Below, in pieces: positions 1-64,000 of a DNA stretch of 64,000 nt (its first letter is position 1; each line of letters begins with the position of its first letter). Below the pieces are notes generated by a model. The model made no database searches. It had not been told where the DNA came from and worked only from the letters and a program-made list of their open reading frames with translations. The stretch covers positions 558,001 to 622,000 of the forward strand of contig WIUZ02000012.1 in assembly GCA_015956445.1 (NCBI GenBank). Direction: 5' to 3'. The position numbers and the translations under genes were made by a program. Source of the DNA: Thelephora terrestris. Lineage: Eukaryota; Basidiomycota; Agaricomycetes; Thelephorales; Thelephoraceae.

Positions 1-402
1 TTACCCCAAGACAGCGTCTCCCGAACGCGCGACGCATCGGCCTCACTTCGTGTGAGGAGACATAGGAGTAAACGACTTCGTCGGTTACGCAGGAACACAA
101 TCGAGTTCTCAAGCCGCGGAGACAACGACGGGAACAATTCCAATCGTGATGTTGAAAGCAGCGATTCGGAGCAAGATTACGATGACGAGGGGCGCAGTAT
201 GGAGCCTCCCTCTTTCATCGGAGACGTCACCATCTCGTTCGCAGAAGAAGATGCGTTTACGAGGGTGGAAAAGATGTCGAGGGAACTCGACGGGCTCGTT
301 CGATTCATTCGCCGCGGCGTTGAGAACTTCGAAAGCAAAGGTGGACCAGAATCATCGACGTTCGGTGTCTTATCGTTCGCTCTGGAGGATTGGGATAGGT
401 AG
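1..402 (+). CDS. C-terminal end of a probable gamma-tubulin complex (Spc97/Spc98-like) protein, partial
   Basis: The reading frame is open from the first base and ends at a stop at 400-402, so only the last ~133 codons are in the window. The segment has a basic stretch (KRLRRLRRN), an acidic Ser/Asp/Glu linker, and a helical end containing VEKMSRELDGLVRFIRRG and FGVLSFALEDWDR. That last pattern resembles the C-terminal helices of fungal gamma-tubulin complex proteins, where a helix pair closes with a short hydrophobic 'LxxxLxW' motif. If so, the protein would help nucleate microtubules at the spindle pole body. The call rests on this short tail only and could be wrong. The gene converges on the ATR gene, with about 200 bp between the two stop codons. 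Confidence 0.4.
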   Translation, partial: LPQDSVSRTRDASASLRVRRHRSKRLRRLRRNTIEFSSRGDNDGNNSNRDVESSDSEQDYDDEGRSMEPPSFIGDVTISFAEEDAFTRVEKMSRELDGLVRFIRRGVENFESKGGPESSTFGVLSFALEDWDR

Positions 403-606
403 TCCTTGTACTATGATCGATTCGGGTGTTTTTGGGTCTTCCTAGTTGCAGTTGGAAGGAACAGAACCCTCTGCGATCGTAACTAGTTGGAGTCTCTTAC
501 AGACATTCGAGAGGAACATTTGCGTTTGCTATGATAAACTTTGACATTCGAGGTTAAAATTGGAACATAAATGTAGTGGAATACTGCAGCCTGTCGTCCT
601 CACGCA

Positions 607-9079
<8,473 letters not shown>

Positions 9080-9208
9080 GTCCAATGCTGAATGCTGACC
9101 ACGAGTGTGGCAAGAGCGAACACGGTGTGACAGATCACGGGCCTCCGTCACAACCTAATTACGACGCGCTCCACGGGAGGCGCGTGAGGAATGCAGTATA
9201 CAAGGTAT

Positions 9209-12128
9209 CTACCTCTTACCAGCACGACGCTTTTCCTTCGCCTTCTCTCTGAGCATTGCCTTCTCTTCAGCCCTCTCAGGTTCGATAGACGCATGTGCCT
9301 TCTTGAGCCTTTCGTTGTACGCTCTGTCTTTCTCCTGTTGCTCCTTCTGCTTGACGGCAGCCAAAAACCTAGCGTCCTTCCGCAACTCCCTGATCGCACC
9401 CTTCTTCTCCTGTTTGAATTGTCTTCGTAGCTTCGAAGCTTCATTTCTTTCGTGGTCGGGGTCACGGTTCTTGAGGTAATTTGACGAATGTTCCTCAAAT
9501 TTGGGAGCATAGGACGGGATCGGAATGGGTTTGTGCATCTGAAGGCGAAGGGGTGCCCTTTGTTGTTTGGAGAACTTGAGTAGCTTCGACAGAACCAAGC
9601 TTATCGCAGTGACTCGAACCTATGTCATGATCAGGGCAAAACTCAATAGCGATGAGTGGCATCCTACCCGGAGCGCCTCTGGGAGGAGATCCACATCCAA
9701 TCGAGCAATGATGGCTCGCGCTGGCGAGTAAAGCTCTAGAAAACCGTCGAGACTTTTGTGTTGGTCCGCAAATCGTTCCAATACGGTGAGGCACGTTCCG
9801 AGCAAGTCTATCTTCACCTGGTCGCTTTCGGTCCCGAGGAGGATAGCAGGGAGGTCCGGGGTTCCCAGGGTCAGCTTTCGTGCCTTCTTCGCGTCCATTC
9901 TCAGTTCTGGGCATGTACCGAAATCCGGAGATGGAAAGGATCCTGGGAGAGATGTTACGTCCTCTATCTTGTGGGGAGAAAGATGCAGAAGGCTGTTGAC
10001 CAGGAAAGTCACGACCTCGGGAACAAACCGCTTGGAATAGTCCTCAAACTGGAGCCACAGTGTGCAAATGAAGAGACCACTGGAAATGTCGCTGAGACTC
10101 CTGATACGACACAGACCGAGGTATGACGCCATCAGGAGGCGAGCTGGGCCAATAACCGGGTGGTTCAAGTCACTGGTGGACCAAATCAACCCTACTACCC
10201 TTAGCAGCACCAATTCCGGGAGGCCAGGCCAAGTCTTAATCTCTGACTTCGTTGGACCTCTCGACAACCCGAGCCGGAGGTTCTTTTGCATTAACACCAG
10301 CTTCTCGACGAAGTGCTGAGCGGATGCAGTGGGGTATGCTTTTGACAAAGCAAAGAGATGGGGAATCAGGGTGGCAAGTAGAGCGCATCGAGGGGAGGGT
10401 GGGGTCGAGATATGCAAGATGTGGTCGGCGAGTACTCCCGTCAGTCCCTTGGAAGATTAAACGTGTAAGCACAAATTAAAGGAAAGCGGAGGGAAAACGA
10501 GGCTCACCTGAAGCCTTAGGTTGTTGCCCTCAGCGAGACTAGGATGGTAAAGCGTTCGTATCCGGTGAACCACTGTCGGTACGTCTTCGTCCTTGACATC
10601 TTCGAGGATGTCTAAAAACTCCTCGTGCGATCCCGGACATGGAAACGTATATGGGAGTTCCTTCGCTACCACTGACTTGGCTGCACTTCCCTTTCGTTGC
10701 GGCACAAGTTCGACACCATCTCCCTCCTCAGCTGAGCCCATGCCCTCGGACTCCACGTCATCCTCCTCGCTTTCGCCATAGTCGTCGCCATCCTCATCCT
10801 CCAGCCCATCCTCCACGTCCTCCACTCCATCCTCCCCATCCTCATCCGACTCACCAACCCCATCTTCTTGCAAACCTGGACCAAACGCATCCTCACCGTA
10901 AAAATCGTCCTCTAAATCGTCTCCGCCAATTTGCTTGAGGCGTTTCCTTCGCCTATTCTCATCCTCGCCATCAGAGTCTTCTCCCCGCATCCTCCTTTGT
11001 CTCTTCCTCTCCTCTCTCTCTAGGGTCTGCTTCTCTTCCAACGCGAGTTCCTCCTCTGTCTTCGTCCTATCCTTAGGCTTTGCCCTTTGTTCAAAAGCGA
11101 GCTCTCTGACGGCTTTGTCGTATTCCTGGTCCCCGATGTTTGGAGCTTCTACAGCAACGTTAAGCCTTGCTTCGTCGACAGATCTCTCCGGGTCGACGGT
11201 GTAGAGCAATGAACGCAAGGACTCCAACTCCTGATCGACTTGATGTCGGAGGTCTTCGTCCTTTTCTTGTTGCGCCTGCCGAAGAAACTAGAGATGGGGC
11301 GTCTCAGCAACGCGGATAACACATTCGAAGAGGTTTTGACCTTATGTTCCTTGCTCTTTGCGATAACTTCCGCCATAACTTCCGCCTTCGTTTTCTTCCT
11401 CTCTGGCTGATAAAAAATGAGAGTTGAGGAGAAAGAAATCCGTGAGGAAAGTGATTGCACTAACCCCTTCGTCATCACCATCCTCTTCGCTTTCAAAACC
11501 ACCAAAATGAACTTTCTGTACTGTCATCGAGTCAATCTGACCATCTTCGTCGTCTTCATCGCCGAGTCCAAGTCCAATGTTGTCAAAGTCATCCAGTTTC
11601 GATAAACTTTGTCCATAGTGAGTGAGCTCGTCTTCCTCCTCCAGATTGAACAAAGCGCCTTTGGACTCTCGCTGCCGTTCCCTCGTGAACCGTTCGAGCA
11701 TACGCTCTTCGGGAGTCATGGTGGGATCATTTTCACCGAAACGGCGGTCCAGGATCCCTCCGGAGCGATCCTTATCTTGATACTCTTTAAGTAGAGTTTT
11801 TGTACGCTGTTTGACATGCAAGCCCGCTCAGAAATTGATGAGAGGAAGTTGTACTCCTGCGCACTTGTTGGATCCCGGCCTGTCTGCTTTGAGCAGGTCG
11901 ACCGACGGCACCCTTAACCTTCCTCCCACCAATGTCATGCTTCGTCTTTGCGACCTGAACATCGAATGGATTCATCTTCTGTTGGATCTCACGAAGCTTG
12001 GCAGCCTTTCGCTCTCTGTCGACATCTTCATTCCTCGAGCGTTTCCGTTTGGTTCCCTGTTGAGGTTTCGTTGCCCCAGCTTGAGACAATGCAGACTTTA
12101 GTTGGGACAACTGGGATCCCTTAGCCAT
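9209..12128 (-). CDS. NOP14: NOP14, nucleolar SSU-processome protein
   Basis: Nop14 is needed for 18S rRNA maturation and 40S subunit assembly in the nucleolus. The start at 12128 (MAKGSQLSQLKSAL) leads into the hallmark N-terminal block NPFDVQVAKTKHDIGGRKV, then VGRPAQSRQAGIQQ. After one intron comes KTLLKEYQDKDRSGGILDRR with FGENDPTMTPEERMLERF, a strongly acidic middle (about 10860-10700) and the helical C-terminal domain (10417-9620). The last exon ends in KGAIRELRKDARFLAAVKQK and a Lys/Arg/Glu-rich tail, matching family C termini. The length fits Nop14 (about 900 residues). It lies in tandem with ATR, whose ATG is only 129 nt after the NOP14 stop. Confidence 0.93.
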
Positions 12129-12267
12129 AGAACACGAGGAAGGAGGAACGGAAAGAAAATAAAGTAACCCTAACCCCACTGAGCATCCCCGATCATTCCT
12201 TACGTAAGAAGTGATATTGCTTGAACCTCACACTGATCGCTCGATCCTGCCCAGTATATGGCTCTCT

Positions 12268-12358
12268 CAATTGGCTAGGCTCGACGCAAGCCCGGCCCGG
12301 CGGAGCCGGAGCCCTCACGCGGAACGCGTGAGGGGCTTGGGGCAAAGTGACACTTTTT
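12268..12358 (-). repeat. Structured cloverleaf-like repeat, copy 1 (left, inverted)
   Basis: Read on the minus strand the copy runs: an AAAGTG/CACTTT dyad; a closing stem CAAGCCC...GGGCTTG; inside it a perfect 10-bp hairpin CCCTCACGCG-TTC-CGCGTGAGGG and a second hairpin CCGGC-TCC-GCCGG; then TCGAGCCTAGCCAATTG at the outer edge. The closing stem and dyad also occur in copy 2 about 0.9 kb away, in opposite orientation. Over the flanking parts outside the hairpins I count about 39 of 52 identical positions between the copies. The function is unknown. Confidence 0.75.
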
Positions 12359-13210
12359 GTATGACCCGGGTTGAGTAAGTAATTTTTGTGATCGAACTAC
12401 AATTTTTTGTTGCATCATTCGTTCGACTACAAGACAAATGTAATGAAAAATGTAATACAATGTCACACTCCATGTAGCGGGTCGTCTTCTCAACCTCGCG
12501 CTTACCAGAGTCGGGGTTCCAACAGATTCCTAGAGAAGCTGGTAGTTGAGAGTGAGGGGAAGACGAGGGACCGTCCCCGCTCCCACCAGCTTTGGCGTTT
12601 TGTGGCGATTGAAGGGGAATCTGGGGGATCATCCGAGCCTGAAGGCGAACAGCGTCGTTTAGATGGGTCGCGAGGAATAATCCGTTCGTCGGAGGGAGGA
12701 GCTTCCGAAAACCTCGAAAATCGAAATGTTCCTGTGCTCTATGCAGAGGGTTTTGGGGGCAGGTGATGAATTGCGAAAATGGACGAGCCACCATCTTCAG
12801 CACCCGCAGCGGAAATGACAAACAACGGTCAAAGAACGGGTATGACACCCGGGCGAGTTCGTGGGTCGGAAAAGGTCCTCTTCCATCCCTCGAGGTCTGC
12901 GAGAGGCTCGAATGTGATATGATCATGAAGATGATGAGGCATATTTGATTCAGGCACGTGGGACCCATGCTTGAGGTCGGCGACGGAGTCGAGTGACGGA
13001 TGCTTGGACGTATTGTCGTTTTCTCAAGCTTTGGTAGGGTGCACAGTCGGCGCCAAGGCAAGATGGCCAATGTATACTACTCTTCTCTCGCAGTGATGTC
13101 ACACGGGGTCACGCGGGAGCGATTAGTCTCATAAGAACTCGTTGTAGTGGATAACGATGGGGCTAAGGGCGACGATAACAATAACGATTTCCCACGACCC
13201 GACTCCTGCC

Positions 13211-13328
13211 AAAAGTTACACTTTGCTTCAAACCCCTCCCTCGCGGGAGGTATCCGATCTTCGATCGGATCGGCCGCAGGCCGAAGCTCGCCGAGGGAAG
13301 TGGGTTTGGTACGAACCTACTCAATTGG
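13211..13328 (+). repeat. Structured cloverleaf-like repeat, copy 2 (right)
   Basis: On the plus strand: ACTTT...dyad, a closing stem CAAACCC...GGGTTTG, then three successive hairpins: CCTCCC-TCGC-GGGAGG, ATCCGATC-TTC-GATCGGAT and TCGGCC-GCA-GGCCGA. It ends with CGAACCTACTCAATTG. The closing stem differs from copy 1 at one base pair, and both sides changed together (G-C in copy 1, A-T here), so pairing is kept. The hairpin interiors differ in sequence and number between the copies. Confidence 0.75.
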
Positions 13329-14145
13329 CATGGACAGCCCGTAACTTCACCATCTTGGACATTATTGTACGTCATACCGACTTGAAACTCCCGCTGGCGG
13401 TGCACCACTCAATCGCCGCTGACTGTCCACTGGATCTGACGATCGGCAGGATCAGAAGTAAACGATCCTTAGGGTCCGAGGATGAGGGACACGCAACATC
13501 CGCAATTCGGCATTATTCATTCCTAATGGTGGGTGGTAGGACCCCAGGCAGCCTGTTTGCCCCCCGCGAGACGCGCCCAGCATCCGGCCATTGCAAGAGC
13601 CTTCCCCGACCGGAGAGACACTAAGAGATCACCGGGTGATACATGTAAATGGTCCGCCCAGTGTGTCGTTCAAGGCCTTGGAACCATCACACAGGATTGT
13701 AAGAACGAGGCGCGGGAACTTCCATGAATTCATAATTGGGAAGAGACATCGACTTTCCCGCATCGCGTGCGTGCGCCTTGTTCGGCATCTGCAGGAGTTT
13801 CGTGTTGAGCTACTCAGCGGACAAATCCACTCATCGGGAGCGAAAGCAGTAACCAGGGCTATGGTAACAGAGGCGGTGGAGCTGTACCAGCGCGGGACAA
13901 CGCCAAAGGACTTGGGCCGTATTGAGTTGGAATGCAGGAACCTTTCAACGTGAGGGAGAATGGCTTAACCGTCGACGTTATGTGAAGAAATGCATGGGAA
14001 AGCCTGAATAAATCTGAATAAGCACCTTCTACACGCGCTCCCCTAGTACCTGTACATTCAACCACATCACAGTCCGGTCAATATGCGGGGTACAATGGAA
14101 TTCAGAACATCTGCCGATATTACCTCGCAAGAATCTTGAGAGTTT

Positions 14146-15170
14146 TCACCCCCGTGGGGACCTGGATCCGCTTGAACCTCTCCGACGAGGACGGGAGGAA
14201 TATGGTCCAGGGGACCGACTCCGTCCTGACCTGTGTCGGTCTCTCCGAGATGATGAAGGACTTCTGCTTCTGCTCCTTCGCGGTGACACCTTTTGCCCAT
14301 CGTCTCCTGGAACTCCCAAGGATTTGAGCAGCTCCTCCACGCCGCGCATGGCGTCCGACCTTCCTTGTAGCACTTTCCTCTTCGCCCTTTTTTCCCTCTT
14401 GCGTTCCTTACGTACTCGTCTCTCCTCAGGTGTCTCGTCCTTATGCTTCTTGGATTTCTTTTTCTTGCCGGCCCGCTCCTCCAGACGCTGCGCGATGATG
14501 AAGTCACGCATGGGATCCTCAGGGTCGATATCTGCCGCAATATCTGATTTCTCAGACTCCGACGGGGCGTCATCTACACAATTTCGGCGATTCAGCGAAC
14601 TAAGATGAGATAGGTAGACGCTGTGTGTGTGACTCACCGATGACTACCTCTGGCCTAGCGTTGAGACTTTGTTCCTCAGGATCAACCCACTCCCCGTCTT
14701 GATTCTTTATGCGTTTCTCCTTGTAATTCTTCACGTGGTCCACCCGAATCGTACGCTCCAAGATGGTGGCTCCATTTAAATTGTCAACAGCCAGGATGGT
14801 CGACCTCTGGTCTTCGTACATCAGGAAGGCGAAACCCTTGGGCTTGCCCGTCTCCTTGTCGCGGGGCATGTTGATATTCATAATTTCCCCATACTGGGAG
14901 AAGATCGAAATGACGTCCCCCTCCGTCAAGTCTCGTGGAAGGCCCCCTGCAAAGATATATGCGGAGTCTAAGCGACCTGTCAGCGAAAGGTTATGAGCTT
15001 GTTGGACTTCGATCACGCACCCTTATAATCATCGTGCCAGGATCCGCTCGTTCCCAGGTCAAGTTCGCGTTGGTTGATCCGTTTTATCTCCTGCACAACA
15101 CTGGAGCCAGCCTGTGAGACATTCGTCACCGTAAGAGTGGGACGACGCGTGGAAGTTGGACGCACTTCAT
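14146..15170 (-). CDS. IST3: Ist3/Snu17 (RBMX2) RNA-binding protein of the RES complex
   Basis: Subunit of the pre-mRNA retention and splicing (RES) complex, which joins the activated spliceosome. The RRM is complete: [55 protein letters not shown]. It is preceded by SGSWHDDYK, as in the family. The C-terminal part is lysine-rich ([19 protein letters not shown]) and ends in RS repeats and SPRG at 14146. The start is spliced. A five-nucleotide exon ATGAA (15170-15166) joins over an intron beginning GTGCGT to TGTTGTGCAG, giving [15 protein letters not shown], the conserved family N terminus. No in-frame ATG exists in the second exon. Further introns follow HDDYK and PEVVI. It is divergent from eIF3d. 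Confidence 0.9.
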
Positions 15171-15255
15171 GGACGGAACGGAAACAAGGGTTACTCTAGA
15201 TCACGTGGACCTCCGAAATCTCAAAAAATTTGCCCAAGTGCGATAAACCTCAACG
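15171..15255. promoter_or_regulatory. 85-bp shared divergent promoter of Ist3 and eIF3d
   Basis: Only 85 bp separate the inferred Ist3 start codon (15170, minus) from the eIF3d start codon (15256, plus). All core promoter and 5' leader signals of both genes must lie here or inside the genes. The segment contains CACGTG and an AT-rich stretch (CAAAAAATTT) but no clear TATA box. Confidence 0.6.
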
Positions 15256-17415
15256 ATGGCCCCGTTCTCACTTCCTCCGATTAACGACAATCCAGATGGG
15301 TCATGGGGTCCTTCGTCGTCCAACATGCCCTCGGAGTATAAATTCAGGGAGATTCCTTATGCTCCCTACTCAAAGTCAGATAAACTAGGCAGGTTTGCTG
15401 ATTGGTACGATGGCACCGGGGACAGTCGAAACCCCACAATGGGCCCATCTACGACTCAGGGGACGAGATCTGGTGCTACTCGAGGCAGAAAGGAAGGCAA
15501 TCAAACGTTTGGAAGTGGTACTGCGAGCGCTTTCGCCTACTTCCACGTCGAGGACGAATCTAGTTTCTCTCTGGTCGACAGCAAGGCCACCGCTATACGT
15601 AGGGGTGGACCGATCACTAGAGGCAGAGCACAGGGCCGTGGTTCTTCGACCTACAATCGTGGTGGTCAGAGGGGCGGTAACACTAGGGGGGGCTTCCAGC
15701 AAAGAGGTGGAGGTCAGAGAGGAGGCCCAAGGAGGGGTTGGAGAGATTGGGATAAGGTGCCCAAATTGCCGTTCGATCCACTTTTTCACGATTAGCTTAC
15801 GCTCCATTTTTATAGGGCGGACGCGCTCGCGAATCCTCTGTCGCGATTAACCCTTCATGGCCCATGTTAGAAGAAGTTGAAATGATCCGGTTATCGAAAG
15901 TGCGCATGGAAGTCGACGAACCAGAGGATCTGTGAGTGTCAAGGACTGTCATACCTCATACGATTTTGACGGTTTCAAAGGGGATGGTATGGTCGGCTGT
16001 TTCCCTACGATAAATCTTACGATCGTGTCAACACAAAGGTCGAACGTCCACTGCAGGCGCAAGACAGAATCAAATACAACATCACTACAAGTTATGACCC
16101 TGTTATGCAAGAGGTAAAACTCCTGGGAACCATTTTTTGCACAACAAGCTCACGTTAACTTTCTAGCTGGCCGCCAAAGGGGTGGCAACAGTATACATAA
16201 CCGACAACATCCTCAGTGTGCTCATGTGCGCCCCGAGGTCGGTCCTGCCATGGGACATTGTAGTGAATCGAGAGGGAAACAAAGTGTTCTTCGATAAGCG
16301 GGACGGTGGCACTTTTGATACCGTAACCGTCAACGAAAATGCCGCCGATCCACCCCTGGACCCGCTCCCACCCAACCCAAACAATCCGAACGAGAAGGCC
16401 CCTGAAGCCCCCTCGATCAACTCGGCGACAAATCTCTCTCTCGAAGCCACCTACATCAACCAGAACTTCGGTTTCCAAACCGTAATCGAAAAATCACCTC
16501 CGCCTGCAATCGATTTCGAAAGGCCGAATCCGTTCTATGGCCCAGAGGAGACTGAGCCGATGGCCTCATGTGGGTACAGGTACCGCGTGTACGACCTCGG
16601 GGTTGTGGAGGGTGAAGATATCCGGCTTTGCGTACGTACCGAGGCCGACGCGTATACACCGGGTCAAGGCAATCCCCGAGAGGGACAGGGTTTGGTGACG
16701 ATCCGCGCGTTGAACGAATTCGATCCCAGGGCCGCAGGAGCAGGTGGTGCGCCAGACTGGCGGACAAAGTTGGACACCCAACGAGGAGCTGTCGTTGCCA
16801 CAGAAATGAAGAACAACAGTTGCAAATTGGCAAAATGGGCAATTCAAAGCATACTTGCAGGCGCGGAGCTGATGAAAATAGGGTGCGTTCCCTTCATCAG
16901 ACACCGTCGTTCTTGTGCCCCATTTGTGCCTAGTTTGGACGTTGACTGTATGAATGTTGGCTCACCGGTCTCACAGGTATATCTCCCGCACGAACCCGCG
17001 TGATAACACTCGCCACGTTATCTTGAGCACCGCGTCGTACCGACCCTTGGACTTCGCTAGTCAACTGAACGTTTCGCTCGCCAACGGATGGGGCATCATA
17101 AGAGCAATTGTCGACCTGTGCATGAAACACCCCGAGGGAAAGTACGTGCTGGTGAAGGATCCAAACAAGGTACGCTCGCGCTTCCCACCTTCTTCCCTGC
17201 AGCGGTTTGTCACCCCATCCTGGATGATCGGACCGACCCCACCAGGGGAACTTCTCCCTTCATCCCTTCGTTCAACTGTTATCACGAAATAATCCATTGA
17301 CCCAATGTTCTGACAGCCGGTCATCCGCCTGTACTCTGTTCCTCCCAACGCATTCACCGAGGAAGACGATGAAGAGGGTGCAGAAGACCTTGACGAACCG
17401 GAAATAGTCGCTTGA
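15256..17415 (+). CDS. EIF3D: Eukaryotic translation initiation factor 3 subunit D (eIF3d)
   Basis: Subunit of the eIF3 complex on the 40S ribosome; the family also binds the mRNA cap. The N terminus MAPFSLPPINDNPDGSWGPS with YAPYSKSDKLGRFADW is diagnostic. An RGG-rich stretch follows (about 15600-15745). Exons by eye: 15256-15756, 15816-15931, then one giving WYGRLFPYDKSYDRV, then one from about 16167 with VTVYITDNILSVLMCAPRSV and NLSLEATYINQNFGFQTVIE, then YISRTNPRDNTRHVILSTAS. The last exon ends in an acidic tail (TEEDDEEGAEDLDEPEIVA) and a stop at 17413-17415. The start has a good context (CAACGATGGCC). The length fits the family. Confidence 0.95.
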
Positions 17416-17940
17416 GTGTTCTCGGCCGTTTTGTAACCCGTGACCCTGCGTGCGGGGCTGTCCGATTTTGCTACCAATACATTGGCTTGATCATCTAAGA
17501 AACAAGCTTGTCTCCACCTGCCTGAGTACATGGGAAACATTCAATTTGGCCGATTGTCCACAAGGCAACATCCACACGGAGACAAATATTTTACCCTTTG
17601 AAGGGAGCTGTCAGGACCCCGACCATTGTGTCGGGCCAAGGACACCGCCTCGAGCGACCCCGCAGCTTATCAGGGTCGGGAAGGGTCAGAACCTCAACCC
17701 CACCGGATGCCAAATGTTGCCCTGTTGCTCGGTTGTTCAGTTTCGTTGGCGCACACGATTTGATATCGAGGACTGGCCCTCAGTTTTCAGCACCCCTCTA
17801 CGGAGGATACCACGACAGGTATAGATATAGTCACCAGAACGTACTAAACAAGCCTACGCAAAAAAAGACCCCCCACGAAAATTTTCTTGGGAAAAAACCC
17901 GCCGCTCAATTCAAAGTGCTTGCCGAGCAGGACCGTCCGG
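17416..17940. other. Convergent intergenic region without a gene
   Basis: This holds the 3' ends of eIF3d and Dsc2. No coding or structural feature could be supported beyond an A-rich stretch near 17860-17900. Confidence 0.6.
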
Positions 17941-19564
17941 CTAATTCTCCGTCCTCAGAAGAGTCTCGATGGCGCTTTCTGTGGTAGAACTGGAAGTGTC
18001 AAGCGTGCGTTTTTGGCAGCATCCGTAAAGTTCGCAGTCCAGGATTGGTTCATCAGCAATTTCCACGGAACGTAACGAAATCAAGAGAAAGAAGGGCGCA
18101 GGGAGGGGTTGGAAACAAATAATAGAACCCGGTGACCCCACGCAAGGTTTCTCCAGGGGTAAAACGTAGAATGACAGGTAAGGAATTGAAACCTTCCGCG
18201 TACCTTCTTTGTAAAACACCGACCACGGTTTCCCTGCCCACGTTGGGGAACATTGCCGACACTTGAGATATCTCCGCTTCGTTCGGTATACGAAGACCTG
18301 GGGATGTACGATCTCGCCCCGTCAACTCGTTGACCCAATCACGCATCACTGAAGTCGTCGTTCCTCCTCTGGAATTATCTCCTCTTCCTCCGCGGGTTGG
18401 CGATGAGGCGCTCTGTCGGGCCGTCGTAATCGGACCTTCGTCTTCGTCGTTGACTCCGCCCGTTCTCGCGCGAGGTGCAGAAGCGGATGACCCTCTTGAA
18501 CCCTCGTGAAGAGCGCGGTTCGTCCTCCTTGGGGGCCGGGTCGACCCAATCACATACGGGGCTACGCTTGACGAAAGGCCGATCAACCATGGCGGAAGCT
18601 GATACGTCTTAAGGCTGAACAGATCAGCGCGGTAGATTTGACCGGCGACGGCACCGATGATCGCGGACACCAGTGACCCCGGTACTCCTGAGAATGCAAG
18701 CTTTGTAGAACCGAAAAACGTAGGGCAATGAACACGATAGGACAGAATAAAACGAAAACAGCGCGTTTCCACGTTGCGGAGGATGACGTACCTGGGCTGC
18801 AAGGAGGTACGTGAAAGTCTTGTTGTTCAGCACGATGCCAAAAATCCGGAACTGATAGATTGCAGGGACGACGCGTGAAAATTGGTAGAGAACACTGAAC
18901 AGCAGTGCAATTGGGCTCGCAGGGACGACGTTCAGCCCGAGGTTGTTCAATAACAAGAGAGAGCTGAACTCGAAAACAGTTGCCACCAAAGCCGAAACAG
19001 TGATGAACGACTGTTGCGCGTGTTTCCACGCAGGCAATGTAGAGAAACGAAGGACGTATAAGCGTGGACTGCGTGGTTAACGATCCGACTGGCCGGACTG
19101 ACCGCAAACTTGACGCTCCCGAAAAAACGTTCAATCTGAACTCCCACGTTGTAAATCAAGAGCTCAATGACGAAAAGGTTACTGTAGGATTGACAGGCGA
19201 GATGGTGGGATAAAAGCCTCCAGTACTGTCAGATGTATCAGTAGGGCCCACATGGCCGGTGGGAGTCGATGTTTTAGTTGCTCGCTTAGCCTGATGAATA
19301 GGCGTACTTGGTGATGGGTCGAGATGTGCGGCACGAGCTGTACAGATGGGAATCGTTTCGATAGGCCAATAAACTGAGCAGGTAGAGCATACCTGTAGGT
19401 GAAGGTAGTATTTGACGTCGAAGATTCCAGATAGCACAGATGCCACAGCCAGCCAAAGCATAAGACCTGACATACAAGTCGGTAAGTCGCGACCGTCATA
19501 GCACCAGCAAAGTCGCGCAAGGTTCAACTCCACCTTTTGAAACGGGTGCGTTCTCGAAGGACAT
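17941..19564 (-). CDS. DSC2: Dsc2/UBAC2-like rhomboid pseudoprotease with UBA domain
   Basis: Member of the UBAC2/Dsc2 family: inactive rhomboid-like proteins of the ER or Golgi membrane that serve the Dsc/Hrd ubiquitin ligases, in fungi linked to SREBP cleavage and membrane protein quality control. The start MSFENAPVSK (19564) splices to GLMLWLAVASVLSGIFDVKY, then LVPHISTHHQ-YWRLLSHHL and VIELLIYNVGVQIERFFGSV, the family signature. More membrane segments follow (SFITVSALVATVFEFSSLLL and onward, then VPGSLVSAIIGAVAGQIYRA). A Ser/Arg-rich linker leads to a C-terminal UBA domain (EISQVSAMFPNVGRETVVGV). A last intron joins it to TTESAIETLLRTEN and the stop at 17941. No rhomboid catalytic GxSx was seen. 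Confidence 0.88.
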
Positions 19565-19806
19565 TCTTGGCGATCAGCCACCTGTGGCTAGGAACCTCTG
19601 AAGCTCCCGAAGTTCGTGAGGGTGATTGGCATCTTGTGCCACGTGGAAAGTGCCTCTAGGCTATATGTATCTGCCGAGTTACGTCACACCCTCAGCCATG
19701 CGCAACGAAACCGGTTACCTTGCTCTTGGGGTCATGCATCATGAATGAATTACAAGGGTATTCAAGGGCCTCCTTTCACTCAACCGACCAGTTTGGCCGA
19801 GAAGAT

Positions 19807-20933
19807 ATGCCTCGAATCATTTTCGTCAGTGGTTTTCATCCATCTACCCGTGCAAGGGATCTCGCTCATGAGTTTGAGCGGTAAGTTTCTTCTCATCCTT
19901 TTTTTCCTTTCAAGGGCTCATCATTGTCGTCAGGTATGGTCCTCTAGTTCGATGCGACGTACCTGCCCCTAGGAACCCTCGCGCCCATTCCAACCCGTGA
20001 GTTTACAATCCTTCTCATCTCAATCCTCCCCGTCAGAACGCGTTCCGGGTCGAAAAGAGGAATGTACAACATGCGGCGAAAACGACAACCGAAAACGACG
20101 TTCCACCTCTCGATTTCGGGTTCTTTTCGTTCCGATTTCGCGACCGTTCTGCGTGCACCCAAATCGTGTTGCGTACACCGTTCAGGATGTTTTAAAACCA
20201 TATCCGACGTCCACGGTCGATACGACGACTGCTATTGGTCGGCCCGTTCGATTCTTCTGTCTGGTGCGGACGACGACGGCGACCCGCTCGATTTTGCGCG
20301 CGCGTTACGATCATCGTCTCTCCCGAACCCGCTTCCCTCGAATGACGATCGCTCAACGAACCACTCTCTCGAATCAGCTACGCCTTTGTCGAATTCAGAA
20401 GCACTCGCGATGCCGAGGACGCCTACAACGAAATGTACGTCTCAAACAACCGAGCGTCCTCCCCCTCACGACAACTCACCGGGACGCCTAGGCACGGAAG
20501 GAACCTCGATGGACACCGTTTGAGCATCCAGGTTTGTACTTCCCCTATCTTCCCCCATTTGCAGAGCGTTCAGCTGATATGGTTACTCAAGTGGGCTAAA
20601 AGTCCACCATCCGCCGTTTGGCGCTACGACCGGGATAGGAGGTCACCGCCGCCCGCTTATAGGTCTCGCGAACGGTCCCGCAGCCCTCGCCGCCGTGGTG
20701 AGCGTGAGAGGGAACGTGTTGATGATAGAGATAGAGAAAGGGAGAGAGATCACAGAGACGACAGGGATAGAAGGCGAAGGAGCCGTTCTCCCGCCTTTGA
20801 GAGGAGGCGCACTCCCAGCCCTGAGAGAAGGGCAACCAAAGAGCGTGTGGATGATCGTGCGAGGACCCCTCCTCCTCCAGATGATATGAAGAAGGAGGAC
20901 ACCAGGGCTGTCACTCCACCTTACGGTCGTTGA
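19807..20933 (+). CDS. srp1: Srp1-like SR splicing protein (one RRM plus RS tail)
   Basis: The N terminus MPRIIFVSGFHPSTRARDLA, then EFERYGPLVRCDVPAPRNPR and YAFVEFRSTRDAEDAYNE, forms one RRM closest to S. pombe Srp1. The last RRM strand is MHGRNLDGHRLSIQWAKSPP. The C terminus is rich in RS, RE and RD dipeptides (for example SRERSRSPRRRG) and ends TPPYGR at 20933. Exons: 19807-19888 or nearby, a second ending 19996, a third from 20378 ending AACGAAAT, a fourth ending ATCCAG, and the last carrying the RS tail. The second intron is 381 nt (19997-20377), about seven times the usual intron here, and sits inside the RRM. The protein likely acts in splice-site choice in the nucleus. It is divergent from Dsc2 with 242 bp between starts. 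Confidence 0.9.
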
Positions 20934-21837
20934 AAGGCGTGCAGCTCATTCTGTAATCCATTGACCAGATCACAGTTGCTCTTTGACCTAACGCTCCTTG
21001 TTCATCATTCCTGTACCCTATTCTAACTCATGCCTCTTTTCTTTTTCTTTCTTGTCTCTTCTCTTTTGCCTTTTGCAACTTATCCGTCTCCTCTCTTTGA
21101 AAAAACCTTGTTTACTCCTCGTTTCGTTCCACCGAGCGGGGAGAGGGTGAATTTGTTTGCCCTCTTTAGCATCGCCTATCGCACGGCCTCTTATATTAAG
21201 TAGCGTTGTCTTGAAGAATATGATATGATATGCGCTTTGAAAGTTTTGTGGTCGGATTGACCCATGATCTTCATTCTATCCTTGCGCGCTAAACCTATCC
21301 TCCCCTTGTTTTTCTCTCTCGCGCGTTTACTTACTCACCGTCATCGGATATCGTCTATCCGACGATGCTACGTATCTTGCTTGCAGGAGGTCAACCTCAC
21401 TCTGCGAACCCTTGCACTTGAGACTCGACGGACGCCAACCCTCTTCAACGACACCGGTACAACCTGATTCACCCGCTTCTCCGTTGGTTTCCGCCGATGT
21501 CGCCGGTACGCCTCAAGGTCATCGCTTGTGTCTGTCGAGGTTTTGTTCTGTATGTTTTGAGCGAGTCGGTTAGTGTGTTTTTTTCGCGGTGGAGTTCGTA
21601 TATGGCTCAATCTCTTGTTTGACAGTCGTCGATTACAAGGATCGACCGTAGGTTAAGCAAAAATAGAATCCGCCCAGTGGCAAAGCGATACCTCCTTCCC
21701 AAGCGATATCTCGGACGCGATGGAATCCGTTTAAAAGGCCGTCGACATAGGTCCTAGCCCACCACAACCCATTTGCCTCGTTCAGCCCCCTTCAACCGTC
21801 GAGCTCAACCACCGATCTGAACCGATAAGAACTCGCT
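20934..21837. other. Intergenic region, about 0.9 kb
   Basis: This follows the Srp1 gene and precedes the dehydrogenase. It contains pyrimidine-rich DNA (21030-21120) likely belonging to the 3' UTR, and a TATA-like GTTTAAAAGG at about 21730, roughly 105 bp before the dehydrogenase ATG. No gene could be supported. Confidence 0.5.
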
Positions 21838-23179
21838 ATGACCCTAGCTCACTCCCCACTCCTCCCTCGCAACTCCGAACCCAGACCTGTAGCGATCGTC
21901 ACGGGATCTTCGCAAGGGCTCGGTCTCGCTATCGCCCTTCGACTCGCGGATGATGGATGCGATGTAGTCATCAACGACCTGCCATCAAAACTCGGTGCCA
22001 TGGAGGGCGCAGTCCGGCGTGTCAGGTCGAAAGGGGCGCGAGCTGTGGCCGCGGTCGCCGATGTTTCTCGCGAAGATGAGGTGAACAGCCTGATTGAGAC
22101 CACTGTGGAGAAATTTGGCAAGTTGGATATCGTGAGCCCATCCCTTTTCTCTCGAGTCATCGGCCGGACACAAACTGGGCTTTTGTAGATGGTTGCGAAC
22201 GCGGGTGTGGTGGTTATGAAGTCGCTCTTGCAAAGTTGGTGGTAATCAATTGCCTCTCCCGTTCACGAACCTGACGCGAAGGATTTTTACAGCATCTGTG
22301 GATGATTTCGATTGGCTCATGGGCGTGAACACCCGCGGTGTCATGTTGTGCTTCAAATACGCCGCACGACAGATGATCGAGCAGGGCGGAGGAGGAAAAA
22401 TAATCGGTTCGTCACCTCCCTACGAAATGCAATAGGATCGCTGACGTGGGGGTGTTTGCGTAGGTGCTTGTTCGATGGCAGGAAAGCGAGGTGCCTCTTC
22501 TTTTCCATGCCTAAATACAATGCAATGCTGAAGAAGCGTCGCTGAAAGGGCTTCCAAACATTTGCGCATACAGCATGTCAAAGTTCGCCGTTCGTGGGTT
22601 AGTGCAGTCGCTCGGTGAGTCTATTTTATTCCGTTCCAAGCAATCGCGCGGTTGACATTTGTACGCCGACGTGGCTTTCGTAACTCGATAGCGCAGGAAC
22701 TCCGGGAGTACGGTATTTGTGTGAATGGGTATGCACCTGGGACGATTCAGACCGACCTAGGTGGGTGTTGGAGCTGTTGCTTATGTTCCGATCTGAGGTG
22801 GTGACCATTCTTTGGCGTCCTTTGTAGCTGTCGAAGCGGAGAAAGTTGCGGGAGATAGGACGGTGCAAGAGGTCAGGTCCAATTTCCTAGCGCCCGATTT
22901 TGGGAAGAAGGCTTATCGACCGGACGATAGATGATTGGGTTGCCCGCGAGTACGCCTAGGGGTAAACCGGAGGATATAGCTTCGTTGGTCAGTTACCTCG
23001 CGAAGCCGGAATCGAGATTTTTGACTGGTGAGTTGCTTCTCTCTATCGCGGCATCTGGGTTTGGTTACGTTTGAATTGGAATGGGGTCGCTGATGTATAC
23101 TTTTGGGGTTTTAGGCCAGACTATCACGATGGACGGAGGTCGGTCGAGATATGTGATCTGGGACCTGTTTCGAGACTGA
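21838..23179 (+). CDS. Short-chain dehydrogenase/reductase (classical SDR)
   Basis: NAD(P)-dependent oxidoreductase with the Rossmann motif VTGSSQGLG at residues 21-29, then VANAGVVV, the NTRG segment, and the catalytic Tyr-x3-Lys in AYSMSKFAVRG. The C-terminal part is YGICVNGYAPGTIQTDL, RGKPEDIASLVSYLAKPESR and FLTGQTITMDGGRSRY, with a stop at 23177-23179. At least seven exons are needed. Several intron edges are approximate, notably after VVMKSLLQ and before MIGLPAS. An acidic residue (VINDLP) after strand 2 hints at NAD(H) rather than NADP(H). It resembles diacetyl/acetoin-reductase-like SDRs, but the substrate cannot be deduced. Confidence 0.85.
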
Positions 23180-24432
23180 CTTTACGCTGCTTTTTAGGCG
23201 TGATCTTCGATTGAGGCAGAATCCTCGGGCAAGATTTTGCAGAAAGTGGACTTTCTTCTGTTTATCCTTCGTTTCCTCCTCTCCAACACACGTGCGGTGT
23301 ATCGAATGAGAAGTTTATCCCATTGCTCTTGACGCTTTTCCAGAAACGTGTGATGAATCAATACCGTGGTGGTCCATGGCTGGGTCACACCAAGAAATCA
23401 GCCCGCAAAACTGCAACACAAGCATGAATAAGACGCATTCCCTAGTTCCGTGCGGTGTCTGGGAGTGATCGGATCCCAACAACAATCCTGGAACCCATCG
23501 CTGAGCTTCGATATTTACTTGTGGCGTAGGATTTGCGCCTACACTCGAGGGTATCTTTTTGCAGCCCAGTAAGAAAGGGCGAACGCTACACCAAACACGA
23601 CAACCAACGGTACCGCGCTATTGCAGCGCGTCACGGAGCTCTCTTTCAACCCCAAGACCGTTCTAAATCAAAACGGATGCGTCGCCGCGACTGAGCAAGG
23701 GACACAGAAGATCTGGAGTAAGGTATCATATCGGAAAGGGCCCTGTAATGCCGTCAGCATATGGCTGGGGAAGAGGGAGGACGATGAAGCCTTCGCTTAC
23801 TTGAAAGTGTGTATGATAAACCTGTACCGCCGGTCTGCAGCCTCCCGTGTTGAGGCCCACAACTGGGTCACAAGTTAGGACTGGGATCACCTCTGTACAA
23901 TCGCCACACCTCGTGCCTCTCAAGGACATCAGGGTACAAATTCGACCCGTGATCTTCATTTCCCGCATCCGAGACAGGTAAATCCAGGGACCACGGTCGA
24001 CCTCGTGGAGTGTGATCAGGATAACCACCGACCGCTTAGTTGGGTTAGATCTGAGTGGTGGATGTTGGTGTCAGCCGACCGCCCATAAAAACCATCCCAG
24101 AGAAACGGGACTTGGTGAAACACTCCGTTGAGGCTAACCACGGCCGTGACCCTATAGCCCCGGGGATGATCTCTCTAGCGCGCGAACGACTCCGAGAAAA
24201 CGACCCAAGCGCTGGAAATATACCATAACCGCCAGTCAGGTGTGCACCAGAATCCTTTGTGCGCGATCCTCCCAGCTTTTCCAAAGGCAGAAAGGAAGAG
24301 TGGATTGCGGCAGCGCAGGCCCCGGGGCGAACGGCAGATCGGTCCACGCGGCGCACATGTGACCTGGTGTGTGTGTGTGGCCGGGGCCACTTTCGATTCC
24401 TCGCCACCACGACAACCGCTCTCGCACGCTCC
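23180..24432. other. Intergenic region, about 1.25 kb
   Basis: This lies between the dehydrogenase stop and the start of the SigF-like gene. Short open frames occur on both strands but none resembles a known protein or shows a consistent exon structure. It includes a short GT-repeat stretch near 24367-24382. Confidence 0.5.
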
Positions 24433-25609
24433 ATGGCCTCCACCATCGTATTCCCAGCTCACACGACGGACCAGATAGAGAGCATGTCGTCGGTATCTGT
24501 CTTATCGAGGCAAGCCACTGCCCTAGAAATATGTGACATGGTGTACGGCAACAAGACGCCCTCTTGGGAAGCGATAGAGCACTTTTACGAACCCAGCGCA
24601 AGTGAGTCGTTCTGTTTTGATCCATCGCCTTTTTTTTTTTTTTTTTTTTGGTTTGGCTGATTTTCTGATACCTCGCAGTGTAAGTTCACTTTGGATCTTC
24701 GTCTTGGACACTCCTAAGCTGATGGCCGCCCCCCCTCACGTGTGACAAATCGACACATTAAAGATACGAGAACCCGTTCGTTACCGCGAGCTCTAGAGAG
24801 ATATTAGCGGACATATCTTCGCTGACGAGCCAACTGTCCCGTCTCGATATCCCAAGGCCCATCGCTATGCTCCACACGCTCCTCCGGCTCGACCGTAATC
24901 ACAAGTTCGCTCAGCCGTGGTTTAGAGCTCTAGAGGTCTGGTCCGAGATCGACGAGATACTGGAAAGCGATACGTTTGGTGGGTACAGCCTCCTCTCCTA
25001 ACCTTATCGAAAGTCGTGAGATCTCACCGCCCCGAAACATTTTCGTAAAACCTTATAGACGGCCATCACCGAACAATCGTCGAGCACACGCTCCACGTCT
25101 TGTTCCTTCCAAGCCTTCACACTCAGGAAGCGTCATCGGCTGATCAGCATTGGAGGCAATTCTCCATGGCATCACATCTCGACGCATCGGTCTTAGCCTC
25201 GGCATCATACCCGCACCCGAAGCTGTCTTTGGCTGGGATCAGTTTGTCTAGTCCTATGCACTTCCAGCTCCGCGTTCTCACCAGACTGAGTATGAATGAG
25301 CAAGGGAAGATCACGCACCACAGGGACTTTTGGGACGTGAAGGACCTCCTCGGTCTGGTTCCGGGGGTCAGCCTAGCCCAGTGGATGATGACGAGGATCA
25401 CAGGCTTTTCTTTAGCATTCTTGGGGAGAGTTGGAATGTGGGCGTTTGGAGGCTCAGGGGGGAAAGCGGCAGACCAGGAAGAGAGGGCTGACGTTGAGAA
25501 CGGTCCCCCGACGATTGGACGAGTGACGAGATCCAACTCTGTGACCTCTGCGGCCGCATACGCCCGCAACATCCGACACCACCACGGCTACTCTGGCCAC
25601 CGAGCATAA
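24433..25609 (+). CDS. SigF-like NTF2-fold domain protein
   Basis: Fungal protein of the SigF-like NTF2-like type; molecular function unknown. Exon 1 (24433-24601) encodes MASTIVFPAHTTDQIESMSS ... WEAIEHFYEPSA. The next recognisable exon, from 24764, gives YENPFVTASSREILADISS, DIPRPIAMLHTLLRLDRNH and WSEIDEILESD. The third, from about 25062, gives TIVEHTLHVLFLPS, LRVLTRLSMNEQGKITHHRD and FWDVKDLLGLVPG, ending in a hydrophobic helix (MMTRITGFSLAFLGRVGMW) and a Ser/His tail with stop at 25609. Joining exon 1 to exon 2 in frame with strong splice sites requires a single-nucleotide exon (T at 24679); see findings. The hydrophobic stretch may anchor the protein to a membrane. Confidence 0.75.
24630..24649 (+). 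repeat. 20-nt T homopolymer in the first intron of the SigF-like gene
   Basis: An uninterrupted run of 20 T lies about 30 nt before the acceptor CAG at 24676-24678. It may serve as a polypyrimidine tract and is a likely length polymorphism. Confidence 0.9.
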
Positions 25610-28600
25610 TCGCGAATACCCATTCATGATCGACCGTTATCTTCTTGCTTTCTTGGTTTTCCCTGCGATCGTTCCGCTCGCTCTCCCTCTCCCACGAATT
25701 CTTGTCCAAACGTATATTAGTAATGGTAATGTGTCGTATCGTCTACGCATACGCATTGTGCTCTACAATGTATGTATCCTTCAATTGTATGTTCGCATCT
25801 GGATTCCCCGCGACCGAGAACTGGGCGGACCCATGATGTGTGGTTTCCCAAGTTCACGAGCGGCCGTTTGGTGCCTCGCCTAGATCAATTGGGGTTTTCG
25901 AGTTCATGGGCGGAAACGAGACAAGTTTTTGCAATATATCAACGAGAAGGTGTTTGAAGGGCGAACTGAGCGTATATCTCAGTCTGCGGCGGAGGGCCCC
26001 CCGGTGATTCCTTCTTATCTTACATATGTCGTCAAGGGTTCTGCACGGCTTCATTTGAGGGCAGGGCCGTGGGAGGTGTTTCATTGTCGGTCAAAGAATT
26101 AAGCGTAAGCGCGCTTCTGCAGGGTCCCCCCTCCCTCCTCGTGACTCGAGTGACCGAGATCAGCGCGGGCAGTGTGGCTACCTAGTAGAGAGAGAATGCG
26201 AAAAGCACAAGTGTCTTTCTGTGACTCATGATATGCCTCTTAGGTCGGGCAAACTCCAACTCTAAAAAAGGACCCATCAACCCTCCAGGTGTTTGAGCTT
26301 TTGAACTATATATATAATGCAGTGTCACGAAAAGCACAGCATCGGAGGGTGTCGGACCTTCCCTCCCCTCCTTCCCCTAAGGGAAATGGGCGGGTTCCAC
26401 GTATCGGCGGACCGGGCGATGAATAAGATTTTAGGGGGATGGAAGGAGGAGGAGGAGGGGTGGGTGATACACCATAATCTCCCTTCGTCGCGTTTCGGTC
26501 TCCCTATTTCCCGGGGGGGGAGAGAGAAAATAGGATCCTGACACAAGAAACGAGAGAGTTCAAGGGGTCCTACACCTTTTTTTTCTCTCCACTATACTTA
26601 CCACTTTCCCCCTTGCGCGAAGATCGAGCGGATAGCATCGCAAACTTCCGGTACCATCGTTTGCATTGAACTAAACAGAGAGAGGGTTTGAATGGAAGTT
26701 GGAGGATATAGGCCCTCCCCCCCCCCACTTCATATATCGAGCCGTGTAAATACGATCAACCCGCGTTCACGTTTACCAACAAACCTACGCATTCTCTCTC
26801 TCTCTCTCGCAAATGAAACCCGAAGAGGTGGCTAGATTTGTCAAGTAACGAGTAGCACTAGAGGCGCAAGATACCGAGATTATAAAAATGATCATAGAAG
26901 TTCGCTTTTTGAATTGCGTGTCTGTGTGTGTGTGGAGAAGGAGAAGAACCCGTCGATTGACGAGTAAGAAGCCCAGAAGCGTCAAGTTGTGCACGGGGGA
27001 TGGAGGGGGCACCACCTGCTATCGTTCCACGGGACGGGGTAAAAGAGCCCAAGAGATAGAGAGAAGAAACCACCACGAGGCACGAGGAACCCAAGAACGA
27101 GCTCCCGCGGCAGAGATAAGAGAGATCGAACCCGATGGAGAAAGGCCAAGTCCGCCGACTCATAGAATTCCCCCCTCCACTACCGTAGGCTGGGGGCTAG
27201 GTTCCGGCCTACCGCCTAAGATAATCGATAATCGCCAGAGTTGCGATCCGAACTCGTTGGATGCGAAGAGGGCGGAGTGGAGGCGGAGCGAAGTGGAGAA
27301 AAGAAACACGGTGAAACAAGTAAACTAGTATACTGAGTGGGTGGGGGGACATGGAACTAAGTAACATAGTTCGGTCAAAAGCGAAACCATGGATCGCCTC
27401 CCCCCGAAAACAAACATTCACATATTCACATGAGATATGAATCATATCTCTCTCCTCGTCTCTAACCAGGGTCAAGAGGGTCCGAGATTTCGAATACACC
27501 CCAGGAAACCAGATGCTGCAAACCCGCTCGTTATGTGGCGTCATATAGCTCCTGGGGGGCCCTCTTCTTCTCGTGCGATCCCGAGGGCTGGTCTAGCCAA
27601 CCCTCTTTTACAACATGAAACTCGCAAGGTCTACATCGGCACGGATAACCAGATATGGCTCCAAACCATGCCGACGGTTCCATGTATTGGATGACGATAC
27701 ATACGGCACCACCACGACTTTTTGTGCTGCGCCTCGCGGCTGGTAGCGAACAAGGGCCGTGCGGAAGACATTTGAATACTCTGGCGCGCTTGAAAGGAAC
27801 TCGGTGGAGAAAGCCGCAGGGAACTCATGCGCACCCAAAGTAGGCACAGTCCTAGATTCAGCTGGTATCGGTGAACAGCGGTATCGCACCATCCCTCTCC
27901 CTTTCCAGGAAGTTGGACCAACTCACATAAAACATTCCGCCGGTTTCAACGAGTGCGGCGTCCACTGGGCACAATTTATTCGTGTGGGGGGGGGTTGCAC
28001 CCGGGAGCAATCGTCCAGAGCGCCGACGCTGGGCGTGAATTGTGTTTGTGTGTGGGGGTCAAAACCTAGAACGCACGGTCGAGCCGCCAAAGAAAGCCGT
28101 AAGTGGTTTCCGGTGCTCGAAGAAGTCCGGCCACAGCGGGGCCCCCAGCTGGTTCAATGGTGGACGCGAAAATAGGATACACGGCTTCTATTCCTCGTCT
28201 GCCCAGCGGAAAGAGCTCAAGGTAGGCGAACGGGATGAACGAGAAAAAAAAAACTGCGAATCCAGATACGCATGCCCAAAAAAGCGACGCTCCGCTCAAG
28301 CAGCACACCCCATGAGTCCTGTGTGCGTCATCGAGAGAGAGTGAAAACTTTAATGCGAACACGTAAACGGAGGGGATACCGAAAACGGATTTTGCTTTTC
28401 TTGGACGTTTCCGCACAGTTCATTCAGCGTTGCTATAGGGTCGTCAGAGGACCACACAGCAGCCGTCTGAACTCTTCCATGACGCGCGTGTGTTCTCAGG
28501 AAAACAATAGTGGACGCGGATGCTTTTCGAGACCACGAGGGGGTGCACCAACGGCAGCGAACACTCCGACAAAGGCTGTTTGACGTCTTTGTCGGCCCAA

Positions 28601-31600
28601 GCGAACGTTCGGAGAACAAGCGAGGCTGAACCCTGCCCTTTCAGCGCGGGCAACCCGTGCAATGTCTCTTTTCAGTGTTTCGACGGAGAGAGAAGGAGAC
28701 AAAGGGAAACACCATAAGAGTGTGGCGACTCGTATAGCGTGGAAGACCCCAGCAGCGGTTTGGACGTGTGGCATATCGATCGGGCGCCTCCACTGAACAC
28801 GGGGGGAGCTTCAATATCTGACAGTTGCGAGAAACGGTTAGAGTCACTTGTGAATGAAACTGCCATAAGGAGGATCGACAAAGTGTCCGCTCCTCCACTC
28901 ACCGAACAGAACCGTCTTCGAAACCGTGGACGTGTGAAATGGCAGCCGAACATCGGGACTAGGCAAGAATCGGATCCTTGGTTCCTACAGTTTACCACAC
29001 CGTTAGGTACTCTCGAGGGGCACCTAACTGGAAGCGTGAGAGATACTTTCAGTCACTTGGCCCAGCTTGGCCCACACACGCACAACGCTAGTCGCTTGGA
29101 ATTCTAGATAACCGGCGGCACAAGGATGACCGGAGCCTCGAGTCCGGTCAGCTCTTGCTATTTCGCTCGACCTCGGTCAATCCACCGCCCCATGTTCTCT
29201 CTCTCCACTCTCTCGCCGCTCCTACTAAGTTACTGGCTTCGACCGCGCAATATTCAGCATTCAGTTCGGTGCCGAACCTTCCGCGTTTCCGATCGCGGCG
29301 AAGGTGGCTCGAAAGCATATTTCCCTTATCTCGAGGGTTCGGACCGTGCGCAAGTAGCTTTGGGGTCCTTCGACGCCACGGTCTCGTCGGTTATGTGGGG
29401 TTTCATAATCCATAACGTTAATCCACGACCTTTTAACGCGTGCGGTTCCTGAGGCGAACCTGTTTCAGGGAGAGAGAGAGAGAGAGCCTCAGGGTCGCAC
29501 CAGTCCAAAGAGTCAGTTGTGCCATTCCACCGCGATGGGGAAAAATCAACACGGCAAATCCCGACTTGAAAACAGACGCGCATCGGTCTCTCTCTCGATC
29601 GCGCAATTTTTTTTTCCAGTTTTCATTTTCAGGCTTTTCCCACGTATTTGTTTTTGAGTTTGAGGGAGGAAAATCCCTTGCGTAAATTGAAGCTAATTAG
29701 GTTCGTGCAGTGTGGTGTAATGCTAAATTTCAAATGGGATTGCCCAACGGACCGCGTGTACGCTTTCCAGGTCATGCCCCTCGTCGGTCGTCGTATACCG
29801 TAGCGACGGGGCCAAGTAAGGTTTGCGGTAACGAACGTTTTTCGGGCGCCGCTATGTAACGAGTGAAATACGCAAGTTTGGGCTCACGAGGGGCGGCCGT
29901 AAGAAAACTAGCTCCAGAAGTACGAACGAGTGACGTATATACGGCAGCGAGTACGAATCCGGAAAGGATGCATGCCGAAACAGTCGCAGGGTCGAGCTCG
30001 GTGGGCCCTAAGTAAATAAAAACCGTGTGCGCAGTCATGGCAAGGCCCCACTTTTCGATTTTTCCATTGGAAGGGAAGGGTGCCCATTGCGACGGTGAAC
30101 TGGTTTGACCCCGGCGTAATCAGCGACGCCTTGAATAGAATCCCAATGACGAAATACCGCTTTTCGTCCCTCTCGTGTCAAGCTAACGTCAAGCCCGGGT
30201 TTCCAAGCAACCGGCCAGAGTGCGTGTGTTGATATACACAACAGCGCGAAACTGACGGCAACTGCTGGGTAACGAGGCCAGGGGAGAGAACAGGTGCCGA
30301 GAAACTTTGCGTATACCCTCTCTCGGCGGGGATCCCGGGGAACGAAAGGCCCGCCGCCAGAAAAGAAGCTCACGACAACGGGGAGAAAGTCGGTGATCAT
30401 CGTGACCGTGTACGTTTACGGTACGTTGACCGCTGCCCGGAGTCTCTGATCATTGTGAGATAGTACCCGCCTCGGATCCATTTTAGCCGTTTGTTTTGAA
30501 GCCGCGTGTGTGACGGTTATGTTTCGAGAAGGGGGCCAGTTGGCAAAGCAGCAGCGCCACGGTGGGTTTCGATCCTCCTTTCTGAGCCTAAAACCGCCGT
30601 CTGGCAGGACCCCCGTTTCGACCTTCCCGTTCTCTGCCGTGACATCCATGGGCCTCTGGATCTAGGTTACCGGATTACCCTCACGCACCCCCCCTTCGTC
30701 GTCTCTAAAAAAATCCTTGGGAGCAGAAGAACTTCTTTCGATTAGGAAACGACGGTGCTTTCCGAAAGTCCGTGTGTTTCCCGAAATACAAATCGTTCAA
30801 ATCGAACCATTTCATCCCAAGCCTATCCACCTAGAAACTGTAACAAGGTTCCATTCTCATCCATCTTCCAATCGATTACACTCACACGGGTTCCGCACCA
30901 GAAAGCGGAAAATAACTCCGCACACCGCCTCAGGCTGTGTGGAGTCCCGCTCCGAAACCTCCACCGAAGTAAAGTCTCAACGTGCTGAGCTCACGAGTAG
31001 AGGACGGTGTGAGCCGCACACGTTCGTCGACGTCAACGAGAAAAAAAGGGTTCTCAAACGGCTATAGTAGGCCAGGGGGCGGCACCTGTAGAACCACGGG
31101 GATACCAAATCTAAGCGCCGTGGAACAGGCAACATGAGGCGAGAAGCCCGAGAGAGCCTAACGAAAGGGGATCGCCTGTTGTGTCACACTGTTATCTGTC
31201 CTTCGGATTGGAAGAACGCCGGTTACGAGAGAGTCTATGGAGTGGGAGCGGGCAGGGGGAGGTGTGTGTGCACCGCTACCGTCCCTGACCGTGTGGTGCT
31301 TCCAGAGAGAGAAGTCGAAGCTCGACCCAGGAACCGACTGAAACCCTTTGGGCTCACACGAGGTGCGCGGTACACGTATCGACCCTCATTTGAAAACCTT
31401 TCTTCTACCGACTGCGGTCTCCCTTTCCTAGTCGGGGGCTCACAAGGTCCGGATCGAGAGAGAGAGGGAATCCTGTGCGCCGTCCGTGCTTCATAATCAT
31501 TCTAATCGCACCTTCTTATTCCAATGGCGCTGCCCTCAGCTGTGTGTTTGAGATACACGCTTCTGTTCCAGACCGCCATGGAGCGGGGGAGGCGACTAGA

Positions 31601-31868
31601 AACTCGACCGGCGACCCACTCATCCCCAAGGATCCTACTATGTCAAAAACGTCGCACCCTGACATTCGCAATGGTACGTATGCGACGTGTGACGTGAGCC
31701 TCTCCCGAAAACATGCGCCTGTGCCGTTTGTTACACTGTGGCGAGCGCGCTCGGCGAAGCCACGGAGAAGTTGACGAAGAACCGGGTTGGCCATATGACA
31801 CTCGCACTGGGCTGGCGGCCGAATACGACTCGGGTGGAAAATCTTCTTTGGAAATTCAATTTTACATC

Positions 31869-31892
31869 TTCTCTCTCTCTCTCTCTCTCTCC
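31869..31892. repeat. CT microsatellite
   Basis: About 11 uninterrupted CT units followed by a pyrimidine-rich stretch. Confidence 0.9.
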
Positions 31893-32538
31893 CCTTCTCC
31901 CGTCCATCTGCCCCCCCCAATTGTTTATTTTGTTTTATTTGGATTGAATATTGATATTGAATGACCACGAACGGTCGAGCGCTGGTTAGTCAATGTGGCC
32001 CCCCTCCCGTGGGAGCCCGTGGGACGCGGTAAACTAGGTTACCGTTGACGTTCAAACAGTTGGGAGGAGCGGGAGGGAGCGGGAGGGAGGAGGACCCCTG
32101 TGCGGCCGGGGGGGCAACCATGCTTAGGTTATTCTTTTTTTCCCCCTCCCTCCTTGCTTCGGAATGTTTTTCCCCCACTTTCGGGCCGCGCCTTACGCTT
32201 GCACGGATACACACATCCCACTTTGCGCGAACTCGTCATATCGAAAGAAGCGTTGTTGGCCTTTTTGGCTCACGCGCACGCTGCAGATCTCAAACACAAG
32301 TCAAACACTACACACACGAGTCAAAATGCCCACACATGAGTTGGGTACGCGCATAGGCAAAAAGGTTTTTTTTCGAATCGGCCTTCCTTTACATTAATCG
32401 ATTGACAATATATATCCGCCCCCAACCCGCGCGCCTCTTTCCACCCTCCCACTTCCCTAACCATATAGCTCAAACTCCGCCACTTACAGAAAAAACGTGA
32501 AACGCCGCCCTCTCGTTTTAGTTCAAATGACGCGAGCG

Positions 32539-32566
32539 CCCCCCCCCCCCCCCCCCCCCCCCCCCC
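32539..32566. repeat. 28-nt C homopolymer (G tract on the minus strand)
   Basis: A run of 28 C flanked by GCGAGCG and GCGGGCG. The minus strand can form G-quadruplex structures. The exact length is prone to sequencing error. Confidence 0.85.
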
Positions 32567-33381
32567 GCGGGCGAAGTGAAAAAATATGTGTAGAAAAATA
32601 GAATAAAGGCTACGAAGGGCCCCCCACACGGTGCGCGTGCCTATATATGCGTGCGTTGGGTATGGGAGAAGCGACAGGAATAAAGTATAGGCCGACGACA
32701 CATACGCACAGACACACACACACACATTCAAATATTCGTGATGTTCGCTGCGTAAATTGAGACAACCACAAGGCGTTTCAGGCCAAAAGCGCGACGCGTC
32801 CGCTCAGGCAAAATTGAAAAACAAGGTACGAAAACTGCATTCGCTGGGAAGGAAGCCCGAGATTGCCGCTTTCGTACGTTCTGGGGAGAGAGTTCCTAAT
32901 GCGATTGGGTGTAACACATGTGTAATTGCTACCGACTCGTAAAAGTTACATCAGGGGCGAGGGAGAGAGAAAAAGAGCGCACAGCATAGATAGATAAACG
33001 ATATACTTATCCCTGAACCAATCTAAGTCAACTATAGATAAAAGTAACACAAAGGTATACCATCGAATACACGGGGCGAGCAAAGTACAACGTTCTGATC
33101 AGCAAACGAAAAGAGGAAAGCAAGCATGCAAGCGCGTCACACCCCCCTCCCGACCGACAACCCCAAAAAAGTTAATTTTAGTCAACGGGTGCGACACTGG
33201 GGGGAGTGAGCCAAAGAGAGGGTTCCATAGGGGGTGTGTGATCGTTGCCTTTTCACGTAGCATAAATAAGTCAGATACAGGAGCTAACGTTTTGACACGA
33301 AACGAGCGGACGCGGCGATGAAAGCTGCAGAATCGAATATATAAGCCCTCGGACCAGAGCGAATGCGTGAGCAGACAGAGC

Positions 33382-34920
33382 TCATGCTGTCACCGCCTTG
33401 CGAACCGTCGAAATCGAGTTTTTTCGCATCAACTTATCGGCCGCGCCAAGATCCGTCATTGGCACAGATTGCCATCCGGTGACCTCTGGGATTTCCCCAT
33501 GTCTCAGCGTTTGTTGGGGTGATCCCGTGACCGGAAGGCCGCTCGCCTGGAAATACGGAGACTCCTTCCGTGATGGCGGGGTGCTCAAACCGGCGATGTC
33601 ATTGAGCGGTGCATTGGGAAGGCGAATTCCCCTCGATTCCATCGGCGGTGACTGAGAGTTCGGGTCCCGCGGTATTTGGTAGGGCGCTACAGCTGGCGAG
33701 TTAAAGCCAGAGTGAGGCGCTGACCCAGATGAGTAAAGTGAAACTGTAGTGGGGGGTCAATATATGCGCTAAAGCGTGCGAGAGCGCGACATACTTGAAT
33801 CTTCCCAGTCACTGGTACCACCGTTGGTAGAGTTGGTCGAGGAAACGGAAAGTCGTCGAGAGATGGGTTCCAACTCCTCCTTCTTAATCGACATCGACCC
33901 CGGAGGGTGGATCTTGGGACCCTTGGGACTCGCAACCTTGCTCTGCTTTCTCGACTTGTTCCCAGCGCGAAGTTCGTCGAAACGGAGAGGTCTCGGACGC
34001 AAATGCGTTCTTTCGTAAAGACCGCACTTGTTGCAAACGATCTTACCGGGTGTGAGGGTCGAACGACGCCACGAAGGCGGTTCGGTCGTGTGGCAGTTGT
34101 AGCATCGCCTCCTCAGGTACTGAGTTTCCTTCGAAGCGGCATCATCAGTGTGTTGAATCGGAATTCCGTGCGGAACGGGATATCCAGCGACGAGAGGAAG
34201 AGGGGGGTTCTGCTGCTGGTGCATGTACGATTGAGAGGCAAGGAGGAGGGGTTGATGGTCCTCGAGCTTGATACCAGACCCTTCTGAATGCTCAAAGTCA
34301 CGGTAAGAAGTAGCTGGTGAGGAAGAGAGGTGGAATTGGTCCGAACGACCCATGTGAGAGTCCGGACCGAGGGAAAGGTGAGGGCCGTCGATTGGCAACG
34401 GTTCAGAGTAAAGAGAGTTAGTGCGAGGAGGGAACGATGGGTCGTGTTCAGGACCCAGGTAGATATCTTCCCTGTCCTGACGGACGTAGGGGAAGGTATT
34501 GCGGCGTATCATAGACGCGTCGTGCCGTGGGTGATGGTGTTGAGGAGGGAGGTTGGGTTGAAGGGTGTGAGCGGCCCTGGGGACGTTAGCCCAGGAAGGA
34601 TACTGACGACCGTCCTGGTGGTGGTCAAGGTGGGGTATATCTGAGCGAACGGGGTTGGGGTCGTAGAGCTCCTGCATGAGAGAACCTCTCGAGTTTTGAT
34701 AGGGGACCTGATGATGGTGATGATGAGGTTGTTGCTGCCAGGGGTGGTGGACAATTGAATCATCGTGAGGATTGTCAAAGAGGTTCCTGATCGGCTCAAG
34801 GTCAACGGAAGGTTTGAAGTGAGGAGGAGAGTTGTTGTAGGACATGTCGTGAGGGGAAGGAGTGCGGGGGGTTGAAGCGTCCGAGTATGAAGTGTAACCG
34901 TCGAACTGCAACGAATCCAT
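33382..34920 (-). CDS. GATA-type zinc-finger transcription factor
   Basis: A 383-codon frame opens at ATG 34920 (MDSLQFDGYTSYSDASTPRT). It has a His-rich stretch (HHHHH near 34710) and one zinc finger near 34060-34120: CYNCHTTEPPSWRR ... CNKCGLYERTHLRP. The spacing is C-x2-C-x19-C-x2-C; the usual GATA loop is 17 or 18. A basic tail (AGNKSRKQSK) and a Ser-rich segment follow. The exon is spliced near SDWEDS, over an intron of about 100 nt starting GTATGTCG, to a last exon encoding VAPYQIPRDPNSQSPP and ending STVRKAVTA at 33382. It should be a nuclear regulator binding GATA-like sites. Which process it controls cannot be told; the isolated position resembles developmental regulators. Confidence 0.88.
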
Positions 34921-37900
34921 CTAAGTTGAGGAATGAGCACAGGTGGGATGCTTGTGTCGACAAGACTCACAGGAGAAGGAGGAGATATATAGGAAATAAC
35001 ACCCAGAGAAAGTTCGGGGGCTGGACGCGATACCGAGTCTCCAGATAATAATTCCCCCCCTCACTTTTGTAACTCTCGCAAAGCCGTTATGGGTTGTGAC
35101 TGTGACAGCGTAACCCCCCACGCTGACATTACTTACGATAATGGAATTCACAGGCTGTGCTTCCTCTTTTAGACTAGCGCAGGACCCAGGCGGGACCCCT
35201 GAGACCCTGGGCCCCCCCCCCCAATCTAACGGGTTCGTTTCGGGGCATTGGTTTCTGAGATCGCATCGCAATTTCCCGTTAACGCCGTGCGCTCCTTACT
35301 CTTATCCCAACCCCCTTTCATACCCAAACACACATATGAACGGTACAGCCGGCTTCATATCCAACAACGGGCAGCGGCCGACTTATCTACTGCGCCACAC
35401 TCGCTCATCTTACCTTTTTTTTTTTAAATACCGACTATAGAGACCCTTGCTCTCGTAGCCGTGAAACAAGTCTAGTTGCATGTTTGACGTTGGCCCAAAC
35501 TTCGGCCCAGATCCCCTTTTGGAAATGTAGGCCCGTCCAGCCTCTTTTTCGAAATATTCGCCTTCCACCAAGCATAGCTAAAATAATAAAGAAATCACGT
35601 TTCGCGAGGACGGTTTTGCCTCCGCCGTGTGCGGTTCGCTTGCTTTTCATTCGACCCTGCTTGGTTCGACTTTGTTTGGCGGTCGCCGCCACTGAAAAAG
35701 CATAAAACACGGTTTCCATAGTTGTAATCCGCCGGACGTGCTGAGCGTATGCCCGGGCACAACATCACCCCCTCTGGCGTGTTGGCTCGATGTCTCCTTG
35801 GTGTCAAATGAGCAACCTTGTGCTCCTTTCGCTTTCGTAACCAGAGGGGGGGGGCTTTGCCCCGCGATCCCGGCTCATCTCAAACGAATCATTCCATTCT
35901 CTAATTCCACGTGGGATGCTAACAGGGGCGGGGAGGTTTCGCGAACGTGGTACCGAATTGACAGGGATCTAGTCACGAATCCATAGGACACCACGCGCGC
36001 AGCCCACCTTCCAAACCCGAACCTCCACCTGTCCGACTCTGGCATGTGAACAAACGTACGGAGTGGCCCCAGCCCTGTCATACAGCCTCACCTCGGCATC
36101 CTCATTTCTTCTCCCCTTTCGGCAATCGAGTCAATCAGGGTCCGGGTCTACTTCTTGACAGTCGCGCGGTGTGCTACGCAATTCCCGGATCCCCGAGGGC
36201 CGCGACTTGTGGTGGTGTCGAGAGCAGACCCACTGAGCCCTTCTCCTTCCGCTTACTTGGGGACTAGAATCTGGTCCTCAGAACCAGACCCGTTGGCCGT
36301 CAGGGGAAAGCATCCTTAACCGACGGCGTTGATTCGCTTATGCACCCAAAGCCACAACACTATTTTCTCAATATAACGTTCGGTGGTGAACAATCTCCGA
36401 TGCCCAACCCGCGCCAGTCCGTTATGCCAAAAACGTTCCTTGTCGCGGCATTTCGGGTGGAGAACGCCGTTAAATGTAAGAATGGGAGGGCATTCATTTG
36501 CCCGACTTTGCACATTTTTGTGCATCAGATGCAGGGTACTCGCGAGGCATAACACTGGGCTAAATTCATTCTCCAAGAGGGACCTTCCCCTGACCCCAGA
36601 CTGGTGCACATAACCTCGTCTGTCACCTCGAATCGTGATCAACTTCTTGTGATGTGCTCGTTCACACAAGCGGAGTCTGTTCTCGTTCGCACACTGAGTT
36701 CCATGTTGCTACGATCTCACGCCGTCGTTTGATCACTCTCCCAAACTCGTCAATATAACAGGGTACGTGTTTTCCATACTCGGAACTCAAACGCCTCATT
36801 CTAAGCTTTGAGCTTCGTCCATCCACGTTGATCCCACTATTTCCCACACAGGACGGTCGAAACACGTGTCGGATCAAGCGGCGTACTACTTCCCTTTCTG
36901 TGAAGGAATCAAGGATGAATCGCCCATGATGGAGATTCGATTAACCTCGCTCACCAAGCAAAGGAGGTCAAGGACGAATACGAATCCTTCAGACGAACGA
37001 CACGACGAGTCGCCCAGTTGGCCAGAGGATAGAGACACGTCTCTCGGCATGATCAAGATGAGGTCATGTTCTGCTGATGGCTAGGACGGCTCTCTCTTCC
37101 CTGCGAGCGTACCTGACTTGTTAATCAAAGAGGTCGGTGATGTTAATTTACCTTCCTCCTTACGCCTTGGGCTGTGAGATATACTGAGTTTGGCAATTCG
37201 TTTTGAGCGGCGACCCTTCTGGCCGGACCTGGTGCATTTGCGTTTACATTACTATGCAAAGCTTTCTTCTGAAGACATGACCTCTTACAGCCGACGGCGT
37301 ACAATGTACCCAACGGGCTAAGCCTTTACTTCTGCGGCTTACCGTAGCAGGGATTGCCCTCTATTCCGCTGTTAGGCGACCAAAAGCAGCGGTTTGTTTC
37401 GGAGTCGTTGGTTCGCTCCGTTAAGAAACAGGTGGTTAGACATCGTACGGGCGGGGCAGCCCCCGGGCCATTGTGCGCGTGTAATGAGACCAGTGAATTG
37501 TGACCAGGAAGTTCAGGTAACCCACAACGTTTTCGAGCGAGATAGGATTGAAAATCTTGCATTGCATGTGCGAGCTAGGTAGCGGGATGGGCGCAATTGG
37601 CGTTTGATGAACCGAGGGAAATAGACCCGAGTTGTGAAATCGTATGGCGAGGAATTTATCCGAATCTCTTTTCAGCTGTGCTATTGACAAAGCAGGCGGG
37701 GTTGTGTCGATGCGATGAGGAAGAAATGGAACACATCGAAGCAGCTAGATCTTATTTCCTGAGAGAGGCTGGCGGTCAGAGGAATTGAGCAGATCCAGCA
37801 AGCAGGCTATGCTAGTGAGACAGGGAAGAGGTTTCAAGACTGTATAGCACCGCCACTCCCAGAGACAGATTGGTTAGCAATGGACGGAACCGAGAGTGTG

Positions 37901-39093
37901 AATATTGATTGTTTGACAGGTACCTGACGTCACCATTTACGGTAAGATACCGGCGCGCGATGGGCAACGTGAAACGGTGACTTGATCGTTTTGCTGACCC
38001 ATTTGTGATGGCCAAGTAAACTCATATACACACTGCACGCTCACCCGTGAATCAAGGTGCGGCATTCCCGGAGGAGGCGCGTTAATCAGTGTGGTGTAGA
38101 ATCTGTCGAAGTAGCGGTCTATTTTCTGCTGAAATTTCCGATTAATGGTCCCTTACATACAGGCGTTGTCGCAATATATGAACTGAATGGTGTTCTTGCT
38201 TGTGATGTGATTGGGGGACGAGAATAGGGCGCGCGGCTAGGATGGTGACATGTGAGTCCAGGGTCACTCTCTTCATTCAATTCGAGAGCCTGCAGGCTGT
38301 TTGAGCTGTTGATCTCGGCTTCCCCGAACGGATATATTTGGAATGGTGAGACTGTAATAACACGTTCTATCTGAGGATTTGAGGAGTAAGAGGGGTTGGT
38401 GGTGCTGGTGAATGGAGACGGTGCTCACGTGCCACGTACCGTGTGTCCGTTCGCAAGTCAAAGCACGGGCCGTGGAGGCAAGTATCAATTCAGAAGTAGC
38501 TCGTTTGTAAAAACAGCATCCACTTGGATACTTTGGTGCATTATGGGGATCCCACGATGGTAGGTCTCCCGGTGTACAGGACCCATGATACCTTCGTGGT
38601 CAAGGAGATTGCGTCGACTAGTAGGAGACGAGTTCCCACGCCAATTATGCAAGTGGGCACTCCTCATTCAGGAAGGCTCTTCTTCAAGCTAGAAATGGTG
38701 TGGTGACAAGCGGAGATAGAAAATGGAGCAGGTCGCGCTCTAAGGATTGCCAGAAAACTGCTTGGCGTCGGAGTCTCTTATCTGTGGTTTAAAGGGGGCT
38801 GAGCCAACACGGTGGCTTTTGGCGGCCGTAGGGTTTACGCCCGCAGTCACCGGTCAGAGTTCGTCGAATCTTCTGGAAGGCAAGGAGCTCGCTGAAGAAA
38901 TACGAAAATACAGTCTTGCCCCTCCCAGTCGGTCAAGCTCGAGGAAGTCAACACTCGTAGGATATACGCACGAGACGAGTTTCAACAAGGTGAACTTTTG
39001 CGAGGAGCGGGCATCGCTTTGTGCCGATCACGAAAACAATTCAGGCACGTGCTACGGAGCCACAACCCTCTACTTTAAACTTGCAACAACAGC
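34921..39093. other. Long upstream region of the GATA gene (4.2 kb) without other genes
   Basis: This separates the GATA start codon from the start of the TRP-like gene, a divergent pair. A TATATA motif at about 34985-34991 lies some 65 bp upstream of the GATA ATG and could be its core promoter. Short frames (for example 36866-37084 plus and 36316-36669 minus) have no recognisable protein features. A T9 tract occurs near 35418. The length is far above the other divergent promoters here (85, 142 and 242 bp). Confidence 0.55.
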
Positions 39094-42000
39094 ATGGGGT
39101 TGAAGTGCCTACTGGTCACCGTAGGCGTCGTCTTCATCCTCAGCGTTTCGTCTGTCGTTGCCGAACCTGCCACTCTCCCCTTCACCAGCTGCTTTACCGG
39201 AGATCCTTCCCACCAAGTCCAGATTTCCACCGTCTACGGTCAAACGCTCAGCGACGGATACCTCAACTTCACGATCATCGGAAGCACCCCCATTCAGATA
39301 GTCTCTGCGAGCAATGACACCAACGAGCCTGTAGCGAGTATGTGCCACCCAATTCATTCCCATTCCGTAAAATGCCTCCGGGTCCGGTTGCGCTGACCCT
39401 GCGGATTGTCTCTAGCGACCCTTTTCACGACCACCGACCAGCTCACGTTCAACGTATGGGACAATGGATCTTACTTCTGTTCCACAGTACGCCCTCAGTC
39501 CCCGCTTCCCGCCCTCACCATGAGCGACGAAAACGGTTATTGCCCACTATCGCCCGGTCCCTTCGCGTTCTCGACCGTTGCAAGCCTTCCTGACGTTTAC
39601 GAACTCGCTACCTTCAACACCCGTCTGCGCGTTTTAGATCCTTATCAAAATGAAATGCTGTGTATAGACATCCCCGTCACACCTCTCAAACCAAGCCGCG
39701 CGTCTGTCTATGGCCACGCTCGTGTCGTCCTCTACGGCTCAGCCGCCCTCGCTGCTGCGTATTGGCTCCTGGTTGGCATCGCTAGAGTCGTATCCGCATG
39801 GAACAGAGGTCTGCCGAGTCCTGGTATCTGGAGAAGAATCGAAAGTGCCGGGTTCATCTTTGCTAGCGCATTGAGCGGAGAGCGTCTCGCAAATTCTCCG
39901 GCGTTATTGAGGTTCTGCACGCCCTCCCTGAGGGATATCATCTTTCACTCCCAGTGGTGCGCGGCTCTGGCGATGGTGGCAGTGCGTTGGCCTCAGTTCG
40001 TATGTACGTAAACTCAATGTTCCAATCCTGTGCTTGGGCTGACATAAGGTCCAGATCCGTTGCTGTCGCAGACTGCTTGGTCGATGCTCTCGTACAGTGA
40101 GTAATTTGACCCCGTGAGAGCCAGGGAGAAGCTTTCGCACTCACATGCTTCCAGACATCAGCATCACGGGCAGCGACCCCGACGATCGCTACAACCCCCT
40201 GACAGTTCAGCCTTACAATCCCCCCAGCAACTTCGCAGACCAATTGAACAATATCTCTTCCCCCCTATTCATTGACGCGAATGCTCCCAATACCTTTTTC
40301 ATGTTCCCAACAAACGTGACGACCGGGATCCCCGCATTTGCCGCCGCAGTTGGCATACCTCCCTCGAGGCTGTTCGGCGCTACGATGGCCCTATTTCTAG
40401 CCCTTTGTGGTGCCGCAATACTTCTAAGCGTAATCGTTTGGGCGGTTGACCACCTTGCAACGTTCATCGGCAGAGCGGTGGGTTATGTGAGGACTCCCTC
40501 TGGGCTTGGCAGGCACAGCGGTCATTTTGGCTCCTCCGCCAAGGATACCGCCGATAAATCCCAGAGTCCCGTACCTCAGACAGACGAGAATCGCTCGCTG
40601 AACAGTCATTTATTGCTGAGGGGGAATCGTTTCAACAACACGTCGAGATGGAGGAGCATCTCGACTGGACTTGAGTCCTTTCACGGCAGCGTTCTTCAAG
40701 GCAATCTCATCCGACTCTTGGTCCTCTTCCATTTCCCGGTCACCCTGATGTCATGTTACCAGATGACGTTGATGGGCCAGAGTCCCCCAGCGACCGTTGC
40801 ACTGGCCGCTATATCCTTCACCTTCTTATCTGTCGCCTTCCCTATCTTCCTCGTCTTCCGTCTCTACATCACCAACACGAGCAAGCTTTACGACGAGACC
40901 TGGACTCTCCTTGCGTTGGGGCCGTTATATAATCACTACCGTCACGGGTCACAACTTTTTGCGTGCCTGCTCTTTGCAACAAATATCGCGTTTGGGCTTA
41001 CGATCGGTTGTGGGCAGAAAAGCGGGACCGCACAGGCGATCATCATTCTTGTGATCGAAGTGGTCTCTGCCCTAGGGACAAGTTTCTGGTTACCATGGGG
41101 TCATGGCGCTAGCATGGGCTTGATAAGTTTCTTGTTTTGCGTGGCAAGGATCGTTATTGCGGTTTTGATGGTGATACTCGCGCCCATCGTAAGTCTACGT
41201 TTATCACACCCTTGGAGTTTTTCCCTGGCCTTGCCGTTTCTGGATTTCCCCGGTCGGTCCCATGCTCACGCGTTGCAAATTTCCAGGTTTCGATTGGTAC
41301 AGGCCCAGACCAGTGGGTGGCTTACGCGATCCTCATTATTTTGGGGCTCGTGTACTTGGCCTTCCTTCTGATGCTCGTCGTCAAGTTGATTGAGGCTTTT
41401 GTCCGTATCTTCGGTGGGGTCGGTTTCCATCGCAGCAGACATGTTGTCGATAGCGGATTGTATGGGGCTTGGGGGTTGGCCGGTTGGTTTGGCTCTCAAC
41501 CCCGGAGGCGACCTCGGCGGAGCGGCCACCATCGACGAAGTGGCTCGGGTTCAGGTTCAAGCCCTCCGTTCCATCCCGGGTCCTCGCAGTTATCCCTTTC
41601 GAAGCCGGGGCTCCAGTCGCTTCCCACCCCTACGAGCTCTGCCCCACCTTCCGTCCTCAGACCGGAACACGCTCTGCAACCCTACCGCGAGGAGAGCGAT
41701 GACGAAGATGGGTACATTATGGGAGCATGGCATTCGTATACCAAGCCGGGTTATTCTGCCGTCGAAGACCATACGCCTGGAGAGCAGACACCTCCTCAGC
41801 AATCTTCAGGCTTTATGAGGGTTGGCGGAGGGAGGGCACATATCGACACACCATACGCGATCCAGTCGAGTTCGAGGGGTTCATTCGAGAGGCAGACCAT
41901 GCCACTACGCCATCCAATCTCATCACCCGAGCCCGACTACAACATCCCTCCGACATCGCTCAGATTCGCCGCAACCTCAACATCGAGCACCCCTGATTTC

Positions 42001-42630
42001 CTGCAAGTTCACACCGTCAATGACAACCCACCGGGGCCCAGCGGTCGTGGACGTAGAGGTAGTGGTTCGCCGCCTTCGCCAGTAATCGGTCGAGCCGCGG
42101 GTCGACCGAACCTTCCTCACGGTGCAATGCCACCTGCACACTTGCGCGTCCAATCGCAATCTGCGATCGTCGTCGACCCAGGACCGGTAGACACCTCCAA
42201 TCCTCCTGGTCCGTCTGGTTCCCATAATTCAAGGAACGGAATCAGGATGTCCAACGTCCCTATGAACGCACCGTCGCCCATTAGAGCCCCTCCGGTTCGT
42301 TACACATCGGACGATGGGGCACCAGACTCGCCTCCGACCACACATAGGAAGAAGCCTTGGTTCCGGGGACTGCGAAACAAGGGCCAGGGTGACGATGGCG
42401 CTCCGGCTGACGAGGAATTCGGTGTCGCTACTGGGACAAATGGGGGCAACGGGTCCGGAAGGTCGTTTCAGGTCGTGCGGAAGAATCAAGGTCAAGGACA
42501 AAGTCCTGGGAAGCGTCCGTCGACAGCGGGATCTTCTGGTGGCGAGGATGGTGGCCAGAAAAAGGGGACGTTCGTCGTCTTGCGGGGTCGGGACGCTCAG
42601 TCGGACGAGGGTTACGGTGGTCCATCGTAG
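39094..42630 (+). CDS. TRP-like/Flc/Pkd2-family membrane protein
   Basis: The start MGLKCLLVTVGVVFILSVSS is a signal peptide. It is followed by an ML-like lumenal domain with conserved cysteines (SCFTGDP, NGSYFCS, MLCIDIPVTP) and NxS/T sites. The transmembrane TRP-like domain has hydrophobic segments such as LFGATMALFLALCGAAILLS, LLVLFHFPVTLMSCYQ, FGLTIGCGQKS, LIVIEVVSAL-like stretches, and YAILIILGLVYLAFLLMLVV. The cytoplasmic tail is long, Ser/Pro/Gly-rich and probably disordered, ending at 42630. At least five introns split it (near 39340-39415, 40005-40060, 40095-40155, 41190-41286). Yeast Flc proteins and S. pombe Pkd2 of this family act in ER or plasma membrane calcium handling, haem/FAD transport and wall integrity; which applies here is unknown. 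Confidence 0.85.
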
Positions 42631-43000
42631 CCGGATGTATATATCGTCCAAGTTTTCACTCCTCCTAGATCTATCTGGCTCTCGATCTCATCTAACTTAC
42701 TCTCGGACTTTTTGCTTACAACCGCTCTTTTACGACACATTAGTCTTTCCCTCTCGCATCTTCCTTGTGTACATATATCGCTTTCCCGGCTGCATGTTTT
42801 TCCCCCCGTTTTTTCATTTACGTTCTCACGGACACATGCACTTCATCCTGTACATCGGACGGTAGAAACGCTGTAGAATCACTGAGATGGCAACGCGGAC
42901 GACGCCAAGTAATAAGTATTCATACGCATACAGTAAACTTTGGGAGAAACGACCTGAATCACTGGTGGAGTTGGGGAGGTGTGTGGTACACAGAAAGTAT
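42631..43000. other. Convergent intergenic region
   Basis: This holds the 3' ends of the TRP-like gene (plus) and the CNH-like gene (minus). It is T/C-rich. No feature beyond likely UTR could be supported. Confidence 0.5.
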
Positions 43001-45830
43001 TTACAACGAGTCCGGTTTCGCCTCTTCTCTGCCGGTTCCACCTACCCAAAACACCCTCCAGTCCGAATGTCCTTTCCTCACCCACCCGTAGATTCCGCGC
43101 TCTGACATGAATTTTGCGGCTAGCTCCTCCGTGTCGTTACTGTCGTACGACAGGGCGGACATGTAGCTCATCACGGAGTCGGTCCGGCATAGATCTGCTT
43201 GGTCTAGATGGATCGGCCTATGCCAATAACCGCCGACGCACAGAGGTGCGGTCTCCCCACCGAGAACGTCCGATACGGCGTGTATGGGTGCGTTGGCGTT
43301 GGCCGTGATCTTCCCTTTGCCTTTGCCCTTTCCCCTTCGAACGGTCAGCTGGTTAAGATTAATCTCCTGAACTTCGATTCCGTCCTCTCCAAACGCGATA
43401 AGCTGCAAAAACGGCGGGTGATCCTCTTGATCGTGCGCGTACGGTCGGCAGACGCGAGCCTCGACGTGTGTGGGAGCGGACGCCCACGTCAGGATCCGGA
43501 AGGGTGGAGTGTTGTGTAGATCAGCGGGCAACGGCGATTGTATGATGTGCGTTTTCCTCGAGCGAGTCAAGAGATAGACGCTAGTGCTCGGCGGCATGCT
43601 CGATAGTTCGACTTGAGTGGGTAATATCCAGTTCGGTTTCTCCTTGATGAACCCGAAGCCGTCCCACGAAGACCGGTTTCGCCTGGAGTTCGAGGACGAG
43701 GAGATGCTCGCGGTCGGAGAAAGCGAGGCGGCCCCTGCTGACATCGCGGGCGGTGGCCCTTCGTCGTTCAGCTCCACCTCGCCCACGGACGCGTCGGATA
43801 TTCGGATTATCCCCGACTTTTTTTCGAATAGTATGAAGAGGCTGAGTTGGCTCGAGTACCGGAGGCTCGCTGCTGTGGACGAGGATGTGCTTCGGTAATG
43901 GCTCGTGAGCTTTGTTGGAGACGTCCTCGTCCGGTTCGAGGAACCCCCCACGTCAGACATGCTCCTTGACATCGGGTCGGTGGTGGATTGATACACGAAT
44001 CGCATCGCTCGAGGTGGACTAGGGACGTAGAACTCCTAGAAGGGGCAAACACCCACAGAAGAAATAAACAAGGCAGGGTCAGATCTCGTATCAATCATCA
44101 GAAGCAAGTATGGAAACTCGCGAAGCACACTTGGGACCCATGCCTGGGAAATAAAACGGCTCCCTGAAAGCCACGACGGATATGAACGGTGATAACTTAC
44201 TTTAACGAACCGAAACGCTCGTTCTCCCTTTGGAGTTTCGTAAAGTAGTACAGTGGATTTTGTTGCCACGGCAAGCAATGCGCCTTTACGGCCGTTGGTT
44301 GAGGGATCTGACCAGATATCATAGAATACGACGGAAGTGTTTGCCAATCGAGAACCAGAAATCGCTAGGGAAACATAGTCGGATGCCCACCGAAGCGGCA
44401 GGTCATCGACGAGGTCCCACGTCTCCTCAATGGAATCCATAGAATGCGAGGCGGTCCACGATGTCATTGGTGGCCGAAATTCGTCATTTAAGTTGGTTGC
44501 TGAGCTCGTCGACGGGCTGATTCCAGGACTAGATTGCACAGGTGACATGGAGTCATGTCTGAATGGGCTCGGTGAGGCCTGGGGTTGATTATCGATATTC
44601 AGAGACCTGAGGCCCTTCGTGACGCTTCGGTGAGACCTGTGATGACCCTTCCTGATGGTGCCCCTGTGTGGGTTTCCGGGCGTCGACCCACGTACTCGTA
44701 ACGGTTGCGTATACTGAAATTACCCGAGTGAGCTGTCGTTTCAACTGTCCGAGCAATAGAACGGAAACGATAACGTTACCTGATTAGAAGCAGCCCATTT
44801 GGCTAGGCTGATGATACTGGAGAGGCTGTACATTCGTAACGACCTTGTACTTTCGACGTCTCTTGAAGAGCATTCGTCTTCCCGACAAGAGCCGACAAGA
44901 GCCAACACCACACCCGAAGGGGTGTCCGTCCCGTTGTGGTCAACTTCGAGTAGGGTCAACTGATAGACGCTGGAGGCCAGAGAAGAGGAGGCGGGCGTTG
45001 ACAAGGACATATAATGCATATGGTCATGTCAGCAGGTGATGCAGGGACGAGTGTTTCAAGATAAAGTGCACTGACGCTTCTCCTTCCCAAACGACCTTGG
45101 CTTGGGCACCTGAAGGGCCGTGGTCTGATAGGCCATCATCGGTCCATTCTTTGGGGAACATATTCAGCATGGACAGCCCATCATCATGGCCGATGAGAAC
45201 GAGACGGTCTGCTAATAACGGCAGTACGCAGCGTATTGGTGCCGTCGAATGGGGCAAAAACCTGGAGCCGAATTGGCTAACACGCAGGTGACTGGGGGCC
45301 AGAAGCTCTTCGTTGATGGGAGGTGGGACGGGGGAGGGGTCTGGAGGGACGGATGAGGTCGCGTAGTTTGGTGGTTCCGTCACAGTTAGATTTTCTGTTT
45401 GGATTCCCAACTGGGGGGTGGTTCGACCGGAACCATGATCCAAGATCTGTTGAGAGAGAAGTGGTCAGAAGACAAGGGAAGTTTGGCGGGAACTGGGTAC
45501 GCACGTCTTCACCCCATCCTCTTGCTCTTTGTCTTTCCACGGTGTCAGGTGTGAGATCGGCGTAGCGTTCGGCGGCTCTAGTCGAGAGCTATCAGCGATG
45601 TGCCACGCTTTTGGAGGATGTGCTCGGATACCGACCGCTTCTCTACCCATGATCTCCACCTACCGAACCTAGGGGATGAACCGCACCTTGAGGCTCGCTG
45701 TAATTCAACCGACAGAAGATCGCACCAACCTGGAATTCGGTCCGGCCTCGGCGGCTAGGAAATCGTAAGCTGGGAGGTCGCCATCGCCAGCCGCATCTTG
45801 CTCTGGTTGTGGAAACCTAGGGTCGGCCAT
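43001..45830 (-). CDS. CNH-like (citron homology) beta-propeller protein, function unknown
   Basis: The start at 45830 (MADPRFPQPEQDAAGDGDLP) splices to FGRWRSWVEKR and AAERYADLTPDTVERQRARG, then to a Pro/Ser linker. Later exons carry propeller-like strands: RCVLPLLADRLVLIGHDDGL, YQLTLLEVDHNG, RMYSLSSIISLAKWAASNQ, ALLAVATKSTVLLYETPKGE and RAFRFVK. The last exons have RYSSQLSLFILFEKKSGIIR, ISDASVGEVEL, PSTSVYLLTRSRKTHIIQ and a C terminus ending EEAKPDSL at 43001. The order and spacing recall the CNH domain of Rom2-type GEFs and citron kinases, but no kinase, PH or RhoGEF domain is present. It may be a scaffold in GTPase or vesicle trafficking, which is speculative. Several exon edges are approximate. 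Confidence 0.6.
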
Positions 45831-46462
45831 GGGGGTGATGCACGGACGGAGAACAACAGGGTGGGGAAGCGAATTGTCCGCCAATTTCGCTTTTGTGTTT
45901 TACTCAGCCTCTGCAGGTAGCAAATGTGATCCCCCTTCGTAGTTGTGGTATAGATGAATGTGTACGTATGTCACACGTCCTCAGCTCTCAATGACCCACC
46001 ACAGATCTATGCACCGCAAATCCTGTGAGGGTCAGATCAAGAACCCCTAACACCGGCGCTCCGCTCGGCTTCCTGCGTCCACGGTCGGCGGGATCCCTCA
46101 AATAATTTGCGGGCGGCGCCCTTGTGCGGAGTTCAGTTTTTGCGTACCTGGATCTCGAGCCTCCACTTGCTTAGCACCTGCGTCCTAGCGCGCTCGAAGA
46201 TATCTGGGCCAAGGAGGTTTGCACTTCGGCGCGAGATCGCGCCCAGGCTGGCGGATCGAGCTATCCTCTTTCGTGTCAATGGGCCATGCGACCTGCACAT
46301 CGGCCAGAAACAGAAAGAGTCTGTTGGGATTCTAGTTCAAACGCCAGAGGATGGTCAATTTTCCGAGTTTCAAAACGCCCCCAGTTCTACACAGCCAACG
46401 TAACGCAAAGGTATTTGCAATGGGATCTATTATACAACGCCATACAGCGGGATACACAATCC
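45831..46462. other. Intergenic region, about 0.63 kb
   Basis: This contains the promoter of the CNH-like gene and the 3' end of the next minus-strand gene. A 98-codon plus-strand frame (46107-46403) is open but resembles nothing known. Confidence 0.45.
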
Positions 46463-46993
46463 CTATCGTCGAAGCGTTCGACCATCCTCTTTGGGAATGG
46501 GGTCTGCAGGGGGACGAGCTTTTTTCTTGATCTGTCTGCGGTTAATAACAACTTTTTTCCTCCGGGTCCGTCCCTGTTTCCTTTGATCATCACGCCGATC
46601 CTTCCCGTTCCGTTTCCTCTTGACTGGAGCCACCGCAGAGACCATATCCCCTCGTATCTTAAACGGTGACACTTCTGGAGTCCCTGGCTCGGCCTTCACG
46701 GGGCTGAACATACCAGCCATATTGCTGAGGATCGCCTTCGAGTCTTCGCAGAGGGAATCGAACCTCGCTAACGGCTTAGTTGGGGAAGTCATACTCAGCC
46801 TCGCCCGCCTGCGCGCCGTAATTTCCTCCGTGCCGTCGCTTGGCATATGGGGCCCGAAGCTTATCGGGGTTCGTGGCGGACAGCTGGATTTGCTTGGCGA
46901 TCCGGGATTCGACTTGGCGGGTGGCAATGGCTTGATATCGCCGCCAAAGTGCGTTGGCTTAATCGGAGTCGACTGTGGGTATGGCGAAGGCAT
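46463..46993 (-). CDS. Small basic S/T-P-rich protein, unknown function
   Basis: A single uninterrupted frame of 176 codons runs from ATG 46993 to a stop at 46463. The N-terminal two thirds is rich in Ser-Pro and Thr-Pro (MPSPYPQSTPIKPTHFGG, STPIKP, MTSPTKP, MFSPVK), typical of sites for proline-directed kinases such as CDKs. The C-terminal third is very basic (VKRKRNGKDRRDDQRKQGRT and RRKKVVINRRQIKKKAR) and looks like a nuclear localisation or nucleic-acid-binding tail. I recognise no domain. Being intronless is unusual here, so the model may be incomplete. A predicted role as a cell-cycle-regulated nuclear protein is only inference. Confidence 0.5.
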   Translation of the reverse strand: MPSPYPQSTPIKPTHFGGDIKPLPPAKSNPGSPSKSSCPPRTPISFGPHMPSDGTEEITARRRARLSMTSPTKPLARFDSLCEDSKAILSNMAGMFSPVKAEPGTPEVSPFKIRGDMVSAVAPVKRKRNGKDRRDDQRKQGRTRRKKVVINRRQIKKKARPPADPIPKEDGRTLRR

Positions 46994-47444
46994 GTTTGGG
47001 GTGGTCCTGCACTAGTTCGTTCACTCCTGATTTTTATCGCCCTCTTCGCAAACGCGTGGTCCTGACCATGTCAAAAGCCCAAAGCAAAGGGTGGCCGTGG
47101 ATGGGTGGACACGATTGAGCGTTATCAATAGCCAAAGAATATCGCATGTACTATGTACCTTGAGCATGTTTTGCGCAAAAATAGGACTGAAAAGCCGCAG
47201 CCACTTGAGAGCCAGGAACTGGGCTCACTATCATTCATGCATCTCCCCAATTGCCAAGTGACATGTGCGGGCCGCCCTGACCCAGATTTAGCTTCACTGC
47301 CTTCTTGTCTTATTCCTCCGTCCTCCGTCCTCCTCCTCTCTTTTCCTGTTTTCTAACTTCTTTCCGACCTGAGGCCACTTTTCGAGGCCCTGAGGCACCG
47401 GTTTTCACCTCCTTTTTTCGTCACTCTCATTTTGAAGGACAACC
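46994..47444. other. Shared divergent upstream region
   Basis: This lies between the small basic protein (minus) and the beta-helix protein (plus). A strongly pyrimidine-rich stretch (47300-47355, 47405-47430) precedes the beta-helix ATG, as is common in fungal promoters and 5' leaders. Confidence 0.45.
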
Positions 47445-49159
47445 ATGTCCTGCATTAGCCCGGACCCTGCAAATACTGTCACGGATAGACTCAACCAGCT
47501 TCTCAGCACTGGAGGGAATGGATACGTGCTCAGCTTGTGCCCCGGTCTACAGTACCTCATCACCAAGCCTATACTCTTCGCCGCCCCGAATCAGGAAATC
47601 TCGACCCAGGGGTATCCCACGGGAAATGACAGGGCAACTTTAGTTGTGAATGGCCCCGTGTCGAACGGAACGGGACACACGAACGCCGTGGACGGCACTT
47701 GTACAAATTGTAGCGGCGTGAAACTGAGGAACATTCAGGTATGTTTCCTTCGGAGAGGTGCTTCCGGCTTTGACCAAGTTGAAAAACGACGCGTAGATCA
47801 ATGGGACCAGAGCTGGCGCTCCGCCTACCCAGGGAGGGGCCAACATTGAGATGGGAGGAGGCAACTCCGGACAACTGGTTTGCCATCTCTCCGTCTCTTC
47901 AATTCATGGGGCTCAGCGGAGTTGTCGTTAGATTGAATACGTTCACTCGTATGACCCCCGCTCGTGGTCTTGTCTTCACGTCGCCGAGGGGCCGCTCACT
48001 TGCTCTGGCGTCGTCATCCAGAACAACGATATCGGTCCATGCGGCTCTGACGCGTTCCAAGAATGGGCCGACGGTATCAGTCTCAGTTGTTCCAACAGTA
48101 TCGTCCAAAATAATACCATCTCTGATCCTACGGATGGCGGCATCGTCATCTTCGGCTCACCGGGCAGTCTCATCCAGAACAACACGGTTATTGTACAAAA
48201 CGTGGGTACTTTCGTCGGACCGGAAGGCATACATGGCTGATGTTTTTTTCCCAGGCAACGTGTCTAGGTGGTATCAACTTGGTGGACTATGAGCCATGGT
48301 GTACGTGTGCTATATTTTCGGTCTAATTTTAGCTCATCCCCGAATACAGTGGGCAACTACACCAACACAATCGTCCGGGACAACTATATCTATGGCGGGT
48401 TCGCGACCGACACCCAGGATGCTTCCACCGATACTAAAGGAACGAACAAGGAGGATGCCATTATCAAGTCAGTCGCAGAGAGTTTCAGTTCTCTTCAGTG
48501 TGCTCAATATCTTCTTGCGCAGGATCGGTATTGCAGTTGGTCCTCGAACTTGGTTTGGAAATCAGTACCTCCAGAACGTCAGTTCTTCTGGCACAGTCCT
48601 GAGTAATCACCTCTCTGGCGCATTCGGTTATGCCATTGCTATCACCTCCGCCCGAAATTTTACAATCCAAAACAACGTGTTGTTCGGGAACACAAGCTTC
48701 ATCGGATCGCGTGGCCCCAACTGCACGACTTTCGATACCACCCCCACACCTCAGCCTTTCGTGGTCGACTACAATAACACCAGTGGCCTGAGTCTTCAGT
48801 CCAATTTCCAGCAGGTACCTGATGGAGAATCATTGACTTGCATCTTGCCACCTGATAGCGGAGATTACTGGCCTTTCGGCGGCAATCCTGGCGGGAGCAA
48901 CACGACATCCGGTGGCGGCGGCGGCAACTCGACACCCAATAACTCGGGTGGCGGTGGGGGAAACGATGGTCTCTCCGCTGGTGCCAAGGCCGGTATCGCT
49001 CTCGGAGTCATATTAGGCGTGGCTTTGATCGCTGTCGCAACGCATTTCATCCGCAAGGCAGCCTTGAATAGACAACAACATGCCGGAGGGGCCAGACGAC
49101 TGCAATCAAGGGATGGGGATACGTGGGAAGGGAAGGGAACAACCTATCCATCGCCCTGA
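47445..49159 (+). CDS. Right-handed beta-helix (pectin-lyase-like) protein with C-terminal membrane anchor
   Basis: The first exon starts MSCISPDPANTVTDRLNQLL and contains GYVLSLCPGLQYLITKPILF. The exons then show parallel beta-helix coils rich in Asn and Gly: VDGTCTNCSGVKLRNIQ, GVVIQNNDIGPCGSDAFQEW, SNSIVQNNTISDPTDGGI, IVRDNYIYGGFAT and TSARNFTIQNNVLFGN. A Gly/Ser/Asn-rich linker follows, then one transmembrane helix (AGIALGVILGVALIAVATHF) and a short basic tail ending at 49159. Such proteins are usually polysaccharide-active or carbohydrate-binding. I see no clear catalytic Asp/Arg set of pectate lyases. No signal peptide precedes the visible start, so a small upstream exon may be missing. 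Confidence 0.75.
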
Positions 49160-50383
49160 ACCCATCCTCTAGACGGTATATTTTCTTTTCCTCCACGACT
49201 CTCATTTTCAACCAAATTAATATTGCACTTCATCCTGGGTCTCTTGAACACATTGAAAATGTACAGACGCTCCTTTACTTCACCCTATTGTGACCACTTT
49301 ATTATTCATCTCGTAGAATCCCCGTTCTTCTGCCCTATATATACCTAGTCTATACTGCTACCATCACACCTGTTGTGTTCGATGTTTGCCTCCAAAGTTC
49401 CCCAGTCTTGACCCCTCCCTCTCCTTTTCAACTCGTGTCCTCCCTCGCTTGTTACTGTAAACCCACCGGACATTCAGAGCTATTGCAGGTTCCCTCTAAT
49501 CACCAATAGAGACGCATTTTGTGATTTGTTCTATCCAAGGGTCCCAGAGGGCTTGTCGCCCCGCATCAGGGCGGCCACCTGTACCAAGAAACGATTGGCA
49601 CGTCGAGTGCGGAGATGAAAGGGGGCAGGCTGGGGCAAGCCGAAACGTTTGACCCTAACAGATGCGGTGTCCGTACCCAAGTCGACCCAAGCTATTCTTA
49701 GTCAATTTCGCAGGCATGCACCCCCATGTCGAACTCATAACCCCAGTATTAGAGGCCAGACTAAAACAGGTAGGTGATGTGCTCGGTTTAGGAAAGTTGC
49801 TATGCCGCGATGAGGATAACGAGCCAAATACAGCCAGGATGGAGACGAGACGGCCCGCAAAGTGCGGACCCTAATCCGAGCGAATTTCACCATTGTCCAA
49901 CAAGAGCAGACCCGAGGAAAGGGGAGGCCATGCCTCTGGTGTAAGAGTCGTGAACGTTGAACCCCCGTTGGGATCAATGGGTTGGAGATCGTCGTGAAGC
50001 CGAGAATTACAAGACGTGAGCGTGAACCCATTGTCTCAGTATATCAGAGGTGCAGTGGGTGAGAACGGAACGGTGAGAGAACGCACGATGGTCGTGCACA
50101 TTTCTGCCAATAACGACAAGGTCATACGAGGTATAGCTGTGGCAGTGTTAACAGGGATTTAAACCCTAAATCCACTTAAAGGGGAGGATTCGCATGAAGC
50201 TGACTCATTCTCGCCGTTATGCTGGCGTTAAGATTGGGAGGGAAGAGGATAACCGAGTACACGTTAGATGAGTAGGTTTTTGAGGGTGTCCAGATGTCGG
50301 CAAACTCCGTGTCTCGGTTGTGCCCCCCCTACCACAAACACTTGCACCTTCAAACCCGAAATCCCTCTGAGGTCTCAAAAGTT
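49160..50383. other. Intergenic region, about 1.2 kb
   Basis: This lies downstream of the beta-helix gene and upstream of poly(A) polymerase. Only short frames occur (for example 49662-49874 plus, 49735-50031 minus), with no family resemblance. The first 300 bases are T/C-rich, consistent with 3' UTR. Nothing else could be supported. Confidence 0.45.
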
Positions 50384-52992
<2,609 letters not shown>

Positions 52993-53691
52993 TTATGTGA
53001 GGTCAACTTAGCGATGTCCAGCCCTCATTCTGGCATTGTGGAGGACTTTTCTTTCGGTCCATTACCTGGAATAGCAGGAACAATTGCGAAAACACTCGCG
53101 ACAGATTTTGTCGATGACGGTTTTCTCTCTGGTTTCTGCGTTGTAACGTTTTAGATTCTCTCGTTTTAAAGGACTCCTCACACACACAAGCAACCCGAGG
53201 CCTTCCACCGACCAGGGATCGTTGGCACGAGGGAACTGGATCCTCAGGAACAATATCGTCATCCCTTCGTTATCTTATATGTTTTTGGTTTTGAAGTCGG
53301 TCGTGCAGTGCGGTTGGCCAAGGTGACAATCATTCGCTCGCTCAATCTCACACCTTTTTCGCATCCATCCCAGTCATTCTATCTGTTCTTAACTTACCCT
53401 CGCCTCCGCACCGCCTTGGGTCCGCATGCGTAATCCAACCTCCCTCGCGCGATCAATTCGTTGTATTTGTTCCTCTCTCTAAGCGCCTATTTGTTTGATT
53501 TTTATATACGTCATATGCGAGATAGAAACGGCAATGTAACTTCTTTGGATCCTCGTCGTGACCAGAACCCCGGGGCTTGGAAGACTCATCACCAAGACGC
53601 CTGCCTGAGTTCGAGCTAAAAATTGGGGGAGCGGGCGGCATTACCCGAGAGCGATTTGGATTCCTTGTCCTCATACCGCAACGTCGACTCA
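52993..53691. other. Intergenic region, about 0.7 kb
   Basis: This lies between the poly(A) polymerase stop and the MYND protein start. The first part is likely 3' UTR. Nothing else identifiable. Confidence 0.45.
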
Positions 53692-54823
53692 ATGTCCGTG
53701 GATGACACTAAACTCCTTGATTATGTTAGCTTTCGCCAATCCACTCACCTCAGCTACCATCGCGCCAATATTCGTCCGCAAGACTATCAAACGCTGTTAC
53801 CCAAAACGACGAAATTCGTGGAACAGGATGTACCTACGAGCGTGTTGACCAGCAGCAAGGACCCAATGTCGGTTTTGGAACTTGGTATAAGGTATCCGTT
53901 TTCGTAACCAAAGCGGTGGCAACCCTCCAGGTGACCCAGTTTGATGAATTTGTACAGACAATGGACAGGATGCGGTGCACCTCAGAACAAGCCCGAGGCT
54001 CTCGCAGGGTGGATGTATATCGTGTCTTACCTGGAAGGAGTTCCAGTCCCGTTAAAAGCGCGAGCATACTCCTCGCTCGCGAGGGCTTGGTATGATCTCG
54101 CCACCGAGAACGCTCCCAGGACCTTGCAGATTGACCGCCTCTACGATGCGGGAAACTGCGCAAACGAAGCCGTTGCCCTGGGACTCATCAGCCCTGTAAC
54201 GCTAACGGTCGCGTCGAGAATAGAGGATGCGGGGTTCAGGCGACCCCAGGACAACAGGTTTCCCGAGCACAGTACGGAAAGGTTTGAGCGGCTGACGGAC
54301 ATCTGGGAGGCCTTGGAGGCGCGGAAGGCTGAGATTATTGAAGAGGACTCGAAGAGAGAGGCTAAGGTATCCAAGGACCCGTTGAGCTATTTCTGTGCCG
54401 CGGAGGATTGTGGGATTGTCGCCACGAAGAAGTCCACTTTGAAGAGATGTGGGGGAGGGTGTCCTCGGGCGTTTAAGCCTTCGTACTGCTCGAAATATTG
54501 CCAGATGGCGGTGTGTTTTCGTTGTTTCTATCCTAAACAATGTTCATATCTTTTCTTCGTCCCAGGATCGTAAGCACCATAGGCCGTACTGTAGACCGGA
54601 CGCTACAGAATCGAGCGTTCGCCCGACCGACACTACGACCTCTACCGCCGTTGCGAGACCGGACCCACCGGAAGACGGTACGGGACCCTCGGAAAAGTTC
54701 AAGCCAGGCCCGGAGCGAGCCATCAACATTAACATCGGCAGAGGGACCCTCCAGCTCACTACCAACACGATTCCACCGCAGATGTTGAGGGAGATGAGGG
54801 AGCACCTCGAGAGCATGTTCTGA
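53692..54823 (+). CDS. MYND zinc-finger protein with N-terminal helical domain
   Basis: The start at 53692 is the first ATG in frame (MSVDDTKLLDYVSFRQSTHL). Exon 1 ends SVLELGIR and joins over an intron starting GTATCC to QWTGCGAPQNKPEALAGW. Helical repeats follow (LKARAYSSLARAWYDLATEN, LYDAGNCANEAVALGL), like Sel1/TPR helices. The zinc finger begins CAAEDCGIVATKKSTLKRCG and continues CPRAFKPSYCSKYCQMA; a second intron (after QMA) splits it from DRKHHRPYC. The tail carries PERAININIGRGTLQLTT and ends HLESMF at 54823. MYND fingers bind proline-rich partners and are expanded in agaricomycetes. No SET domain is present, so it is not a lysine methyltransferase. Specific role unknown. Confidence 0.75.
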
Positions 54824-55378
54824 AAAGGAGATAACTCCCTGCGGAAGTTTGAGAGTAGCGATTGGAGGGGAGGACAAAGCTTTGGTGACGCGAGTGCTTC
54901 CTATACGAGTACTGAGGGTCCTGAGGCTCAGACTTCCTCTAGGAGTATGTATCTCCGGGTCACGGCATCACCCTGTATGTATTCCAAGTTCGCGGTCTCG
55001 ACTTTGCTATCAAAAGAAGTAAAGATACATACTTTCGCTAAGGCTTCTTGTGCGATATCAACGCGCCGGCAGCAATCGTGATATGTATTGCCTTGGTCAA
55101 ATTCCGCCTTTTCCAATACAGGAGGAAGGGCGGACATAATTCTAAGCCAACTTCACGAAGATCCCTCGCGGGTGCGTTCCGATCCATTTGCATCTTCATT
55201 CCATAAAGAAAAACCGAAGACCGCATGGTGACCATCAAGGGGCACTTATCCAGATAGCAAACAAGAATTCATTCATGTCAGATCGTGGATACGTGACGGA
55301 CAAAAGCGAGATAGACAACAGTTGCGACGAGACCGTAAGGATGCAGAAAACCCCCCTGAAACCCTTCTTATGGAGTAA
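54824..55378. other. Convergent intergenic region
   Basis: This lies between the MYND gene and the 3' end of the next minus-strand gene. Short frames only; the model of the minus-strand neighbour could extend a little into it. Confidence 0.4.
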
Positions 55379-56751
55379 TCACCGCTCGACACCTCCGGGG
55401 TGAAAAGACTCCGTCGTACGAATTCGGAGGGGCGGCCGTCCAACGGGAGTAGCCAAAATGACTCTCTTGGGGTCAACATCCATGAAATCCAAGAATCCTC
55501 CGATTCTGAACTCATCGGTCGACCAGACTCTTTGATACGTGTACGCTGCGTACGAGTCCCCTTCCGCATTGAACGGTGAGGGGGATCTCAGCCAAACCCG
55601 GACACGGTGTGTGGCACCGACAGGTTTAGAGTCGAGAGGGATGGTGTATATGTGGCAGCCTAGGTCGCGTGGTGGGAAATCCAATCGAACGACCATGTTT
55701 TCGAGAAGGGCCTTGCCGACCCCTCCGGCTTCATACTCGAGGGTCAAGGAGTATACCGTTTCTTTGAGCAACTCCCAACTACACCAAATCACGGAGTTTG
55801 TTGAGAACAAGCTCTGAGAGCCAACGATAGAATGTGCGTTAAAACCCACCTCAGGATAAAGGTGACCTCGGCCCGACCGACGAGACATCTGTAAACCTGT
55901 CGGTCAGGTGCTTGGTACCAGGCCGTGGCGATGATGGCATCCGGGATCGCGGCGAAATTGGGATTGGTGCCTACCCAGAGGGCATCGTCGGCGAAGATCC
56001 GTTGGTCGACATTTTGATGGCGAAGCCAAACGCGCAAAGAATACAGACACTTCCTGGGAAGGCTATGTTTTGGCGGGAACAGGCTGACGGGTGGTTCTTA
56101 CAGTGAGTCGACTACACCAGAGGGGGAAGTAGAGGAGGAGGGCATACAAGACGTTGAAGTTGAGTTGTTGGGGGTCGAATGCAAGTTTGAGAGTGACAGG
56201 TTCGCAAAGACTTCGGTGTAAACCGCCTGCCTTGAACGATAATGAAAAGGTGTAATAACCCCGCTTGTCTTCTACGGGGACGAGGCTTTGGGTTGATTTC
56301 AGTGTTGTTGATGGCTCAGATATCTGAAGGTGACATACGTGATCATGAAGTGCATGATTGTCCTGTCCGCAACGAGGCTGAAGGTGCGGATTAACCGATT
56401 GTCACTTCGTTGACCTGGTTTGCTAAAGGTGGAAGAGATCGCTCAGAGAGAGGTCGTTTAGATACTAGACTGAGGGACGCACGCTGCAGATGTAAGTAGC
56501 CCCTCCTGGCTCCGAGAAAATTCGTTGATGGTAGGGTTTGAGGAGCTTGGGGACTCGAGCTGGGGAGGTGTAGGGGGCCATGGATTGTTGAGAGCGACTA
56601 CGGACTCTTTTCCGCCTTCATAAAAACTGGAAGTCTCGCTGATTGGGGAGCCAGGTTGCGGCTCATCGGCAACAGTTGGTCGTGAAGGCTCTGTAAAGCT
56701 TCTCCCGGGTGCGAGCGGCTTGCCAGTTTTTAAGGGGCGAATGGGGAACAT
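55379..56751 (-). CDS. Agaricomycete-type conserved hypothetical protein
   Basis: The start MFPIRPLKTGKPLAPG (56751) opens a disordered Pro/Ser-rich N-terminal exon. Downstream exons, joined by introns of normal size, encode SDNRLIRTFSLVADRTIM, RGYYTFSLSFKAGG with LHRSLCEPVTLKLAFDPQQL, RVWLRHQNVDQRIFADDALW, VGTNPNFAAIPDAIIATAWY, SVIWCSWELLKETVYSLTLE, GCHIYTIPLDSKPVGATHRV and YQRVWSTDEFRIGGFLDFMD. Alternating hydrophobic strands suggest a beta-rich globular domain. I do not recognise the family or a catalytic motif. The C-terminal end is taken as the stop at 55379; splice sites after the first exon are approximate. Confidence 0.55.
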
Positions 56752-57287
56752 GGTTGTGAAACGTAGGACGAAAAATCGAAGAAAGCGGGTATGAGGATGA
56801 GGATTGCTGGTAGTGGAAAGCGGGTATAGGCTGATGATCGCCCAACAACCGTCAGGCGGATCCACACTTTATACATGACACGCATCCATCCTGTGGGCGA
56901 CCCGCGAAACTGAAAGACCGGGTACCGGAAATCTGGCTTTGAGACGTTTCTTGGGTTTACTGATGCACAGCAAGGATGTCAGTTTCGGATGAGTGAAAGC
57001 ACGGGATCCTGTCATGTCTTGGGCACTTGAGTAACGGCTTCCGGCTAGCGGGTGAAGCGGCAGTGCAGGCCTACTTTTCTTGGAAGGAGATGAAACACTT
57101 TGTCGAACTATCAGTCACGGCTGTAAGTTTCACCGGTCGGGGAGCGTTATCCTGGGCGAGGGAATCAAAGGCTGTAAGTACACGGACGTGATGTTACGGA
57201 TGTACTGGCGTAGACGGGATTGACGCGTTGATCGTAACGACTCAACGAACTGTTGCCCGATCAGACCAAGCGTAGCACTGGGCTTTA
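56752..57287. other. Divergent intergenic region
   Basis: Upstream region shared by the hypothetical protein (minus) and GatB (plus). No defined motif could be supported. Confidence 0.4.
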
Positions 57288-59348
57288 ATGCACAGGTGCA
57301 TGCTGTCTCTTGCGCGACAGTCATCAAGATGGTCGAGGTCTCACTCAACACTCGCCGAAAACGCCAGCGGTGACCCTAGGTGGTTTGGCTGGCAAGTCGT
57401 CGTCGGAATTGAGGCTCACGCTCAAATCAAGTCAAGGAAGAAACTCTTCTCCGGTGAGCAGTGCATCCTGGCTATACCAGCGATTCGTGTTTCCATTTCT
57501 GACCTCACCTTTCAAAGATTCTTGGACGAATGACCCACCCCAACCTCCCTCAACTCGCGTTTCGGCCTTCGATGCTTCATTCCCGGGAACCTTACCCGTT
57601 CGTACTCCGGACAGTGCTTTTTGCCCGCGCCCCGTTGAAGCCTAACCTGTAGAGACTTAACTCAACCTGTGTTGCTCTCGGGGTTCGGACTGCGTTAGCG
57701 TTGAACTCGAACGTTCAACGCCGTTCTACCTTCGATAGGAAACATTACTTTTACAAAGATCTACCAGCCGGATACCAAATTACTCAACATTACGGTACAG
57801 CTCCGGTCATGTGTTCACCTTCGCATCCCCGCTAACTTCCTTATAGCCCCTATCTCTCTCGGGGGTTATCTGATGCTTGCAAATTGTATGCGTAAGGTTG
57901 GAATCAAGCAGATTCAACTAGAACAAGTGTGTGTTTTTCACCCTGTTTGCTCTGTTTCACCTTTCCTCAAGTATTTTAGGACACAGGCAAATCCACCTTT
58001 GATGTGCATCTTGGAAAGTCGTCCATAGATCTGAATAGAGCGGGGACAGCCCTTCTGGAAATCGTTTCAGACCCTGACATGAGGTACATTCATCAATACC
58101 GTGGTGATATCTTACAACTGAACACCTGAAGTTCCCCGGAGGAGGCTGGGGAGTATGTCAGAACATTGCAAGCAGTTCTTCGTTCGGTTGCCGCAAGTGA
58201 TGGGAACATGGAACAGGTAGGGTTCCGTTCGACATTCACAATTCGCTGGGTTATGGCTGAAGACCCCCAGGGCTCGCTTCGCTGCGACGTGAACGTTTCA
58301 ATCAACAAAAAAGGCGAACCTGCAGGAACGAGATGCGAGATAAAGAACTTGAACAGCGTGAAGAACATGCAGGTCGCCATCGGTGAGTGGGTTTGATCGA
58401 TGCAGAGGCTTCTTACCCACGGGAATCATTCGCAGCTTCTGAGGTGTTCAGACACATTGAAATTTTGACATCTGGCCAAGAAGTCAAACAGGAAACACGT
58501 GGATTCGATGAAGAGAAGGCGGAGACGTTCTCATTGCGAAGCAAAGAAGACGCACCGGATTACAGATACATGCCAGATCCCAACATCCCACCTCTTCTCC
58601 TGACAGAGGTGACTCTTACGATCCACTCGGATCCACCTTGTCTTACTGAGAAGAATGTAGAGTTACATCGATAAGATCCGTTCTTCCATGCCAGAACTCC
58701 CCGATGCGACTCGCGAGCGGTTACTCGCTCAGGGTCTTTCCGCCCAGGACACCGGTGTTCTCATGACCGCGGATGCGGGACGTGAGGTCGGCATGGATGG
58801 CACCTTCGGCCAGGGTGGAGTAGTCGCCTACTTCGATGCCGTGTCGGAAGGCCGGGACCCAAAGATCGTCGTGAACTGGATCGTTCAAGTTCTGTTTGGC
58901 CAACTTGCTGCGAGGAGCCAGACCTTCACGGAAAACCAGATTATGGCAGCTCAACTGGGCTCGTTGATCGACATGGTGCAGTCTGGCGTCATCACAGGTG
59001 AACCGTTTCCCCTACAACAGTCACCATGTACTTACGTTAGTTTTCCCAACAGGGTCCTCCGGGAAGCTGATACTAAGGCTCATGTTGGACAACCCCTCCT
59101 CTAAAACTCCAGAAGAGCTGGCAAAAGAGCATTCTCTCATCGCACTCGACAAAGGCGATTCTTCGATGGAAGCCTGGTGTAGGGAAGTGATCGGTTCGAA
59201 CCCCGAAGTCGCGGATGCGATTCGAGCGGGTAACGTCAATGTCGTAAACAAGCTCGTCGGAAGGGTAATGAAGAAGAGCCGGGGAACCGCGGACGCATTA
59301 TCGGTCAGGAAGCTCTTGCTGGAAATCATCGCGGCAAAAGGTGCTTGA
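57288..59348 (+). CDS. GATB: Mitochondrial glutamyl-tRNA(Gln) amidotransferase subunit B
   Basis: Subunit B of the GatCAB/GatFAB enzyme, which turns Glu-tRNA(Gln) into Gln-tRNA(Gln) for mitochondrial translation. The N terminus [20 protein letters not shown] is basic and free of acidic residues, like a mitochondrial targeting peptide. The core starts [20 protein letters not shown]. Following exons give [86 protein letters not shown] and [16 protein letters not shown]. The C-terminal half has [33 protein letters not shown] and the YqeY-like tRNA-binding end ([20 protein letters not shown]), with stop at 59348. At least eight exons. Confidence 0.93.
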
Positions 59349-59889
59349 TGACTCCCGTCAAAAGTAAGATTCGACAACGCTTGAAGATAATCATTAGCGC
59401 CAAAGAGAGACGTGGCCCGCGACTGGCCCTAGGGTGCCATAGATGTGCTGTCTTGATTTGTTGAATCACGCAGCCCTGGTTGATTCTTTCTCTTGAGCTT
59501 TCGTCCTGTTCGGTACCCCCATCTACGTTTCGTTGAACTGCAAGAGCCTTTCTTGTTCTTAGATTCGTGCTATCGTATATTGAAGTATCAAAACTCGATG
59601 ATATCAGTTGTCGCACATGCTGATTTGGACGACTTTGGAGAGTATGGGTTGGACTGTAGCGCGTGTGGATCAACGCGGTCTCTCCACCCTGACGTCCGGT
59701 AAAAAGCTTCAAGGAAATAGTAACGGCGGAATGCTGAACAACCTCAGTGTATGCACGTCAACAAAATTGTTTCACCCAGCAGAAAGGGACCGATTAACGG
59801 AGGTTCAGAGCCAAGGTTGATCGAACAAGTATCTTGTAGTCCTGGGGTCAATACAGTAGTACACACGAAAACTTAATTTGCTGTTTCAT
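59349..59889. other. Convergent intergenic region, about 0.54 kb
   Basis: This holds the 3' ends of GatB (plus) and the DsbA-like gene (minus). No gene seen. Confidence 0.45.
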
Positions 59890-60744
59890 CTAGACGAGGA
59901 CCTTGGACTCCAGGAAAGTAGTCCACTCCTTTTCGCCCCAGCTACTGGAAATCTCACTTGCGACGAGACCATCCCAAAGGACGGTTGGGGAGACGTGGAT
60001 CGAGTTCTGGCGGGAGAATTTGACTATTCAAGGTCAGCGAGACTTCTAACACGACAAGGCGAGGGCAAAACATACTGGTGTACTTGAGCTCATCCGTGAC
60101 CGCGGTTCCGCCGTTGGGGGTGGACTTGTGGCTGATAAGTTCAGCAAGGGCCTCCCTTTTATCCTCGCCGACGATGGGCAAAGCGAGCTCAATGAGCTTG
60201 GCCCTAGTCAGGGTTGGGGTACGGTTGGAGGAAGGAATGTCGTAGAAATCCTCTTGGCCGTTCATAAGGGCGAGATGGAACTCCCAGAACTTCTCCGGGG
60301 AAACGCGAGCAACCTAAGAGAAGAGAGACGTTCGCTTCGGTGAGATCTCGACTAAGATAGGGGCTCGCTGAGACGCACAGCTAATGCGATTTCGTGGACC
60401 AGGGTCGAGCTGCTGTGCCACGGCTGAACCTGTTGCCGGATGATCGCCTTTACCTTACCGTCATATTTGCCTCCCCTTTCGATGAGAGGCTTGACGGTGA
60501 GGTTCAAGTTGTTGGACATTTTGCGGCTGCAATTACGGTATCAGACCTCCTATGTAAAGTGTACGAATAAGGGCCGAATTTACCTGAAGGGACAGACATA
60601 GTCGACTGAGCGGAACAGGGGTGAGGTCAAATAAGATCAAGAGATATCGAGAGCTGGTGAGTTTCGCTCACGAAAGATGTCCAATGTGTGAGGCGCAGCT
60701 GGGTTTCCTAAGATGAATGGACGGAGGGTTGGTTGCAAGGCCAT
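59890..60744 (-). CDS. DsbA-like thioredoxin-fold protein with CPFS active-site motif
   Basis: Five exons on the minus strand. Exon 1 gives MALQPTLRPFILGNPAAPHT and LDIF; a 22-nt exon (60605-60584) gives DYVCPFS; then KMSNNLNLTVKPLIERGGKY and VKAIIRQQVQPWHSSSTLVH; then EIALAVARVSPEKFWEFHLA with LMNGQEDFYDIP; and last KFSRQNSIHVSPTVLWDGLV, ending FLESKVLV at 59890. The layout, an N-terminal strand, CPxS, a helical insert and the cis-Pro loop (VSPTVLWDG), is that of DsbA/Thioredoxin_4 proteins. The second active-site cysteine of CxxC is replaced by Ser, so a disulfide-exchange role is doubtful; a glutathione- or peroxide-linked role is possible. No signal peptide was seen, so it is probably cytosolic. 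Confidence 0.8.
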
Positions 60745-60886
60745 ATTGTGATACAGGAGAGAGGAGGAGGAAGGTGGTGAGCGAGTGTGTCTGCCATTGC
60801 GTGCTTTATATCGTCGTCACTTCATGAGTTCATCGTTGGGGATGAGGCAATCGGGAAGGTCACGTGCGCACGCTTGGTCAACCGTC
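60745..60886. promoter_or_regulatory. 142-bp divergent promoter between DsbA-like gene and Thp1
   Basis: The region between the two start codons is rich in short GAG repeats and contains TATATC near 60810. It must carry promoter signals for both genes. Confidence 0.45.
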
Positions 60887-62677
60887 ATGCCCGTCACCTT
60901 TACCAACTACCTCGAGCAGATTTCACATAACCTTGATGCTCACGATGGCCCCAGACTGGCTTACCTCCTCAGAGTCACGGGGCCGCACGTGAAGGATCTC
61001 TTGAGAGAGTTTAAAAACCCTACAGTAAGCACGAATCAATCCCGTGATCCTCTGCTTGGGCGAGGAGAGCGGTCGAGATGGCTCGTTAGCTGATCACAAA
61101 AGTTATTCATCCGCAGCTTCAGGGGCTCTCGCGGTATCAAGGGGCAATTGAAAGCCCATGGGACGAGATTGCGATTCGTTATGTCCTGATTGCTCACCAT
61201 ATCGCGAAAAGGAGACCGAACGAAGCGTTCAAAGAGCATACCGCATTTATTAAGTTCGTGTCAACTACGCTCCCCGTGCCAAGAGGCCCCTTGGTTATCT
61301 CACTGACGCGTCATATCTGTTAAATGTAGTTTGTTCTATCGGTTCCTCTCTACAACGAGCGGATGGACGCTTCCTGCACTGTTTGCCGTCCTGAGGGATC
61401 TCAAAGATTTGGCATTTGACGTGAATACTCTCCCCGTTCGGCCGCTTATCAGAAGAACACCTTGACGCGTTTAGTTCTCAGGCGGACAACGAAACGCAAT
61501 CTATGACTTGCACGGAAGAGGCGGCGAGGGTAGCCTCGAAGGCGCTCACGACGTGCATCACAGACCGGTGAGATCAGTTCGCCGTAACTTTCGTTCAGTG
61601 TGGGTTCTGAAAGCGGTTGGGTTTGGGCTAGTACATCCCAGCCTGCAGAGTCGAGAAGATGGGGCGTGTATTATGTGACGGGGCTGATTATGAAACTGTA
61701 CTTCAGGGTCTGTGTGCCATAATGCTTTTTTCACGAATTCACCTGGACCTTTCCAATTCAGGTTAAGCGGATATCGTTGTCGAAAAATATCCTCAGGGCT
61801 ATCGACGCCAATCCAGACATTCCCCCGTTGTCTCAATATCCAAGATCGCATCAGGTGAGCCGTAGAGGTGGACTCGGATTCATTGAAGCCCCTTTTTAAC
61901 TCGCTCAAGGTCACACACCGGTATTATATCGGAATGTTGGATTTTCTGAATGATAACCTAGCCAAGGCAAATACGATCCGTTGTCCGACAACGGGATTCT
62001 ACTGACATGGGTTTGCGAGGAAGGCTGAGCAAGAGCTAACATTTGCCTTCTATAATTGTCATTTGCAAATGCGGCGTAATCAAGAGTGAGCGGTTGTGAG
62101 CTGCCCGTCAACTAGCCTTTCTCATCATTCTTTCTCCCAGGCGTATCCTGACCTACCTTATCCCTCTACGGATGCTCCGCGGGCATCTGCCTTCGTCTGA
62201 ACTGCTTGGTCGATTCCCGGACTTGGATCGTTTGTATTCTCCTTTCGTGGCTGCGGTCAGGAAAGGGGGCATCAAGGAGTTTGACACGGCGTTGGATCGG
62301 GCGGAAAGAAAACTTTTGGAACTCAATGTTCTTCTAGCCCTTGAGAAGTCGAGAGAACTGTGTCTACGGGGCGTATTCCGACGCGCGTGAGCACCCCACT
62401 TGTATAGCTTCGAACCGTTGATGAATGTTTCGAATCGCCTTTTAGCTGGATTTCATCATCGAAAGGGAACCGGATGCCCATTCGGGTCTTCCATGCGGCA
62501 CTAGCCGTCTCGGGAGTGGAACTGCCAGTGGAGGAAGTCGAGTGTCTTTTGGCGAACCAGATTTATAAGGGATTTATGAAGGGCTACATCTCGCACGAGA
62601 AGCAGATGGTCGTTCTCTCGAATGTGAAGGCGTTTCCGAAGTTGACTGAAAGGGCTAACCCGTTTGCGACTCTGTAA
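60887..62677 (+). CDS. THP1: Thp1/PCID2, PCI-domain subunit of TREX-2
   Basis: TREX-2 couples transcription to mRNA export at the nuclear pore. The start MPVTFTNYLEQISHNLDAHD (60887) suits the family; the upstream frame is open and has other Met codons, but they look less likely. Exons follow: PRLAYLLRVTGPHVKDLLRE, LQGLSRYQGAIESPWDEIAI, FFYRFLSTTSGWTLPALF, GVYYVTGLIMKLYFRV, RYYIGMLDFLNDNLAKAETE, LTFAFYNCHLQ. The PCI domain is ILTYLIPLRMLRGHLPSSEL, DRLYSPFVAAVRKGGIKEFD and VEEVECLLANQIYKGFMKGY, then ISHEKQMVVLS, with stop at 62677. About eight exons. The C-terminal winged helix matches the Csn12/Thp1 group. Confidence 0.9.
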
Positions 62678-63148
62678 CATTGTTTTTTCGTTCTCTCTCG
62701 ACATGAGTAAGATTTGCTTGTTGTGCTTGGATTCCTGATGCGCACACGCCCGCATCCTGTGTTCGAGCCGGCGTACGGGATCTCGTAGGTCGTGGTACTT
62801 GTCCCAATACGAACAGTGAGGTAAAGGGGCGGTGTGTGCTATGATCTTGAAGGGAAGAAGAAGCATCGAGGGCTTAGGCATCCGGGGCGGTAATTTTGAC
62901 GGGTAGCTTCTGCAGTACAAGAAGGAGGATCGTGGAATGATGGCACATACGGTGCATCGGGATGTGGACACTCCGCGAGAATCTTGTTTTTATTTTATTT
63001 ATTTTCTGGTCAATCGGTTCGCGGAACCGATTGATTCGCCTGACCTTGAAAAGGCACGACCAAGTCGCCGACCAGAAATGTGTCATTACCTCTTGCCGCG
63101 TCTCATTTTCCCGCCTCCTCCCGCACGGTCAAAGCACTCAACCTTATC
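62678..63148. other. Intergenic region, about 0.47 kb
   Basis: This lies between the Thp1 stop and the F-box gene start. No defined element seen beyond probable UTRs. Confidence 0.4.
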
Positions 63149-64000
63149 ATGCGTACCCGTCGAAAAGCCAAAGATGTCGATACCGCCAAGGCCCAGAAGC
63201 TAATTGAGGTGCGCATCTTCAACCTTGGGCAATCCTGCATTATTGTTGATTGGTTGCGCCGATTTCTTATTGTCTCTCGTCCCAACAGGTTGGGGGCCTC
63301 TCCTCGGCCCTGCCTTCGACTACGCCTAATTCACCTGCCACCGTTACAGGTGGACGTCTTCCCTTGGAGCTCTATGGTCACATAATCAGTGTGGTCGATC
63401 TTCCCAGCACTCTCCGTCAGATTTGCCTTGTCTGCAAGTTCTTCTGTAGTGAAGGAAGACGCAGACTGTACCACGAAGTCGACTTGCCCATGCGGCACAT
63501 CTCCCCCTTCGCTTGGACGGTGGCCAACAACCCTCACATTGCCCGACGGGTTCGTTCTATCACGATCACCCTCCCGTCCCAAATGATGTCCATGAACAAC
63601 AGCCAAGGGAAAGACATCGTCGCCATCGTCCTCCAATCCCTCACGGAGCTGGAGAATCTAGATATTTACGGTCAATCAAGGATTCAACTACAGAAACTCC
63701 TCGATGTGACTAGTCCTCACCTCAAGCGGTTCAGGTCGAGCGTGTACATCTGCCAGGAGGTTTTCGACAGTCTTGCCTCGCGGCCGGGCTTACGGGAGTT
63801 GGTCGTCCCGGACTCGTACCCTGGTTTCCAACCTGTGGTCCCGGAGGTCTTCCTCCCAAGGCTCGAAATCTTATGTCTTCCTATGTGCCTCGCGCATCAC
63901 ATCACGAAGATGAACTGTCCGTTGACCCATTTGGCTATCGACCTGACTCCATACCGTGATTTGGAGTCTATAGTCCCAGGGATCATCTCACACTTCGGTG
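63149..64000 (+). CDS. F-box-like protein, 5' part
   Basis: The gene runs off the window. Exon 1 (63149-63208) encodes MRTRRKAKDVDTAKAQKLIE; an intron of about 80 nt with GTGCGC and CAACAG edges leads to VGGLSSALPSTTPNSPATVT. The F-box-like motif is LPLELYGHIISVVDLPSTLR, then QICLVCKFFCSEGRRRLYHE. It is followed by leucine-rich-repeat-like strands (VRSITITLPSQMMSM, LTELENLDIYGQSR, LPRLEILCLP). Such proteins act as substrate adaptors of SCF ubiquitin ligases and form large agaricomycete families. The target is unknown. The frame is open to the window end. Confidence 0.75.

Follow-up and report, generated by a model that had tools for sequence, protein, structure and literature searches.

Two facing hairpin-rich modules in Thelephora terrestris, very probably the ends of one non-autonomous DNA transposon that appears to carry host gene pieces

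The window analysed here is a stretch of 64,000 nucleotides of the Thelephora terrestris genome. Within it, two structured modules face each other, and the sequence agrees with the way in which the initial annotation had described them. They lie some 150 bp upstream of a minus-strand NOP14-like gene, four frames of which match PF04147 and whose protein, opening MAKGSQL, probably starts at the codon 12126-12128. The other flank likewise holds minus-strand frames, one of which, at 14600-15016, has an RRM domain. Very probably, both modules belong to one non-autonomous DNA transposon of 1,044 bp, as its left and right ends; it occupies 12276-13319, and its parts are as follows.

12266-12275, no strand: left copy of the target-site duplication (TSD), 10 bp of host DNA, CTCAATTGGC, identical at 10 of 10 positions to 13320-13329.
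12276-13319, plus strand: the proposed non-autonomous transposon, 1,044 bp, TAGGCTCG...CGAACCTA; a copy on C59 is 99.9% identical over exactly these bases and has another TSD.
12276-12293, plus strand: left 18-bp terminal repeat, TAGGCTCGACGCAAGCCC, with the dyad GGCTCG-N3-CAAGCC; matches the right end at 13 of 18 positions and is common to the miniature copies.
12287-12339, plus strand: left closing stem CAAGCCC/GGGCTTG (12287-12293 with 12333-12339; fold z -4.15), with two hairpins inside it at 12297-12309 and about 12313-12333.
12334-12339, plus strand: third motif copy of the left end, GGCTTG.
12344-12356, plus strand: left inner dyad, AAAGTGACACTTT, read from the sequence.
12276-12507, plus strand: left constant region, the element's own; 97% identical to the C12 copy over element bases 1-64 and 89% over bases 58-232.
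12508-12644, minus strand: apparent captured piece, sense on the minus strand, its source taken as a host AAA-ATPase gene; 82% identical to the C8 locus L013:3009-3141.
12705-12919, minus strand: apparent captured piece in two parts, its source a host gene that weakly matches an F-box-like domain; 81% and 79% identical to L017:2244-2326 and 2400-2540.
13093-13319, minus strand: right constant region, the element's own; 85% identical to the C12 copy throughout and 85% to the C15 copy over the outer 176 bp.
13211-13224, minus strand: right inner dyad, AAAAGTTACACTTT, read from the sequence and recognisable in the C12, C15 and C10 copies.
13229-13308, minus strand: right closing stem CAAACCC/GGGTTTG (13302-13308 with 13229-13235; fold z -3.22), with hairpins at 13270-13284 and 13253-13269 and a possible third at 13235-13250 that is absent from the minimum-energy fold.
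13302-13319, minus strand: right 18-bp terminal repeat, TAGGTTCGTACCAAACCC; matches the left end at 13 of 18 positions and is common to the miniature copies.
13320-13329, no strand: right TSD copy, CTCAATTGGC, identical at 10 of 10 positions to 12266-12275.

The initial annotation had placed the outer edge of each module at CAATTG. This hexamer sits inside the 10-bp TSD and is hence host DNA; it looked like an inverted edge because CAATTG is itself palindromic. The flanks outside the hairpins, for which a match at 39 of 52 positions had been given, match at 40 of 53 in our alignment (outer part 19 of 26, inner part 21 of 27). The terminal 18 bp of the two ends have 13 matches, a number never reached when the element was shuffled 20,000 times under a first-order Markov model.

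A second copy lies on another contig (C59:1464872-1465915), where it differs from the window copy at one of the 1,044 bases, is flanked by a duplication of ACAATGCCCC and ceases to match exactly at the element ends. The near-identity of two copies at unrelated sites shows that the element has moved, probably recently. A genome search for further copies gave 36 matches in the source genome, and 26 exact occurrences of the end pattern TAGGYTCGNNNCAARCCC were counted where about 0.3 would be expected by chance (our own arithmetic, equal base use assumed). At up to two mismatches the pattern is not commoner in the genome than its reversed control (133+139 versus 134+138 hits), and it therefore cannot count old copies. 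The family comprises about 30 loci, 21 belonging to subfamily A and 9 to subfamily B, by our own count from the search lists with duplicated segments counted once; a few further ends are known from the pattern match alone. Subfamily B ends in TAGGCTCGTTCCAAGCCCCGG and TAGTCTCGGCACAAGACC. Five loci are long copies (those of the window, C59, C12, C15 and C10), and the inner flank pattern GGGGYTTGRNGCAAAGTG has seven exact hits in the genome, all within these five; from the C15 and C10 copies we recovered the right end only, with no second end or duplication within about 19 kb of each. The others are solo ends and miniature copies; in the latter the ends are fused to each other, and the 12 that were measured are 71-127 bp long. 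Being short, present in several copies, bounded by terminal inverted repeats and, in 10 of the 12, by 9-11-bp TSDs, and having their ends in common with longer elements (the 1,044-bp and C12 copies), the miniature copies have the features by which MITEs are recognised.

Several insertions have histories of their own. In three pairs of insertions (L066/L067, L028/L069 and L073/L074) the flanks agree although the contigs differ, two of these contigs being very small; such pairs are either duplicated segments or alternative haplotypes of the assembly. The C15 copy is interrupted at L059:1663-8429 by three roughly 1-kb direct repeats and an 804-aa open frame, which by eye looks like a putative retroelement polyprotein. 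The left end of the C12 copy contains a 2.4-kb repeat (L010:3616-6032, element bases 1440-3857), whose ends read TGTGA...TGACA, which has an apparent duplication of 5 bp, AGCCC, and which is found near full length at no fewer than about 40 places in the genome; no repeats of 20 nt or longer were seen at its two ends, and two of its frames gave no Pfam match.

TSDs of 9-11 bp flank 13 of 15 two-ended insertions chosen for their legible ends: nine agree at 10 of 10 positions, two at 9 of 10, one at 11 of 11 (L026) and one at 9 of 9 (L066), the last two having been read by eye from the flanks, and L019 and L075 have no clean TSD. The count leaves aside L067, as a duplicate of L066, and the degenerate candidates L024, L025, L042, L065, L070, L071, L073/L074, L086 and L088, among which, by eye, L074 has a 10-of-10 duplication and L042 none. 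The solo ends L012 and L014 are flanked by 10-11-bp repeats, and no duplication was detected at seven other single ends tested. A search with joined flanks revealed unoccupied paralogous sites for the C12 insertion (C12:1923849, 96%; C12:1874719, 92%) and for the C8 insertion (C5:199223, 97%; C5:145867, 91%). Aligned base by base, each empty site holds one target copy and no element, and in the less similar relatives the target copy has one or two changes. We put no weight on the weaker spanning matches, at 68-84%, seen for the C12, C8, C9 and C13 copies.

Many copies with the same edge, flanking duplications and empty sites all support the first option of the initial annotation, an undescribed non-autonomous element, and the dispersed structured repeats that it had offered as a second are better described as the two ends of one element. 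Its third option, a conserved RNA, finds no backing in the window, which has no Rfam match at gathering scores and no tRNA, or in the 10-bp duplications. Strong single-strand folding of the ends, computed with DNA parameters, is what a dispersed structured RNA gene or a retroposed RNA would also display, but terminal inverted repeats, duplications and apparent host gene pieces in the interior, one of them with an intron, make such an origin extremely improbable, and as the main reading it is refuted by the empty sites and the duplications. Searches on fungal Pack-MULEs, on mushroom and cloverleaf MITEs and on transposon superfamilies, with a coverage lying mostly outside subscription journals, brought up no description of this family among the papers listed.

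Element bases 1-232 and about 818-1044 are constant, and the interior between them differs among copies; the 89% match of the left constant region to the C12 copy stops where the apparent captured piece starts. At the level of sequence comparison, Pack-type gene capture is evident, the interiors appearing to be partly host gene pieces, with at least three different interiors within one low-copy family of one genome: AAA and F-box-like pieces in the window and C59 copies, AAA and CTNNBL pieces in the C15 copy, and a helicase piece with a C60-like piece in the C12 copy. Bases 233-369 of the window and C59 copies are 82% identical to a frame on C8 (L013:3009-3141) that has no Pfam match of its own; a frame matching PF00004 (1.7e-8) follows about 2 kb downstream of it, and we infer that both belong to one AAA-ATPase gene. 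Bases 430-644 are 79-81% identical to a frame on C17 (L017), 73 nt of which are skipped, and this source frame matches PF12937 only at E 0.036, below the cut-off, with none at 0.01. For bases 370-429 and 645-817 of the window copy the genome search gave no match. The C15 copy has the AAA piece beside a CTNNBL piece (PF08216, 4.2e-13) that is 93-95% identical to C9:509021-509086 and 509418-509747 and skips 331 nt of its source. Since the window and C15 copies share the AAA piece and not the others, capture occurred more than once. As in Pack-TYPE elements, sources of the AAA (C8), F-box-like (C17) and CTNNBL (C9) pieces are found elsewhere in the genome, two of the source loci (L013 and L017) contain no element end pattern, and at least these three pieces look captured, to judge from the alignments.

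The C12 copy holds a short piece that is 79% identical to C60:1210134 and a DEAD-box helicase piece (PF00270, 4.1e-8), whose reading frame extends over 302 aa if a 54-nt intron is left out. Because this piece retains its intron, it came from DNA and not from spliced RNA. Capture of spliced RNA is further contradicted by the 73-nt skip in the F-box-like piece, which lacks GT/AG bounds and across which the source frame continues without a stop. The genome yielded no close DNA source for the helicase piece, whose paralogues are 27-38% alike in protein. The piece may have been captured from an outside source, or it may be an old gene of the element itself, because some fungal DNA transposons code for helicases, as the available text of PMC10799480 reports.

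A Pfam scan of the window's longest element frame, four C12 frames, one C15 frame and two C10-region frames detected no transposase, and in this respect too the frames scanned resemble those of Pack-TYPE elements. The C12 copy, the largest with two ends (3.9 kb), was rejected as an autonomous parent: its length is due to the separate 2.4-kb repeat in its left end, and its own interior matches a helicase, not a transposase. Helitrons, which move by rolling circle and have neither target duplication nor terminal inverted repeats, were rejected given that both are present here. The KDZ lineage is abundant in this genome, with 125 matches to its transposase domain. Zisupton and Kyakuja, with duplications of 8 and 7 bp, respectively, according to the available text of PMC12730594, were set aside as KDZ candidates given the mostly 10-bp TSDs of the present family.

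Among the families considered, the TSD length fits MULEs best, and we lean towards a Mutator-like transposase as the one that would act on the element. The available text of PMC6446971 gives MULE target duplications of 8-11 bp, and 9-11 bp are found at the 13 of 15 insertions. The long terminal repeats common in MULEs, often hundreds of bp, have no counterpart here, where there are 18 bp and a 27-bp inner flank; such repeats are, however, not strict, some MULEs in the same text having 22-51 bp or none. The genome contains two MULE transposase loci, L079 (C2:269962) and L080 (C60:784179), which are 97% alike in protein and 98.7% alike in DNA over 1,758 bp; one of the two also has another frame that matches SWIM weakly, below threshold. 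Within 1.5 kb on each side of both loci, and in a 5.3-kb stretch around one of them, no related ends were detected with up to two mismatches allowed; in that stretch a lone end hit with three mismatches is taken as chance, and no terminal repeat belonging to the MULE genes was found.

We therefore envisage, as a proposal, a low-copy family of class II elements that would move by cut and paste. A transposase supplied in trans would recognise the 18-bp terminal repeat (dyad GGYTCG-N3-CAARCC), the third motif copy GGYTTG and the inner AAAGT..ACTTT dyad, would cut at TAGG/CCTA and would insert the element with a 10-bp stagger. Host pieces may be captured during DNA repair or synthesis at the element, and miniature copies and solo ends may arise when interrupted repair joins the hairpin-rich ends. 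Interrupted repair would also explain the fused ends, the solo ends, the skips in the captured pieces and the palindromic end of one miniature copy, L035. The hairpins would be either substrates of the transposase or by-products of such repair.

Both ends fold well. Treated as single-stranded DNA, the left end has a folding energy of -26.2 kcal/mol (z -4.15) and the right end one of -24.4 kcal/mol (z -3.22); none of 200 shuffles did as well in either case. The minimum-energy fold reproduces the two hairpins described within the left closing stem; on the right, where three had been described, it contains an extended closing stem with two, and the third (CCTCCC/GGGAGG) is complementary but not part of the fold. 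Each end carries a six-base motif three times in alternating orientation (GGYTCG from base 3, CAARCC from base 12, and GGYTTG inside), such that the middle copy is able to pair with either neighbour. The states of the three copies are C, G, C on the left and T, A, T on the right (GGTTCG, CAAACC, GGTTTG), and the right-hand states recur in the C12, C15 and C10 copies, except that in C10 both outer motif copies deviate at one base. What the initial annotation had taken for a compensatory G-C to A-T change is accordingly one left/right difference across three motif copies and not independent covariation.

Whether folding is maintained, as had also been claimed, was examined in alignments of the family. 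Over 24 distinct ends (25 aligned rows, which cover all distinct sequences among 44 ends), 95% of the cells of the terminal dyad hold a standard pair, and nine cells are double-changed; none of 500 shuffles was as high on pairing or on double-changed cells, and slid registers have 0-1 such cells. The claim holds weakly here, by virtue of these double changes, and we regard the dyad as real and as probably a protein site. The whole miniature fold, in 17 copies (the short L020 and L035 being among those left out), pairs in 82.5% of cells versus 79.4% in shuffled alignments, and 6 pairs and 16 cells in it are double-changed versus 7 and 21 after a slide by one column.

That the cloverleaf ends function as DNA structure, with a transposase or host factor reading extruded hairpins or cruciforms and with selection keeping the fold while the sequence drifts, seems unlikely to us. 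The dyad statistics are in its favour, as is the comparison of the subfamilies, in which the order of the inner hairpins is kept and the arm sequences differ: one hairpin has C-G as its outer pair in A but T-A in B, and another has had its arms replaced (after a gap had been moved by script). However, many changes within subfamilies break pairs, the slid register does as well as the true one, and a terminal hairpin was all that RNAalifold recovered. Even in the dyad, the number of double-changed pairs, two, was reached by 79 of 500 shuffles, and by our own reading the 24 ends descend from about four lineages. L020, at 71 bp, has lost most of its hairpins and keeps a clean TSD, although the deletion may postdate the insertion.

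Alternatively, the palindromes could be by-products of mutation: when gap repair is interrupted, snap-back synthesis and template switching would copy the end motif in inverted orientation, and both sides of a stem would thereby change together. We entertain this possibility tentatively. It would account for the single state shared by the three motif copies of each end, and it is consistent with the solo ends L012 and L014, which reach the same hairpin arm and then the duplication, and with the skips of 73 and 331 nt in two captured pieces. The miniature copy at L035:1429-1518 (C9:450781) has a right end that is a near-perfect palindrome of itself, running 5 nt into the flanking target copy, and this palindrome may have been left by snap-back synthesis. 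A hairpin order conserved between A and B is, however, not what repeated random events would produce. Bolder still is the idea of a fungal gene-shuffling transposon whose transposase reads a folded multi-hairpin DNA end with three alternating half-site copies, the arms replaceable and the architecture kept, and which routinely assembles composite gene pieces between its ends; we think this quite improbable.

Returning to the non-autonomous transposon that we prefer, the element would, by analogy, work like a plant Pack element, in line with the MITE and Pack features found above: terminal repeats, TSDs (8-11 bp in MULEs), no transposase and several host pieces between constant ends are common to both, whereas the present family is fungal, has a very short terminal repeat and hairpin-rich ends, and has no demonstrated MULE parent. 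The Helitrons of Pleurotus differ from it as rolling-circle elements without TSD or terminal inverted repeats. They have in common with it gene capture in a basidiomycete, as described in the available text of PMC4289320. Pack-TYPE elements are described, in the available text of PMC8903248, as occurring in plants. In the Dothideomycetes, as the available texts of PMC3538342 and PMC6710886 describe, a host gene, histone H3, was likewise transduplicated by a fungal DNA transposon, a hAT, with one gene and an 8-bp duplication (PMC6710886) as opposed to the several genes and 10 bp seen here, and its long form in Pyrenophora keeps the transposase (PMC3538342) that the copies described here lack in the frames scanned. 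Tm1, a Mutator/Foldback element of root-knot nematodes, shares 8-10-bp duplications, composite repetitive ends, MITE-like forms and, in some copies, a captured motif, but its ends are tandem 13-15-bp repeats, not cloverleaf, and a transposase-bearing copy is known (available text of PMC3169594).

Multi-gene capture by small non-autonomous DNA transposons is a hallmark of plant Pack elements, and the fungal precedents that we found are the hAT with histone H3 (PMC3538342, PMC6710886) and the Helitrons (PMC4289320), as far as the available texts of these papers go. The window copy could affect expression of the NOP14-like gene. With the sources of three pieces still in place, the order and the mechanism of capture should be readable, and the architecture of the ends offers a direct way to test whether the transposase makes use of the hairpins or repair leaves them behind.
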